Assembly: GCA_905181885.1 (NCBI GenBank)
Contig: CAJIZI010000003.1
Span: 372,001-436,000, forward strand
Origin: an uncultured Gammaproteobacteria bacterium
GTDB lineage: Bacteria > Pseudomonadota > Gammaproteobacteria > Nitrosococcales > Methylophagaceae
Reading direction: 5' to 3'
Length of the DNA: 64,000 nt
Below are positions 1-64,000 of the stretch, piece by piece; the stretch's first letter is position 1; every line of letters begins with the position of its first letter. The position numbers and the translations under genes are program-made. Under the pieces are notes generated by a model. The model made no database searches, was not told the origin of the DNA, and saw only the letters and a program-made list of their open reading frames with translations.

Positions 1-1369
1 TAATTGGGACACCTGCATCCATTAAAGCCAAACTGGTACCACAAACAGAAGCCATCGAACTCGAACCGTTTGATTCAGTGATTTCAGATACCACTCGAAC
101 TACGTATGGGAAATCTTCAGCGGATGGCATAACCGCTTGAATACCACGTTTAGCTAATTTACCATGACCAATTTCACGACGTTTTGGGCTACCAACAAAA
201 CCCGTTTCACCAACACAGAATGGAGGAAAATTATAATGCAACATAAAACGATCACGGTACTCACCTTCAACGGCATCAATCATTTGTGCATCACGTTCCG
301 CACCAAGTGTAGCTACAACAATCGCTTGTGTTTCACCTCGAGTAAATAAAGCAGAACCGTGTACTCGTGGTAGTACAGTAGTTTCAACACTGACTTGTCG
401 GACAGTCGAAGTGTCACGCCCATCGATACGTGGCTCACCAGCAATAATTCTGCCTCTAACTAACTCTTTTTCTAATTTAGCAAAAGCATTTTTAACATCA
501 TCTGCAGACATTTCAGAGTCTTCGCCTGCTATTGCTTCAACGGCAATGTCACGAATTTTAGTTAACTCTTCTTGGCGAATCATTTTATCGCTAATTGCAT
601 AAGCTTTTTCAATTCCCGAGTAGGCGTTGGCTTTGACAGCAACATAGATAGAAGGATCTTTCTCTGGTGCTGCCCAATCCCATGCTTCTTTTCCTACTTC
701 AGTTTTTAATTCTTTAATTAAATCAATTGCTGGCTGCAATTTTTCATGCCCGAACATGACAGCACCCAACATAACTTCTTCAGCTAGTTCGGATGCTTCA
801 GACTCAACCATTAAAACAGCACTGTCAGTACCTGCGACAACTAAGTCTAAATCACTTGTTTTTAATTGTTCTTTACTAGGATTCAGTACATAGCCCTCAT
901 CGATATAACCCACACGGGCACCAGCAATCGGTCCACTGAATGGAATACCAGAAATAGCTAGAGCTGCAGAGGCACCAATCATTGCAGGAATATCTGGATC
1001 AATTGCCGGATCTAATGCAATAACTGTTGCAATTACCTGAACTTCATTCAAGAAACCTTTTGGAAACAATGGTCTTAAAGGGCGGTCAATGAGGCGACAT
1101 GTTAATGTTTCTTTTTCAGAAGGACGACCTTCACGTTTGAAAAAGCCACCTGGGATTTTACCTGCCGAATAAGTCCGTTCCTGATAGTTAACTGTTAGCG
1201 GAAAAAACCCCTGTCCTGGCTGAACATTTTTTTTACCTACAACGGTAACCATTACTGAAGTTTCTCCAAGGCTAGCAATGATGGCACCACTTGCTTGACG
1301 CGCAACTTTACCGGTCTCAAGACTTAAAACATGGTCGCCATATTGAACTACCTTTTTTACTGAATTCAC
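1..1369 (-). CDS. pnp: Polyribonucleotide nucleotidyltransferase (PNPase), 3' end cut by window edge
   Basis: Phosphorolytic 3'-5' exoribonuclease, a trimeric RNA-decay enzyme and degradosome partner. Only the first 456 codons are in the window. I translated the minus strand from a GTG start at 1369, preceded by a GGAAAG ribosome-binding site. The reading gives [17 protein letters not shown], then [20 protein letters not shown] and [12 protein letters not shown] of the first RNase PH-like domain. The second RNase PH domain follows with [21 protein letters not shown] and the run ending [11 protein letters not shown]. The second-domain active site and the KH and S1 domains lie outside the window. 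The gene follows rpsO, as in E. coli. Identity is certain; the GTG start is well supported because no better start lies upstream. Confidence 0.96.
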
Positions 1370-1397
1370 GGTTTCTTTCCTTTATCTGACTGATTGT

Positions 1398-1419
1398 GTG
1401 ACCGGCTTATTCCGCTCAC
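1398..1419 (-). promoter_or_regulatory. Stem-loop in the pnp 5' leader
   Basis: An imperfect stem of 8 bp with one mismatch (GTGAGCGG against CCGGTCAC on the mRNA strand) and a 6-nt loop lies about 30-50 nt before the pnp start. In E. coli the pnp leader carries a stem cut by RNase III that PNPase uses for autoregulation. Position and shape suggest an analogue, but this one is short and cleavage is inferred. Confidence 0.4.
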
Positions 1420-1436
1420 TATCGTTTTTTTATAAC

Positions 1437-1470
1437 AAAAATGCCCCTGAAACTAGTAGCTTCAGGGGCA
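1437..1470 (-). terminator. Intrinsic terminator after rpsO (T-run on both strands)
   Basis: A perfect 10-bp stem (TGCCCCTGAA/TTCAGGGGCA, 1442-1451 and 1461-1470) is followed on the minus strand by TTTTT and on the plus strand by TTTTTT. It lies between rpsO and pnp, where E. coli has the partly read-through rpsO terminator t1. Confidence 0.85.
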
Positions 1471-1549
1471 TTTTTTAAATACTTATACCTTGTTGATTAC
1501 ACAACAAGAATATGGTTTTTTTATTAAATTCTTTCACTTTTACCGATGT

Positions 1550-1819
1550 TTAACGGCGTAAACCTAGACTTGCAATTAGATCACGATAACGTGCTATGTC
1601 TTTCTTTTTCAAATAATCTAGCATCTTACGACGGCCACTGACCATTTTCAATAGGCCTTGGCGAGAATGATGGTCGTGTATATTATCTTTAAAATGATCT
1701 GATAAATCAGCAATTCGTGCAGTTAACAAAGCAATTTGTACCTCGGCAGAGCCTGTGTCTGTCTCGTTACGCTTGTATTTATCGACCACTACTTTGGTTT
1801 GTTCTAGGGATAATGACAT
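1550..1819 (-). CDS. rpsO: 30S ribosomal protein S15
   Basis: Primary 16S rRNA binding protein of the small-subunit platform, 89 aa, the usual family length. It starts [18 protein letters not shown] and contains NDTGSAEVQ-like ([18 protein letters not shown]), the [17 protein letters not shown] rRNA-binding helix-loop and the end [12 protein letters not shown]. The start chosen is the ATG at 1819, which has TTGGAG just upstream; four further in-frame codons upstream begin with TTG and are part of the ribosome-binding site. It lies between truB and pnp. In E. coli S15 represses its own translation through a leader pseudoknot; I did not identify one here. Confidence 0.97.
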
Positions 1820-1949
1820 TAAAAGCTCCAACTTTTTGTAGTTTTATACTACTAGCTAAATTCTGGTCTATTCCAGTTCATAGGAACCAAAATATCCAAC
1901 TAATTAAGGATGATGATTGTACCCAGTTTCTACTTGATAAACAAGCATC

Positions 1950-2877
1950 TTAAGAGCTTTCATCCACAACAAAAACCCGCTTTGGTGAGATGATACCTTT
2001 TTGTGACATTTCACCTAGGCCTAAGAAGATACCCAACCTATCAAATAATCTAATTTGTACGCCTTCATATTTTTGCTCGACTTGTATCTGTTGCCCGCAC
2101 CTCAAGGCTAGAACTTGCTCATCATCTGCTTCAATTCTAGGCCAGTTTGGCAAAGCTTCCTCAGTTGGAAGTAATAATTTATCTAAAGCGTTGATACCTT
2201 CATCTGCACATTCTTCGATAGATTCAATTGTTATTGCTTGTTCTATAGCATATCCTGCCGACTCAAGGCGGCGTAGGGCAATAACATGGCCTCCGGTACT
2301 TAAAGAGGCACTAATATCTTCGACTAGGGTCCTAATATAAGTCCCTTTGCTACATTTAACTTCAAGGGTGAAACTGTCTGAAGTAAAGGATATAAGAATG
2401 ATGTCGTAAATGTTTACAGTTCTCGCTTTCCGCTCTATTTCAATCCCTTGACGCGCAAGCTTATACAGCGGTTGACCTTGAAATTTCAAGGCTGAATACA
2501 TTGGTGGAACTTGCTGTTGTTGACCAATAAAACTAGGTAATACTGCATATAAAATCTGTTCTGTAATTTCTGGGATTGGCATTTCAGCCACAACGTTACC
2601 ATCAGAGTCTCCACTGTCTGTTGTGACACCAAGTTTACATGTAACTTGGTAACACTTATCACCATCCAATAAATACTGTGATACTTTAGTTGCTTCACCC
2701 AAACAAATAGGTAAAACACCAGTTGCTAGGGGATCTAAGCTACCAGTATGACCAGCTTTTTTCGCATCAAATGTACGCTTTATTTGTTGCAAAACATGGT
2801 TAGAAGTGCGAGCCTTTAGGTTTATCAATTACGATAATACCCGTTATATTTCGACCTTTTTTATTGCGACGACCCAT
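1950..2877 (-). CDS. truB: tRNA pseudouridine(55) synthase TruB (reading frame broken near 2808-2814)
   Basis: Makes pseudouridine 55 in the T-loop of tRNAs. The natural N-terminus starts at ATG 2877 (MGRRNKKGRNITGIIVIDKP), 8 bp after rbfA, but hits TAA after 25 codons. The rest (KARTSNHVLQQIKRTF, then AGHTGSLDPLATGVLPICLG with the catalytic Asp, and the C-terminal PUA-like end) continues in the next frame. Removing one base between the DKPKG and TSNHVLQ codons restores an uninterrupted protein of about 308 aa, normal for TruB. No stop or missing motif otherwise, so either a sequence error or a very recent mutation. The downstream piece alone lacks the conserved DKP loop and a good start. Confidence 0.93.
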
Positions 2878-2885
2878 GACGTCGA

Positions 2886-3257
2886 CTAGCTGCCGGTTAG
2901 GTCTTCATTAGCTTTGGCTATTAACTCATCCATATGAAAGCCATGTTCTAGTGACTTATCATAATAAAACCTCAGCTCTGGAATCGTTCTAATTTCAACG
3001 CGTTTTGCGATACCACGTTTTAGAAATCCAGCAGCATTCGTTAATCCTGCAATACATTCGTTCACATCTTTCTCTGACTCGATGCCATTCAAGCGAGTGA
3101 TATATACCTTAGCGTATTTTAAATCAGGTGTGACACTTACATGCGACACCGTCACCATTCCGACACGAGGATCAGATACTTCTTGTTGAATCATCTGTGC
3201 GAGTTCACGCATAATAACTTCGCCAATTCTACTTGTACGACTAAACTCTTTTGCCAT
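2886..3257 (-). CDS. rbfA: 30S ribosome-binding factor A
   Basis: KH-like cold-shock factor that helps 16S rRNA 5'-end maturation and 30S assembly. 123 aa, normal length. It begins [19 protein letters not shown] and has the strand-helix pattern DPRVGMVTVSHVSVTPDLKY, then the AAGFLKRGIAKRVEIRTIPELRF segment typical of the family. The start overlaps the infB stop by one base (TAATG), indicating translational coupling. truB follows 8 bp later. Confidence 0.96.
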   Translation of the reverse strand: MAKEFSRTSRIGEVIMRELAQMIQQEVSDPRVGMVTVSHVSVTPDLKYAKVYITRLNGIESEKDVNECIAGLTNAAGFLKRGIAKRVEIRTIPELRFYYDKSLEHGFHMDELIAKANEDLTGS

Positions 3258-6094
3258 TATAGTTTCGGTGTGACCAAAATACGGTCAAAGACTTCTATTT
3301 GATCACCAGGCTTAACATCTTTGTAGTCTTTAACGCCGATACCACATTCAACTCCTGACTGCACCTCCTTCACATCATCCTTAAAGCGTCGTAATGACTC
3401 TAGTTCACCTTCATAGATCACCACATTATCACGTAATACTCTAATTGGATTAGCTTTCTTGATAGTTCCTTCTGTCACAAGACAACCCGCAATATCTCCA
3501 AACTTAGGTGAACTAAAGACTTCATCAACACGCGCTAGGCCTATAATTTCATCTTTGTAAACTGGCTCCAACATACCTGTCATGGCGTGTGTAACGACAT
3601 CAATCAGATCATAAATGATACTGAAATATTGTACATCTAGGCCTTTTTCGGCAATAACCTTTCTTGCAGTATTATCAGCGCGTACATTAAAACCTATTAA
3701 AATCGCATCTGATGCACCGGCTAATTGAGCATCTGTTTCGTTAATTCCACCAACACCTGAAGCAACAATACGAACTTTAACTTTATCTGTTGATAATTTT
3801 AACAAGCCTTGGCTTACTGCTTCAGCACTACCATGCACATCAGCTTTTACGACAACATTCAATGTTTTCACATCACCCGATTCCATTTTACTAAACATCA
3901 CATCTAATTTAGCCGCTTGCTGCTGAGCCATCTTAGTTTCGCGTGCTTTTGTCTGTCTAAACTGGGCGATTTCGCGTGCTTTTCGCTCATCAGGAGCCAC
4001 CTGTAATTCATCACCAGAAGCAGGCGTTCCTGATAAGCCAAGTAACTCAACTGGCGTTGAAGGTTTTGCTTCACTTAATCCTTCACCGGTATCACTAAAC
4101 ATTGCACGTACACGACCGTATTCCTGACCTACTACAACTATGTCACCTTTTTTCAAGGTACCGCTTTGTACCAATACTGTCACAATTACACCACGGCCTT
4201 TATCAAGACGTGACTCAATCACTGTTCCTTTAGCCGGAGTAGTAACAGATGCTGATAACTCCATTACTTCGGCTTGTAATGAAATTGCGTCTAACAAATC
4301 ATCAACACCCTGACCTGTTATTGCAGAGACTGGGATAAATTGCACATCACCACCCCAATCCTCAGGTATCACCTCGTGATTAGCCAACTCTTGCTTCACT
4401 CTATCAGGGTTCGCTTCTTCTTTATCCATCTTATTAACAGCTACAATAAGCGTTGCTCCAGCTGCTTTCGAGTGCTGTACCGCTTCAATTGTTTGGGGCA
4501 TCACACCATCATCTGCAGCAACTGCCAAAATAACAATATCGGTAACCTTAGCACCTCTAGAACGCATTTCAGTAAACGCAGCATGGCCTGGTGTATCCAA
4601 GAAGGCAATTTCACCTCGACTTGTATTTACCTTATAAGCACCAATGTGTTGTGTAATACCTCCTGCTTCGCCCGAAGTAACTTTTGTACGACGAATATAA
4701 TCAAGCAAGGATGTCTTACCATGATCAACATGTCCCATCACCGTCACAACTGGTGCTCTAACAACAAGATCACCCTCATCTTCATTTGAAACTTCCAGTG
4801 CTAACTCAAGTTCATTCTCTTGAACAGCTTTTGGAATATGGCCCATTTCTTCAATTACAATGACCGCAGTCTCTTGATCTAAGAGTTGGTTAATCGTTGC
4901 CATAGTACCCAAACCCATCAAGGCTTTGATTACTTCACCTGCTTTAACCGACATTCGTTGAGCCAAGTCTGCCACACTAATCGTATCAGGCACATTCACT
5001 TCATGCACTACTGGTTCGGTTGGCATTGAAAAACCATGCTCATCGGACGTTTCCATCATAGCTGCTGATCTTTGCTGGTTGACACCTTTCTTCTTTTTAC
5101 GACGCCCGCCTTTACCATTTATAACATGGAGCTCTTTGCGTTCATTATCATTATTTTTACCATAACGCTGGCCTCGACGACTGGCTTTTTCTTTGTCTGT
5201 TGCTGGGGCAGCAACAGTAGGCTTTTCTTCTTTAGCTTTCGCTCTAGCTTCTTTTTGCTCTTTAACTTGTTGATCTGCAATAGCCTTCGCTTTAGCTCTT
5301 TCTTTTTCTAATACGGCCTCTTCTAAACGCGCTTTTTTTCTCGCTATCAAAGCACGCTCGGCTTCAACACGAGCGATGTTAGCCGCACGTCGCTTAGCAT
5401 CAGCTTCTTCTAATTTTTGGTGTGCAATTTGCGAAGCACTCAATTCTTTTTTAGCAGTCTTACCTTTTTTTGCTGCTAGTTCCTTAGGTTCTTTTGCTTC
5501 TGCAGCTAGTGCGTCTTGTTCTGCTTTTGCTGCTAAACGTGCTTCCTCTGACGCTTTCTGCTCGGCCTGCACAGCTGCTTCGACAACAGCTGCTTCTCTT
5601 GCCAATTCAGCAGCATCCATTTTCTGTTGAATGTCTAACTGTTCTTTTTCATGCTGTTCCGCTTCTTCTTGCTCTTGTTTTTGTAGTGCTAATTTAGCTA
5701 CTTTATCAGTAGCCGCTTTATCTTCAATTTCTTTAACGCGTAATAACTCTGCAGCAGCTTGAGCTTCATCTGTTTCGCTACGCTTCACATAAGTGCGCTT
5801 CTTCCTAACTTCAACGCTAACACTACGTCCACTATTTCTAGTGGCGCCACCCAGTTTTATTTCACTGACTGACTTTCGCTTTAATGTGATTTTTTTTGGT
5901 GAAGTCTTTTCACCCTCGACTGATGTATTACTATGCCGCTGTTGAAGAAAAATCAATAATGTTTGCTTCTGTTCTTCGCTAATCGCATCCGTAGGTTTTG
6001 ACACCTTAATACCTGCTTCATTAAGCTGCTCAACCAAACGTTTTGGTTCAACACCTACAGTCGCAGCGAGATCTTTTACCTTAATATCACTCAT
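3257..6094 (-). CDS. infB: Translation initiation factor IF-2
   Basis: GTPase that brings initiator fMet-tRNA to the 30S P site and promotes subunit joining. 945 aa. Order: N-terminal IF2_N module ([20 protein letters not shown]), a long Glu/Lys/Ala-rich coiled linker (about residues 100-330), a second IF2_N module ([20 protein letters not shown]), G domain near residue 453 ([14 protein letters not shown], then DTPGHAAF and NKMDKE), and domains II-IV ending [15 protein letters not shown]. It is 3 bp after nusA and overlaps rbfA by one base. The initiator tRNA gene heading the same operon is its direct substrate. Confidence 0.98.
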
Positions 6095-6097
6095 TGT

Positions 6098-7613
6098 CTA
6101 CTCCCCTGCTTCTGTTGGTTCATCAGCAAACCATGATTCTCGCGCTTTCATAATCAGTCTCGCTGCTTGCTCAGCATCAATACTATCAATTTCTGTTAGC
6201 TCATCGACTGATTGTTCTGCTAGCTCATCAACAGTACTAATACCCTTGCTAGCCATCAATTTCGCTAACTCTTTTGTAATTCCTTCCATCTCTAATAGAT
6301 CTTGAGCAGGTTCAGCTATTTCTAATTGTTCTTCATTTGCAATAGCTTTAGTCAATAGCACGTCACGGGCCCGTGAACGTAATTCACCAACAATATCAGC
6401 ATCGAACTCTTCAATGTCTAGCATTTCTTGTTCCGGCACATAGGCAATTTCTTCTAGACCAGAAAAGCCTTCTTGTGCGAGTACTAAAGCAACATCTTCG
6501 TCCACACCCAGCTGCTCTTTAAATATATCAATCAAGAGCACTTGTCTCTGTTTCTGCTTTTTTATCAGCGTCCGATGCTGACATGATATTCAGCTCCCAT
6601 CCCGATAGTTGGCTTGCAAGGCGTACATTTTGCCCACCGCGACCAATAGCTTGAGATAGTTGCTCATCCTCAACTGCAATATCCATACTGTGTGCTTCTT
6701 CATCCACGACAATAGAGAGTGCTTCAGCCGGCGCTAATGCGTTGATTGCAAAACGAGCAGGATCCTCATCCCAAAGGATAATGTCGACACGTTCTCCTGC
6801 CAATTCATTGGTAACAGCTTGAACACGTGAGCCACGCATACCGACACAAGCACCAATAGGATCGATCCGTGCCTCCATAGCTTCTACAGCAATTTTTGCT
6901 CGTAAACCGGGGTCACGTGCGGCCGATTTTATTTCAATTAAACCATCACTAATTTCAGGGACTTCCAACTTAAACAATTCAATTAATAGTTCAGGAGCCA
7001 CTCGACTTATCATCAATTGTGGTCCGCGGCCTTCTGGCCTTATTTCTTTCAAATAACCTCGAACACGGTCGCCGGTACGAAAACTTTCACGTGGCAACAT
7101 TTCCTCACGTGGAATAAAGGCTTCAGCATTACCACCTAAATCGAGTGTCACATTTCCGCGCTCAACACGCTTCACTGTTCCACCCACCATTTGGCCCAAC
7201 TTATCTTGATACTGTTCAACGACCTGCGCACGCTCCGCTTCCCGTACCTTTTGTACAATTACTTGTTTCGCTGTTTGCGCAGCAATACGTCCGAACTCAA
7301 CAGAATCCATTGGTTCACGTATGTAATCACCAACTTCCACGTCACTTTGCTTTATTAATGCTTGTGATAAAATTATTTGCGCTTCAGGCTGTTCGAGTTC
7401 TTCCTCGTTATCTTCAACTACTAACCACTGACGAAATGTCTCGTATTCACCAGTTTCACGATCGATTTTGACATATGCATCTAAATCGATGTCATGTCTT
7501 TTACAGGTGGCCATTGCTAGCGCTGCTTCAATTGCGTCAAAAATGACTTCCTTACCCACTCCTTTCTCATTAGAGACAGCATCTACAACCAGTAAAATTT
7601 CTTTATTGTTCAT
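6098..7613 (-). CDS. nusA: Transcription termination/antitermination factor NusA (frame broken near 6540-6555)
   Basis: RNA polymerase-associated factor for pausing, intrinsic termination and rRNA antitermination. The start is ATG 7613 ([20 protein letters not shown]) with GGGGAT upstream; upstream in-frame codons are not conserved. The N-terminal domain, S1 domain ([19 protein letters not shown]) and KH domains ([36 protein letters not shown]) read in one frame to a TGA at 6528. The two C-terminal acidic repeats ([20 protein letters not shown] and [20 protein letters not shown]) are in the next frame, ending at 6098. The join falls exactly where E. coli NusA continues unbroken into AR1. NusA is essential or nearly so, so one spurious base is the likeliest cause. 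Confidence 0.94.
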
Positions 7614-7689
7614 CTTATCCCCGATGCCCTTATCCGGCAGCCCAAACCATTTCATACCTAACATCTCAACCGTAAATAATACGCTTTTT

Positions 7690-8136
7690 TTAGGCTACAA
7701 GTCTTGCTTTTGACATTTTTGTTAATGGCAGTTCATATACTTCACCATCTACTTCTATTAATATATTACCTTCACTAAAACCATCTAACAGTCCCTTAAA
7801 ATTACGTCTTCCTTGGATTGGCAATTTCATTACAACTTTCGCTTGAACACCCACAAACCGCTCAAAATCCTTCTGCTTGAATAGTGGCCTATCAAAACCT
7901 GGCGATGATACTTCCAATGAATATGCGCTACTAATCGGATCTTCAACTTCCAGAATCCCGTTAACCTGATGACTCACCCGTTCGCAATCTTCAATTGAGA
8001 TCCCTTGATCAGAATCGATATAAATTCGTAAAACGGTATTTTGACCGTTCTTCACATACTCAATACCAACTAGCACATAACCAAGAGAAATTATTGGTCC
8101 TTCAACTAGTTGTTCAATTTGATCGCTAACTGCCAT
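7690..8136 (-). CDS. rimP: Ribosome maturation factor RimP
   Basis: Assists 30S subunit maturation. About 148 aa, the usual length. Recognisable stretches are [61 protein letters not shown] (the family signature) and [13 protein letters not shown]. The start chosen is ATG 8136 ([10 protein letters not shown]); AGGTG lies unusually close (3 nt), and a GTG at 8142 is the alternative. It lies between the initiator tRNA and nusA, as in E. coli. Its ribosome-binding site directly abuts the T-run of a terminator-like hairpin. Confidence 0.95.
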
Positions 8137-8144
8137 AATCACCT

Positions 8145-8166
8145 AAAAAAAAAGGGCCAATGGCCC
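8145..8166 (-). terminator. Terminator-like hairpin immediately before rimP
   Basis: On the minus strand, a compact stem GGGCCATTGGCCC is followed by nine T residues, then the rimP ribosome-binding site and start. It is a full intrinsic-terminator shape, but it sits between metY and rimP inside the presumed operon, so it probably acts as an attenuator or partial terminator. Confidence 0.75.
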
Positions 8167-8180
8167 AATTCAACTCTCTA

Positions 8181-8207
8181 GAAAAACGAAAACCCCATAT
8201 AGGGGTT
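8181..8207 (-). terminator. Intrinsic terminator after the initiator tRNA gene
   Basis: Minus-strand stem AACCCC-TATAT-GGGGTT followed by TTCGTTTTTC, 11 nt beyond the tRNA CCA end. It would release the tRNA precursor, with read-through into rimP-nusA. Confidence 0.75.
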
Positions 8208-8217
8208 CTTTTATCTT

Positions 8218-8294
<77 letters not shown>

Positions 8295-8339
8295 CCGGTT
8301 AAGCAGAAAATTATACTAAGTTGATCTCATTCCTGCAAG

Positions 8340-9735
8340 TCATTTATCAGACTCTTTCAGTTTTCTTGTTAAGGTATTTCGTCCCCAACCTAATAGCTTA
8401 GCCGCCTCTTGTCTTTTTCCTGCTGTTTTCTCTAAAGCTACTTCCATCAATAACACTTCAACTTCTGGAATAACCTCAGATAAAACACCCTCTTGGCCAC
8501 TTAATGACTTTTGCATAGCCCAGTGTTTAAATAATGCTTGCCAATTTTCTCCTGTAGATCTCTCCTTCATCTATACCTTGACTCAATTCATGAGGTAAAT
8601 CATCAATCTGTACAACTGATGCGGGAGACATCACAGTTAGCCAACGGCAAGTGTTTTCCAACTGTCTTACATTACCCGGCCATGGTAATTGACAGAGGTA
8701 GCTTTCCACCTCTGTTGACAACGTTTTTACTTGGACACCAAGTTCACTAGCAACTTTATTTAAAAAATACTTCGCTAAAGCTGGTACATCCTCATAACGC
8801 TCAGATAATGCTGGGCTATGAATACGTATTACATTTAAGCGGTGAAATAAGTCATCACGAAACTCACCTCGCTCAACTAATTCTTCTAAATTTTGATGAG
8901 TAGCAGCAATAATTCGCACATCACCTTCGACTGGAGTATGTCCACCAACTCTAAAAAACTTCCCGTCTGATAAAACTCGTAATAAACGTGTTTGCAAATC
9001 AAATGGCATATCTCCAATTTCATCTAAAAATAATGTTCCACCATCCGCTTGTTCAAAGCGACCTTTACGAGCAGCGTGAGCTCCTGTAAAGGCTCCTTTT
9101 TCATGGCCAAATAATTCAGACTCCATTAGTTCTTTTGGGATAGCAGCCATATTCAATGCTATGAATGGACGTAATGCTCTTGGACTGTGTTTGTGCAAAG
9201 CATTGGCAATTAATTCTTTACCTGTTCCCGACTCACCATTAATCAAGACTGTGATATTAGAACGTGCCAGCCGACCAATAGCTCTAAAAACTTCTTGCAT
9301 GGCAGGTGCTTCACCTATGATCTCACTTTTTAAATCAGGTACTTCTTCTACTGGCCTGTTTTCTTTATTATGACTTATGGCTCTCTGAACTAGATCAACT
9401 GCCTCGTCAATATCAAAAGGTTTGGGGAGGTATTCGAATGCTCCACCTTCGTATACAGAAACAGCACTTTCGAGATCTGAATAGGCCGTCATTATAATAA
9501 TTGGTAGTTTAGGGGCAATCTGCTTAATCTCAGCCATAAGTGTTAGGCCATCTATGCCAGGCATTCTGATATCGCTCACTATTACGTTAGGGCAACTGGT
9601 TTCAAGTTCAGCTATAATTGCGTGACCATTTTCAAATGTTCGTACAGTTATATCCTCAACTTCCATAGCTTTTTCTAATACCCACCTGATAGACCGATCG
9701 TCATCGACAATCCATACTTCTGCTTTATCTGTCAC
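8340..9735 (-). CDS. ntrC: Nitrogen regulator NtrC (NR-I); frame broken between about 8545 and 8590
   Basis: Response regulator and sigma-54 enhancer-binding ATPase. GTG start at 9735 (MTDKAEVWIVDDDRSIRWVL) overlapping ntrB by 11 bp. Receiver domain with phospho-Asp in IVSDIRMPGIDGL; AAA+ domain with Walker A GESGTGKE, the sigma-54 loop FGHEKGAFTGA and Walker B GGTLFLDEIGDM. After DDLPHELSQG the frame runs into a stop at 8527. The C-terminal Fis-type helix-turn-helix (QEAAKLLGWGRNTLTRKLKE) and its preceding linker (ENWQALFKHWA) are in the next frame, ending at 8340. Joined, the protein has the usual NtrC length of about 465 aa. Sequencing error or recent indel. Confidence 0.94.
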
Positions 9736-10777
9736 TCTCTTGCTCCAATGGGAAAACTACTGAAAATACCGTATGGCCCGGGCGACTGGTACAACTGATA
9801 GCACCTTTGTTACGATGTACAAGGCTTTGACAAATGTAAAGGCCTAAACCAGTTCCCTCTGCTCGTCCAGTTACCAATGGATAAAACATACTCTCTTGTA
9901 AAGATAGAGGGATACCCTCACCATCATCAACAATTTCTATATTTACAGCTAAGCGGTAACGAGAATCATCAATTGTTACATGTCGCTTTATTCTGGTTTT
10001 CAATATTATATTACCGACACCATTCATCGCTTGCACAGCATTACGAACAATATTGAGAAAAACTTGCACTAATTGGTTCAAATCTACTTCTAAGTCTGGA
10101 ATACTCGGATCATAGTCAGCTTTAAATGATAAACGCTCATCTACCTCTGTCTTGACCAAGTGTCTCACCCGTTGAAGTACCTCATGAATATTAACCTGGA
10201 TCGCTTTAGTTTCTTGATATGGCCCAAGCATACTGTCCATTAAACTTTGTAATCGATCAGCTTCAGTAATAATAATGCCTGTATATTCTTTTAAGTCATC
10301 AGAGTCTAATTTACGCTCTAATAGTTGTGCAGCACCACGCAAACCACCTAATGGATTCTTTATCTCATGCGCTAAACCTCGTACGACTAGTTGTTGCGCA
10401 TGTAAACTTTCATCTCGGCTTATTCTCTGCTGGTTATCTAATTGAAAAAACTCCAATAAAATAAAATTTTTATTACTTTCTAACTCTAGTAGCTTTATTG
10501 CACAATCAACATTTATTTCACCAGTAGTTGGAATATAAAGTTTGATTTCGCGCTGAAGAGATGAATGTCCAGTTTCCATCACTTTAACAAGACTTTTAAA
10601 CAAATTATCTTCGCCCGGTAAAATAGCTTGAAGTGGAATCAGTTCAGCCTGACGCTGACTAATATCAAATAACACTTCAGCTGAGGAATTGATAAACCTC
10701 ACTTTAAAAGTTTTATCCAGAATAATGACAGCATTCGTTAAATTCTCGATTATATTTTGATAAGAAATTTGATCCAT
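9725..10777 (-). CDS. glnL: Nitrogen sensor histidine kinase NtrB (NR-II)
   Basis: Cytosolic PAS-histidine kinase/phosphatase that phosphorylates NtrC under nitrogen limitation and is controlled by PII. About 350 aa. N-terminal PAS (NAVIILDKTFKVRFINSSAE), H-box VVRGLAHEIKNPLGGLRGA with the phospho-His, N-box NIVRNAVQAM, G boxes VDDGEGIPLSL and GTGLGLYI. No membrane segment. The start chosen is ATG 10777 (MDQISYQNI); a GTG three codons upstream is possible. It is translationally coupled to ntrC, and a strong NtrC operator lies about 185 bp upstream. Confidence 0.96.
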   Translation of the reverse strand: MDQISYQNIIENLTNAVIILDKTFKVRFINSSAEVLFDISQRQAELIPLQAILPGEDNLFKSLVKVMETGHSSLQREIKLYIPTTGEINVDCAIKLLELESNKNFILLEFFQLDNQQRISRDESLHAQQLVVRGLAHEIKNPLGGLRGAAQLLERKLDSDDLKEYTGIIITEADRLQSLMDSMLGPYQETKAIQVNIHEVLQRVRHLVKTEVDERLSFKADYDPSIPDLEVDLNQLVQVFLNIVRNAVQAMNGVGNIILKTRIKRHVTIDDSRYRLAVNIEIVDDGEGIPLSLQESMFYPLVTGRAEGTGLGLYICQSLVHRNKGAISCTSRPGHTVFSVVFPLEQESDR

Positions 10778-10959
10778 TTTTCTCACTGAGCCTCTGCCAT
10801 GATTACAAATACAATTAGCAATAACCGCTCCAAACTATCACAACCACGTTATTAAAATTAAAAATCTCTTTATACACAGGGGCTTAAAATCATCTATATT
10901 TTAAAAAGTCATGTATTTTTTCCAACAAGGGCATATAGATATCATACAAACCTTTCCAC

Positions 10960-10974
10960 GCACTGTAATGGTGC
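10960..10974. promoter_or_regulatory. NtrC operator upstream of ntrBC
   Basis: The plus strand reads GCACTGTAATGGTGC, an exact match to the GCAC-N6-GGTGC core of NtrC sites. It lies between glnA and glnL, about 185 bp before the glnL start, where E. coli has an NtrC site that represses the weak glnL promoter. Binding is inferred from the match. Confidence 0.75.
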
Positions 10975-11024
10975 ACCACCAAATAAATAGTAAGCCAGAG
11001 ATTGATGAAGTGCAATAGTAAGAC

Positions 11025-11054
11025 AAAAAAAAACGCCTCCAGAAGGAGGCGTTT
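11025..11054 (-). terminator. Intrinsic terminator after glnA
   Basis: A 10-bp perfect stem (AAACGCCTCC/GGAGGCGTTT) with loop AGAA is followed on the minus strand by a run of T, 25 bp after the glnA stop. It separates glnA from ntrBC. Confidence 0.9.
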
Positions 11055-11078
11055 TCTATCTCGATTATAAGTTACAAA

Positions 11079-12488
11079 TTAAACACTGTAGTACATATCA
11101 AACTCCGCAGGATGAGTTTCTATTCGAATTCGAGTCACTTCTTCCATCTTCAAAGCTATATATGCATTGATCATATCATCAGTAAACACACCACCAACTG
11201 TTAAGAATTCACGATCAGCATCAAGCGCATCTAATGCTTGATCTAATGAGTGACAGACTGTTGGAATTTCAGCCGCTTCTTCTGCTGGCAAATCATACAA
11301 ATCTTTATCCATAGCATCACCAGGATGGATCTTATTTTTAATACCATCAAGACCAGCCATCAACATCGCACTGAATGCGAGATACGGGTTAGCCGTTGGA
11401 TCGCCAAAACGCACTTCAATACGACGACCTTTAGGACTGTTAACGAATGGAATACGAATTGATGCACTTCGATTACGTGCTGAATAAGCAAGCATAACAG
11501 GTGCTTCATAACCAGGTACCAGACGCTTATAACTATTTGTACTTGCATTTGTAAACGCATTTAATGCACGTGCATGTTTAATAATGCCGCCAATGTAGTA
11601 AAGAGCTGTTTCAGACAAACCACCATATTTATTACCTGCAAATAAGTTATCACCATCTTTAGTAAGTGACATATGAACATGCATACCACTTCCGTTGTCA
11701 CCAACTAGAGGTTTTGGCATAAATGTAGCTGTTTTTCCATAAGCATGAGCGACATTGTGAACAACATATTTTAATTCTTGTACTTCGTCTGCCTTAGAAA
11801 CTAATGTATTAAACTTAACACCTATTTCACACTGACCTGCTGTGGCAACCTCATGGTGATGGACTTCTGTTACTTGGCCCATTTCTTCCAATGTCAAACA
11901 CATAGCGCTTCGGATATCTTGTAAAGAATCAACCGGTGGTACTGGAAAGTAACCCCCTTTTACACCAGGGCGATGACCTTTATTCCCGTCTGCATAGACT
12001 TTAGCTGTATTCCATGATGACTCATCAGAATCGATTTTATAGAAAGAGCCTGACATATCAGTACCCCACCGAACATCATCCAATATAAAAAATTCTGGTT
12101 CTGGACCAAAAAATGCTGTGTCAGCAATACCTGTTGCTTTTAAATGTTCTTCAGCACGTTTAGCAACACTTCGAGGATCTCTTTCGTAGCCCTGCATAGT
12201 AGCAGGCTCAATAATGTCACAACGAATAATTAAAGTATTATCATCCATAAAGGGATCCATCACCGCAGTTGTTGAATCTGGCATAAGAATCATGTCTGAC
12301 TCATTAATTCCTTTCCAACCTGCTACCGATGAACCATCAAACATATTACCTTCTGTAAAGGTACTTTCATCAATAGAATGAGCAGGAAAAGAGACATGCT
12401 GCTCTTTACCGCGAGAATCAGTGAAACGGAAATCAACAAATGTGACTTCTTCATCTTTAATCATTTGAAGCACTTTTTCAACAGACAT
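11079..12488 (-). CDS. glnA: Type I glutamine synthetase
   Basis: ATP-dependent synthesis of glutamine from glutamate and ammonia; dodecameric cytosolic enzyme. 469 aa, the standard GSI-beta length. Seen: [27 protein letters not shown], the metal-site FGPEPEFFI, the ATP-site [10 protein letters not shown], and [12 protein letters not shown]. The adenylylation tyrosine is present near residue 398 (DLYDLPAEE), so activity control by GlnE is likely. Its upstream region has a sigma-54 promoter and an NtrC operator, so transcription should rise when nitrogen is scarce. Confidence 0.98.
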
Positions 12489-12542
12489 TAAATTTTCTCC
12501 AATTTTAAAATTACTGGGTGTTATGGGTAAAACTCATCAGGT

Positions 12543-12561
12543 AAAGCATAAAATGAGCCAA
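12543..12561 (-). promoter_or_regulatory. Sigma-54 promoter of glnA
   Basis: The minus strand reads TTGGCTCATTTTATGCTTT. It has the invariant GG and GC at exactly -24/-12 spacing (GG at 12559-12558, GC at 12547-12546) and good agreement with TGGCAC-N5-TTGC. It lies 55-75 bp before the glnA start, leaving a short leader. Confidence 0.75.
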
Positions 12562-12612
12562 TATAAAATAATTATTAAATCAATAAGTTATTATCTGGTG
12601 CTGACGCGCGCC

Positions 12613-12627
12613 GCACTTTTTTGGTGC
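12613..12627. promoter_or_regulatory. NtrC operator (enhancer) upstream of glnA
   Basis: GCACTTTTTTGGTGC on the plus strand is a perfect GCAC-N6-GGTGC NtrC core, about 65 bp upstream of the -24 element. A further GCACC half-site follows at about 12643-12647. Together with the sigma-54 promoter this is the classic enhancer arrangement. Confidence 0.8.
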
Positions 12628-12657
12628 GCCAAGTACAATCACGCACCATTTTAGACT

Positions 12658-12882
12658 CTAACTTTTCACTCTAACGGCGATAATAACCTCGCCCTCTTTT
12701 TTTTCTGTTTCAACAATCTCATGACCATGGATGCGAGCCCATACTGGTATATCACTCAATGCCCCTGTATCGGTACAAACGACCTCTAATATATCACCAA
12801 CAGCTAACTCTTTTATCCTATTTTGTGTTTTTATAACTGGCATAGGACACATCATCCGCCTTGCATCTAGTTTGAAGCGCAT
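12658..12882 (-). CDS. TusA/SirA-like sulfur carrier protein
   Basis: Small sulfur-transfer protein of the TusA/SirA/YeeD fold, 74 aa. It begins MRFKLDARRMMCPMPVIKTQ; the conserved CPxP motif carries the cysteine that accepts persulfide sulfur, followed by VGDILEVVCTDTGALSDIPVWA typical of the family. The start ATG 12882 overlaps the stop of the upstream PP-loop gene (TAATG), so the two are translationally coupled. This suggests it delivers sulfur to, or takes it from, that ATPase. Whether it is orthologous to E. coli tusA (tRNA thiolation) or a paralogue cannot be decided here. Confidence 0.85.
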   Translation of the reverse strand: MRFKLDARRMMCPMPVIKTQNRIKELAVGDILEVVCTDTGALSDIPVWARIHGHEIVETEKKEGEVIIAVRVKS

Positions 12883-13933
12883 TATACATGCCACTCTTTA
12901 AGTACCTGATCGGTTGTTAGTGGCTGAACCATAATACTTTGCGCTCTAGCATTGGGTAAGGCGAATGTCATCTCCACGTTATCAGCATTGCGCCCTTGCC
13001 CATAACGAGCCACAATACTAGCAGCGTGATTATAGTCTTCCAGTTCAATTTTTCCATCAATCAATGCTAATGGACCATTGTGGCTAACAGATTGAATAGA
13101 GGTATATTGTTTTCGATAACCTTCTAGATATTGGCACTCACCTTCATCGCGCGCGATAATTAGTTTGTAGTTACCTTTTGGTCTTAAATGTCGTCCAACT
13201 TTAAGCAGCATAATGTCGTCAATTTCATAATCACGGCTGCCCCGCCCTTGCCATAAATCAACCAATTTACTTGAATAGCTTTTATCTGTTAAAAAACAAC
13301 AGCCACCTGCTGGTGTGGCGTAATCTGTAAAACCATATTCTTCTGCCAGCACCATTTGTGGAGTTCGCACACGGCCATTAAAATCATAGAGTTTTTCTCG
13401 ATCAACCCAACCTTCTAGTTCTGGCTTAGTAGCTGGTAAATTTTTGGCACAAAGTGGTCTGAGTAGAATATCATCAGCACCTGACTCTGAAGCAACAATT
13501 GGCATTGTTAGCCTACGCTGTGACATAGGACGTTGACCAATCACTTCGCCAGTTATAATAAAATCAAAGCCATCCGCATGATTTTTTTTAATCCATTCAA
13601 CTGCTTTACTAACCATAAATATTTTACAGTCTAGGCATGGATTCATATTCATGCCGTAGCCATGTTTAGGGTTTAGTAGCACCTGTTTATATTCCTGAAC
13701 AACATCAACAATATTAATTTTTATCCCTAATTGTTCGGCAACCCAAAGAGCATTGTTACGTTTTTTTTTTGTTTATCTTCATTACGAATTGCATGAGTAT
13801 GACCTTCCACACAAAAACCAGTGTAAAAGTTAATGCCTTCTACTTCAATACCTTGTTCTTGTATGACTCGCACTGCCAACATAGAGTCTAAGCCGCCTGA
13901 AATAAGAGCTATAGCTTTATGCTGTTTTGCCAC
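12882..13933 (-). CDS. PP-loop ATP pyrophosphatase, MnmA/ThiI-like (frame broken at a run of ten T, 13761-13770)
   Basis: [11 protein letters not shown] N-type ATP-pyrophosphatase, probably a tRNA thiolation-type or sulfur-transfer enzyme. GTG start at 13933 overlaps the tldD stop (TAGTG). The N-terminus holds the PP-loop signature ALISGGLDSMLAVRV. The frame breaks at ten consecutive T (A on the mRNA strand); with nine, the protein runs on through RNNALWVAEQLG into the larger piece with HGYGMNMNPCLDCKIFM (CxxC), GEVIGQRPMSQ, PAGGCCFLTDKSYS and a C-terminal domain. Full length about 350 aa. The exact family name is uncertain. It is coupled to a TusA-like gene, supporting a sulfur role. Confidence 0.8.
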
Positions 13934-15375
13934 TATGTTGTGCCGCCAACCGTTAACCCTTCAATTTTCAATGTCGGCTGTCCTACACCAACCGGTACAT
14001 TTTGCCCTTCTTTGCCACAGTTACCGACACCAGTGTCTAGTTCCAAGTCATCTGCGACCATACTTATACGACTCATAACTTCTGGACCGTTACCAATTAA
14101 TGTTGCGCCTTTCACTGCCTGAGTGATTTTGCCTTTTTCGATTAAATAGACTTCACTAGTTGAAAACACGAACTTTCCTGACGTAATATCTACTTGACCA
14201 CCACCAAAATTAACAGCGTAGATACCTTTATCTACAGAAGCTATAACTTCTTCTGCTTTATGTTTTCCCGGCAGCATGTATGTATTGGTCATTCTTGGCA
14301 TCGGCAAGTGGGCGTATGATTCACGTCTACCATTACCCGTGCTTCGAGTCCCCATTAATCGTGCATTGTGTTTGTCCTGCATGTAGCCTGTCAATTTACC
14401 TTTTTTAATCAACATCGTATTTTCTGTTGGTACTCCTTCGTCATCCACAGTTAATGAACCTCGACGATCTTGTAAAGTACCATCATCAACCACCGTGCAT
14501 AAGGATGATGCGACCATTTCTCCCATTTTCCCTGAAAAAGCAGAACTACCACGACGGTTAAAATCGCCTTCCAAGCCATGGCCTACAGCTTCATGTAGTA
14601 ACACGCCAGGCCAACCCGATGCTAAAACAACAGTCATATTGCCTGCTGGTGCGTCGATCGCTTCAAGGTTTACTAAAGCTTGGCGTACTGCTTCTTTAGC
14701 ATAATCTGTCGCCATATCGTTATCCTTAAAGTAACGATAATCTAGACGACGACCGCCGCCAGCACTGCCCCGCTCCCTCCGTCCCTTGGCTTCTACAATG
14801 ACACTAACGCTCATTCTAATCAAAGGTCTAATATCCGCTACCAAAGTTCCATCACTTGCAGCGACAAGGATAGTATCTAACTCTCCTATCAAGCTTGCAC
14901 TAACTTTTGTCACCCTATGATCAGCGGCTCTCGCAACCTCATCAGCTTGTTGCAGTAAAGCAAGCTTTTGTTCAACTGATAAACTAGCCAGAGGATCTGA
15001 CTCACCATAATACTGAGGGCATTGTGTCCGCTTCCAAGCATGAACAGTACCGTTACCACCATGACGAGAAATAGCTCTAGCTGCCTTAGTTGCTTCATTA
15101 AGGGCCGGTAAAATTAAATCATCAGAGTAAGCAAAACCAGTTTTTTCACCACTGCAGGCACGAACGCCAACACCTTGTTCAATGTGATAGCCACCATCTT
15201 TGATGATGCCATCCTCGAGTACCCAATTTTCCTGGCGCGACTGTTGAAAGTAGAGATCAGCATAATCAACCCCTCTGCCCATTGTCATCTTCAGCGCATT
15301 TTCTAAATCAGCCTCTGTTAAACCAGCAGGCACTAACAATTGCTGACTCACATGTTGGTATGTCTTATCTATCAT
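13933..15375 (-). CDS. tldD: Metalloprotease TldD
   Basis: Acts with TldE/PmbA as a zinc protease that degrades unfolded peptides, matures microcin-type peptides and degrades CcdA. 480 aa, normal length. Metal-binding HExxxH is visible as [20 protein letters not shown], and the C-terminal half has [12 protein letters not shown] and [14 protein letters not shown]. It follows yhdP by about 70 bp, as in E. coli rng-yhdP-tldD, and its stop overlaps the next start. No TldE partner is in this window. Confidence 0.97.
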
Positions 15376-15445
15376 GAATATATTTTTACTAGTTACGACT
15401 ATAGAATATCAAATTGTATCAGAAATCTACTTCTATCTCTTGTGA

Positions 15446-18400
15446 TTATAAGCCTGGTAAAAAAGGTTTTATCATCTTCAAATCAGGTTCTTGCCATGAG
15501 CCAGTGAGTAAATAGTCATAGCTAATCAGATTCACAATATCTTTATCGAAAAGTCTACCTGCTAATTTGTCCGCTAATAAGATAGCTGTTCCTACACCTA
15601 GCCCTACCGGTCCAGCAGCAACTGCACCTGCTAAAGGTAATGTAGATGAGACATTAGGCCTCACTTTTACTTTTTGATTATATTGCTGGTTAACTAAGTC
15701 AACAGCTCCTTCAATGAGTATATCGGCACTGCCGCCCTCCAATGAAAAGTCTTTTGTCATCGCAAGCCCATCATTAATCTCAAAAGATGCCTTTATTGTT
15801 CTATAGTTCAAGCCCTGAGAAAATAACTCACTGAAGTCAAGAGATAGGCGACGTTGTATTGTTGCTATACTTAACAACCCAAAAGCGCGACCTGCTGCGC
15901 CTGGCTCAACATCTTTTAACTTACCTTTTTCCAGTTTAAAGCTTATTGTCCCTTTTGCTGCTTCTTCTGAAAAAGTCATAGGCCCACCCTCCCATGAGAG
16001 TGATGTCAGTAATTTTAATTTTTCTGCTTCAACTCGCGGTTCAAAGCCAAACTTTTCAATTAAGTTCGTAAAATCATGGCTATCTATTCTAAATGCTAAT
16101 TCTGTTTTAACAGCTAATGGGAATTGGGTCCAAATGCCTTCAGACACCTCTAAACTATATAATTCAGAAGTTATGTTTGCAGAGTCAATTACCCATTTAT
16201 TAGTGTCTTTATGACTGATTAGTTCCAGGCTCCCTAATGTAATATCATCTATGATCAACTCATTCACATTAATCGACATTGAAGGCCAAAGTGCGTGTTG
16301 TTTACCCACATTATCTTCAGCATTTATTTTTTTTGGTAATACTAACTTAAGTCTCTCTAGGTCAACTTTTAAGGTATCTTTTTTTGTTATATTTTCAGGA
16401 ACAGAAACTTCCCCCTCTATCCCTTGACCAACAATTGATACGAGCCAATTCTTTCTTTCTTTGACTGCTGTAATTTTAATATTTGGAAATTGTTGTCCAT
16501 AGCCAAGTAGCTTTTCAGTTTCGATCGTCAATCGATCTACCCCACTTACTAGAATGTCATCAATATTATATTTTTCATACCATAACAGCCACATTTCGGC
16601 ATCAAGCTCCGACATCATAATGTTCAATCTTGAATTATCAAAAAATCGCTCATCTCCCAGTGATTCATACTCAACATTTACAATATCATCATAGTTAATA
16701 TTGATAATCGGGTTGTTTTTTGATTGCTTAAGAGTGACCTTAATATTTTTATTTTTATCAGCTTCTTTATAAAATGAGCCTGGTAGCGTAACCTCAGCAC
16801 CCTGCAAATTCGATACAACAGAGGCATCAACATAAAAGTCACCTTCATTCTGTTCTGATATAATCACATCAAATAGATAAGGAAATTGTCCAGTTATAAA
16901 GTCAGGGAATGTTTTAGGCATGCTCGATGACACGAATATCCCCTCAGCAGATAAAACCGTGCTGTCGCCTTTCGGGTAAATATCAATATCAACATCTTGA
17001 TTTAATAATTGACCTTTAATATTCTTAGCCGTCATACCTTTATTATCAAACTGGACCATTCCATTTACTTGCATCAAACCGATCTCAGCCATATCTTTAT
17101 GATACAAATCACTACCGATGAAATTGATATCACCTTTCACTTGAGCCTCACCTGTACCGCTCAATGGCACTCTTATACCCAGGTTAATATTACTTTTCCC
17201 TCTGGCTGAGACCCCCTCAACAACACTAGCAAACCTCTTCTTTAATGGGCTAGTCCGCAAAAAATTTAGTACTTGCTGGCTTTTCCCTTTTAAACTTCCC
17301 TCCACTGTCAAGATCGCTTTTCCGTTGATTAGCCCGTTGACCTTAGCTTCAAAGTCTTCAAAAATAAAACCCGCCACCAAGCCGTCCTGACTTTTAATCA
17401 CTAAATCGTTACCTTGCCCAGTAATCGACCCTGTCACATTCAATAGGTCAGGCCAGTAATCTGAATAGTGTAATACAACACCCTTAACATCTAGCGCCAT
17501 ATCAAAACTGCCTAATAATTTCTCTGCTTTTGTTTGATATGGAAAGCCCGCTATGTCGCCTTGAAGCTTTATTTTTCCATACTCAATTTTCCCATCTAAA
17601 AATGCATCTTCAGACCATTCTTTAAACTCGGCACTCAAATATTTTTCAGGAAAATAAGATTGCCATTGAGTCATGGCTACATTCTCAAATGATAATTCAA
17701 TATCATTAATTATTTCACCAGCTATATTTTGTTCAATACTTCCATTAAACTCGAGAGTTAGTTCATCATTTTTAACTTTGAGTTCATCACCTCGCACGCG
17801 CCATACTTTGTCCTTTTTTTCAAACTCTAATTCCCCAGTAACCGTATCAAAAAACATCCAATCATCTAGCTTGTTTGCCGGGTGAACCATCACTTTTTCA
17901 CTCGCTATTTTAACCCTTGCGACTTGCTCAGAAAAATTAATCCTCGCGTCAAGATTTGTTATCCCAGGATAATCACTCCATGTTGCAACTTGGCCTTTTT
18001 TTATAATTAGTGAAACATCCTTCAAGCCTGATTCAACCAGATAGATTACTTCTAATTTTTCAATATCCCCAGCAAGACTTTGTAATAGTACTTGCTCAGG
18101 TAGCCGGCCAGATAGTGCTGCTATATCAATTAAATTTTCAATACGAAAGAAATCACTTTTAATCATGACTTTTTCAGGTTTCTTGTTCACTAACAATGTT
18201 GTTTCTGGCCAAGCTTCTCCTTTTATAGATAAATTAATATCATTACCAGACAAGATCCATGATCTACTCTCCTCTTGTTCTATCCAGTGAAAATCACCAC
18301 TGAAGTATTCAACGTCGATGGGTATTAAAATATTACCCATTTCCTTTGATGCAAGCATGGCTTGCGATAACTCTATATCTAACTTGGCCTCTCTCACCTC

Positions 18401-19207
18401 AAGACCTACCCCTTCAATTGCAATAGTTGAATTAATAAGGCCTTTCTCAACTGTAATATTCTTCCAGTTAAGATAATCCGATAAAGGGGATATGAAAACC
18501 TTATTTGTCTTTATCTTTCCCTCCCATTCCATTAGATTCATGTTCTGTTGATTCAATCTCCAGTTCGTCGAGAATTCTATGTTGTCACCTGATGATATGG
18601 GTAAAAAAACTTGGCCATCAGCATGCCAACTAGTCCCGCTATGTTTAAGAGTAGCATTCTCTATTTGGTATCGACCTGATATGTTGGCCTGTTGCTGATC
18701 ATTATAATTAACAGTGACCGCTTTTAGATTAAAACTATTGAGATTATTTGCATGTTTTATGATGTCTGAAAATAAAGTAGTTGAATCACTATTTTGCTTA
18801 AGCCCTTGCATATAAAAATCACCATTAGAATCTCTAGCAACAGTGAGATTAAGACCAATAACTGTAACCTCATCCAACATGAAATTTGAAAACCAAATAC
18901 TACTTAATACATTAGGATCCAAATATAATTTTTCTAGGCTCAGTAGTTCAGCTGAATTATCTTTAGCCATCACTTTTATCGTTTTGAATTCCAGCTGCGG
19001 TGAAATGTCCACCCATGACAATTTTATATCGGCAATTTCGATTGGGTACCCAACCTCTGTACTCACCCATGACGTAATAGACTCTTGCTGCTTCTCGACG
19101 ATAGATGCTCCCCAATAAAATACTGCCATTACCAAAGCAAATATTATTAGAAGCAAGTAACTGAAAGATCTAATCATAGACCCGTTATTATGTTTGAAAT
19201 TAATCAT
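15446..19207 (-). CDS. yhdP: YhdP family AsmA-like bridge protein
   Basis: Very long envelope protein, 1253 aa, of the AsmA/TamB-like family implicated in phospholipid transport between inner and outer membrane. One N-terminal membrane anchor (SYLLLIIFALVMAVFYWGA), then a long beta-rich periplasmic body with repeated short-strand patterns, and the C-terminal AsmA-like region (GLLSIATIQRRLSLDFSELF, then a Gly/Ala-rich stretch near LPLAGAVAAGPVGLGVG). The start could be ATG 19207 or the ATG at 19177, which sits closer to the membrane segment. Neighbours rng and tldD are in the same order as in E. coli. Confidence 0.93.
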   Translation of the reverse strand: MINFKHNNGSMIRSFSYLLLIIFALVMAVFYWGASIVEKQQESITSWVSTEVGYPIEIADIKLSWVDISPQLEFKTIKVMAKDNSAELLSLEKLYLDPNVLSSIWFSNFMLDEVTVIGLNLTVARDSNGDFYMQGLKQNSDSTTLFSDIIKHANNLNSFNLKAVTVNYNDQQQANISGRYQIENATLKHSGTSWHADGQVFLPISSGDNIEFSTNWRLNQQNMNLMEWEGKIKTNKVFISPLSDYLNWKNITVEKGLINSTIAIEGVGLEVREAKLDIELSQAMLASKEMGNILIPIDVEYFSGDFHWIEQEESRSWILSGNDINLSIKGEAWPETTLLVNKKPEKVMIKSDFFRIENLIDIAALSGRLPEQVLLQSLAGDIEKLEVIYLVESGLKDVSLIIKKGQVATWSDYPGITNLDARINFSEQVARVKIASEKVMVHPANKLDDWMFFDTVTGELEFEKKDKVWRVRGDELKVKNDELTLEFNGSIEQNIAGEIINDIELSFENVAMTQWQSYFPEKYLSAEFKEWSEDAFLDGKIEYGKIKLQGDIAGFPYQTKAEKLLGSFDMALDVKGVVLHYSDYWPDLLNVTGSITGQGNDLVIKSQDGLVAGFIFEDFEAKVNGLINGKAILTVEGSLKGKSQQVLNFLRTSPLKKRFASVVEGVSARGKSNINLGIRVPLSGTGEAQVKGDINFIGSDLYHKDMAEIGLMQVNGMVQFDNKGMTAKNIKGQLLNQDVDIDIYPKGDSTVLSAEGIFVSSSMPKTFPDFITGQFPYLFDVIISEQNEGDFYVDASVVSNLQGAEVTLPGSFYKEADKNKNIKVTLKQSKNNPIININYDDIVNVEYESLGDERFFDNSRLNIMMSELDAEMWLLWYEKYNIDDILVSGVDRLTIETEKLLGYGQQFPNIKITAVKERKNWLVSIVGQGIEGEVSVPENITKKDTLKVDLERLKLVLPKKINAEDNVGKQHALWPSMSINVNELIIDDITLGSLELISHKDTNKWVIDSANITSELYSLEVSEGIWTQFPLAVKTELAFRIDSHDFTNLIEKFGFEPRVEAEKLKLLTSLSWEGGPMTFSEEAAKGTISFKLEKGKLKDVEPGAAGRAFGLLSIATIQRRLSLDFSELFSQGLNYRTIKASFEINDGLAMTKDFSLEGGSADILIEGAVDLVNQQYNQKVKVRPNVSSTLPLAGAVAAGPVGLGVGTAILLADKLAGRLFDKDIVNLISYDYLLTGSWQEPDLKMIKPFLPGL

Positions 19208-19298
19208 AAATCTTAGCGCCGGGTTATGCCGGATGTTTCCTATTTAAAGAGACCATTATTTTTACTCACTTTTAGCTTACTATTATTAGGCTGGTAAA

Positions 19299-20765
19299 CT
19301 ACATTAATACGACATTAAATTGTTCTGGTCCATATTGATGTTCCGCTTTGAAAGAGATAGGCCTACCAATAAACTGTTCTAATTCAGCAACATAGGTAGA
19401 GTCATCCTCATTCAACCTATCAATAACATCTTGGGATGCTAGCACCATTAAACGACTAGTCTCATACTGTTTAGCCTCTCTAAGTACTTCACGAAAAATC
19501 TCATAACATAGTGTTTCAATACTTTTAGTATAGCCTTTACCATCACATGCTGGACAAGGGTCGCATAATACATGGCCCAAACTTTCACGAGTACGCTTTC
19601 GTGTCATTTCAACTAAACCGAGCTCAGAGACCCCACATATATTGTGTCTTGCCTTATCCCCCAACATTGCTTTTTCTAAAGTGCGTAGCACCTGATCACG
19701 ATGATCTATTTCTTCCATATCAATAAAATCAAGAATAATAATTCCACCCAAGTTACGGACACGTAATTGCCTAGCAATGGATTGTGCAGCCTCAAGGTTC
19801 GTTTTAAAGATCGTTTCTTCTAGGTTCTTATGACCCACAAACCCACCAGTATTGACATCGACTGTTGTCATAGCTTCAGTTTGATCAAAAATTAAGTAGC
19901 CGCCAGATTTAAGTAATACTTTTCTCTCTAAAGCTTTTTGTATTTCATCTTCGACATTAAACAAATCAAATAAGGGAGTAGCCCCCTTATAATGTTCTAA
20001 TCGTGATGCACATTCAGGCATAAATCCTTCTGCAAACTTAATAGCTTTATAGAATGTTTCTTTAGAATCTATTCGTATTTTCTCAACATCCGGAGAAAAT
20101 AAATCTCTCAATGACCGCAGAGGTAATGGTAAGTCTTCATGTAACGTTTCACCTGATTTCACAGTCATTTTACGATCCTTCACTTTTTCCCAAAGGCGAT
20201 GTAGAAATTGTAAATCAGCTAATAACTCGCTTTCCTGGACTCCTTCTGCGGCGGTTCTCAAAATATACCCGCCGTTATCAAGGCTAAGTTGAGACTCCAA
20301 ACATCCTTTGAGCCTATCACGCTCATTTTCATCTTCAATTTTCAAAGATACGCCTACACCATGGATCTCGGGCATATATACCAAATATCTGGAGGATACC
20401 GACAATTGTGTCGTTAAACGTGCCCCCTTAGTCCCCATCGGATCCTTTATCACTTGTACTAAAACTTCTTGACCTTCTCGTAATAAAGATGTGATGGCAG
20501 GCACTTTTTTTTCCTGTAAATCCCCTGTTTGCCCTTGTGGAATTGAAATGTCAGAAGCATGTAAAAATGCAGCTCTAGTAAGTCCTATTTCAACAAAAGC
20601 TGCCTGCATACCTGGTAAAACACGACACACCCTACCCTTATAAATATTACCAACTAAGCCTCTATATTCTGCACGCTCAATGAAGACTTCTTGCAAGACA
20701 CCATTGTCCACTAAAACGGCTCGAGTTTCGCTCGGTGTCACATTGATCAGAATTTCACTACTCAT
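19299..20765 (-). CDS. rng: Ribonuclease G
   Basis: Single-strand endoribonuclease of the RNase E/G family that processes the 16S rRNA 5' end. 488 aa, near the E. coli length of 489, so it lacks the RNase E degradosome tail. N-terminal S1 region (GNIYKGRVCRVLPGMQAAFVEIG), catalytic DNase I-like domain (TTVDVNTGGFVGHKN; NLGGIIILDFIDM), and a zinc-link cysteine cluster CDPCPACDGKG. It overlaps maf by 8 bp, as expected for the maf-rng cluster. Confidence 0.96.
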   Translation of the reverse strand: MSSEILINVTPSETRAVLVDNGVLQEVFIERAEYRGLVGNIYKGRVCRVLPGMQAAFVEIGLTRAAFLHASDISIPQGQTGDLQEKKVPAITSLLREGQEVLVQVIKDPMGTKGARLTTQLSVSSRYLVYMPEIHGVGVSLKIEDENERDRLKGCLESQLSLDNGGYILRTAAEGVQESELLADLQFLHRLWEKVKDRKMTVKSGETLHEDLPLPLRSLRDLFSPDVEKIRIDSKETFYKAIKFAEGFMPECASRLEHYKGATPLFDLFNVEDEIQKALERKVLLKSGGYLIFDQTEAMTTVDVNTGGFVGHKNLEETIFKTNLEAAQSIARQLRVRNLGGIIILDFIDMEEIDHRDQVLRTLEKAMLGDKARHNICGVSELGLVEMTRKRTRESLGHVLCDPCPACDGKGYTKSIETLCYEIFREVLREAKQYETSRLMVLASQDVIDRLNEDDSTYVAELEQFIGRPISFKAEHQYGPEQFNVVLM

Positions 20766-21345
20766 AACAAGGTTGACTTATTTCCATTAGTAACTCACGT
20801 GTTTCGTGAATCGGTAACCCCATAATGCCAGAATAACTTCCTCGTATGTCTTCGATAAACATTGCCGCTAAACCTTGGACAGCATAACTGCCTGCTTTGT
20901 CGCGACCTTCACCTGTTGATAAGTACCAATCTATCTCTTTTAGTGTCAAAACTGAAAATGTAACATAGTTCTTGCTTAGCCTACAAAGCACTCTCTTGTC
21001 TTCGACTACGGTCACTGCAGTTAAAACTTGATGTTGTCTTCCAGATAGAAGCTGCAACATACTTCTTGCCTCCTCATCATTATCTGGTTTGCCTAGTATT
21101 CTATGATCAACTATAACTGATGTATCTGCAGCAATGACGGGATGCTTACTTTCACTACCTAATGCTTTCCAACCAGCCTGTGCTTTAGCCATAGCCACTC
21201 GTTCTACATAATGAATGGAAGACTCGTTTTCTTGTAATGTTTCATCAATTTCTAATCGTAATATGTCAAATGTTACGCCCATCTGCATTAATAATTCACT
21301 ACGCCGTGGTGAACCTGAGGCTAGATAGACTTTTGGAAAGTTCAT
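20758..21345 (-). CDS. maf: Maf-family nucleoside triphosphate pyrophosphatase
   Basis: Hydrolyses non-canonical or excess NTPs (m5U/UTP/dTTP type or 7-methyl-GTP type) to the monophosphate. It begins MNFPKVYLASGSPRRSELL at ATG 21345, whose ATG overlaps the rlmH stop (ATGA). The signature SGSPRR and the metal/substrate site PVIAADTSVIVD are present, and DKAGSYAVQGLAA is the second conserved motif. About 195 aa, normal. In-frame codons upstream are shadowed by rlmH and are not conserved. Next to rng, as in many gammaproteobacteria. Confidence 0.95.
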   Translation of the reverse strand: MNFPKVYLASGSPRRSELLMQMGVTFDILRLEIDETLQENESSIHYVERVAMAKAQAGWKALGSESKHPVIAADTSVIVDHRILGKPDNDEEARSMLQLLSGRQHQVLTAVTVVEDKRVLCRLSKNYVTFSVLTLKEIDWYLSTGEGRDKAGSYAVQGLAAMFIEDIRGSYSGIMGLPIHETRELLMEISQPCYE

Positions 21346-21812
21346 GTGCGATGATAAGGATGGTTTTGTAGGACTGTCCAGGCACGATAAAGTTGTTCTG
21401 CCAGCACAATACGCACAAGAGGGTGGGGTAGGGTTAAAGCTGATAATGACCATGTCTGGTTTGCTCTTTCGCTACACTTTGTAGCAAGACCATCAGGTCC
21501 ACCGATCATCATTGACACATCCCTGCCATCACTAAACCAATTTTTCATTTGTTCTGCAAGTTGCTCTGTTGACCAGATTTTACCTGTAACATCCAGAGAT
21601 ACAATATGATGATCAGAGCGTGTAGCTGCTAAAATTCGTTCACCTTCCTCTTCCACCCATTGTGATGCATGACCACTTTTTCCTCTTTTGGCTGGTTGTA
21701 TTTCCTGCAAAACTAATTGGCACTCTCTTGGCAGTCTCTTAGCATATTCTTCATAGCCATCATTGACCCACGTTGGCATTTTAGTGCCTACTGCCAATAG
21801 ATTTAACCTCAT
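21342..21812 (-). CDS. rlmH: 23S rRNA pseudouridine(1915) N3-methyltransferase RlmH
   Basis: SPOUT methyltransferase modifying position 1915 in helix 69 of 23S rRNA. 156 aa. Family marks: MRLNLLAVGTKMPTWVNDGY, the SAM knot VSMMIGGPDGL, and the C-terminal LPHPLVRIVLAEQLYRAWTV followed by HPYHR. It overlaps rsfS by one base; rsfS-rlmH is a conserved pair. Confidence 0.97.
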   Translation of the reverse strand: MRLNLLAVGTKMPTWVNDGYEEYAKRLPRECQLVLQEIQPAKRGKSGHASQWVEEEGERILAATRSDHHIVSLDVTGKIWSTEQLAEQMKNWFSDGRDVSMMIGGPDGLATKCSERANQTWSLSALTLPHPLVRIVLAEQLYRAWTVLQNHPYHRT

Positions 21813-22168
21813 TAGTCTTCTACTAAAGCCTGCTTGTCACTCTCTTCGGATACCTGCCAAAGCTTTTCTAAATTATAAGTAGAACGGCTTTGTGGCGTCA
21901 TGATATGCGCAATAACATCACCTAAATCAACCAAGGCCCACTCACCAACATCTTCACCCTCGATACCCAAAGGCTGAACACCTCCCGCCTTAGCTTGTTT
22001 ACTAACCTCATTGGCTAGCGCTTTTACTTGGCGAGTCGATTTGCCTGTAGCAATGACCATGAAATCGGTCACATCGGTCATTCCCGTAACATCAAGTACT
22101 ACTATTTGTTCCGCTTTTATGTCTTCTAGTGCATCAATCACTAGCAATTTTAATTCATTGGCCTGCAT
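21812..22168 (-). CDS. rsfS: Ribosomal silencing factor RsfS
   Basis: Binds L14 of the 50S subunit and blocks joining with 30S when nutrients are short. 118 aa. DUF143 signature VLDVTGMTDVTDFMVIATG, KSTRQVKALANEV, and GEWALVDLGDVIAHIMTP with the end YNLEKLW. First gene of the rsfS-rlmH-maf-rng run; a gap of 145 bp separates it from dinB and may hold its promoter. Confidence 0.96.
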   Translation of the reverse strand: MQANELKLLVIDALEDIKAEQIVVLDVTGMTDVTDFMVIATGKSTRQVKALANEVSKQAKAGGVQPLGIEGEDVGEWALVDLGDVIAHIMTPQSRSTYNLEKLWQVSEESDKQALVED

Positions 22169-22313
22169 CGGGCACTCCGTTAATATCCAGTGACATAGTT
22201 TATCACTTACAATAGGTTTACTTTTTACTTTTACTCAATACAACTTTTAATTATTGTGTCAAATTAATTTATTACTCAAGGACTCTAGTTAAAATTTAAA
22301 TTATAAAAGCTAT

Positions 22314-23416
22314 TTAAAAAACATCATTCAGAGCTAGATCAAGTTGTGTGCTTATTTGTTGTACGAGCTCAGCCTTATTGAAACCACTCACAGAAACACC
22401 AACTAATCTCACAGCTAACTGTCCTGCTTCTGTTTTACTTAATAATTCAGGTAATAAACCCTTCATCATTTCATAGTCAAGGCCTTCTTCGATTGTCAAA
22501 GAACGTGTTACCTGCTGAAAGTTCGCATACTTCACCTTAATTGTTAACGTTCTTGCGCTAAACCTCAATCGTTCTAGGTTTTCCCACACCTCGCGTGTTA
22601 GCCCAATCAGTGCCGTCTTAATTCAATTATTGAACGAATATCTTGCTGAAAAGTTTTTTCTTTACCAATTGATTTTCGCTCACGCATACTTTGAACAGGT
22701 CTGTCATCAATTCCACGTGAGATGCAGTAAAAGTAGTGTCCTGTCTTACCAAATGTTTCAACTAGCGATTTTTCAGACCATTGGCGTAAATCATAACCAG
22801 TCTCAATTCCTATTTTTTTCATTTTAGCCTCGGTTGCAGGACCTATACCATGAAATTCCCCGATTGCTAAACTTGATGCAAAATCAGGTCCTTTCTCTGG
22901 TTCAATTACATATAAGCCATTAGGCTTATCCATATCTGATGCGATTTTAGCTAAGAACTTGTTATACGATACTCCTGCAGAAGCAATCAATTTCGTCTCA
23001 TCTTCAATTGCATTTTTAATGGCTTGTGCAATGTATGTTGCAGATCCATTAAGATAATCACTTCCTGTGACATCTAGATAAGCTTCATCTAATGATAAGG
23101 GCTCCACTTCTGATGCATATCGCCAAAATATTGCTCGAATTTGCTCTGATATTTCACGATACACATCAAAACGATGAGATACAAAAATAGCCTCAGGGCA
23201 TAACCGATATGCTGTTGAACAAGGCATTGCAGAATGAATGCCAAATTTTCGAGCCTCATAACTACAGGCAGCTACAACACCGCGTTCATTAGGTTTCCCT
23301 CCAACAATAAGCGGTTTATTACGATATTGTGGTTGATCTCGTTGCTCAACTGATGCAAAGAAAGCATCCATATCAATATGGATGATTTTACGTTGTGGGT
23401 AAGGCTTTTCATTCAT
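22314..23416 (-). CDS. dinB: DNA polymerase IV (frame broken near 22616-22624)
   Basis: Y-family error-prone polymerase for translesion synthesis. N-terminal part: IIHIDMDAFFASVEQRDQP with the catalytic Asp, VAACSYEARKFGI, and PLSLDEAYLDVT with the second acidic pair. The little-finger domain starts RKSIGKEKTFQQDIRSIIEL, then the frame ends at TGA. The remainder (KTALIGLTREVWENLERLRF through VRLVGVSVSGF) lies in another frame and ends at 22314. One missing base accounts for the break. Joined length about 365 aa, close to the usual 350. Loss of dinB is tolerable, so a real mutation cannot be excluded as firmly as for leuS. Confidence 0.92.
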
Positions 23417-23435
23417 ACTTATAAAGTGACTTAAC

Positions 23436-24065
23436 TTATTGATACAACGACTGTTCCTCTATGAGTCTCATCACTGGATCTGGCATTAGAAATATAGGAC
23501 TTACACCTTTACTAATGTCGTCTCTAATAAATGTTGCCGAAATATTCAACTGCGTTAATTTCACTGGCCATATTTTACCTGACGATAAAGCCCTGTGTTT
23601 CGCGCTTCCAAGGTGTTCCTCATACCACACTTTCATGTCCTCCCTCACTGCTAAGGGCTCTCCAGGTCTTTGCATCACCACAATATGGCTAAGTTTTAAT
23701 AACTGTTGCCATTCATACCAGCTCGACAAATGATTAAAAGCATCACTACCCAATATTAAATATAGAGTTGTATCACTTAACTCATCTCTCAGTGACTTTA
23801 ACGTATCGACACTATACGATGGACCTTCACGCTTTAATTCTCGGTCATCAACCACGATTTTACTATGGTTTTTTACTGCTAAATACAACATTTCCAACCG
23901 TTGTTCTTCGCTGGCAAAGGGTTGATCACGATGCGGGGGCCGCGCACTGAGAACCAGCCGTACGTGATCTAAATCAAACTCTTCTAAGATTTCTAATGCC
24001 GAGCGGAGGTGACCATTATGAATAGGATCGAATGTACCCCCCAAAATGCCAACTGCTTTAGCCAT
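23436..24065 (-). CDS. nadD: Nicotinate-nucleotide adenylyltransferase
   Basis: Adenylates nicotinate mononucleotide in NAD synthesis. 209 aa from ATG 24065 (MAKAVGILGGTFDPIHNGHL). It has the nucleotidyltransferase GGTFDPIHNGH motif, LILGSDAFNHLSSWYEW, and the ISATFIRDDISKG end motif. The upstream in-frame codons belong to proA. It is 2 bp after proA and 19 bp before dinB. Confidence 0.96.
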   Translation of the reverse strand: MAKAVGILGGTFDPIHNGHLRSALEILEEFDLDHVRLVLSARPPHRDQPFASEEQRLEMLYLAVKNHSKIVVDDRELKREGPSYSVDTLKSLRDELSDTTLYLILGSDAFNHLSSWYEWQQLLKLSHIVVMQRPGEPLAVREDMKVWYEEHLGSAKHRALSSGKIWPVKLTQLNISATFIRDDISKGVSPIFLMPDPVMRLIEEQSLYQ

Positions 24066-24067
24066 CT

Positions 24068-25306
24068 TTATACCCGAACTTGCCCCGTTCCTAATACAAT
24101 CCATTTTTGAGAAGTTAGGCCATTAAGCCCTACAGGCCCACGGGCATGAATTTTGTCAGTTGATATACCGATCTCTGCCCCCAAACCATATTCAAAACCA
24201 TCTGCAAATCGAGTTGAAACATTTACCATAACCGAACTGGAGTCAACTTCAGCAAGAAAGCGCGATGAAGTCGTATAATTTTCTGTCACAATAGTTTCAG
24301 TATGATTAGAGCTATGCTTATGGATATGGTCCATTGCCTCATCCACACCCTCTACAACACGAATTGATAAAATAGGTGCTAGATATTCGGTATCCCAATC
24401 TTCAATCGATGCTGAGTTTATTGTTGGCAAAATTGCAAGAGTCTTTTCACAGCCTCTTAACTCAACTGATTCAGCATCATATCTTTGTTCTAATATAGGT
24501 AATATAATTTTTGCGATGCTACTATCTATTAAAAGCGTTTCCATTGCATTACAAACTCCATAGCGCTGGCATTTCGCATTAACAGCTATTTCTTCTGCCA
24601 TTTTTAAATCCGCTTCACCATCAATGTACACATGGCAAATACCATCCAAATGTTTAATTACAGGTACTTTTGCTTCCTCACTCACTCGCTCTATAAGACT
24701 TTTTCCACCTCGTGGAACAATAACATCTACTGTCTCCGTCATCGTAATAAGTTGTCCTACTGCCTCACGATCAATTGTTTCTACCACTTGTACTGCTTCA
24801 GCTGGCAAACCGGCATTCTTTAATCCATTTTTGATACAATGAGCAATCGCCTGATTAGAGTGAAATGCTTCGGAACCACCTCTTAAAATAGATGCATTAC
24901 CTGACTTTAAACAGAGACCCGCAGCATCGGCCGTAACATTTGGACGTGATTCATAGATAATTCCAATCACTCCTAGTGGAACCCGCATCTGCCCAACTTG
25001 AATTCCTGATGGCAGATAACGCATATTGTTGACTTCACCAACTGGATCTGACAAATTTGCAATTTGCTCTAGGCCTTCAGCCATTGCTTCAATCCGGCTA
25101 TCCGTTAACTCCAGTCGATCTAATAAAGCCGCATCCAACCCTTTAGCTTTGCCTGCTACTAAATCCAAGTCATTTTGTGTTTTCAAGACATCCGCAGCCT
25201 CACGGATGCTACTTGCAATGGTAAGTAATGCATGATTTTTAGACTTTGTACTAGCACGCGATAACTCACGACTAGCCTTTCGTCCCTGTATGCCCAACTT
25301 TAGCAT
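24068..25306 (-). CDS. proA: Gamma-glutamyl phosphate reductase
   Basis: NADPH-dependent reduction of glutamyl-5-phosphate in proline synthesis. The start chosen is ATG 25306 ([15 protein letters not shown]), preceded by AGGGA at good spacing and matching the E. coli N-terminus; longer in-frame forms run back into holA. 412 aa. Aldehyde dehydrogenase fold: [32 protein letters not shown], catalytic Cys in [13 protein letters not shown], and [20 protein letters not shown]. No proB in the window. It sits between holA and nadD. Confidence 0.96.
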
Positions 25307-25313
25307 GTATTCC

Positions 25314-26363
25314 CTAATATCCAAGTCTAAACTCCTTATTTTGGCCATGTAAATCCACCCCTGCAACGTTTAAGCATAATACTTCTAATAGTGCCCAAGG
25401 ACATTGTTGTAAGCTACCCTTTGCAGCTTGATCAACTTCTGACATTTGACACAAAAACTGCTTCCATTGCCTGGCATCATGTCTAGCTAAGGAATCACGT
25501 ATCATGGATTTAGACTTATCCCACACAGGTGGTTTTTGGGCACCAAAAACTTGATCAACGTTAGCTCCTTGCTCAAGTTGAGTAGACATGTCGACCATGC
25601 GGTGAAGGGACCATAATACTGCAGAAAAAACAGCTAATATATCGACTCCCTCACTTTTTAGGCTTAATATTACTCTCGGTATTTTAGCAGCATGACCATT
25701 AAATACGATTTCCATCAAACCAAAAGCCTGAAAACGAGCGTTATCTGCCACCGATGCTAATACGAGTTCTTCACTTACTTGGCTATCAGGACATAGTAGG
25801 ACAAGTTTTTCAATTTCTTGTGCAGCTGCATATAAGTTACCTTCGACACGGTCTGTAATTAACGCTGGAATAGTTGGATTAAATTTTAAGCCGCGGTGCT
25901 GCATTCTTTGTCCAATCCAACGTGGTAGGTCAGTTAGGTCAATAGGCCAGACTGCTATCACTGCACCAACGCGCTGTATCTCCGTAAACCATTTACTTTT
26001 CTGAGATCTTTTATCTATTTTTCCACTAATAATCAGTAAGGTCGTATCTACCGGAGGATCGTCGACAAATCGACGCAAAGCTTCACCACCATCTTTACCT
26101 GGTGAGCCCGAGGGTAGGCGAAGTTCTATCAGTCTCTTATTATCAAACAATGACATAGTTTGTTCTTGCCATTGAACTTGAGACCAATCAAATCGACCTT
26201 CAACGTGCCACACTTGCCGTTCGCTTGCACCTTCTTCTCTCGCTTTTTCACGAATGAGGTCACTGTTTTCTTCCACTAGCATTGCTTCATCACCAAACAC
26301 TAAGTAGACCGGCAACAAACCTTTTATTAGTTGTCCCGTTAATTGGTCGACATTAAAACGCAT
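25314..26363 (-). CDS. holA: DNA polymerase III subunit delta
   Basis: Clamp-loader wrench that opens the beta sliding clamp. 349 aa. It starts [29 protein letters not shown] and has the AAA+-like fold without a Walker motif: [57 protein letters not shown] and the C-terminal collar. It lies between lptE and proA; lptE-holA-nadD is a conserved order. Confidence 0.95.
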
Positions 26364-26369
26364 ACATAA

Positions 26370-26864
26370 TTATTTTATTGCAGATAAACGACGTAAAACA
26401 CCCTGTACCAATTCTTTATTCAAGTGGCTGCGTAATGAGGCTTCCTCTGATTCTCTAGCAAGCACTTGGTTCTCATTAAATTGAAAATCGCGTTGCGCTT
26501 GCACTTGCTGTGAACCTGCCAGTATTTTCCCCTGTGAATCTGTTAATGAGAAGCTTATTGAAGAATATAGTCCATACTCACTTACTTTAGCATCAGAGCC
26601 AACTGATAAAACTCGTCGATCATGCTTGATTTCTATTACTTTCAACACCGCACTTCCTTGTTGAAACTTATCCAAAACCTCTATTCCATTGCTCCTCAAC
26701 CCACGTTTCAAGTAAAGTCCAATACCTCGCTGAAGACTTATTCCTTCTATATGGACAGATTTTAAGCTATCTGAATAGTCTATTGCACCACGAAGGTGAA
26801 ACCCACAGCCTATAAGCAGCATTAATAAAAATGCAATAAAACTATTTGATACAATGCGTTCCAT
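26370..26864 (-). CDS. lptE: LPS-assembly lipoprotein LptE
   Basis: Outer-membrane lipoprotein that plugs LptD and receives LPS. 164 aa. N-terminal signal peptide with lipobox LLIGC, then GFHLRGAIDYSDSLKSVHIEG, the family's opening pattern, and FQFNENQVLARESEEASLRS near the end. It sits just after leuS as in E. coli (leuS-lptE-holA). Confidence 0.95.
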   Translation of the reverse strand: MERIVSNSFIAFLLMLLIGCGFHLRGAIDYSDSLKSVHIEGISLQRGIGLYLKRGLRSNGIEVLDKFQQGSAVLKVIEIKHDRRVLSVGSDAKVSEYGLYSSISFSLTDSQGKILAGSQQVQAQRDFQFNENQVLARESEEASLRSHLNKELVQGVLRRLSAIK

Positions 26865-26881
26865 AAACGTAGAGTCCTTAA

Positions 26882-29397
<2,516 letters not shown>

Positions 29398-29433
29398 TTA
29401 AAGTTAATTAGCTTTTGAACCATACAAATGAGT

Positions 29434-29473
29434 ACAGGCGCAAAATACTTTAGAATATTTTGCGCCTGTTTTT
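29434..29473 (+). terminator. Strong hairpin with T-run between leuS and the peroxiredoxin gene
   Basis: A perfect 14-bp stem (ACAGGCGCAAAATA/TATTTTGCGCCTGT) with an 8-nt loop, followed by TTTTT only on the plus strand. Both flanking genes are on the minus strand, so its orientation is odd. It may still end or stabilise the peroxiredoxin mRNA (54 nt after its stop). Confidence 0.55.
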
Positions 29474-29522
29474 ACTTGTTTTCAGGCACCAACATAAAAC
29501 TCATGCTGAGCCACTTTGCTAT

Positions 29523-30155
29523 TTATTTTGAGACATCTACATAACGCAGGTATGGTAGGATTTGCTCAAAGCCTTGTGGGAATTTCTTTTCTGCATCAGC
29601 ATTGCTTACTGTTGGCGGAATGATAACCTTACTACCAGGCTGCCAATCTACTGGTGTTGCAATACCATTTTCATCTCCAATTTGGAGTGCATCAAGAACA
29701 CGCAATATTTCATCAAAGTTGCGACCTACTGCCATCGGGTAAGTCATCGTCAGACGGATTTTCATTTCTGGGTCTATAATAAAAACAGAACGAACAGCAG
29801 CTGTACTGCTTTCTGATGGGTGGATCATGCCATATAGCTCCGCTATCCTTTTATCAGCATCAGCAACGATCGGAAATTTAAGCGTCGTGTTTTGCGTAGT
29901 ATTAACATCTTCGATCCACTTCAGATGCTCATCTACTGTATCTGTTGATAAACCTAGTGATGCACAATTACGTGCTTCAAACTCTGGCGCTAGTTGAGCA
30001 GTTCTACCCATTTCTGTCGTACAAACCGGAGTAAAATCTGCTGGATGACTAAAGAAAAAAGTCCATTTACCTTTTTCCCAATCATGAAAATTAATTTCAC
30101 CAACAGTTGTTGCAATCGTGAAGTTCGGAGCTGTATCGCCAATACGTAATGCCAT
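29523..30155 (-). CDS. Peroxiredoxin, 1-Cys (Prx6/AhpC-TSA) type
   Basis: Thiol peroxidase reducing hydrogen or alkyl peroxides in the cytosol. About 210 aa from ATG 30155 (MALRIGDTAPNFTIATTVG) with GAGGAA upstream. The peroxidatic Cys lies in HPADFTPVCTTEMG, and the C-terminal extension (GIATPVDWQPGSKVIIPP, PYLRYVDVSK) is typical of the Prx6 subfamily. No resolving Cys at the AhpC position is evident. It stands alone with its own leader. Confidence 0.93.
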   Translation of the reverse strand: MALRIGDTAPNFTIATTVGEINFHDWEKGKWTFFFSHPADFTPVCTTEMGRTAQLAPEFEARNCASLGLSTDTVDEHLKWIEDVNTTQNTTLKFPIVADADKRIAELYGMIHPSESSTAAVRSVFIIDPEMKIRLTMTYPMAVGRNFDEILRVLDALQIGDENGIATPVDWQPGSKVIIPPTVSNADAEKKFPQGFEQILPYLRYVDVSK

Positions 30156-30328
30156 TGTTATATTCCTCAAGAATGAATGTTTGTCATATATTAAGCCTGC
30201 ACTAAAAATATGAAGTTAAATTCTTTAGTTCCTTACATTCTAATACAATATCTTCAAATGAGGTAATTGGTATATTCATTTTGTTTAATCGGACAGGCCG
30301 ATGGTAAAATATATCAGACTCCAAGAGC

Positions 30329-30890
30329 CTATTCGTTTAAAAACTCATTGAACAAAACATCAGCATCTGCGGCGCTCTTGTAGTCGATATAGCTTTTTCT
30401 ATACTTAAAAACAGCGGATACACTTCCTTTTTTCCTACTCTTTCCTCGCACTTCTAATTTTAAGCACGCTTTGGCTTCAGTCATAACCTGTCCCGATGAA
30501 TCACCCTTGAACGTGACCCATTGTTCAGTGGTGTACATATTTTCATCTAAACGCTCCACACAGACAAAACCACAATTTTTTGGAGTGCCCTGATGGCCGG
30601 CCATTACAGTAATGAGTTGAAACTACTGTCATAGATAAGTTTCTGTATTCATTAGCTCTTTCAACAACAAACAAACGCTTCAACCTAGTCACTTCTTTAT
30701 CGTACACCACCAGTTTCTTCTGGAAAGATAACTTACTATTATCATCTAATGTCGATACTAATAAACTCCACTCTGCCTGATATTGCTGTTTATAATTTTG
30801 TAGGGCCTTGAGTCGATTCGCCTCTTCAGCAAAGAGAAGGCTGGGGAAAAATGTTACTAAAAAGGTAAATAATACTAATTGTTTTTTCAT
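30329..30890 (-). CDS. Small exported protein of unknown function (frame broken at 30588-30590)
   Basis: No family recognised. From ATG 30890 the product begins MKKQLVLFTFLVTFFPSLLF-A, a clear signal peptide cut before EEANRLKALQNYKQ. The mature part is a helical Lys/Gln-rich stretch. The frame breaks in GGG of the mRNA strand; with GG the protein continues GTPKNCGFVCVERLDENMYT and ends FNEFLNE, about 186 aa. Three Cys in the middle (YCNG, NCGFVCVE) could form disulfides. Function unknown; the joint reading rests on continuous plausible composition rather than homology. Confidence 0.6.
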
Positions 30891-31210
30891 TATGAAGCCC
30901 TGCTGCTTATACATGAATGAACCCACTTTAATATTAACCCTTCATTGTGTGGCAGGCTATTTATAACCCCGCTATTTGTTATTTAAGATAAGCTCGATAA
31001 TGAAATATTTAATGAAGTCTGCTTTCTGAGTTTAAGTAAGAAACATAATTAATTCAGGTCGCTTGAGCAGTCAAATTATCTGACAGTCTTTGATTTTAAC
31101 AGTATCGTTCTCTTTAAAAATAAAAATGCAGAGTACGTTAAAAGAACATATCATATCTTTACCCATATCATTAAAGATTCTGGGAACCACTTTAAACCTC
31201 AGGAATTAAT
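30891..31210. other. Divergent intergenic region without a gene
   Basis: 320 bp of AT-rich DNA between the exported-protein gene (minus) and the cupin gene (plus). It must hold promoters for both. I see one candidate sigma-70 promoter toward the cupin and no hairpin, repeat or small ORF worth calling. Confidence 0.6.
31090..31118 (+). promoter_or_regulatory. Candidate sigma-70 promoter for the cupin gene
   Basis: TTGATT, 17-bp spacer, TTTAAA: 4/6 matches in each box, about 90 bp before the GTG start. AT-rich background makes chance likely. Confidence 0.3.
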
Positions 31211-31561
31211 GTGAAAAAGATTATCGTTGATAGCAATCCAAGCGAAGCACTTCTTAAAAAAATGGGTGTGATTTATTGGCCCACCTGGGAAAAAGAAGTC
31301 TCTTCATTTTCATGGGAGTTTGTCACTACCGAAACAGCACTTATTATAGAGGGTGAATGTGAAATGACTCCAGAAGATGGAGGTCCGTCAACCACTTTCA
31401 AAGCTGGTGACCTAGTAGTCTTTCCAGTAGGTTACAAAGGTAATTGGGAAGTGAAAAAAGCACTTAAGAAAAGTTATAAACACAATAATGGTAACTTTGT
31501 AAAATGCGCTTTTAATCGTTTGAACAGAATTTTAAATTTTGTTAAATCAATCATAAGTTGA
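31211..31561 (+). CDS. Cupin domain protein (DUF861/EutQ-like cupin)
   Basis: Small single cupin, 116 aa, starting at a GTG preceded by AGGAA. The family pattern is clear: MKKIIVDSNPSEALLKKMGV, WPTWEKEVSSFSWEF, a central GECEMTPEDGG and KAGDLVVFPVGYKGNWEVKK. Relatives bind a metal or small ligand, but most have no assigned reaction. The natural family usually ends right after the WEVKK-x-KKHY motif. Here about 20 extra, basic and hydrophobic residues follow, which may be a read-on after a lost stop. It stands alone, so context says nothing about the substrate. Confidence 0.8.
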   Translation: MKKIIVDSNPSEALLKKMGVIYWPTWEKEVSSFSWEFVTTETALIIEGECEMTPEDGGPSTTFKAGDLVVFPVGYKGNWEVKKALKKSYKHNNGNFVKCAFNRLNRILNFVKSIIS

Positions 31562-31696
31562 GACTGTTCAGTATTGTTTTAATCAGCCACATCCTTAAAT
31601 TTACTATAAGGGTTAGGTTACAGTTGGACGCAATCTATCCTTTGACTTTAGTTGCTAGAATTTCAGTTAATTGAGCTTTCAATACCACGGTGCTAC

Positions 31697-31993
<297 letters not shown>

Positions 31994-32106
31994 TTATTTA
32001 ACTTTAAGGACATTCTTAATGATCAAACTATTTTCAACGATACATAAGAAGTTCTAACAATAATGTTTACTCACTAATATTGTAGAACTTTATTCTGCTT
32101 TTAAGT

Positions 32107-33157
<1,051 letters not shown>

Positions 33158-33177
<20 letters not shown>

Positions 33178-34462
33178 CCATCACCGTTACCATTGTTCCT
33201 GGGTGCACCCTTCTTGAATATGCATCTTTAATTCCTTCTATAGTTACCATACTGACTTTATCTTTAAATGTTTCTAAGTAGTCCAAGGGCAAGCCATAAA
33301 AACCAATCATCGCTAGATAGTTAGCAATTTTACTATTACTATCAACACGTAATGCAAATCCACCAGTGATATTCTGTTTAGCAGCAGTTAATTCAGCATC
33401 ACTCGGCCCTGTAGAAGTGAATAAGTTCAAAGTCGTACGCATAACTTCAAGTGCTTCTTGTGCTTGATCGTTACGAGTTTGCAAACCAAACTGATAAGGA
33501 CCCAACTGTAACATTGGCCTAAAGTAACTATATGTACTGTATGACAATCCACGTTTCTCACGAATTTCATTACTTAACCGTGAGACCAGCCCACTGCCAC
33601 CTAGAATATGATTACCAACATAAAGAGCAAAGTAGTCTGGATCATCTCGACTTATGCCAGGCTGGCCCATCAAAATATGAGTTTGTTGTGATGGATGCTG
33701 AATAACTACTTCTTTTCCTGCAGCAAGCTCCATAACTGGATTAATTGGACTTGCCTTCTCGCCTGCTGGTAAAGCTGACAATAATTGTTCTCCTATTATT
33801 TCTGCTTGTACTTTGTCTATAGCACCCACTAGAACAACAGTTGCATTTTTCGCCACATAATATTGATGATAAAACTTTTTGAGGCTTTTGACATTTAAGT
33901 TGGATACTACTTCGTTATTTCCTACTGGCATTGCTCCATATGGATGTTTGCCATAAATACTAGAATAAAAAGCCCTAGATGCAATAGCGCTAGGGGATTG
34001 ATTTTCAGCTTGAAGCATTAGTAAAACTTGCTTTTGTAGCCGTTCAAATGCAGCTTGTGGAAAGTCTGGCTCACTCAACACAGCTGTCATCATTTGTAAT
34101 GAAGTGTTGAGAGCATCCTCCTCAGTCAGAGTGCGTAAACTCAATATAGCCATATCACGCTTTGCTGAATTACCAAAATTAGCACCAACATCTTCAAAAG
34201 CAGCTGCAATTTCATCTGATGATTTACCTGCAGCACCTTCGCTTAACATTGCATTCGTTAATAACGCCATACCCGGTAAAGTTTTGTCTTGAGCAGAACC
34301 AGCATTAAAAACAACTTTAACATCGAGCATTGGTAAGTCGGGAGCAGAAACAAAAAAAACTCGGCCCCCATTATCTGTTACCCAATGCTCAATTTGTGGG
34401 CTCGCTTGAACAGTTAGTGTGAACAATAAGCCAACGATATAATAAAAAGTCCTAATAACCAT
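33158..34462 (-). CDS. M16-family peptidase-like protein, non-catalytic partner
   Basis: Exported M16 (insulinase/processing peptidase fold) protein, 434 aa from ATG 34462. Signal peptide: RTFYYIVGLLFTLTVQA. The inverted zinc motif HxxEH is absent where expected (MALLTNAMLSEGAAGKSSDE), while the C-terminal M16 domain (EIREKRGLSYSTYSYF) is kept. Such genes usually pair with an active M16 subunit to form a heterodimeric periplasmic peptidase, and the active partner is directly upstream, overlapping by 11 bp. The longer in-frame start (34528) would extend before the signal peptide and is rejected. Confidence 0.88.
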
Positions 34463-35826
34463 GACGAACTCCAAATGATGATTTTGGCCGTGGCTTATCA
34501 CCAATGGGTTGAGGAAGTAGTTCTGCAACTGTCAATGTTTTATCAATGAAATACTTTCTGGCAACAGCTTGGACTTGCTGGGCTGTTACAGCATCAATGT
34601 TTTTTACATATTCTTCACTTAAGCGCCAATCCAGCCCGATAGTTTCTAACATACCAATTTGCATTGCTTGATAAAACACACTATCCCTTTCATAGGTCTT
34701 ATTGGCAACAACTTGAACCTGAATCCGTTTCAGTTCTTGTTCGCTTACAAGCTCAGATTTTAACTCTTCTATTTGTTGCATTACTGCCTGTTCTAGCTCA
34801 GATACTGTATGAGCTTTGGTGGGTGTCCCCGCTACAATAAACAAGTCATCCAAGCGTGAAAAAAGGCCGTATCCTGCACCTATGCTAGTGGCAATTTCTT
34901 CTCCCCCGTACAAGTTCTCGAGAAAATCTTGCACTAGCCCCACCATCAAGAATACCTGCCAACATTTCAAGAGCATATGGCTCCCAGGCCACATCGGCAG
35001 TCTTTACCACCGGTACTTTCCAGCCCATCATTAGATATGGCAGCTTGGCTGGTGTTTGAACTATAACTTTGCGCATACCTAGTTGTGGCACTTCGATCTG
35101 TGGCTTCACTACAGCGGTAACTTCTCGGGTTAATTTTCCAAAATATTTTTCTGCTAGCTTATATACGGCTTCAGCCTCGACATCTCCCGCCACAACGATA
35201 GTGGCATTATTAGGTGCATACCATTTTTGATACCACTCCCTTAAATCTTCAGCTTCATAGTTATTAATATCACTCATCCAACCCACAATCGGGTGGTGAT
35301 AAGGACTATTAACAAATGCTGTCGCATTAAATGCTTCACGTGTCATGGCGATAGGGTTATCTTCTGTTCGCATTCGACGTTCTTCTGCCACTACTTCACG
35401 CTCTTTGATTAATTCTGTTTCATCAATGATTAATTTGCGCATCCGTTCTGCTTCAAGTCGGAAGCTAACTTCCAAGCGATCAGCTTCCATCGTTTGAAAA
35501 TAAGCTGTGTAATCTCGGCCAGTAAAAGCATTTTCCCTGCCACCATTAGATGCAATAATACGAGAGAACTCATTAGGGGCAAGATTTTCCGTACCTTTAA
35601 ACATCATGTGTTCGAGCTGATGTGAAATACCTGTGATACCGTTGTATTCATAACTCGAGCCCACCTTGTACCAAACCTGAGTGACCGCAACAGTCGCACG
35701 ATGGTCAGGTTTGACAATCAGTTTGAGCCCATTCTTCAAAAGATACTCGCTTACATCAGCAAATACTAAAGCTGGTGATGCAAGTAGTAAACTGCATGCT
35801 AGGATTATTTTTTTAAGCATCTGCAT
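34452..35826 (-). CDS. M16-family zinc peptidase, catalytic subunit (frame broken at 34903-34907)
   Basis: Exported zinc metallopeptidase of the insulinase fold. Signal peptide MLKKIILACSLLLASPALVF-A. Active site ISHQLEHMMFKGTENL (HxxEH) with the downstream Glu in VVAEERRMRTED. The frame breaks at a run of five G on the mRNA strand; with four G it continues RGEEIATSIGAGYGLFSRLD and the C-terminal M16 domain to 34452. Full length about 457 aa, normal for this class. Forms a pair with the overlapping non-catalytic gene. Divergent from ftsY, as in Pseudomonas and relatives. Substrate unknown. Confidence 0.9.
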
Positions 35827-35884
35827 TTATAGTTCCCTGACATGATAAAATTAATTCGTTGAAGTGTAGAGACAAAAATCCATT

Positions 35885-36910
35885 ATGTTTAGTTTCCTAA
35901 GAAAAAAAGACCATGCTACTGATAGTGCTTCAGAAGTAGACCCACTAAATATTTCCCCTACCATCGATATGGCACCAAGTGAGGAAAGTAATCTTTTTGA
36001 CAGATTAAAGCAACGATTAAGCCGCAGTAGTTCAAAATTAACCGATGGCTTCGCTTCTCTTATTTTGGGCAAGAAAATTATTGACGACAATTTATTGGAA
36101 GAACTAGAAAACCAGCTACTTAGTGCTGATATTGGGATTGATGCAACACAGAGTATTATTGTGAATCTAACGCAACGTATGCGGCGAAATCAGCTCGGTA
36201 ATAGTGATATGTTATTCAATGCTCTGCGTGATGATATGATTGATATTTTAAGACCCTCTGAAAAAGCCTTACTCATCCCTGAACAAACTCAACCCTATGT
36301 TATTTTAATGGTGGGAATTAATGGTGTCGGTAAAACCACCACTATTGGTAAACTTGCTAAGCAATTCCAAAGTGAGGGTAAAAGTGTCATGCTCGCAGCG
36401 GGGGATACGTTTCGTGCTGCAGCAATCGAACAGCTACAAGTTTGGGGGGAACGTAACAATATACCAGTGATTGCCCAGCAACCCGGTGCTGATTCAGCTT
36501 CGGTCATATTTGACGGCTTACAGGCTGCAAAGGCTCGTAATATTGATGTCCTAATTGCAGATACTGCTGGTCGCTTACATACCCAAGAAAATTTGATGGA
36601 AGAGTTAAAAAAAGTGAAACGTGTCATGGGTAAACTTGATGCTCATGCTCCACAGGAAGTAATGTTAGTGCTGGATGCAGGTACAGGACAAAATGCCCTT
36701 AATCAGGCAACACAATTTCAAGAGGTTGTTGACGTTACGGGTATTACTATAACTAAACTCGATGGTACGGCCAAAGGCGGAATTATTTTTGCTATAGCTA
36801 AAAAGCTCGAACTACCCATCCGTTATATTGGTGTTGGTGAGGCTATTGATGATTTACGACCTTTTAAAGCCACTGAGTTTGTCGATGCACTACTGGGCCG
36901 TGAAGATTAA
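35885..36910 (+). CDS. ftsY: Signal recognition particle receptor FtsY
   Basis: Membrane-associated SRP receptor GTPase for co-translational insertion. 341 aa. Shorter acidic A domain (about 40 residues: DSASEVDPLNISPT) than in E. coli, then the NG domains: GINGVGKTTTIGKLAKQF (G1), AAGDTFRAAAIEQL, DTAGRLHTQENL, TKLDGTAKGG and the C-terminal RYIGVGEAIDDLRPF. First gene of ftsY-ftsE-ftsX-rpoH. Its RNA partner, the 4.5S RNA, lies at 45147-45262. Confidence 0.97.
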   Translation: MFSFLRKKDHATDSASEVDPLNISPTIDMAPSEESNLFDRLKQRLSRSSSKLTDGFASLILGKKIIDDNLLEELENQLLSADIGIDATQSIIVNLTQRMRRNQLGNSDMLFNALRDDMIDILRPSEKALLIPEQTQPYVILMVGINGVGKTTTIGKLAKQFQSEGKSVMLAAGDTFRAAAIEQLQVWGERNNIPVIAQQPGADSASVIFDGLQAAKARNIDVLIADTAGRLHTQENLMEELKKVKRVMGKLDAHAPQEVMLVLDAGTGQNALNQATQFQEVVDVTGITITKLDGTAKGGIIFAIAKKLELPIRYIGVGEAIDDLRPFKATEFVDALLGRED

Positions 36911-36913
36911 TCC

Positions 36914-37579
36914 ATGATTCAGTTCACCGATGTCTATAAACGCTATCCTAGCCGGTACGAAGCCTTATCTGGCCTAAGCTTTCACCTTAAAGAAGCTGAA
37001 ATGGCTTTCCTAACTGGCCATTCAGGTGCGGGAAAAAGTACGCTACTAAAACTTATTGCCCTGATCGAACGTAGTACGCATGGGCAAGTATTGGTTAATG
37101 GCCAAAACTTAAGCCGTTTAAGTAAAGGTAAAGTACCTTACTACCGCCGACAAATTGGCTTAGTATTTCAAGACCACAACCTTCTCCATGACCGAACTGT
37201 TTTTGATAACGTTGCTCTGCCATTAGTTATAGAAGGTGAAGAGCATCGCGAGATTGGCCGCCGCGTCCGTGCTTCACTTGATAAAGTTGGCTTGCTTAGT
37301 AAAGAGCGGAGTTTACCAATAGCGCTATCTGGTGGTGAACAACAGCGCGTTGGTATTGCTAGAGCAGTAGTCAACCGTCCTCCAATTCTTCTTGCTGATG
37401 AGCCTACCGGAAATCTAGATCCCGATTTGTCCCGAGATATTATGCAGTTGTTTGAACAATTTAATCAGGTTGGTGTGACCGTGTTTATAGCAACTCATGA
37501 TTTAGATCTCGTTCAATCTATGCCACACCGCCAAATAGCCATACAGAATGGTCGGATAGATTCAAGGATGAGCTTATGA
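36914..37579 (+). CDS. ftsE: Cell-division ABC ATPase FtsE
   Basis: ATPase of the FtsEX complex, which couples the divisome to septal peptidoglycan hydrolases via EnvC. 221 aa. Walker [17 protein letters not shown] signature [16 protein letters not shown], Walker [14 protein letters not shown] and the switch His in FIATHDLDL. It begins [18 protein letters not shown], 3 bp after ftsY, and overlaps ftsX by 4 bp (ATGA). Confidence 0.97.
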
Positions 37580-38514
37580 AAAAACGCTTTTCCTTTTATA
37601 TCGGAAGTTATTTGCTACGCCACTTACAGTCGATGCTTTTTAGCCTCGGTCGATTGTGGCGACAACCTTTTTCTACCTTCTTGACAATTGGTGTTATTGG
37701 TATCGCTCTAGCCCTGCCTGCAGGTTTATTTGTTTTATTGCAAAATATCAATAATTTAAGCAACCAGTGGGATGATGCTAGCCAAATCAGTTTGTTTTTA
37801 AAGCAAGACTTACATGAAAACCAAATAAAACAGCTCAACATCTACATTAGTTCATGGCCACAGGTTACTGAAACAAACTACCAGACTGCAGAGCAATCAC
37901 TGGATGAATTCCGTGAACTTTCGGGTTTAGGTCATTTGTTAGATACACTGCCTGATAATCCCCTACCTCCGGTTATAACCTTATATCCCCAGAATGAAAA
38001 CCTGTCTGCTGATGATATTAGAGCTCTACTTGAAAAACTAGCAGCTCTGCCTGAGGTGGTCCAAGCTCAGCTAGATATGGAATGGCTTCAACGTCTACGC
38101 AGCATTAATAAGGTACTAGCACGAGGAGTTAGTTTACTCGCTCTATTATTATCTCTAAGCGTAGTATTAGTCATTGGTAATACCATTCGCCTTGCTATTC
38201 TTAATTGCCAGTCTGAGATTAAAATCATGAAGTTGGTTGGTGCCACCAACCGATTTATTCGCCGACCTTTTCTCTACACCGGCTTTTGGTATGGACTCCT
38301 TGGTGGATTCTTTGCTTGGTGTACATTATTATTTGCGATGAGTATGTTAGCTTCACCCATTAATGCACTCACAATTCAATATGCCAGTGATTATCAATTA
38401 CGGTGGTTTGCAGGGGCCTTGTTGTTATACTTACCCTTAACCGGTTTATTTATAGGTGTATTGGGTGCATGGATTGCTGTAGGCCGCCACCTCAACTCTA
38501 TTGAGCCTAACTAG
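37576..38514 (+). CDS. ftsX: Cell-division transmembrane protein FtsX
   Basis: Membrane half of FtsEX. 312 aa. Cytoplasmic N-terminal segment, first TM (PFSTFLTIGVIGIALALPAG), a periplasmic domain of about 120 residues carrying the conserved SxFLKxD-type region (ISLFLKQDLHENQIKQL), then three further hydrophobic segments (LLALLLSLSVVLVIGNTI; YGLLGGFFAWCTLLFAMSML; LLLYLPLTGLFIGVLGAWIA). Loop KIMKLVGATNRFIRRPFLY is the cytoplasmic ATPase-contact region. Overlaps ftsE. Confidence 0.96.
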   Translation: MKKRFSFYIGSYLLRHLQSMLFSLGRLWRQPFSTFLTIGVIGIALALPAGLFVLLQNINNLSNQWDDASQISLFLKQDLHENQIKQLNIYISSWPQVTETNYQTAEQSLDEFRELSGLGHLLDTLPDNPLPPVITLYPQNENLSADDIRALLEKLAALPEVVQAQLDMEWLQRLRSINKVLARGVSLLALLLSLSVVLVIGNTIRLAILNCQSEIKIMKLVGATNRFIRRPFLYTGFWYGLLGGFFAWCTLLFAMSMLASPINALTIQYASDYQLRWFAGALLLYLPLTGLFIGVLGAWIAVGRHLNSIEPN

Positions 38515-38609
38515 TAATTCATAATCACCCAGCCCCCTAATTATTTTAGTAACACTTTTTAACACTTTAATGTTATTATTATAGTAATAAATTTTAAGGA
38601 AGGTCAGAA

Positions 38610-39469
38610 ATGACAGTGCTACAACACCATACCAACTTGCATTGGCACCTCTAGGTAGCATCGACTCCTATACCAATATTGCACACAATATTCCTGTCTT
38701 AACAGCTGAAGAAGAATATGATCTAGCCACTAGGCTGCAACGAGATGGTGACCGTGATGCTGCACAACGACTGGTTCTCTCACATTTACGTTTTGTTTCT
38801 CGTATTGCTAAAGGGTATAGCGGTTATGGTTTACCTGTTGCAGACCTTGTACAAGAAGGCAATATAGGGCTGATGAAAGCCGTTAAACGTTTCGACCCTG
38901 AAAAAGGAGTACGCTTAGTCTCTTTTGCTGTCCACTGGATCCGAGCCGAGATTCACGAATATGTTATTAAAAATTGGCGAATTGTTAAAATTGCCACTAC
39001 TAAAGCACAACGTAAATTATTTTTTAACTTGCGCAGTGCTAAAAAACGTTTAGGTTGGTTAAACCAAGCTGAAGTTGAAGCTGTAGCATCAGACTTGGGA
39101 GTTACAGCCGCTAACGTGATGGATATGGAACGTCGCCTGGCACAACCTGACACCTCATTTGATTTACCTGTAGATACAGATGACGACGATAATCACTTCT
39201 CTCCTGCAGCATATGTAGCAGGGCCAGAAAATTCTGACCCTTCACAACGTATAGAACAGGCTGACTTTTCTGATTATCAAGAACAAAAATTAAGTAATGC
39301 CCTAGCAACATTGGATGAACGTAGCCAGGATATTTTACGTCAACGTTGGTTAAATGATGAAGGCAAAGTTACCCTGCATACTCTAGCAGACCATTATCAA
39401 GTATCTGCAGAACGTATTCGCCAAATCGAAAATAATGCACTCAAAAAATTAAAAGACTTAATGCTTTAA
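38610..39469 (+). CDS. rpoH: Heat-shock sigma factor RpoH (frame broken within first codons, about 38612-38620)
   Basis: Sigma-32, directs RNA polymerase to heat-shock promoters. The body reads from 38642 onward: APLGSIDSYTNIAHNIPVLT (region 1), SHLRFVSRIAKGYSGYGLP (region 2.1), RLVSFAVHWIRAEIHEYVI (2.4), the RpoH box KATTKAQRKLFFNLR-like stretch IATTKAQRKLFFNLRSAKKR, and the region 4.2 helix-turn-helix ALADHYQVSAERIRQIENNA. The same frame is open upstream (SATTPYQLAL) but lacks a start. A good ATG at 38610 with AAGGAAGG before it is one base out of frame, so a missing base near the start is likely. The TTG at 38642 has no ribosome-binding site. Confidence 0.95.
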
Positions 39470-39486
39470 ATATTTTTAAATATAAC

Positions 39487-39510
39487 CTCCGCTTCTATCG
39501 CGGAGTTTTA
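39487..39510 (+). terminator. Intrinsic terminator after rpoH
   Basis: Stem CTCCGC/GCGGAG with a 7-nt loop (TTCTATC), followed by TTTTAT, 18 bp after the rpoH stop. The convergent fdxA ends 20 bp further on and may share it. Confidence 0.75.
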
Positions 39511-39529
39511 TCTATTATTATTTAAATTC

Positions 39530-39853
39530 TCATCGTTCTAGTAGTTCAAATTTATTAGGCTTGCCATCCCAATCTGCACCATCAGCAGGCCCCTCTTTTT
39601 TCTCAGCTAAAACTGGCCAAATTTTAGAAAGTTCTTCATTGAGTTCCGTGAAGTACACTTGATTCTCTGGTAAATCATCTTCAGAATAAATGGCTTCTGC
39701 CGGACACTCAGGCTCACACAGCGTGCAATCAATACATTCTTCTGGATTAATCGCTAGAAAGTTAGGCCCTTCATGGAAACAATCTACAGGGCAAACGTCT
39801 ACACAGTCAGTATATTTACATTTAATGCAATTCTCGGTGACAACAAAAGTCAT
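39530..39853 (-). CDS. fdxA: [3Fe-4S][4Fe-4S] ferredoxin FdxA
   Basis: Seven-iron ferredoxin, 107 aa, the standard length. ATG 39853 ([20 protein letters not shown]), with longer in-frame codons upstream not conserved. Clusters: [18 protein letters not shown], in which the second Cys position is modified as in FdxA, and [17 protein letters not shown]-terminal extension [20 protein letters not shown] is typical. Convergent with rpoH; in Azotobacter and Pseudomonas fdxA is also near rpoS/mutS or stress genes. Confidence 0.95.
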
Positions 39854-39938
39854 TTCATTCTCCAATGGCCTATTGTGTAGCAACACACATTGTGATTTGA
39901 GCAGCAATTTTACATGATTTCAATCTAATCTGGGCAGT

Positions 39939-39953
39939 CCGTCATTTTGACGG
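39939..39953. promoter_or_regulatory. Perfect palindrome between fdxA and lapA
   Basis: CCGTCATTTTGACGG: 6-bp arms, 3-bp spacer, no T-run, in a 170-bp divergent intergenic region. The shape fits an operator for a dimeric regulator serving fdxA or lapA-lapB. No regulator identified. Confidence 0.35.
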
Positions 39954-40023
39954 TATGATTCTACTATTAGGGTAGTAACCTTAAAACTAATAATTAACAT
40001 AACTTGATTGAGATATTTTCACT

Positions 40024-40317
40024 ATGAAGCGGATTATTACTATTGCTATTTTCATCGCAGTTTTTTCTGCTGGCGCTGCTTTTTCTACCGTTAATAACAT
40101 CCCTGTAGATATTCAATATTATCTAGGGACGGTAACAATGCCGATATCATTAGTTGTTATTCTCTCCCTCGTCATCGGTATCACCTTAGGTGCGTTAGCT
40201 ATTTTTATCGGATCTTTACAATTACGTTATGAAAATAGGCGTTTACAAAATAAAATTGACCTTCGAGAACAAGAACTTGATAGTCTCCGTATCTTACCTA
40301 TAAAAGACTCCCATTAG
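40024..40317 (+). CDS. lapA: LapA (YciS, DUF1049) inner-membrane protein
   Basis: LPS assembly protein A, which forms a complex with LapB and affects LpxC turnover. 97 aa. Two hydrophobic segments (IITIAIFIAVFSAGAAF; PISLVVILSLVIGITLGALA) followed by a cytoplasmic coiled tail (RYENRRLQNKIDLREQELD). Directly upstream of lapB as in E. coli. Confidence 0.93.
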   Translation: MKRIITIAIFIAVFSAGAAFSTVNNIPVDIQYYLGTVTMPISLVVILSLVIGITLGALAIFIGSLQLRYENRRLQNKIDLREQELDSLRILPIKDSH

Positions 40318-40326
40318 TTGCCCTCT

Positions 40327-41499
40327 ATGGAATGGCTATTTCTTCTGTTACCAATTGCTGCACTGTCTGGATGGCTGTCAGCACGAAAGCATTATCAAAA
40401 AAATTATAATCCAAAGCAAAGTCCTTTTGACCCTGAGTATTTTAAAGGACTAAATTATTTACTTAATGAGCAGCCCGACAAAGCCATTGATGTTTTTATT
40501 CGACTACTTGAAGTCAATAGTGAGACAGTCGAAACACATTTAGCATTGGCTAATTTATTTAGACGGCGCGGTGAAACCGAACGTGCAATCCGCATTCATC
40601 AAAATTTAATTGCCCGTCCCACATTAACCCCATTACAGCGTGAGCAGGCACTGATAGAGTTAGGGTTGGATTACATGAGTGCAGGAGTGCTTGACAGAGC
40701 CGAACTCTTATTCCTTGAATTGCTTAATTCAGCCTCTCCACCCAGCGATGCATATGATCATTTATTAAATATTTATCAGCAAGAAAGACAATGGCAAAAA
40801 GCAATTAATATTGCAAAAAAACTGCACTCACAAGATCCACAAAAAAAGAAAGCAGAGATTGCACAGTTCTATTGTGAGTTAGCAGAAGAAGCTCCGAGTA
40901 GCATGAGTCAAGAGGCTTTAATCTTACTCAAGAAAGCCAGTCAATTCGATTCCAATTGCGTTCGAGCTGCTTTATTGAAAGCCAATTTACATATAAAAGA
41001 TGGTCACTACAAAAAGGCACTTAAATCGCTAGAGCACATTGAACAACAAGATCCACATTATATCCCAGAAGCCTTACCACTTTTAAAAACTTGTTATCAA
41101 CAACTAGAAAAACTTCCAGCATTTAACATTTGGCTAAAATCAATACTCATACGTCATCCCATTATGACTAGCGTGCACCTTATGCTCACTCAAGTGATAG
41201 AAATACAATATGGTCATAGAGAAGCTCAAAACTATCTTCAACAACAGTTAAAACATAACCCCTCTATAGAAGGCTTGGATACCCTATTATCACTAGGTGA
41301 CATTACAAGCCCTACTCTCATACCTTTAGTGCAAGATACTACTCATGACATACTCCAGAAAAAACGTAATTATCTATGCCATCAATGTGGCTTTTCCGGT
41401 AAAACGATGCATTGGCACTGCCCTAGCTGCAAGCAATGGAGTACTATTCGTCCCACTGAACTTCATTCTTCTACTCTTGAACAGATACTGGAAACTTAG
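40327..41499 (+). CDS. lapB: LapB (YciM), LPS-regulating TPR protein
   Basis: Inner-membrane adaptor that directs LpxC to FtsH and so limits LPS synthesis. 390 aa from ATG 40327 (MEWLFLLLPIAALSGWLSAR, the single TM anchor). Many TPR repeats follow (LNEQPDKAIDVFIRLLEVN; LANLFRRRGETERAIRIHQ; LLKANLHIKDGHYKKALKS). C-terminal rubredoxin-like zinc module with two CxxC pairs: YLCHQCGFSGKTMHWHCPSC. All functional parts known for E. coli LapB are present. 9 bp after the lapA stop. Confidence 0.95.
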   Translation: MEWLFLLLPIAALSGWLSARKHYQKNYNPKQSPFDPEYFKGLNYLLNEQPDKAIDVFIRLLEVNSETVETHLALANLFRRRGETERAIRIHQNLIARPTLTPLQREQALIELGLDYMSAGVLDRAELLFLELLNSASPPSDAYDHLLNIYQQERQWQKAINIAKKLHSQDPQKKKAEIAQFYCELAEEAPSSMSQEALILLKKASQFDSNCVRAALLKANLHIKDGHYKKALKSLEHIEQQDPHYIPEALPLLKTCYQQLEKLPAFNIWLKSILIRHPIMTSVHLMLTQVIEIQYGHREAQNYLQQQLKHNPSIEGLDTLLSLGDITSPTLIPLVQDTTHDILQKKRNYLCHQCGFSGKTMHWHCPSCKQWSTIRPTELHSSTLEQILET

Positions 41500-41500
41500 C

Positions 41501-42437
<937 letters not shown>

Positions 42438-42438
<1 letters not shown>

Positions 42439-42779
42439 TGGTCACCTTTTATAGAAGGTTTTCCTTGTTATGTTTTTTTGGCTTGATGTTGACATTAATC
42501 TTTTGGATAACCGTCGCTAAACACAGCAATGACTTCCCAATAGCCAGCTTGCTAGCAATAGCTTTATTGCCTTTGCTCTTTCCATTACGTGGCTTGTTGC
42601 ATGGGAAACCTTACACCCATGCTTGGAATAGCTTTCTAATGTTGTTTTATTTTTCTCATGCTGTCGCTGAACTGTACAGCACCCCCCATCATATTATTTA
42701 TCCTGCTTTATCGGTATTATTTAGTACCTTATGCTTTATTTCTTCCATTCTGTTTATTCGCTTTAATGCAAAGCTATAA
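42438..42779 (+). CDS. DUF2069 small membrane protein
   Basis: 113 aa with GTG start overlapping the wrbA stop. Four hydrophobic segments (LLCFFGLMLTLIFWITVA; ASLLAIALLPLLFPLRGLL; FLMLFYFSHAVAELY; LSVLFSTLCFISSILFIRF). The motifs LRGLLHGKPYTHAW and YFSHAVAELYS are those of DUF2069, regularly found after wrbA. Function unknown. Confidence 0.85.
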
Positions 42780-42911
42780 TTAAATACCCAGCAAGATACG
42801 TTTATTACACACCTTGAGGTAAGTTAAAAAACTGCATGACTATCTTTGTTAAAATATTTTGCCTTAGTCCTCATTTTGAGCTTAGTATCACATTTGACTG
42901 ACACTGTTGAC

Positions 42912-43706
42912 ATGCCTAACCAGCCATTATCACACTCTGCTATTAGCGGGGCTATTGAGCCTCAGTTTTATCAGCAGCTTTCTGATATTTCTATTTATAA
43001 GTCTGTTGGCTCTACCAATGATCAGCTGTGGCAACGTTTAGAGCAAGGATTAAATACGCCCGCAGTTTGTCTTAGTGAGCATCAAACGGCTGGCCGCGGT
43101 CGTCGCGGGGACTCATGGGAGTCACCATCAACAGGTAACTTATATTTATCCCTTTTTTGGCCATTTCCCGCAGATACTTTAAAAAATGGCCTGAGCATCG
43201 CTATTGGGATTGGTTTAATAAATACTCTAAAGAAGATTGGGATCAATGACTTAAAACTTAAATGGCCTAACGATATTTTATGTAAGAAACAAAAGCTTTC
43301 TGGAATTCTAGTAGAATCACGTTTCGGCAACCAACAAAATGTCGTCATTGGGATTGGCCTTAATTTTAAGCTTCCAATTGCCACTCGAAATAAAATACAA
43401 CAACCCACAACCAGCCTTCAACAGCTTTGTAAAAAAATACCCTGTAGAAACATGCTGGCAGGACACATAATTCAAAATATGATTGAAACAATTACACTTT
43501 TCCAAGCACGCGGATTACAAGATTTTTTACCACTTTGGTCGCACTATGATGCACTTCATAATGCCAAAATTAAATTGATTAGTAATGAAAAAACACTTAT
43601 TGCAAAGGCCTGTGGAATAAATGGTGAAGGACAGTTCCTTTATGAATATCAAGACCAAATCCATGCCCTGTCAAGCAGCCACATCAGTATTAGGTTTGCT
43701 TCATGA
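42912..43706 (+). CDS. birA: Biotin-protein ligase BirA, lacking the N-terminal repressor domain
   Basis: Attaches biotin to the carboxyl carrier protein of acetyl-CoA carboxylase. Catalytic domain complete: SVGSTNDQLWQR, biotinyl-AMP loop GRGRRGDSWESP, LKWPNDILCKKQKLSGILVE and VVIGIGLNFKLP, then the C-terminal SH3-like part. From ATG 42912 it has 264 aa; a TTG 22 codons upstream adds only a hydrophobic stretch. E. coli BirA is 321 aa with a winged-helix repressor domain, which I cannot find here in any frame. So this looks like a monofunctional (class I) ligase. It overlaps coaX by 4 bp; birA-coaX is a usual pair. Confidence 0.92.
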   Translation: MPNQPLSHSAISGAIEPQFYQQLSDISIYKSVGSTNDQLWQRLEQGLNTPAVCLSEHQTAGRGRRGDSWESPSTGNLYLSLFWPFPADTLKNGLSIAIGIGLINTLKKIGINDLKLKWPNDILCKKQKLSGILVESRFGNQQNVVIGIGLNFKLPIATRNKIQQPTTSLQQLCKKIPCRNMLAGHIIQNMIETITLFQARGLQDFLPLWSHYDALHNAKIKLISNEKTLIAKACGINGEGQFLYEYQDQIHALSSSHISIRFAS

Positions 43707-44635
43707 AGTTATTAATTGATATTGGCAATACCAGAGTAAAGTACTCGTTTATTGAATCAGGACGCCTTGCAGGCAGTCACTCATTTAACTCCAGTAAAAC
43801 AGGTATTAAATCTTCACTAATTACTGAATTTAAAAATATTGAGGGCGTGGACAGTATTTTCGTCTCTAATGTTGCTGGTGATGAAATTGAACAACAGTTA
43901 ACAGAGTGGGCAGAAAAAAAATGGAAAATCATCCCTACTTTTGTTCGCAGTGAAAAAAAACGATTTGGTGTTACAAATGCTTATTCTGATGTAGAGTCTT
44001 TGGGTGTTGACCGATGGTTATCACTTATTGCGGCCCGTCAACATGCTCGAATGGCTACCTGTATCCTTGATTGTGGCACGGCAATTACTGCTGACATTGT
44101 TACTAAATATGGTCTGCATCAAGGTGGTATGATTTTACCTGGTTTGAGCATGATGCGTGAGTCTCTACTTATAAACACTAATAATTTAAATGAGACTTTG
44201 GAAGAATCGGAATTCAAAACATTGGCTGTCAACACTCGAAGTGCTATCCAAGCAGGCACGTTATACACCGTGACTGCGGCTTTAGAGCGGCTTATTACAG
44301 ATTTAAAAGAGCAATTTAATCAACGTATTCGTTTTATTATTACAGGCGGTGATGCAGAAACCCTAATACCATTATTACCTTCTTCTATCGCTTATTATCC
44401 TGATATTGTTTTGAAAGGTCTTGCCTATTACGCTCGTCAAGGTGAGAAAAAAAGGCATCATGATAAGGTTGCTGAGTTAGAGTCAAATGCCGGTGATTTA
44501 TCAAATGATGGGGTCAATCGCAATATAAAAGTTGAGGCTGTTCAACCTATTGAGGCTGTTCAACCTATTGAGGCTGTTCAACCTGTTGAGGCTGTTCAAC
44601 CTGTTGAGGCTGTTCAACCTGTTAGAGGCTGTTAA
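43703..44635 (+). CDS. coaX: Type III pantothenate kinase CoaX with tandem-repeat C-terminal tail
   Basis: First step of coenzyme A synthesis. Kinase domain of about 255 residues: LLIDIGNTRVKYSF (phosphate 1), SLGVDRWLSLIAARQHA, LDCGTAITADIV and GGMILPGLSMMRESL, NTRSAIQAGTLYTVTAALE. After AYYARQGEKKRHHD comes an unusual tail: five copies of Glu-Ala-Val-Gln-Pro-(Ile/Val). As written the frame ends RGC-stop at 44635. Skipping the single A at 44624 lets the same frame continue through 24 Ala-Val-Lys units to TAA at 44847-44849. The catalytic part is complete without the tail, so the enzyme should work either way. Confidence 0.94.
   Translation: MKLLIDIGNTRVKYSFIESGRLAGSHSFNSSKTGIKSSLITEFKNIEGVDSIFVSNVAGDEIEQQLTEWAEKKWKIIPTFVRSEKKRFGVTNAYSDVESLGVDRWLSLIAARQHARMATCILDCGTAITADIVTKYGLHQGGMILPGLSMMRESLLINTNNLNETLEESEFKTLAVNTRSAIQAGTLYTVTAALERLITDLKEQFNQRIRFIITGGDAETLIPLLPSSIAYYPDIVLKGLAYYARQGEKKRHHDKVAELESNAGDLSNDGVNRNIKVEAVQPIEAVQPIEAVQPVEAVQPVEAVQPVRGC
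44534..44623 (+). repeat. Five tandem 18-bp repeats inside coaX
   Basis: Unit GAGGCTGTTCAACCTATT, last three copies ending GTT. Encodes Glu-Ala-Val-Gln-Pro-Ile/Val five times in the coaX frame. The GCTGTTCAA core differs by one base from the 9-bp unit of the array that follows, so the two arrays share an origin. Confidence 0.98.
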
Positions 44636-44843
44636 AGCTGTTAAAGCTGTTAAAGCTGTTAAAGCTGTTAAAGCTGTTAAAGCTGTTAAAGCTGTTAAAG
44701 CTGTTAAAGCTGTTAAAGCTGTTAAAGCTGTTAAAGCTGTTAAAGCTGTTAAAGCTGTTAAAGCTGTTAAAGCTGTTAAAGCTGTTAAAGCTGTTAAAGC
44801 TGTTAAAGCTGTTAAAGCTGTTAAAGCTGTTAAAGCTGTTAAA
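44628..44843 (+). repeat. 24 tandem perfect 9-bp repeats (GCTGTTAAA)
   Basis: 216 bp of uninterrupted GCTGTTAAA. In the frame that would continue coaX if one base at 44624 were removed it encodes Ala-Val-Lys 24 times, ending Lys-Pro-stop at 44849. The perfect identity implies recent expansion, so copy number is likely to vary between strains (VNTR). Its length also makes assembly here uncertain. Confidence 0.98.
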
Positions 44844-44893
44844 CCTTAAATTTATCATGCCAAGCGATGTAATATAGTCTTTCGCAAAAACAT

Positions 44894-44983
44894 GGAGAGC
44901 TGGCTGAGTGGCTTAAAGCGCACGCCTGGAAAGTGTGTATGGGTTAATACCTATCAAGGGTTCGAATCCCTTGCTCTCCTCCA
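44894..44983 (+). tRNA. tRNA-Ser (GGA anticodon)
   Basis: 90 nt with the long variable arm of class II tRNAs. Perfect 7-bp acceptor stem GGAGAGC/GCTCTCC, D-arm GCTGAGTGGCTTAAAGC, anticodon loop CTGGAAA, variable stem TATGGG...CCTAT-like, T-arm AAGGGTTCGAATCCCTT, encoded CCA. The discriminator is U73 rather than the G73 usual for tRNA-Ser. Confidence 0.96.
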
Positions 44984-45146
44984 CTTTGTCATTGTAAGTG
45001 TCTGAAACTCAGGACTTTATAAATTAAAACTCAAACCCAGGCCCCCAAACCACTATCTACTCAACCTTCATTTGCCTATCTCACTTAAACATATAGGCAA
45101 TCAGTTATAGCAAAAAGTATTAAAAACAACTAAAATTATGCTCACA

Positions 45147-45262
45147 ATGGTGACTTGCACTGGTTTCCTCGCGACGATATGTTGGTCAACCCGTCAGACC
45201 TGGAAGGGAGCAGCGGAACTTTCGGATTCGAGCGCCGAGATTTAGCTGGTGTGAGTCGCCAC
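45147..45262 (+). ncRNA. ffs: 4.5S RNA (signal recognition particle RNA)
   Basis: The conserved Ffh-binding tip CAGACCTGGAAGGGAGCAGC-G (symmetric and asymmetric loops, GGAA tetraloop) lies at about 45197-45217. The two ends pair as GGUGACUUGC (45149-45158) with GUGAGUCGCC (45251-45260), giving the single long hairpin of small bacterial SRP RNA, about 115 nt like E. coli. It lies between tRNA-Ser and dnaX. Exact ends are estimated from the pairing. Confidence 0.93.
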
Positions 45263-45295
45263 CCTTTATTGACTAGCCTGGTGGCACACTATCAT

Positions 45296-46957
45296 ATGAG
45301 CTATTTAGTTCTCGCGCGAAAATGGCGACCCCGGACCTTTACAGAGGTTGTTGGTCAAGAACATGTTCTTCGCGCCCTTATTAATGGTCTTGATCAAGAC
45401 CGCCTCCATCATGCTTTTTTGTTTTCAGGTACTCGTGGTGTTGGTAAAACAACTCTCGCACGTATCTTTGCTAAATCTCTTAACTGTGAGCAAGGGGTTA
45501 GCTCTTCACCCTGTGGTAAATGTGATAGTTGTAGAGAGGTAGATGCGGGTCGATTTGTTGACCTTATCGAAGTTGATGCTGCTTCCCGTACTAAAGTAGA
45601 CGATACTCGTGAGTTACTAGACAATGTGCAATATGCGCCTAGCCGAGGTCGCTATAAAGTCTATTTAATCGATGAAGTACACATGCTATCCACTCATAGC
45701 TTCAATGCTTTATTAAAAACATTGGAAGAACCACCGCCACATGTCAAGTTTCTATTTGCCACCACAGATCCTCAAAAACTACCTGTAACTATTCTTTCAC
45801 GTTGTTTACAGTTTAATCTTCGCCGCCTAAATATCAACCAAATAGCAGGACATCTTAATACAATTTTACAAGCTGAAGATATCAAATATGAAGTTACAGC
45901 ATTGGATGATATTGCGAAGGCTGCAGATGGAAGTATGCGGGATGCGTTAAGCCTGCTTGACCAAGCTATTACTCATGGCGCAGGTACAGTTATTACTGCA
46001 CAAATTCATGATATGTTAGGTACGATTACTCAACAACAACTCTACCAACTAATTCAAGCTTTAATTCAGCAAGATGCACAGGCATTAATTACACAATCCA
46101 ATGAACTGTCTATTCAAGGTCGAGACTTCACACAGGTAATTAACGACCTTTTAAACTTATTTCAACGTATCGCGACGCTTCAAGTGGTGCCTGATATCGA
46201 AGATAATGATAGTCACGATACGAACAAGTTACGCACTTTCGCCGAACAACTCTCTCCCGAGATAGTGCAATTATTCTACCAGATCGTCTTACACGGTAAA
46301 CGAGATTTACCATATGCCGCTGATCCTAAAAGTGGTTTTGAGATGACTTTATTGAGAATGCTAAGTTTTGAACCAATCATCACTCCAAAAGACAGTACCC
46401 CTGACTCAACTAAAGCACATGTGAAAAAAACTTTAGTTCCTGAGCCAAGTATTAAAGAAAAAACTGAGAGAATCACTTCTCAGTCATCAGAAAAGAAAAT
46501 CGTCGCACACTCAAAAAAAGCTATCTCTAATAAGGCTGAAGTAATTGATAAAGCTAAGAACCCAACCTTAAATAGTGATAATTGGTTAAAAGTTATTGAT
46601 AATCTAAAATTAACAGCACTTGCAAGGCAGCTTGCTGATAATTGTGCTTTTATCGATTTCGCTCAAGGTAAAATAACACTCAGTATTGCAGCTGAATTAG
46701 CGCACCTAACAGGGAAAAAACCGCAAGAACGTTTAGAAGCTGTCATTAGCAAGCACCTTCAGCAAACTATTAGCTTGGTTTTTCAAGAAAATGTTGATAC
46801 GTTGGTCTCGGCTACAGTTGCAACTGAAAAAGCACAGCAAGCTAATGATGAGCAAGATCGAGCTAATGCATCCATTCACAACGACCCAGCAATCAATGCC
46901 ATGAAAGATGCTTTTGGTGCAAAAGTTATTGAAAGTACAATCAAACCGATTAAGTAG
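45296..46957 (+). CDS. dnaX: DNA polymerase III subunits tau/gamma
   Basis: Clamp-loader ATPase. The start chosen is ATG 45296 (MSYLVLARKWRPRTFTEVVG), the universal DnaX N-terminus. Upstream in-frame codons lie inside the 4.5S RNA and are not coding. Walker A FSGTRGVGKTTLARIFAKSL, zinc module CGKCDSCREV, sensor VYLIDEVHMLSTHSFNALLK, ARKLPVTILSRCLQF-type arginine finger region. 553 aa for tau, with a Lys/Ser-rich linker (about residues 370-425) and a C-terminal alpha-binding domain. The linker has two runs of seven A, one of which forms a slippery heptamer. Followed by ybaB and recR, as in most bacteria. Confidence 0.96.
   Translation: MSYLVLARKWRPRTFTEVVGQEHVLRALINGLDQDRLHHAFLFSGTRGVGKTTLARIFAKSLNCEQGVSSSPCGKCDSCREVDAGRFVDLIEVDAASRTKVDDTRELLDNVQYAPSRGRYKVYLIDEVHMLSTHSFNALLKTLEEPPPHVKFLFATTDPQKLPVTILSRCLQFNLRRLNINQIAGHLNTILQAEDIKYEVTALDDIAKAADGSMRDALSLLDQAITHGAGTVITAQIHDMLGTITQQQLYQLIQALIQQDAQALITQSNELSIQGRDFTQVINDLLNLFQRIATLQVVPDIEDNDSHDTNKLRTFAEQLSPEIVQLFYQIVLHGKRDLPYAADPKSGFEMTLLRMLSFEPIITPKDSTPDSTKAHVKKTLVPEPSIKEKTERITSQSSEKKIVAHSKKAISNKAEVIDKAKNPTLNSDNWLKVIDNLKLTALARQLADNCAFIDFAQGKITLSIAAELAHLTGKKPQERLEAVISKHLQQTISLVFQENVDTLVSATVATEKAQQANDEQDRANASIHNDPAINAMKDAFGAKVIESTIKPIK
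46513..46530 (+). promoter_or_regulatory. Candidate -1 ribosomal frameshift site in dnaX
   Basis: Heptamer A-AAA-AAA (46513-46519) in the dnaX phase TCA-AAA-AAA-GCT. A -1 slip gives AGC-TAT-CTC-TAA, stopping at 46530 and yielding a product of about 411 residues, near the E. coli gamma subunit (431). It lies in the linker between clamp-loader and tau-specific domains. No strong upstream ribosome-binding-like stimulator or downstream hairpin is evident, so use is unproven. A second A-run at 46424-46430 (GTG-AAA-AAA-ACT) also leads to a nearby -1 stop at 46441-46443. Confidence 0.5.
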
Positions 46958-46968
46958 AGGGAGAGAAT

Positions 46969-47277
46969 ATGAAAGGTGGTATAGGCAATTTGATGAAAAA
47001 AGCGCAACAAATGCAAGCCGATATGGAAAAAGCTCAACAAGAACTCGCTAATCTTACAGTCACTGGCCAAGCCGGTGGTGGTATAGTAAAAATAGTTATG
47101 TCGGGCGAGCATGATGTCCAGCGTATAAATATTAAAGATGAATTATTCCAAGGCGATAAAGAAATGTTAGAAGACCTCCTTGCCGCCGCTATGAATGACG
47201 CTGTTCGGCAGATTAAAGTAACCAGCCAAGATAGCATGGCAGGTATGATCCCATCTGGAATGAAGCTTCCATTCTAA
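46969..47277 (+). CDS. ybaB: YbaB/EbfC nucleoid-associated protein
   Basis: Small dimeric DNA-binding protein, 102 aa. It begins MKGGIGNLMKKAQQMQADME and has TVTGQAGGGIVKIVMSGEHD, VQRINIKDELF and LEDLLAAAMNDAVRQIK, all characteristic. Located between dnaX and recR, the standard position, 11 bp after dnaX. Confidence 0.96.
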   Translation: MKGGIGNLMKKAQQMQADMEKAQQELANLTVTGQAGGGIVKIVMSGEHDVQRINIKDELFQGDKEMLEDLLAAAMNDAVRQIKVTSQDSMAGMIPSGMKLPF

Positions 47278-47294
47278 TGGCAGTTCATTAAGAT

Positions 47295-47894
47295 ATGGCA
47301 AGTCTAGGGCCTACAATTGATCAGTTGATTGATGCTTTTCGTTGTCTACCTGGTGTTGGGCCAAAATCCGCACAGCGTATGACATTTCACTTATTAGAGC
47401 GGCAACGGGATGGAGGTGAACGTCTCGTCAAAGCACTAGAACAGGCCTTAAGTAAAGTACAGCATTGTGAACGATGTAGAGTTTTATCTGAAACAACGAT
47501 CTGTAATCGATGTAATGATACTGAACGACGCCAAGATCAACTTTGTATTGTGGAAATGCCCAGTGATATTCTCTCTATTGAACAAGCTACGCATTATAAA
47601 GGCCTGTATTTTGTTTTATCAGGCCATCTGTCCCCCCTAGATGGCATCGGTCCAGAAGCACTCGGTATTCCAAAGCTCATAACATTGTTTGAAAAACAGA
47701 CAGTAAAAGAAGTTATTCTTGCAACAAACCCGACTGTTGAAGGTGAGGCCACAGCTCATTATATTAGCCAACTTGCGAAGGCTCAAAAGATCCTAATCAC
47801 TAGGCTTGCTCATGGTATTCCATTAGGTGGAGAACTAGAATATGTCGACAGTGGTACTCTATCTCATGCATTTTCTGGTCGAGAATCCATTTAA
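47295..47894 (+). CDS. recR: Recombination mediator RecR
   Basis: RecFOR pathway protein that loads RecA at gaps. 199 aa, normal. Helix-hairpin-helix [18 protein letters not shown]4 zinc finger [16 protein letters not shown], Toprim [15 protein letters not shown] and the Walker-like end [17 protein letters not shown]. Last gene of the dnaX-ybaB-recR cluster. Confidence 0.97.
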
Positions 47895-47920
47895 CCTTTA
47901 TAAATTATACATAAATAAGA

Positions 47921-48637
47921 ATGAGCATTGACTATGCACAATTGCCTTGGCTAAATGAGACTGACACTCAATTTCCAAACCATTCTAAAGCACTCTCGAA
48001 TGGTTTGATTGCCGCAGGCGGAAAACTATCATCTGAACGAATCCTTTCCGCTTACCGCCAAGGAATTTTCCCTTGGTTCAATTCAGATAGTCCTACCCTA
48101 TGGTGGAGTCCGGATCCAAGAATGGTGTTAATCCCTGAGCAAGTCAAAGTATCTAAGAGCTTGAAAAGAAATTTAAAAAAACAACAATACGATGTTACTG
48201 TTAATAAGGCTTTTTCAGCTGTCATATCAGCCTGTTCAAAACCACGTGTTGGCCAGTATCAAGATGGAAGTAGTGGATGGATCCATCCTGACATGATTAA
48301 TGCCTATACTAAATTACATGAACTAGGACATGCACATAGCATTGAATGTTGGGAAGAAGATCGATTAGTTGGAGGTTTGTATGGGGTTGCTATTGGGCAA
48401 GTTTTTTTTGGTGAATCTATGTTTAGCATTGCTCCTGATAGTTCAAAAATTGCACTTGTCACATTATGCCAACAACTTCAAAAATGGGAAGTAAAGTTAA
48501 TTGACTGTCAAGTTTACTCTGACCATCTAGCCAGTATGGGTGCCCTCGAAATTGATCGGAGTATATTTATTGATACACTAAACCAATTATGTCCCATTAA
48601 TCCAGTTGAAAATAGCTGGCAAAAGATAGACAACTAG
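47921..48637 (+). CDS. aat: Leucyl/phenylalanyl-tRNA-protein transferase
   Basis: Adds Leu or Phe to proteins with N-terminal Arg or Lys, marking them for ClpAP via ClpS (N-end rule). 238 aa. Family marks: GLIAAGGKLSSERILSAYRQ, GIFPWFNSDSPTLWWSPDPR, GSSGWIHPDMINAYTKLHELG, HSIECWEEDRLVGGLYGVAI, and GESMFSIAPDSSK. Paired with ate, so this organism can charge both Leu and Arg-type N-end substrates. Confidence 0.97.
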   Translation: MSIDYAQLPWLNETDTQFPNHSKALSNGLIAAGGKLSSERILSAYRQGIFPWFNSDSPTLWWSPDPRMVLIPEQVKVSKSLKRNLKKQQYDVTVNKAFSAVISACSKPRVGQYQDGSSGWIHPDMINAYTKLHELGHAHSIECWEEDRLVGGLYGVAIGQVFFGESMFSIAPDSSKIALVTLCQQLQKWEVKLIDCQVYSDHLASMGALEIDRSIFIDTLNQLCPINPVENSWQKIDN

Positions 48638-48638
48638 C

Positions 48639-49346
48639 ATGGACTTATCAATAAAATTTTATCAGGATGCACATAGCCACCAGTGTTCTTATTTACCTGG
48701 TCAAAAAGCAAGAAACTTATATCCCGATCCCGAATTAGTCATGACAAATGAAGTCTATAGCCAGTTAATTCAACATGGTTTTCGACGAAGTGGTAATAGT
48801 TGCTATCGGCCTCATTGCCCTGCCTGTAATGCATGTGTCCCTGTCCGTATTAATATCGACAAATTTAAAATTAGTCGCTCTCAACGACGTTGTCTAAAGC
48901 GTAATCAGAATCTTACCATCACTCACCACCTAGCTGAGTTCAACCTCGAACATTACTCACTTTACAGCCGCTACTTAAAAACACGTCATGCTAATGCTGG
49001 TATGGATAATCCAACTCAAATAAGCTATTGTGATTTTTTGACAAGTGACTGGGGTGACACTCACTTTATTCAATTTCATGATGATTCTAAACTAGTAGGT
49101 CTCGCGGTCACTGATTATATTGATAACGCAATCTCCGCTTTTTATACTTTTTTTGATCCCGATTACACTCAGCAAAGCATTGGTACATACGCTATCTTAG
49201 AGCAAATAAATATTGCTAAAAACCACGGTTTATCATATGTTTACCTCGGGTACTGGATCGAAAATAGCCAAAAGATGAGTTACAAACAAAATTTTTCTGG
49301 AGTTGAGGGCTATATTGACCACCAATGGCAACCACTAGAAAGATAA
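48639..49346 (+). CDS. bpt: Aspartate/glutamate leucyltransferase (Bpt/ATE family)
   Basis: Transfers Leu (bacterial Bpt) to N-terminal Asp or Glu, feeding the same N-end rule pathway as aat. 235 aa. Conserved CPACNACVPVRINIDKF, SQRRCLKRNQNL, and FYTFFDPDYTQQSIGTYAIL, YLGYWIENSQKMSYKQNF. It starts one base after the aat stop codon. Bacterial members are closer in activity to leucyl transferases than to eukaryotic arginyl transferases; the substrate amino acid is inferred from that. Confidence 0.93.
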   Translation: MDLSIKFYQDAHSHQCSYLPGQKARNLYPDPELVMTNEVYSQLIQHGFRRSGNSCYRPHCPACNACVPVRINIDKFKISRSQRRCLKRNQNLTITHHLAEFNLEHYSLYSRYLKTRHANAGMDNPTQISYCDFLTSDWGDTHFIQFHDDSKLVGLAVTDYIDNAISAFYTFFDPDYTQQSIGTYAILEQINIAKNHGLSYVYLGYWIENSQKMSYKQNFSGVEGYIDHQWQPLER

Positions 49347-49414
49347 AAACTTTGTATAATCAATCGTTTTACGTCAGACTAGTGTTTTATTTTTGATAGA
49401 ACAGATAGAAATTT

Positions 49415-49633
49415 ATGGCAAAAGAAGAGCACATTGAATTTGAAGGCACTGTTATTGACACTATGCCTAACACCACATTTCGCGTAGAACTTGAAAATGG
49501 TCATGTTGTAACAGCCCACATATCAGGTAAAATGCGTAAAAACTATATACGTATCCTTACAGGCGATACCGTTACTGTTCAGCTTACTCCTTATGATTTA
49601 AGTAAAGGCCGAATAACCTACCGCGCTCGTTAG
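49415..49633 (+). CDS. infA: Translation initiation factor IF-1
   Basis: OB-fold protein that binds the 30S A site. 72 aa, exact family length. [56 protein letters not shown], and [12 protein letters not shown]. Near aat, as in E. coli, but with bpt between. Short leader of 68 bp. Confidence 0.98.
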
Positions 49634-49983
49634 GGTTTTAGTACACATAAATATAAGTAGCGCCAGCCATAGTGAAAGGTTAAAACCGTTATTTTCATTG
49701 AGCCCTTAGACAGAAAATGTCATAGTAAATTACTCCTATAACAATATTTTCACATAACGCTTCTCTTGCTCTTAGCTATGGTACTTTTATCTGAGTTACT
49801 TATCCTTATCCCTCACGACCTGAATAGAGCCACCTCAATAATATTCATTGAGTGTCACAACTCAGCATTTTACGTATCAATAATTAAGATAAAATACCTT
49901 TGTAGAACTTCTATCTATTCGTCAATAAAACCATATTTGTGTTAAGTTGATGTATAGCACCTTCTGCATAGAGGAGTTATCTC
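49634..49983. other. Intergenic region without a gene
   Basis: 350 bp of AT-rich DNA between infA and the zinc-ribbon gene. I find no convincing ORF, RNA gene or T-tailed hairpin. It should contain the infA terminator and the next promoter; neither stands out. Confidence 0.6.
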
Positions 49984-50499
49984 ATGTCTGAACAGAAACT
50001 AGAAAAAAAACTTATCGCTGCTTATGACAAAATGATAGAGCGCGTTACTCTTGCCCTAGATGATGCCGAACAACAAGTTTTACCACCATTATCTAAAGTT
50101 GTTGATAACGCTAAACAACGCGCAATCGACTTAAAAGAGCTAACTCGCGATGAGGCCGATAAATTATCTAACTATGTAAATCGCGATCTCAGCAGCTTAA
50201 CCGAACACTTGTCAGAAACGGGTCAAGATTTTAAGACTTGGTTTGATTTTGATCTACAGCTTGTCCAAGACCGTGTACTCGATGCTTTTGCAAAAGTTGC
50301 CGATAGAACAAGTATTCAATTAGCTAATTTAGCTAGCCAAGCAAAGCACTCACTCGAATACCATACTGGAGAGATAGTAGGTATAGGTACTTTGACTTGT
50401 CAAAGTTGTGAACACTTATTAAACTTTAAAAAGACTAGTCGAATTCCCCCTTGCCCTCACTGTCATAAAACAGTTTTTACCAGAGCAAAACAACGCTAA
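49984..50499 (+). CDS. DUF1451/YbeL-like zinc-ribbon protein
   Basis: 171 aa. Long helical N-terminal two thirds (AAYDKMIERVTLALDDAEQQ; LKELTRDEADKLSNYVNRDL), then the family's HTGEIVGIGTLTCQSCEHLL and PPCPHCHKTVFTRAKQR: two CxxC knuckles of a zinc ribbon. This matches E. coli YbeL in layout. GAGGAG ribosome-binding site. Cytosolic, function unknown. Convergent with roxA, 6 bp between stops. Confidence 0.85.
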   Translation: MSEQKLEKKLIAAYDKMIERVTLALDDAEQQVLPPLSKVVDNAKQRAIDLKELTRDEADKLSNYVNRDLSSLTEHLSETGQDFKTWFDFDLQLVQDRVLDAFAKVADRTSIQLANLASQAKHSLEYHTGEIVGIGTLTCQSCEHLLNFKKTSRIPPCPHCHKTVFTRAKQR

Positions 50500-50505
50500 C
50501 TTTCA

Positions 50506-51681
50506 TCAGGCCTTTACCCAATAAAAACCACCTTCAGCAACTAGACTGCGTAGAAGATTAACGACTTTAATATCATTAGACAGCATCTGCCAATCTGTTG
50601 AAGTGATCACGGCTTGCTCAGCTAGTATAATTATATTTTTTTTCTGACAGAAGGTTAAAGGGTAACTTTCTCCACCCATATAGATAGTTCCGCATTCCTC
50701 ATGATATTCCCATGCGAAACGCAAATAAGGATTACGAAATAAGACATAACCAGTTTCAAACTGCTCTACAAGCATTTTTACACTCGGCTTATCTGCATAT
50801 ACTTCTTCGGCTAAGCTGACTAAACTAGGTTTGGTTTCCGTAACTAATTTACCAAAAGTAGCTAATAATAAAGGCTCTGCTTCCTCTATAGTCTCATGTA
50901 ATAACTTCTTTAATCGTAGCACTGCTTCTAGACCTATTTCGTATCCATGTCTTGCGGCTTGTAGATCAGAATCCTGATAATGCCGTTTCGCCATACTATG
51001 CTCAACCAAATCATTAATAACTGCGTCTAAAGTTTCTGATTGATTAGGTGCCCTAAAACCAATCGAAAATGTCATACAGTCCTCCATAGCAACACCATGA
51101 TGACCGTAATGAGGAGGTAAGTAGAGAATATCACCAGGTTCAAGTAACCATTCCTGTTCTGGCTCAAAGTCTGCCAATACTTGAATGTCAACATTTTCCA
51201 ACAATGCTGGCTTATGTAATGGTCCTGCTGACACCTGCCACTTTCGCTTTCCCATCCCTTGTAATAAAAAAACATCATAACCATCTGTATGTGCGCCAAC
51301 GGAACCCTGTTTAGGTGCAAAACTTACCATGAGATCATCGAAACGCCAATTGGGAATAAAACTAAATGGCATTAATATTTCTCTTGTTTCTGGGACATGT
51401 TTATCAATATCTTGCACCAATAATGTCCAATGACTTTTTGGTAAAACAGAGAAATCCTTGTCACTAAAAGGTCCATCGATTAATTGCCATGCCCCCCCCA
51501 CACCTTTTTCTATAACAAGCCGAGATTCAATTCTTGGTTCACCAGCTAAACCCGCCAATTCATTGGGGCTAATAACTGATTTAAAATCAGGAAATGCTTG
51601 GCGAATCACCAAAGGTTTTTTTTGCCAATACTGGTCCAAAAATTCCTGTTGAGTCATTCCAGTATCAAAAAATTCAGTCAT
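50506..51681 (-). CDS. roxA: Ribosomal protein uL16 arginine hydroxylase (cupin-4/JmjC, RoxA/YcfD)
   Basis: 2-oxoglutarate/Fe(II) oxygenase that hydroxylates Arg81 of L16 in the 50S subunit. 391 aa, close to E. coli YcfD (373). Begins DTGMTQQEFLDQYWQKKPLV, iron facial triad HxD...H in GAHTDGYDVFLLQG and PPHYGHHGVAMEDCMTF-SIGF, then a C-terminal winged-helix region. Next to unrelated genes. Temperature-linked translation tuning is known for the family. Confidence 0.94.
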   Translation of the reverse strand: MTEFFDTGMTQQEFLDQYWQKKPLVIRQAFPDFKSVISPNELAGLAGEPRIESRLVIEKGVGGAWQLIDGPFSDKDFSVLPKSHWTLLVQDIDKHVPETREILMPFSFIPNWRFDDLMVSFAPKQGSVGAHTDGYDVFLLQGMGKRKWQVSAGPLHKPALLENVDIQVLADFEPEQEWLLEPGDILYLPPHYGHHGVAMEDCMTFSIGFRAPNQSETLDAVINDLVEHSMAKRHYQDSDLQAARHGYEIGLEAVLRLKKLLHETIEEAEPLLLATFGKLVTETKPSLVSLAEEVYADKPSVKMLVEQFETGYVLFRNPYLRFAWEYHEECGTIYMGGESYPLTFCQKKNIIILAEQAVITSTDWQMLSNDIKVVNLLRSLVAEGGFYWVKA

Positions 51682-51852
51682 CCTATTTTTTGGCCATCTC
51701 TATTTTAGGGACTGCTGTGGCAAACTCATAGAAACCATACATATTTTCACCAATCCCATTTATCATTAGGTTTTATGATCATAACAGTAAATTAAAGATT
51801 ATTTTATGAGAAGACTTGGACATTTATGTGAGTCAATTGCACAATAGCGTAT

Positions 51853-52617
51853 ATGTATAATATTTCACAAACATCCATAAAAGCTTCTTCGCTCACTTTA
51901 AAATCAATTTGTATGTCCAGTTTTATATTTTTTAGCTCATTGAGTAATGCCGAGCAATGGTATCAAGTCGAACTAATTGTCTTCGAAATTGTTGAGCCTA
52001 TTGGTACTGAACAATCACCAATAAAGTTTGTCCCCACTGGGGACTTTTGGCCTGGTACTGAAAATGAGTTTATGCAACCAGCTGAGAATAGTACGCTTCT
52101 AGACTCTGCCAATAAACTAAAAAACTCCCCACTTTATCACTTACATTATCACCAGTCTTGGCAACAACCTATCAAAACTAAAAGTCATGCTAAATCAATA
52201 AATATTGAAAGTGCTAATGAAATGGTTCTTGGCCAGATTAGTCTTCATAAGGCGACTTACCTTCACGTAACCCTTGATATACAACTGAATAGTACTTATC
52301 CTCAGGAAAATGCTTCGCCCAATATTGAAGGGGTACCTAAACCCTATCTAGCCCAAACTCGGCGGATTAGAAGCAAGAAACTACACTTCTTTGACCATCC
52401 AAATATGGGCGTTTTACTTAAACTTAGCCCTGTAGAGTCTCCAATCAATGACCAAGAGTCTTTAATCCCTCCAGCTCAATATTCTTCAATAATATCTCGT
52501 AATATTAGTTTCACATCACTCATCCCAACCTTTACTATCTTTTCTACCTCCGACATCGATATTAAGCTATCCGATAGTCCAGCAGCACGATTAACAACCA
52601 AAGCACAACAGGCATAG
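51853..52617 (+). CDS. csiV: CsiV-family periplasmic/outer-membrane-associated protein
   Basis: CsiV in Vibrio supports the lipoprotein LpoA and peptidoglycan synthesis. N-terminal signal peptide (ICMSSFIFFSSLSNA), then EQWYQVELIVFEIVEP, which opens CsiV proteins, and the mid part QISLHKATYLHVTLDIQLN with the C-terminal RRIRSKKLHFFDHPNMGVLL. Family proteins end soon after the GVL motif. Here the frame runs on for about 60 odd codons, overlapping the last 142 bp of mtnP on the opposite strand; a single-base indel near 52425-52450 would stop it before mtnP (at about 52450 or 52465). Start 51853 or ATG 51913. Confidence 0.8.
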   Translation: MYNISQTSIKASSLTLKSICMSSFIFFSSLSNAEQWYQVELIVFEIVEPIGTEQSPIKFVPTGDFWPGTENEFMQPAENSTLLDSANKLKNSPLYHLHYHQSWQQPIKTKSHAKSINIESANEMVLGQISLHKATYLHVTLDIQLNSTYPQENASPNIEGVPKPYLAQTRRIRSKKLHFFDHPNMGVLLKLSPVESPINDQESLIPPAQYSSIISRNISFTSLIPTFTIFSTSDIDIKLSDSPAARLTTKAQQA

Positions 52618-53216
52618 TGTATATTCAACTCTCTTGCCAATGCGGCCTCTGGCATTCCTGTCATTCCTACTATTGTGCAGCCGTCTTTTGCCATTTTAAT
52701 AATTTCTGCTCCACTCTCCAATCTTGGACCCTGCGTCGTACCATAAACACCCCTATCAATTAAATCCAAGCCCCTTTTCTTAGATGCTGTCATTATCTTT
52801 TCACGTAATTCCTGATTGTAAGGGTATGTAAAATCAATATGCTTAGCTGCAGAGAAGTCATCACTGAAAAAGCTTTGCTCTCGCCCGTAGGTATAGTCAA
52901 TTATCTGGTCTGGGCAAACTAAATATCCGGGCATAGTGTCAGGCGTGATACCCCCAACAGCTGCTACAGAGATGATATGTGTAACGCCCAGAGCTTGTAA
53001 TGCCCATATATTTGCACGGTAATTAATACGGTGTGGTGCAATAGTATGTTTCTCACCATGTCGAGGTAAGAACACAATATTTTTTCCATTTATTATAGTT
53101 TCAACTAAAGCTCCTGATGGTAAACCAAATGGCGTTTCAATAACTTGTCTGTTATTTCTATTCTGGTCTCCTAATCCAGATAATCCAGTACCACCAATAA
53201 CTGCTAATTTACTCAT
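52476..53216 (-). CDS. mtnP: S-methyl-5'-thioinosine phosphorylase (MTIP)
   Basis: Phosphorolysis of methylthioinosine to hypoxanthine and methylthioribose-1-phosphate, in polyamine by-product salvage. 246 aa. AVIGGTGLSGLGDQNR, phosphate/ribose site FLPRHGEKHTIAPHRINYRA, VAAVGGITPDTMPG, TQGPRLESGAEI and MTGMPEAALARELN, which match the Pseudomonas MTIP subclass rather than MTAP. It follows hpt by 3 bp, so hypoxanthine released is passed directly to the phosphoribosyltransferase. An MTIP needs a methylthioadenosine deaminase, which is outside the window. Confidence 0.9.
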   Translation of the reverse strand: MSKLAVIGGTGLSGLGDQNRNNRQVIETPFGLPSGALVETIINGKNIVFLPRHGEKHTIAPHRINYRANIWALQALGVTHIISVAAVGGITPDTMPGYLVCPDQIIDYTYGREQSFFSDDFSAAKHIDFTYPYNQELREKIMTASKKRGLDLIDRGVYGTTQGPRLESGAEIIKMAKDGCTIVGMTGMPEAALARELNIHYACCALVVNRAAGLSDSLISMSEVEKIVKVGMSDVKLILRDIIEEY

Positions 53217-53219
53217 TTA

Positions 53220-53783
53220 CTACTCACCTTCTTCATCTTGTTCTGATATGGCATAAATGCCTGGTAGATTTCGCCAATAACCTTTGTAGTCCATTCCAAA
53301 GCCAAAAACATAACGATTCGGAACTGAAAGCCCAATGAACTCTGGAGTAGAACAATGTTTTTCAATACCCAACTTATTAACTAGAGTCACACAACCCAGA
53401 GACTTACAGTGATTATCTTCGCAGTACTTTCTTAAAAATGCCAAGGTGTGCCCATGATCTACGATATCCTCCACTAAGATAACTTCTCGTCCGACTAGTG
53501 AGCTTTTTGGTTTGTGGATCCAATTTATATCTCCTCCACTTATCTTTTCGCCATAACGGCTGGCATGGATATAGTCGATTTCTAAAGGAAAGTTTAATTC
53601 AGGTAATAAGTGTCCCATTGTTACCAACGAACCATTCATCACACATAACAGCAAAGGGTTTTTATCTTCGTATTGCTTTGTAACCTGCTCAGCCAGTCGT
53701 ATTATTGCAGTCTGTATTTCTGATAAACCGTATAAGTGATCTGCTTTTTTTAAGACCTTTTGTACTTTTGTCACTTCAACCAT
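53220..53783 (-). CDS. hpt: Hypoxanthine-guanine phosphoribosyltransferase family protein
   Basis: Salvages hypoxanthine/guanine with PRPP. 187 aa. PRPP signature VILVEDIVDHGHTLAFL (aspartate-rich), pyrophosphate loop CVMNGSLVTMGHLL and FGFGMDYKGYWRNL near the end. The P. aeruginosa MTIP neighbourhood has the same pairing of hpt and mtnP. Reads into mtnP with 3 bp between them. Confidence 0.93.
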   Translation of the reverse strand: MVEVTKVQKVLKKADHLYGLSEIQTAIIRLAEQVTKQYEDKNPLLLCVMNGSLVTMGHLLPELNFPLEIDYIHASRYGEKISGGDINWIHKPKSSLVGREVILVEDIVDHGHTLAFLRKYCEDNHCKSLGCVTLVNKLGIEKHCSTPEFIGLSVPNRYVFGFGMDYKGYWRNLPGIYAISEQDEEGE

Positions 53784-53905
53784 ATTTAATATTTACCTTT
53801 AATTATTACAGCATTATAAGCGATACAATATAACCATTATAAAAACCACCTATGGAGCTTTCATAACCCTTATAATATCCCTTTTATTTTAAAGGTTTCT
53901 ATGGC

Positions 53906-54817
53906 ATGCAACACAATTGGCCATTACTTTTAGTAACTTTTCTATTACCACTTCTTGTCGGCTTTAATATACAGGCATCTCCAACAGTGCAAAAGCAGAC
54001 TACTCCAATACGGATTGTTAGCTTAGTACCAAGTATTACCGAAACTTTATTTGCTCTTCAATCTAGTTCTCAACTTGTTGGTGTAAGCAACTATTGTGAT
54101 TACCCCCCAGCCTCTCAAAGTATTACTAAAGTTGGTCGTGGACTCAACCCAAATCTTGAAACCATCTTAAAGCTCGCCCCTGATCTAGTCGTCTTATCAC
54201 CATCAGGACAAAAAACGATTAATCAACTTGAACAATTAGGGATTACAACCCTTGCTATCAAATCCCAAACCCTTGACGATATTCGCCTCTCCATCAAGCT
54301 CATAGGTCAGGCTACAGGTCGACAGCCTGAATCCGCTTTGTTGCTTGCTCACTTTGATACACAGATTAATATGATAGAAAAAAAAGTCGCTGGCCAACCT
54401 CGGCCGCGAGTTATGATTTCTATGGGACATAGCGCTGGTAACAATGACTTCCAACAGTTTTATATCGCTGGCCAACAGGATTTTTATAATGATTTAATAA
54501 AATTGGCTGGTGGTATAAATGTTTATCAAAAGCCTATTCCAAAAGTGCCCTTGATATCACTGGAGGGGCTTTTTCACCTAAACCCTGAGGTGATTATTGA
54601 TGTTTTTCCCGAAGCTGATGACCACACAGCTTCAATTAAACAAGTCCGCCAGCAATGGACTGAGCTCAAACATATCAGTGCAATTAAAACTGAGCGTTTA
54701 CATATTATTGAAGCAGATTATGCAACAATCCCTGGGCCACGTATTATTAAACTACTAACAAGATTTGCTAAAATCATCCACCCTAATCTAGATTGGCCAA
54801 GAGACACCACTTATTAA
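53906..54817 (+). CDS. btuF: BtuF-like periplasmic cobalamin/corrinoid-binding protein
   Basis: Class III helical-backbone solute-binding protein. 303 aa. Signal peptide WPLLLVTFLLPLLVGFNIQA; then IRIVSLVPSITETLFALQSS, VGVSNYCDYPPASQSITKVG, NPNLETILKLAPDLVVLS, and VPLISLEGLFHLNPEVIIDV with the C-terminal ATIPGPRIIKLLTRFAKII. The SNYCDYP and NLE-ILxLxPDLV features are those of BtuF-type proteins. The ATPase and permease follow. Vitamin B12 is the likeliest ligand, but haem or siderophore is possible. I see no cobalamin riboswitch upstream. Confidence 0.87.
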   Translation: MQHNWPLLLVTFLLPLLVGFNIQASPTVQKQTTPIRIVSLVPSITETLFALQSSSQLVGVSNYCDYPPASQSITKVGRGLNPNLETILKLAPDLVVLSPSGQKTINQLEQLGITTLAIKSQTLDDIRLSIKLIGQATGRQPESALLLAHFDTQINMIEKKVAGQPRPRVMISMGHSAGNNDFQQFYIAGQQDFYNDLIKLAGGINVYQKPIPKVPLISLEGLFHLNPEVIIDVFPEADDHTASIKQVRQQWTELKHISAIKTERLHIIEADYATIPGPRIIKLLTRFAKIIHPNLDWPRDTTY

Positions 54818-54819
54818 CT

Positions 54820-55596
54820 ATGCTTCAGACTAATCACCTTAATGTTCATATCGCTCAAAAAAAATGCTTGGATGATATTAACTTACAATTTAATACACAT
54901 GACTACCTATGCGTTATAGGACCCAATGGTGCAGGTAAAAGTACCTTATTGAAAAGCTTAATGGGCATTGGTGCTGCAAGTAAAGGAAGCATCACAATAT
55001 CTGGTAAACCACTTGAAAAGATAAGTCAAAAAGAGCTTGCCCGTAATATCAGTTATGTCGCTCAATCGCATAACCAGCATTTAGACTTCACAGTTGCAGA
55101 TTTCATTAAAATGGCTAGATATCCACATCATAATATTTTCTCCACATGGACAACAGATGACCAGGTTGCTTTCGATAGTGCTCTTTTTATGACGGATACA
55201 GAAGCCTTTACAGACCGACAAATACCTAGCCTAAGTGGAGGCGAGTGTCAGCGTGTCATGATTGCGGCTGCACTCTGCCAACAGACGCCCTTCTTGTTGT
55301 TAGATGAGCCCACTAGCTTCCTAGATCCTCGCCACCAAGTCGAGGTACATCAATTAATTCAAAACTTAAACCAAAAGCATAAAATTAGTATTATTGAAGT
55401 TACTCATGACATAAATCATGCAATACAACATAGCTTACATATTTTGGCTCTAAAAGAAGGTAAGGTTTTCTGGAAAGGAAGGTCTACAGATTTTTTGGCA
55501 TCTTCCACCTTATCAAAAATATATAATCAAGAATTTGTAATACTAAAGCACCCCGAAACGGGACAGAATATTGCTTTAACTAGTGAGCAAGTATAG
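54820..55596 (+). CDS. btuD: ABC transporter ATPase, BtuD/FecE-like
   Basis: ATPase of the corrinoid/siderophore importer. About 258 aa from ATG 54820 (MLQTNHLNVHIAQKKCLDDI), 2 bp after the btuF stop. Walker [17 protein letters not shown]-loop SYVAQSHNQHLDFTVADFI, signature LSGGECQRVMIAAAL, Walker B PFLLLDEPTSFLDP and H-loop EVTHDINHA. Order btuF-btuD-btuC suggests one operon. Confidence 0.9.
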   Translation: MLQTNHLNVHIAQKKCLDDINLQFNTHDYLCVIGPNGAGKSTLLKSLMGIGAASKGSITISGKPLEKISQKELARNISYVAQSHNQHLDFTVADFIKMARYPHHNIFSTWTTDDQVAFDSALFMTDTEAFTDRQIPSLSGGECQRVMIAAALCQQTPFLLLDEPTSFLDPRHQVEVHQLIQNLNQKHKISIIEVTHDINHAIQHSLHILALKEGKVFWKGRSTDFLASSTLSKIYNQEFVILKHPETGQNIALTSEQV

Positions 55597-55601
55597 CTGC
55601 A

Positions 55602-56567
55602 ATGAAATCACTTCATGTCTTGCTATCAATTACCCTCGCATCCATAGTCATACTAACAATAGCACCCCACATTGGTCTAGCAAACAACACTGATCCTGCT
55701 ATTGCCTCACATATCTTATTACAAATCCGAATTCCACGTGTTTTATTGGCTTTTATTATCGGAGCGGGCTTAGCTTTATGTGGTTTAGTTTTTCAAGCAA
55801 TGTTTCATAACCCTCTAGCAACGCCCTTTACCTTAGGTGTGGCTAGTGGAGCTTCACTTGGTGCTGCTCTCGCTGTATTTTTTGGCTTGAGTTTTACATT
55901 TATTGGCATGGATAGCACTAGCTTTCTTGCTTTCATAGGTGCCTTAACCACAATTAGCTTTGTCTATTGCATCAGTCGTTTTGGTGGCGGCTTTTCTACT
56001 GAAGTTTTATTATTGACAGGTATAGCCGTAAGCTTTTTCTTTTCTAGCCTTATTTTATTGACACAATATTTAAGTGACATAACAGGTTCATTTCGGATAT
56101 TACGTTGGCTAATGGGTAACCTCTCTATCATTGGCTACAATGATATTTGGAGAATACTTCCTGTTGTTAGCGTTGTTACGGTCCTTGTTTTTTTCTTTCG
56201 CCGCGACCTTAACTTATTAGCTGCAGGCGATGATATTGCAATGAGTCGCGGTGTCTCAGTGAAAAAATTACGCTATGTGCTTTTTTTCTCAACCTCCATT
56301 TGTATCGGTGCCATAGTTGCACTCTGCGGACCAATTGGGTTTGTGGGTATGATGGTTCCACATATCTGTAGATTGTTAATTGGCAATGATCACCGATGGT
56401 TAATCCCAGCTAGTTGTTTATTTGGTGGTGCATTTTTGATCTTGTGTGATGGCATAGGTCGTTTAGTTATCGCTCCAGCTGAAATTCCCGTTGGTGTTAT
56501 CACCACATTATTAGGTGGGCCCTTCTTTCTTTGGCTGCTTATTCGAGCTAGAACACATAGACCTTAA
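55602..56567 (+). CDS. btuC: FecCD-family permease, BtuC-like
   Basis: Membrane subunit, 321 aa, hydrophobic throughout with about ten TM segments. RIPRVLLAFIIGAGLALCGL, QAMFHNPLATPFTLGVASGASLGAA (FecCD signature), RGVSVKKLRYVLFFSTSICIGAIVALCGPIGFVGMMVPHICR in the family-typical order, and a C-terminal AEIPVGVITTLLGGPFFLWL. 5 bp after the ATPase gene. Substrate assigned from the binding protein. Confidence 0.9.
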   Translation: MKSLHVLLSITLASIVILTIAPHIGLANNTDPAIASHILLQIRIPRVLLAFIIGAGLALCGLVFQAMFHNPLATPFTLGVASGASLGAALAVFFGLSFTFIGMDSTSFLAFIGALTTISFVYCISRFGGGFSTEVLLLTGIAVSFFFSSLILLTQYLSDITGSFRILRWLMGNLSIIGYNDIWRILPVVSVVTVLVFFFRRDLNLLAAGDDIAMSRGVSVKKLRYVLFFSTSICIGAIVALCGPIGFVGMMVPHICRLLIGNDHRWLIPASCLFGGAFLILCDGIGRLVIAPAEIPVGVITTLLGGPFFLWLLIRARTHRP

Positions 56568-56778
56568 CTATCTTTTAACATAACAATTTTAAGCTAATTA
56601 AACAGTGACCACTTCACACCTTAAAGACAGATTATTTTTGGCCTAGCATCCTATTTATTTTATAAATTGTCACTCCCTTCACTTTAGTTAAGATTCTCAT
56701 TTTTTTACGAACAGGGACAAGTAGTGAAAAACACCGTAAAATGTGGTGCATCTTTACTGACTTGGCTAGAAAAGCTCT

Positions 56779-57774
56779 ATGTCTCACCTTGTTATCTGCG
56801 CCTTATACAAATTTGTCACGTTAAATAACTATAGGGCTATTCAAAAGCCATTGCTTAGCCTTATGTTAGAACATGGTATCAGAGGTACAATATTACTAGC
56901 TCAAGAAGGTATTAATGGCACTGTTGCTGCTGACCGAAATAATATGGATCATTTATTAGCCTTTTTAAAAAGTGATGCCCGTCTAGCCGACCTGAGTTAT
57001 AAAGAGTCTTATACCAACCAACCTCCTTTTTTGCGAAGCCGCGTCAAACTCAAAAAAGAAATTGTCACAATGGGCATTGAGGGTATTGATCCAAAACGTG
57101 TCGTAGGAACCTATGTAAAGCCTACAGATTGGAATGCACTTATTAAGGATCCAGATGTCCTTTTAGTTGATACCCGTAATGATTATGAAGTACAAGTTGG
57201 TACTTTTAAAGATGCTTTAAACCCAAAAACAGAAAGTTTTAGAGATTTCCCGGGCTATGTCAAAGAAAAACTTGATGCTAAGAAACATACTAAAGTTGCC
57301 ATGTTTTGTACTGGAGGAATTCGTTGTGAAAAATCAACTGCTTACCTTAAAGAACAGGGCTTTGATGAGGTGTACCACCTAAAAGGTGGTATCTTAAAAT
57401 ACTTAGAGGAAGTACCTGCTGAAGAATCTCTTTGGGAAGGTGAATGCTTTGTCTTTGATGACCGCGTAACAGTTAACCATCAGCTAGAGAAAGGGGTTTA
57501 TGAGCAATGTAATGCTTGTCGGATGCCTATAACTGCCAAAGAACAGCTCAGTAACCAGTTCCAGCAAGGAGTTAGTTGCCCCCATTGTTTTGAAAGTACT
57601 ACAGAACAACAAAAGGCACGTTTTGCAGAACGTGAAAAACAAATGTCGTTAGCACAGCAGAGGGGCGAAAGTCATATTGGTACAGACACCGCAAAGGTAA
57701 TAGCTCAAAACCGGCTAAAAAAGCAAAAACATTTCCAACAACAACGCTCAGCATCACTCAAAAAAACTAGCTGA
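56779..57774 (+). CDS. trhO: tRNA uridine(34) hydroxylase TrhO (rhodanese family, YceA)
   Basis: Oxygen-dependent formation of 5-hydroxyuridine at the wobble position of tRNAs. 331 aa, normal. N-terminal acylphosphatase-like domain ([19 protein letters not shown]), central rhodanese domain with [16 protein letters not shown] and the catalytic Cys near residue 178 in [16 protein letters not shown], then a C-terminal CxxC zinc-like segment (CNACRMPI ... CPHCFE). It overlaps ggt by one base. Confidence 0.94.
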
Positions 57775-59450
57775 TGATGTCCTTTCCCCGAGCTAACGTA
57801 GTCGTATTTTTATTAATCAGCCTAAGCTCATGTACCTCTGTCCCAACATATTCAAAAGTGGCAATAGCTACAGCCCATCCTTTGGCAACACAGGCTGGGC
57901 TAGATATCCTAAATCAAGGTGGTAATGCTTTTGATGCTGCTGTTGCTGTGAGTGCTGTTCTTGCCGTTGTTGAGCCAACAGGTTCGGGACTTGGTGGCGG
58001 TGGGTTTTGGCTTTTACATCGAGAACACGACAACTTCCAAATTATGATTGATGGAAGAGAAACAGCTCCTAATGCAGCACATCGTGATATGTACCTTGGA
58101 CCAAATGGAGAAAATGAAGAAAAGCTCTCTTTAAATGGCCCCCTTGCTGCAGGTATCCCAGGCCTACCTGCAGCCCTAGATCATATCAATCAAAAATATG
58201 GTCGCCTATCGCTAAAACAAACTCTAGCTCCAGCTATTGTGCATGCGAAATCTGGGTTTAAAGTCACTTCCCATTATCAATCCATGGCTCAACTCAGGTT
58301 CCAAACACTACAAAACTCACCTGCCGCTGCAGAGATATTCTTAGAATACAACAGCATTCCAAAAATTGGTCATGTGATTAGACAATTAGATCTTGCCCAC
58401 ACTCTAGAACAACTTGCTTCACTTGGTAGAAATGGTTTCTATCAAGGTGCTGTTGCAAATAAATTAATTCAAGGAGTCCAAGCAGCCGGAGGAATATGGA
58501 CACAGCGTGATTTAAGGGACTATCAAGTCAAAGAACGACAGCCCATCATAGGGACATACCAGGACTACAAGATCACTTCTGCATCTTTACCTTCTTCTGG
58601 TGGAATAGTACTTAGCACTATACTTAATCAATTAGAACACTTACCAATGTCAGAAGTTGATGAAGCACAGCAACGTCATTTTATAATCGAAGCAATGAGG
58701 CGTGCTTATTTTGATCGAAGTTATTACTTAGGAGATAGTGATTTTGTGACAATTCCTGATCACCTCAGCACCAAGGCCTATGCCCAGAACTTGGCCGCCA
58801 CAATTAATGCTGACCGTGCAAGTCATAATGAGCTGCTTATTGATGATCTTGCTAAAGGTGAGGACACCACCCACTTTTCTATCATTGATCAATATGGTAA
58901 TCGTGTAGCAGCCACTCTCAGCATTAATTATCCTTTTGGCTCAGGTTTCGTACCGCCAGGTACAGGAGTATTATTAAATGATGAAATGGATGACTTTTCT
59001 GCTCGGATTGGAACAGCTAATGTGTATGGTCTAGTTGGCAATGAAGCTAATTCTATTGCAGCTAACAAGCGACCTTTATCAAGTATGAGCCCAACATTTA
59101 TCGAAAACGATCAACATTTAATGATTATCGGCACTCCTGGAGGGAGTCGAATTATCACCATGGTTCTTTTGGGTATTTTAGATTTCATTGAACAAAAACC
59201 TGCAAAAGACATTGTATCTTCACCACGGTTTCATCATCAATACCTTCCTAATAAGGTGCAGATTGAGTCCTCAGGCTTTTCAAAAGAAGAACGGCAAGCT
59301 ATTATTGCGTATGGCCATGATATACAAGAGTTGACTCGACAATACGGTAATATGCAGATCATTATTTACGACAAAATAACTCAAGAATTGGAAGCTGCCA
59401 GCGATCCAAGGGGTGAAGGTCAAGCTCGTGTTGAGTCCCTTTCCCACTGA
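57774..59450 (+). CDS. ggt: Gamma-glutamyltranspeptidase, lipoprotein form
   Basis: Periplasmic hydrolysis and transfer of gamma-glutamyl groups from glutathione. 558 aa. Signal peptide VVFLLISLSSC with an apparent lipobox Cys, so probably membrane-anchored. AVAVSAVLAVVEPTGSGLGG, catalytic site GEDTTHFSIIDQYGNRVAAT, in which the Thr near residue 365 becomes the N-terminal nucleophile of the small subunit after self-cleavage, and GFVPPGTGVLLNDEMDDFS, PGGSRIITMVLLGILD. Starts in overlap with trhO; tatD follows by 2 bp. Confidence 0.95.
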   Translation: MMSFPRANVVVFLLISLSSCTSVPTYSKVAIATAHPLATQAGLDILNQGGNAFDAAVAVSAVLAVVEPTGSGLGGGGFWLLHREHDNFQIMIDGRETAPNAAHRDMYLGPNGENEEKLSLNGPLAAGIPGLPAALDHINQKYGRLSLKQTLAPAIVHAKSGFKVTSHYQSMAQLRFQTLQNSPAAAEIFLEYNSIPKIGHVIRQLDLAHTLEQLASLGRNGFYQGAVANKLIQGVQAAGGIWTQRDLRDYQVKERQPIIGTYQDYKITSASLPSSGGIVLSTILNQLEHLPMSEVDEAQQRHFIIEAMRRAYFDRSYYLGDSDFVTIPDHLSTKAYAQNLAATINADRASHNELLIDDLAKGEDTTHFSIIDQYGNRVAATLSINYPFGSGFVPPGTGVLLNDEMDDFSARIGTANVYGLVGNEANSIAANKRPLSSMSPTFIENDQHLMIIGTPGGSRIITMVLLGILDFIEQKPAKDIVSSPRFHHQYLPNKVQIESSGFSKEERQAIIAYGHDIQELTRQYGNMQIIIYDKITQELEAASDPRGEGQARVESLSH

Positions 59451-59452
59451 CT

Positions 59453-60214
59453 ATGAAATTAATTGACAGCCATTGTCATATTGATTTTGATCAGTTTTCG
59501 CCTGATCGTTCCGAAGTTTTACGACGTTGCTTAGCTCTCGATATAGACAAAATAATTGTACCTGGTGTCATCGCTAAAACCTGGGACCATTTGCTAGAAG
59601 TATGCCAACAGTCAGAACTTTTATTTCCAGCTCTGGGCTTACATCCCATGTTTATGCCTCATCATCGAGATAATGACCCCGATTTATTGATTGAGTATAT
59701 TGATGCCTATCACCCTATCGCAGTCGGTGAAATTGGATTAGATTTTTATGTGTCCAGTCATGATAAATTAACCCAAATTGCTTTATTTGAAAAACAACTT
59801 AAGGTCGCCGCCACTTTTAATTTACCTATTATTCTCCATGTTAGAAAAGCCCATGATCAAGTTATCCTTTTACTCAGGAAATATTCAATAAAAGGCGGTA
59901 TTGTTCATTGCTTTAATGGTAGTGAGCAACAAGCAAAAGATTATATAAAGCTAGGGGTTTTGTTAGGAGTTGGTGGAGCCGTTAGTTACAGTCGCGCAAC
60001 TAGATTACGTAATATGTTTGCCAAACTACCTCTATCAGCTCTCGTACTAGAAACCGATGCTCCTGATATGCCTCTACAAGACCAGGAGGGAAAACGTAAT
60101 TCACCAGAGTTTATTCCGCATATCCTCGATATTTTAGTTTCTTTACGGCCTGAAAGTGCTAGCGCTATAGCTCAGACAACCACTGCTAATGTACGGGCAT
60201 TACTTTCTATTTAG
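59453..60214 (+). CDS. tatD: TatD-family metal-dependent DNase
   Basis: TIM-barrel hydrolase of the TatD/YcfH/YjjV group; 3'-5' exonuclease or deacylase activity. 253 aa. Metal ligands visible: IDSHCHIDFDQF, AVGEIGLDFYVSS, LPIILHVRKAHDQV, GIVHCFNGSEQQAKDY and LETDAPDMPLQDQ. The exact paralogue is not determinable here; the RLKHxD-type position fits YjjV. Two bases after ggt. Confidence 0.93.
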   Translation: MKLIDSHCHIDFDQFSPDRSEVLRRCLALDIDKIIVPGVIAKTWDHLLEVCQQSELLFPALGLHPMFMPHHRDNDPDLLIEYIDAYHPIAVGEIGLDFYVSSHDKLTQIALFEKQLKVAATFNLPIILHVRKAHDQVILLLRKYSIKGGIVHCFNGSEQQAKDYIKLGVLLGVGGAVSYSRATRLRNMFAKLPLSALVLETDAPDMPLQDQEGKRNSPEFIPHILDILVSLRPESASAIAQTTTANVRALLSI

Positions 60215-60279
60215 CCACAAAATTATTTGAGTAAACTGCTAAACAATTTAAAGCGCGAAAATGATAAGCTGAAAATGTA

Positions 60280-60624
60280 ATGGAATTATCTCAATTAAAT
60301 CACTTTAAACAACAGTTGATCTCACAACGAGATACCTTAATGGCCTCACAGCAGATGGCTCAGAGTGCCTCTGAACCTGTTGAGCTCGACCAGTCTAGTG
60401 TTGGCCGCGTTTCCAGAGTCGATGCCATGCAAGCCCAGTCGATGTCAGTCGAAGCAACTCGCCTCAGACAGCAACAATTACGAAAAATAACTATGGCTTT
60501 AGCCTCAATAGAGTCCGGTGATTATGGCCACTGTCAACGTTGCGATGAAGAGATTGATCCACGTCGCCTAGCAATAGACCCTGCTGTTACAGAATGTGTG
60601 CCCTGCGCTACACAGCAGGAATAA
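60280..60624 (+). CDS. DksA/TraR-family C4 zinc-finger protein
   Basis: Short DksA-like protein, 114 aa against 151 for DksA. Coiled-coil helices (ATRLRQQQLRKITMALASIE) with the usual tip region SVGRVSRVDAMQ, then the zinc finger CQRC-x17-CVPC (HCQRCDEEIDPRRLAIDP ... CVPCATQQE). It may bind the RNA polymerase secondary channel and may respond to ppGpp, but the acidic tip pattern of true DksA is only partly present. Own leader of about 65 bp. Confidence 0.85.
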   Translation: MELSQLNHFKQQLISQRDTLMASQQMAQSASEPVELDQSSVGRVSRVDAMQAQSMSVEATRLRQQQLRKITMALASIESGDYGHCQRCDEEIDPRRLAIDPAVTECVPCATQQE

Positions 60625-60669
60625 GTTAGAATACTGTCTTTAAATTTTGCTTGGCTCGTAATTAATCAT

Positions 60670-61407
60670 ATGTCGACCAATAACCCCCTATTTGAACGAA
60701 GCCATATACTAATCGGTGACGAAGGTATTGCACGTATAGAAGCTAGTCATGTCTTAATAGCAGGTATAGGAGGTGTCGGTTCTTTTGCTGCTGAAGCACT
60801 CGCTCGACTGGGTGTAGGGCAACTCACACTAGTTGATCATGATGTTGTTTCACCTTCAAACCTTAACCGCCAGCTTATTGCATTAAATTCAACAGTTAAT
60901 AGGTTGAAAATATCAGTAATGGCTGAACGTATTGAAGATATCAATCCAAACTGCCGCGTTACTGTACTAAACCAATTTTTGAGTCCCGAAAGTATTCCTT
61001 CTTTACTTGAAAAGCCTTTTGATGTTGTTATCGATGCAATCGATAGTATGAGTAGTAAAGCCACATTAATTGAAACAGCCTGGCATCGCGATATTACCCT
61101 TTTTTCAAGTATGGGTGCTGGTGGAAAGTTAGATCCGACTCAAATACGCACCGGAGATCTCATGGATACGACTATCTGTAAACTTGCAAAGCAATTAAGA
61201 AGGCACGTCCGTAAACGCGATGTAGGCCGCGGGATTCAAACCGTCTATTCAATAGAACCGGCAATAACTCCCCTTCCTCCTCAAGCTGTTGAAAGGGGTC
61301 GTCCAAGAGCTGTAAATGGGACTGTCAGTTATATGCCTTCACTTTTTGGCCTCACATTAGCTGGTCTGGCTGCCAATGCTCTTATAGGCGATGCTCGTCG
61401 TGGATGA
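60670..61407 (+). CDS. tcdA: tRNA threonylcarbamoyladenosine dehydratase TcdA
   Basis: E1-like enzyme that cyclises t6A37 to ct6A in tRNAs. 245 aa. ATP site HVLIAGIGGVGSFAAEALAR, LVDHDVVSPSNLNRQL, DVVIDAIDSMSSKATLIETA (the alanine/serine-like acceptor region), then SSMGAGGKLDPTQIRTGDLM and IQTVYSIEP. Its sulfur donor partner CsdE is not in the window. Overlaps the next gene by 17 bp. Confidence 0.95.
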   Translation: MSTNNPLFERSHILIGDEGIARIEASHVLIAGIGGVGSFAAEALARLGVGQLTLVDHDVVSPSNLNRQLIALNSTVNRLKISVMAERIEDINPNCRVTVLNQFLSPESIPSLLEKPFDVVIDAIDSMSSKATLIETAWHRDITLFSSMGAGGKLDPTQIRTGDLMDTTICKLAKQLRRHVRKRDVGRGIQTVYSIEPAITPLPPQAVERGRPRAVNGTVSYMPSLFGLTLAGLAANALIGDARRG

Positions 61408-61921
61408 ACAAGATTCACCTCTTTCTCCAACTAATGTTTTAAACTGTCATACAAAAAGACAACTTGAACTAGCCCAACTACTTATTCCTTATGGTCTTAA
61501 AATTGAGTCTGTTGCTGATGACGAGTTGATCCCTGGCAGTTTTTTTGGTGAAAGAGAAGCCGGTTTAAAAAAACAAACTCTCTATCTTCGCAAAGATACA
61601 CCACTTCACTCTGCTCTTCATGAGGCTGGACACTATATTTGTATGGATCCTCTACGTCGAGAACAGTTAGATACTGATACTCAAGGCGGGTTTGATGAAG
61701 AAAATGGCGTCTGTTATCTGCAAATATTAATGTCAGATCTATTACGGGACGTAGGAAAAAATAGAATGATGCAGGACATGGATAACTGGGGCTATACCTT
61801 TAGATTAGGTAATGCGAAAACCTGGTTTGAACAGGATTCAGATGATGCCCGTCAGTGGCTTTGTTATCATAAAATAATTGACTCAAAACAAAACATAACT
61901 CTGCAGTTACGTGACAACTAA
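61391..61921 (+). CDS. Putative zinc metallopeptidase with HEAGH motif
   Basis: 176 aa, family not recognised. Clear HExxH active-site-like motif: LHSALHEAGHYICMDPLRRE, 72-95 residues from the start, followed by an acidic stretch DTQGGFDEENGVCYLQILM-SDLL. Glu in GGFDEENGV could be a third ligand. No signal peptide. It overlaps tcdA by 17 bp, so it is probably co-transcribed. Small ZnMc-like domains of this kind occur in proteobacteria as conserved hypotheticals next to tRNA genes; catalytic activity is inferred only from the motif. Confidence 0.7.
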   Translation: MLVVDEQDSPLSPTNVLNCHTKRQLELAQLLIPYGLKIESVADDELIPGSFFGEREAGLKKQTLYLRKDTPLHSALHEAGHYICMDPLRREQLDTDTQGGFDEENGVCYLQILMSDLLRDVGKNRMMQDMDNWGYTFRLGNAKTWFEQDSDDARQWLCYHKIIDSKQNITLQLRDN

Positions 61922-62007
61922 AAACTCTTTTATTACAGTAAGTCTGTTGAAGGTTTTTTCGTTAGGAGTTCATTACTTTTCAGACTGAAGATGGTCCAAA
62001 CAGTATA

Positions 62008-62940
62008 TCAAGCAACGTCAAAATAATTTCTTGCGGATTGACAGTCTCGTTCGATTTGCGCGACTAGTGCTGGTAAACCATCAAACTTTTTCTCATCACG
62101 CACTTTATGTAAGAAGTAAACCTGAACATTCTCTCCATAAATATCCTTATTAAAGTCGAACAAATGGACTTCGAGCAGCGTGTTTCCTTCACCAATTGTT
62201 GGTCTCACCCCTACATTTGCTATACCTTCGATAGGCTCATCTTCAAGACCATATAATCGAACAGCATAAACGCCTGTAAGAGGAACTTTCGCTCGATGAA
62301 GGTGAATGTTAGCAGTTGGGTATCCCAATGTTCTCCCACGCTTATCTCCATGAGCAACCCGGCCACTCATCTTGTAAGGGTGTCCTAATAGTGTTTGTGC
62401 TAGCATTAAGTCCCCCGCCGTTAATGCCTGCCTAATTCTTGTACTACTAACTCTAGTTTCCGCGATTGCAAAGGTATGCATGTTAACCACTTGAAAATTA
62501 TGCTCCTCACCCATTTTTTTTAACAGTGCGAAATCTCCTTTTCTATCTTTACCAAACTTGAAATCATCGCCAACCACCAAATAGCGAACATTTAAGCCCT
62601 TTACTAGTAATTTTTGAATAAAGTCATTAGCAGACATTCCAGCTAAAACCTCATTGAACCTAAGAACACACAATTGTTCAATCGAGTAGCTTCTTAATGC
62701 TTCTACTTTTTCACGAAATCGACTCAGCCTAGGAGGGGCTTTTGCGGGTAAAAAAAACTCTGTGGGTTGAGGCTCGAATGTAATGACAGTTGCTGGTAGG
62801 CCTAGCATGTCACCTTTTAATGCCAATTGGCTTAAAACAGCTTGATGACCCAAATGTACGCCATCAAAATTGCCAATTGTTGCCACGCACCCTTCGGATG
62901 ATGGAGACAGGTTATGAAAACCACGAATTATTTTTTTCAT
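62008..62940 (-). CDS. ribF: Bifunctional riboflavin kinase/FAD synthetase
   Basis: Makes FMN and then FAD from riboflavin. 310 aa. N-terminal adenylyltransferase: TIGNFDGVHLGHQAVLSQL and ETRVSSTRIRQALTAGDL; C-terminal kinase domain HGDKRGRTLGYPTANIHLHR and GVYAVRLYGLED, then EVHLFDFNKDIYGENVQVYF. Often leads ileS/lspA; here it is divergent from xseB. Its product supplies the flavoenzymes such as WrbA. 126 bp before xseB on the opposite strand, so promoters must lie between. Confidence 0.97.
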   Translation of the reverse strand: MKKIIRGFHNLSPSSEGCVATIGNFDGVHLGHQAVLSQLALKGDMLGLPATVITFEPQPTEFFLPAKAPPRLSRFREKVEALRSYSIEQLCVLRFNEVLAGMSANDFIQKLLVKGLNVRYLVVGDDFKFGKDRKGDFALLKKMGEEHNFQVVNMHTFAIAETRVSSTRIRQALTAGDLMLAQTLLGHPYKMSGRVAHGDKRGRTLGYPTANIHLHRAKVPLTGVYAVRLYGLEDEPIEGIANVGVRPTIGEGNTLLEVHLFDFNKDIYGENVQVYFLHKVRDEKKFDGLPALVAQIERDCQSARNYFDVA

Positions 62941-63066
62941 ATTTGGATGTCATTTCGTGAAGGCAGTATCATAGGTTAACACTATTAAATAAACAATCCA
63001 GCAGACAAAAATACGACTATTAATTTATACTGTGCACTTATTCACTTTTGTTGAGAGGGCGATCAA

Positions 63067-63309
63067 ATGGCAAAACGAAAAAAACTCAATTATGAAGCCT
63101 CCATAGCTGAACTAGAATCATTAGTTGAGCGATTAGAGCAAGGTGATATCAGCCTCGAAGAATCCCTTAAACTCTATGAAAGCGGTGTTCTGATCACCCG
63201 CGACTGTCAAGAAGCTTTGCAAAATGCTGAACAAAAAGTACAGATGTTATTAAAACAGTCGGGGCAGACCAACTTGGTTGAGTTTGAACCACACTCTTCC
63301 GATTCGTGA
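63067..63309 (+). CDS. xseB: Exodeoxyribonuclease VII small subunit
   Basis: Small subunit of ExoVII, which degrades single-stranded DNA in mismatch repair and damage tolerance. 80 aa, family length. NYEASIAELESLVERLEQGD, then ISLEESLKLYESGVLITRDC and the coiled-coil end LQNAEQKVQMLL. GTGA overlap with ispA shows translational coupling (xseB-ispA-dxs order). Confidence 0.96.
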   Translation: MAKRKKLNYEASIAELESLVERLEQGDISLEESLKLYESGVLITRDCQEALQNAEQKVQMLLKQSGQTNLVEFEPHSSDS

Positions 63310-64000
63310 ATCACACTTTTGTTCTGTCTGATTGGATGCAGCATAGACAGGCGCGCATTGAACAATCATTAGCATTACACTTATCAATCGATACGAAAGA
63401 ATTGTATTCTTCCAAATTAATCGAAGCTATGCATTACTCAACCCTCAATGGCGGGAAACGTCTTCGCGCTATGTTCGTTTATGCTGCTGGTGAAGTTTTA
63501 GGCGCTGATCCCAAATTATTAGACTATCCGGCCTCTGCCGTTGAAATGATCCATGCCTACTCACTAGTCCACGATGATATGCCTGTCATGGATAATGATG
63601 ATCTTAGGCGAGGAAAACCAACTTGTCACAAAGCTTACGGTGAAGCAACAGCTTTATTAACTGGGGATGCTCTACAATCGTTAGCTTTTGAAACACTCTG
63701 TAAAGGCCCTTTGAGCTCCCAACAACAAATCAGCATGATCAAGGTCCTCGCAAGCTATAGCGGTGTGAAAGGTATGGCTGGAGGTCAAGCTATTGACCTT
63801 GAGTCTGTTGGTCAAGGGCTGACGGTTAACGAACTGCAGAAAATGCATGAGCTTAAAACAGGCGCGTTAATCCAAGCTAGCCTTCAAATGGGTGCTTTAG
63901 CTTCACAATCTGTGACAGAAAAAATTCTGCAGCAATTCGCTAAATATGGAGCGTATTTAGGTCTAGCCTTCCAGGTTCATGACGATGTACTTGATGTCAC
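63306..64000 (+). CDS. ispA: Farnesyl diphosphate synthase, 3' end cut by window edge
   Basis: Condenses isopentenyl and dimethylallyl/geranyl diphosphates to farnesyl diphosphate for quinones and undecaprenol. I translated from GTG 63306, whose GTGA overlaps the xseB stop. Reading: MHYSTLNGGKRLRAMFVYAA, first Asp-rich motif HAYSLVHDDMPVMDNDDLRRG, LLTGDALQSLAFETL, GMAGGQAIDLESVGQG, HELKTGALIQASLQMGA and the second motif opening AFQVHDDVLDV at the edge. 231 codons of about 295 are present. Confidence 0.95.
   Translation, partial: MNHTFVLSDWMQHRQARIEQSLALHLSIDTKELYSSKLIEAMHYSTLNGGKRLRAMFVYAAGEVLGADPKLLDYPASAVEMIHAYSLVHDDMPVMDNDDLRRGKPTCHKAYGEATALLTGDALQSLAFETLCKGPLSSQQQISMIKVLASYSGVKGMAGGQAIDLESVGQGLTVNELQKMHELKTGALIQASLQMGALASQSVTEKILQQFAKYGAYLGLAFQVHDDVLDV

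Follow-up and report, generated by a model that had tools for sequence, protein, structure and literature searches.

A variable, probably slippage-driven repeat tail at the C-terminus of the putative pantothenate kinase CoaX in Methylophagaceae

Introduction

CoaX is a kinase of vitamin B5, and the coaX gene considered here comes from the Methylophagaceae, a group of methanol-eating bacteria. The window, that is the whole 64-kb stretch of DNA analyzed, covers C3:372001-436000 of a 1.5-Mb genome in three contigs. Three described systems come closest to what is found at this gene. The first is the CoaX family itself (PF03309), which residues 1-246 of the protein resemble over the full Pfam match and through solved relatives such as 2f9t. 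The second is the in-frame coding minisatellites of bacteria, with which the locus shares a unit length divisible by three, copies that are nearly perfect, a species-specific unit and copy number, and a position at the gene end. The third is the phase-variable simple sequence repeats, where the likeness is a tandem repeat within coding sequence and close to a break in the frame. A literature search found no paper joining Methylophaga with pantothenate kinase and yielded little of use on a C-terminal extension of CoaX, none of it bearing on the question.

Results

The CoaX domain and its repeat arrays

The gene lies 3' of a biotin-ligase-like gene and is followed by tRNA-Ser, the small SRP RNA and dnaX. 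Its parts are as follows.

43703..44440, + strand: CoaX, type III pantothenate kinase domain, ending ...LKGLAYYARQ at residue 246 (Pfam PF03309, E 5.7e-44; homologous to solved PanK-III, e.g. 2f9t)
44441..44533, + strand: non-repetitive linker of 31 codons, the start of the C-terminal extension (sequence; unstructured in a low-confidence model)
44534..44623, + strand: five 18-bp units GAGGCTGTTCAACCT(A/G)TT, encoding EAVQP(I/V) (sequence)
44624..44624, + strand: additional A at which the frame is lost, most likely an indel of the assembly (sequence, frameshift comparison, stop-to-tRNA-Ser distance)
44625..44849, + strand: EAVK-(AVK)23-P-stop, made of GAG, 24 perfect GCTGTTAAA copies, CCT and TAA (sequence; one long helix in a single-sequence model)
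44633..44635, + strand: coaX-frame stop codon of the sequence as assembled (ORF reading)

The Pfam match is nearly full-length (profile positions 2-204 of 205), and the DIGN, G.DRW and DCGTA motifs are invariant across the family alignment, the window CoaX included. Judged by these matches, the first 246 residues form an ordinary CoaX domain and the protein is a putative pantothenate kinase.

Behind the linker, the five 18-bp units stand in the coaX frame, just as a sequence-only reading of this DNA had described them; they encode EAVQPI twice and EAVQPV three times. The same reading held that 24 perfect 9-bp copies follow directly, encode Ala-Val-Lys if one A is skipped and end in a proper stop; the copies (44628-44843), their frame and the terminal CCT TAA (44844-44849) are as it described, but a GAG codon (44625-44627) also intervenes between the extra A and the array. 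Its suggestion that the second array grew from the first is plausible, with EAV changed to KAV in the same register. The 9-bp array is in frame only if the A is an error. As assembled, the coaX frame stops after ...QPVRGC, giving a product of 310 aa with 64 residues after the kinase domain, or 135 if the array is read through.

Tandem Repeats Finder reports the coaX array as the sole tandem array in the 64 kb (score 458, 34 copies, period 9), which excludes a chance origin. A dispersed or mobile repeat was also rejected, since the 9-bp array occurs once in the whole genome and most VE-repeat matches in relatives are coaX itself or its broken-off 3' half. The array shows no remarkable RNA fold (fold z-score -1.39).

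The tail among relatives

An alignment-based scan for relatives yielded 35 named loci. A coaX match is present in 25 of the 29 same-genus genomes, and in all 25 (24/24 apart from the window) the protein continues after YARQ. An extension also occurs in nearly all coaX copies inspected in the family Methylophagaceae; the family members G031 and G074 have open frames of 261-264 aa with little or no tail. Complete same-genus tails have 40 to 159 residues, and the shortest tail, with 19 residues (G009), is cut off by a contig end. In the genus the extension is mostly a fast-evolving 9-bp repeat, usually acidic, of the form (Val-Glu-Ala/Thr/Ser)n, and the unit varies by species: VEA, VET, VES, DAV, ET, EVVETA, KAVEET and others. 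Copy number and unit thus differ among lineages, as in an in-frame minisatellite. The sequence-only reading had proposed a hypervariable extra tail on CoaX and an alignment of CoaX proteins as its check; the comparison with relatives supports the proposal and widens it to the family.

Methylophaga proper has charged tails that are mostly non-repetitive. The coaX open frames of the sister family of the same order reach only 266-293 aa, and the chains of solved CoaX relatives 219-290 aa. Because these are shorter, the extension is a feature of the Methylophagaceae, and the repeat form marks the genus of the window and a close neighbour.

Some side observations were made in these genomes. G017 (L012) carries a Glu-Thr dipeptide array, with GAAACA repeated, instead of a three-codon unit. 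In G003, a protein that by eye looks like MreC (L134, contig C241) ends AEAVEAVEAVEA..., a VEA-type tail on an unrelated protein, and VESVESVES stands near the end of a protein that by eye resembles a REP-type transposase (L133, contig C66).

The array is often long enough to interrupt the assembly: contigs end within the tail in eight copies, seven from the genus and one from a sister genus. For G004, G011, G016 and G026 the missing 3' half turned up at one end of another contig, where it reads in the VEA frame up to a stop, with tRNA-Ser behind it. Such breaks, together with the error-prone assembly of the present genome (see below), make the exact count of 24 copies uncertain. That the length or the very existence of the array is an assembly artefact is nevertheless extremely improbable, given like arrays at this position in many other species, each assembled independently.

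Translation and constraint

In degenerate arrays the coaX frame is free of stops and the other two frames hold many (6/24 in G012, 8/23 in G028 and 9/9 in G014). The tail is probably translated, because only the coaX frame is open in these arrays. The acidic column of G028 has GAN at each of its 49 codons, and 12 of them differ at the third base only, although these variants are partly copies of each other and represent fewer independent changes than 12. We take this as evidence that the relatives' array is translated and that, in such species, every third position is under weak selection to stay acidic.

Stop position and the tRNA-Ser gene

Downstream of the arrays lie two further features.

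44852..44880, + strand: candidate tRNA-Ser promoter, TTATCA, 17 bp, TAGTCT (by eye, by analogy to TTGTCA/TTGCCA-17-TAATCT of relatives)
44894..44980, + strand: tRNA-Ser (Rfam RF00005 tRNA, 55 bits; tRNA-Ser is likewise placed in relatives, mostly with GGA anticodon)

Where tRNA-Ser follows coaX in relatives, coaX stops 19-57 nt before it. In G023, G008 and G018 (L017, L027, L034) other sequence lies between, with no tRNA-Ser within 400 nt of the coaX stop. The two stops of the window lie 44 nt (AVK frame) and 258 nt (RGC) from tRNA-Ser, so by this comparison only the AVK-frame stop matches the relatives' coaX stop position.

In Methylophaga (L035, L036, L122, L123, L125-L128) the conserved C-terminal LPxxAI has Leu-Pro codons TTGCCA located 17 bp before TAATCT. 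These two hexamers are the -35 and -10 of a putative tRNA-Ser promoter, and the end of coaX may double as a promoter there. At the corresponding position, immediately 3' of the stop, most of the repeat-bearing relatives carry TTGTCA. LPxxAI was accordingly dropped as a functional peptide motif, its TTGCCA codons coinciding with the -35 of the promoter-like site. In the window, the automatic promoter scan chose a pair other than TTATCA-17-TAGTCT.

The extra A: assembly error or natural frameshift

We matched proteins of the relative G013 (391 kb) to 400 kb of the present genome, and in the latter 13 of 204 genes were spread over more than one frame, vs 1 of 201 in the reverse test. Frameshifts occur about once per 13 kb of coding sequence. 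They affect leuS (leucyl-tRNA synthetase), nusA, frr (ribosome recycling factor), uppS (undecaprenyl diphosphate synthase) and map (methionine aminopeptidase). Living cells need these genes, which argues that the assembly carries indel errors; no intact second copy of map or leuS was found in a search of the whole genome. Within the window, single-base frameshifts in conserved genes stand at about 6535 (nusA), 8575, 13769, 22622, 28905 (leuS) and 34915, and the remaining four genes are, in our reading, an ntrX-like regulator, a tRNA-thiouridylase-like gene, dinB and an M16 peptidase. Frameshifts in such conserved genes again point to an indel-prone assembly. Many frameshifts of this genome, like the extra A at 44624, lie outside homopolymers.

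Furthermore, in the 21 relatives whose coaX 3' end is complete, the array never continues past the stop. From the indel-rich assembly, the stop-to-tRNA-Ser distance and the lack of repeats past the relatives' stops, we conclude that the array is likely in the coaX frame in the living organism, and that the extra A is most likely an assembly indel.

Several points weigh against the A being an error. It is outside a homopolymer, and the judgement is made from the assembly rather than from reads. At the measured rate, the prior for an indel in a 316-bp stretch is only about 2-3%, though tandem arrays are harder to assemble. Read-through also runs against the charge usual for the genus: nearly all same-genus tails are acidic, as is that of the 310-aa product (net -4), vs net +18 for the AVK reading, a difference that may speak for a real stop ahead of the array. 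If the A were real, a natural frameshift would end CoaX after QPVRGC, and the AVK array would be a minisatellite of recent origin, lying untranslated between coaX and tRNA-Ser. This agrees with the sequence as given, the shortened tail would stay acidic, and 24 perfect copies would fit recent growth free of coding constraint. It is unlikely in view of the frameshifts in essential genes, the 21 relatives and the tRNA-Ser distance of the AVK-frame stop.

The sequence-only reading had also offered a switch between a short (RGC) and a long (AVK) C-terminus, in which a single-base or copy-number change would toggle CoaX as at a contingency locus. Such a locus might show what is seen here, a perfect tandem array within coding sequence and a coaX-frame stop just inside it. 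But with unit lengths of 9 and 18 bp, both divisible by three, a change in copy number keeps the frame, the A is in no slippery homopolymer and sits in a frameshift-rich assembly, and none of the 21 relatives is in the off state. We regard the switch as very improbable and do not retain it.

Discussion

We give a probability of about 80% to the reading that CoaX here bears a slippage-driven, weakly constrained charged tail, not a phase switch, with the A an assembly indel. The CoaX of Methylophagaceae carries a C-terminal extension after the last helix of the domain. In the genus of the window, a 9-bp unit of three codons would undergo slippage or unequal recombination, which would lengthen, shorten and homogenise the array and leave a species-specific unit and length; perfect copies and species-specific units suggest this step. 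Because 9 bp is a multiple of three, the frame is never disturbed, and expansion would be tolerated. Weak selection may hold a charged residue at every third position, mostly Glu, and Lys in the 24 newest units of the window. The real protein would probably be about 381 aa long, with EAVQP(I/V) five times, EAVK, (AVK)23 and P, and its stop just before the tRNA-Ser promoter.

When read through, the window tail is the only strongly basic one seen, Lys replacing Glu, and the next highest net charge in the genus is +4. A single-sequence model predicts the AVK stretch as one long helix with moderate confidence (mean pLDDT 76); in the model of the whole CoaX, which is of low confidence, the extension is unstructured. 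If the tail has a role, a soluble charged spacer is the likeliest candidate. The sequence-only reading suggested that the tail may bind nucleic acid or membranes; a conserved nucleic-acid-binding role is unlikely because the tails of most relatives are acidic. It is also doubtful that a selected function of the tail depends on the charge at every third residue, with the inversion from Glu to Lys here making a basic helix that would change the location or binding partner of CoaX.

Some two dozen species form a natural series in which the repeat tail of a single core enzyme is renewed again and again. The series is useful for asking whether slippage leaves such tails as a tolerated side effect or whether their charge is selected. 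The locus also cautions against reading phase variation into a frame break that adjoins a repeat when the assembly is rich in indels.

Compared with the known systems, solved CoaX relatives and the sister family of the order end near the kinase domain, whereas the window CoaX has a tail of 64-135 residues. Unlike the phase-variable repeats, the window array has a unit length that cannot shift the frame, and its frame is broken by a single base that probably reflects an assembly error. In-frame minisatellites of bacteria differ in that the array here is on a core enzyme of CoA biosynthesis, extends genus-wide and places a charge at every third position, with its sign inverted in the window.
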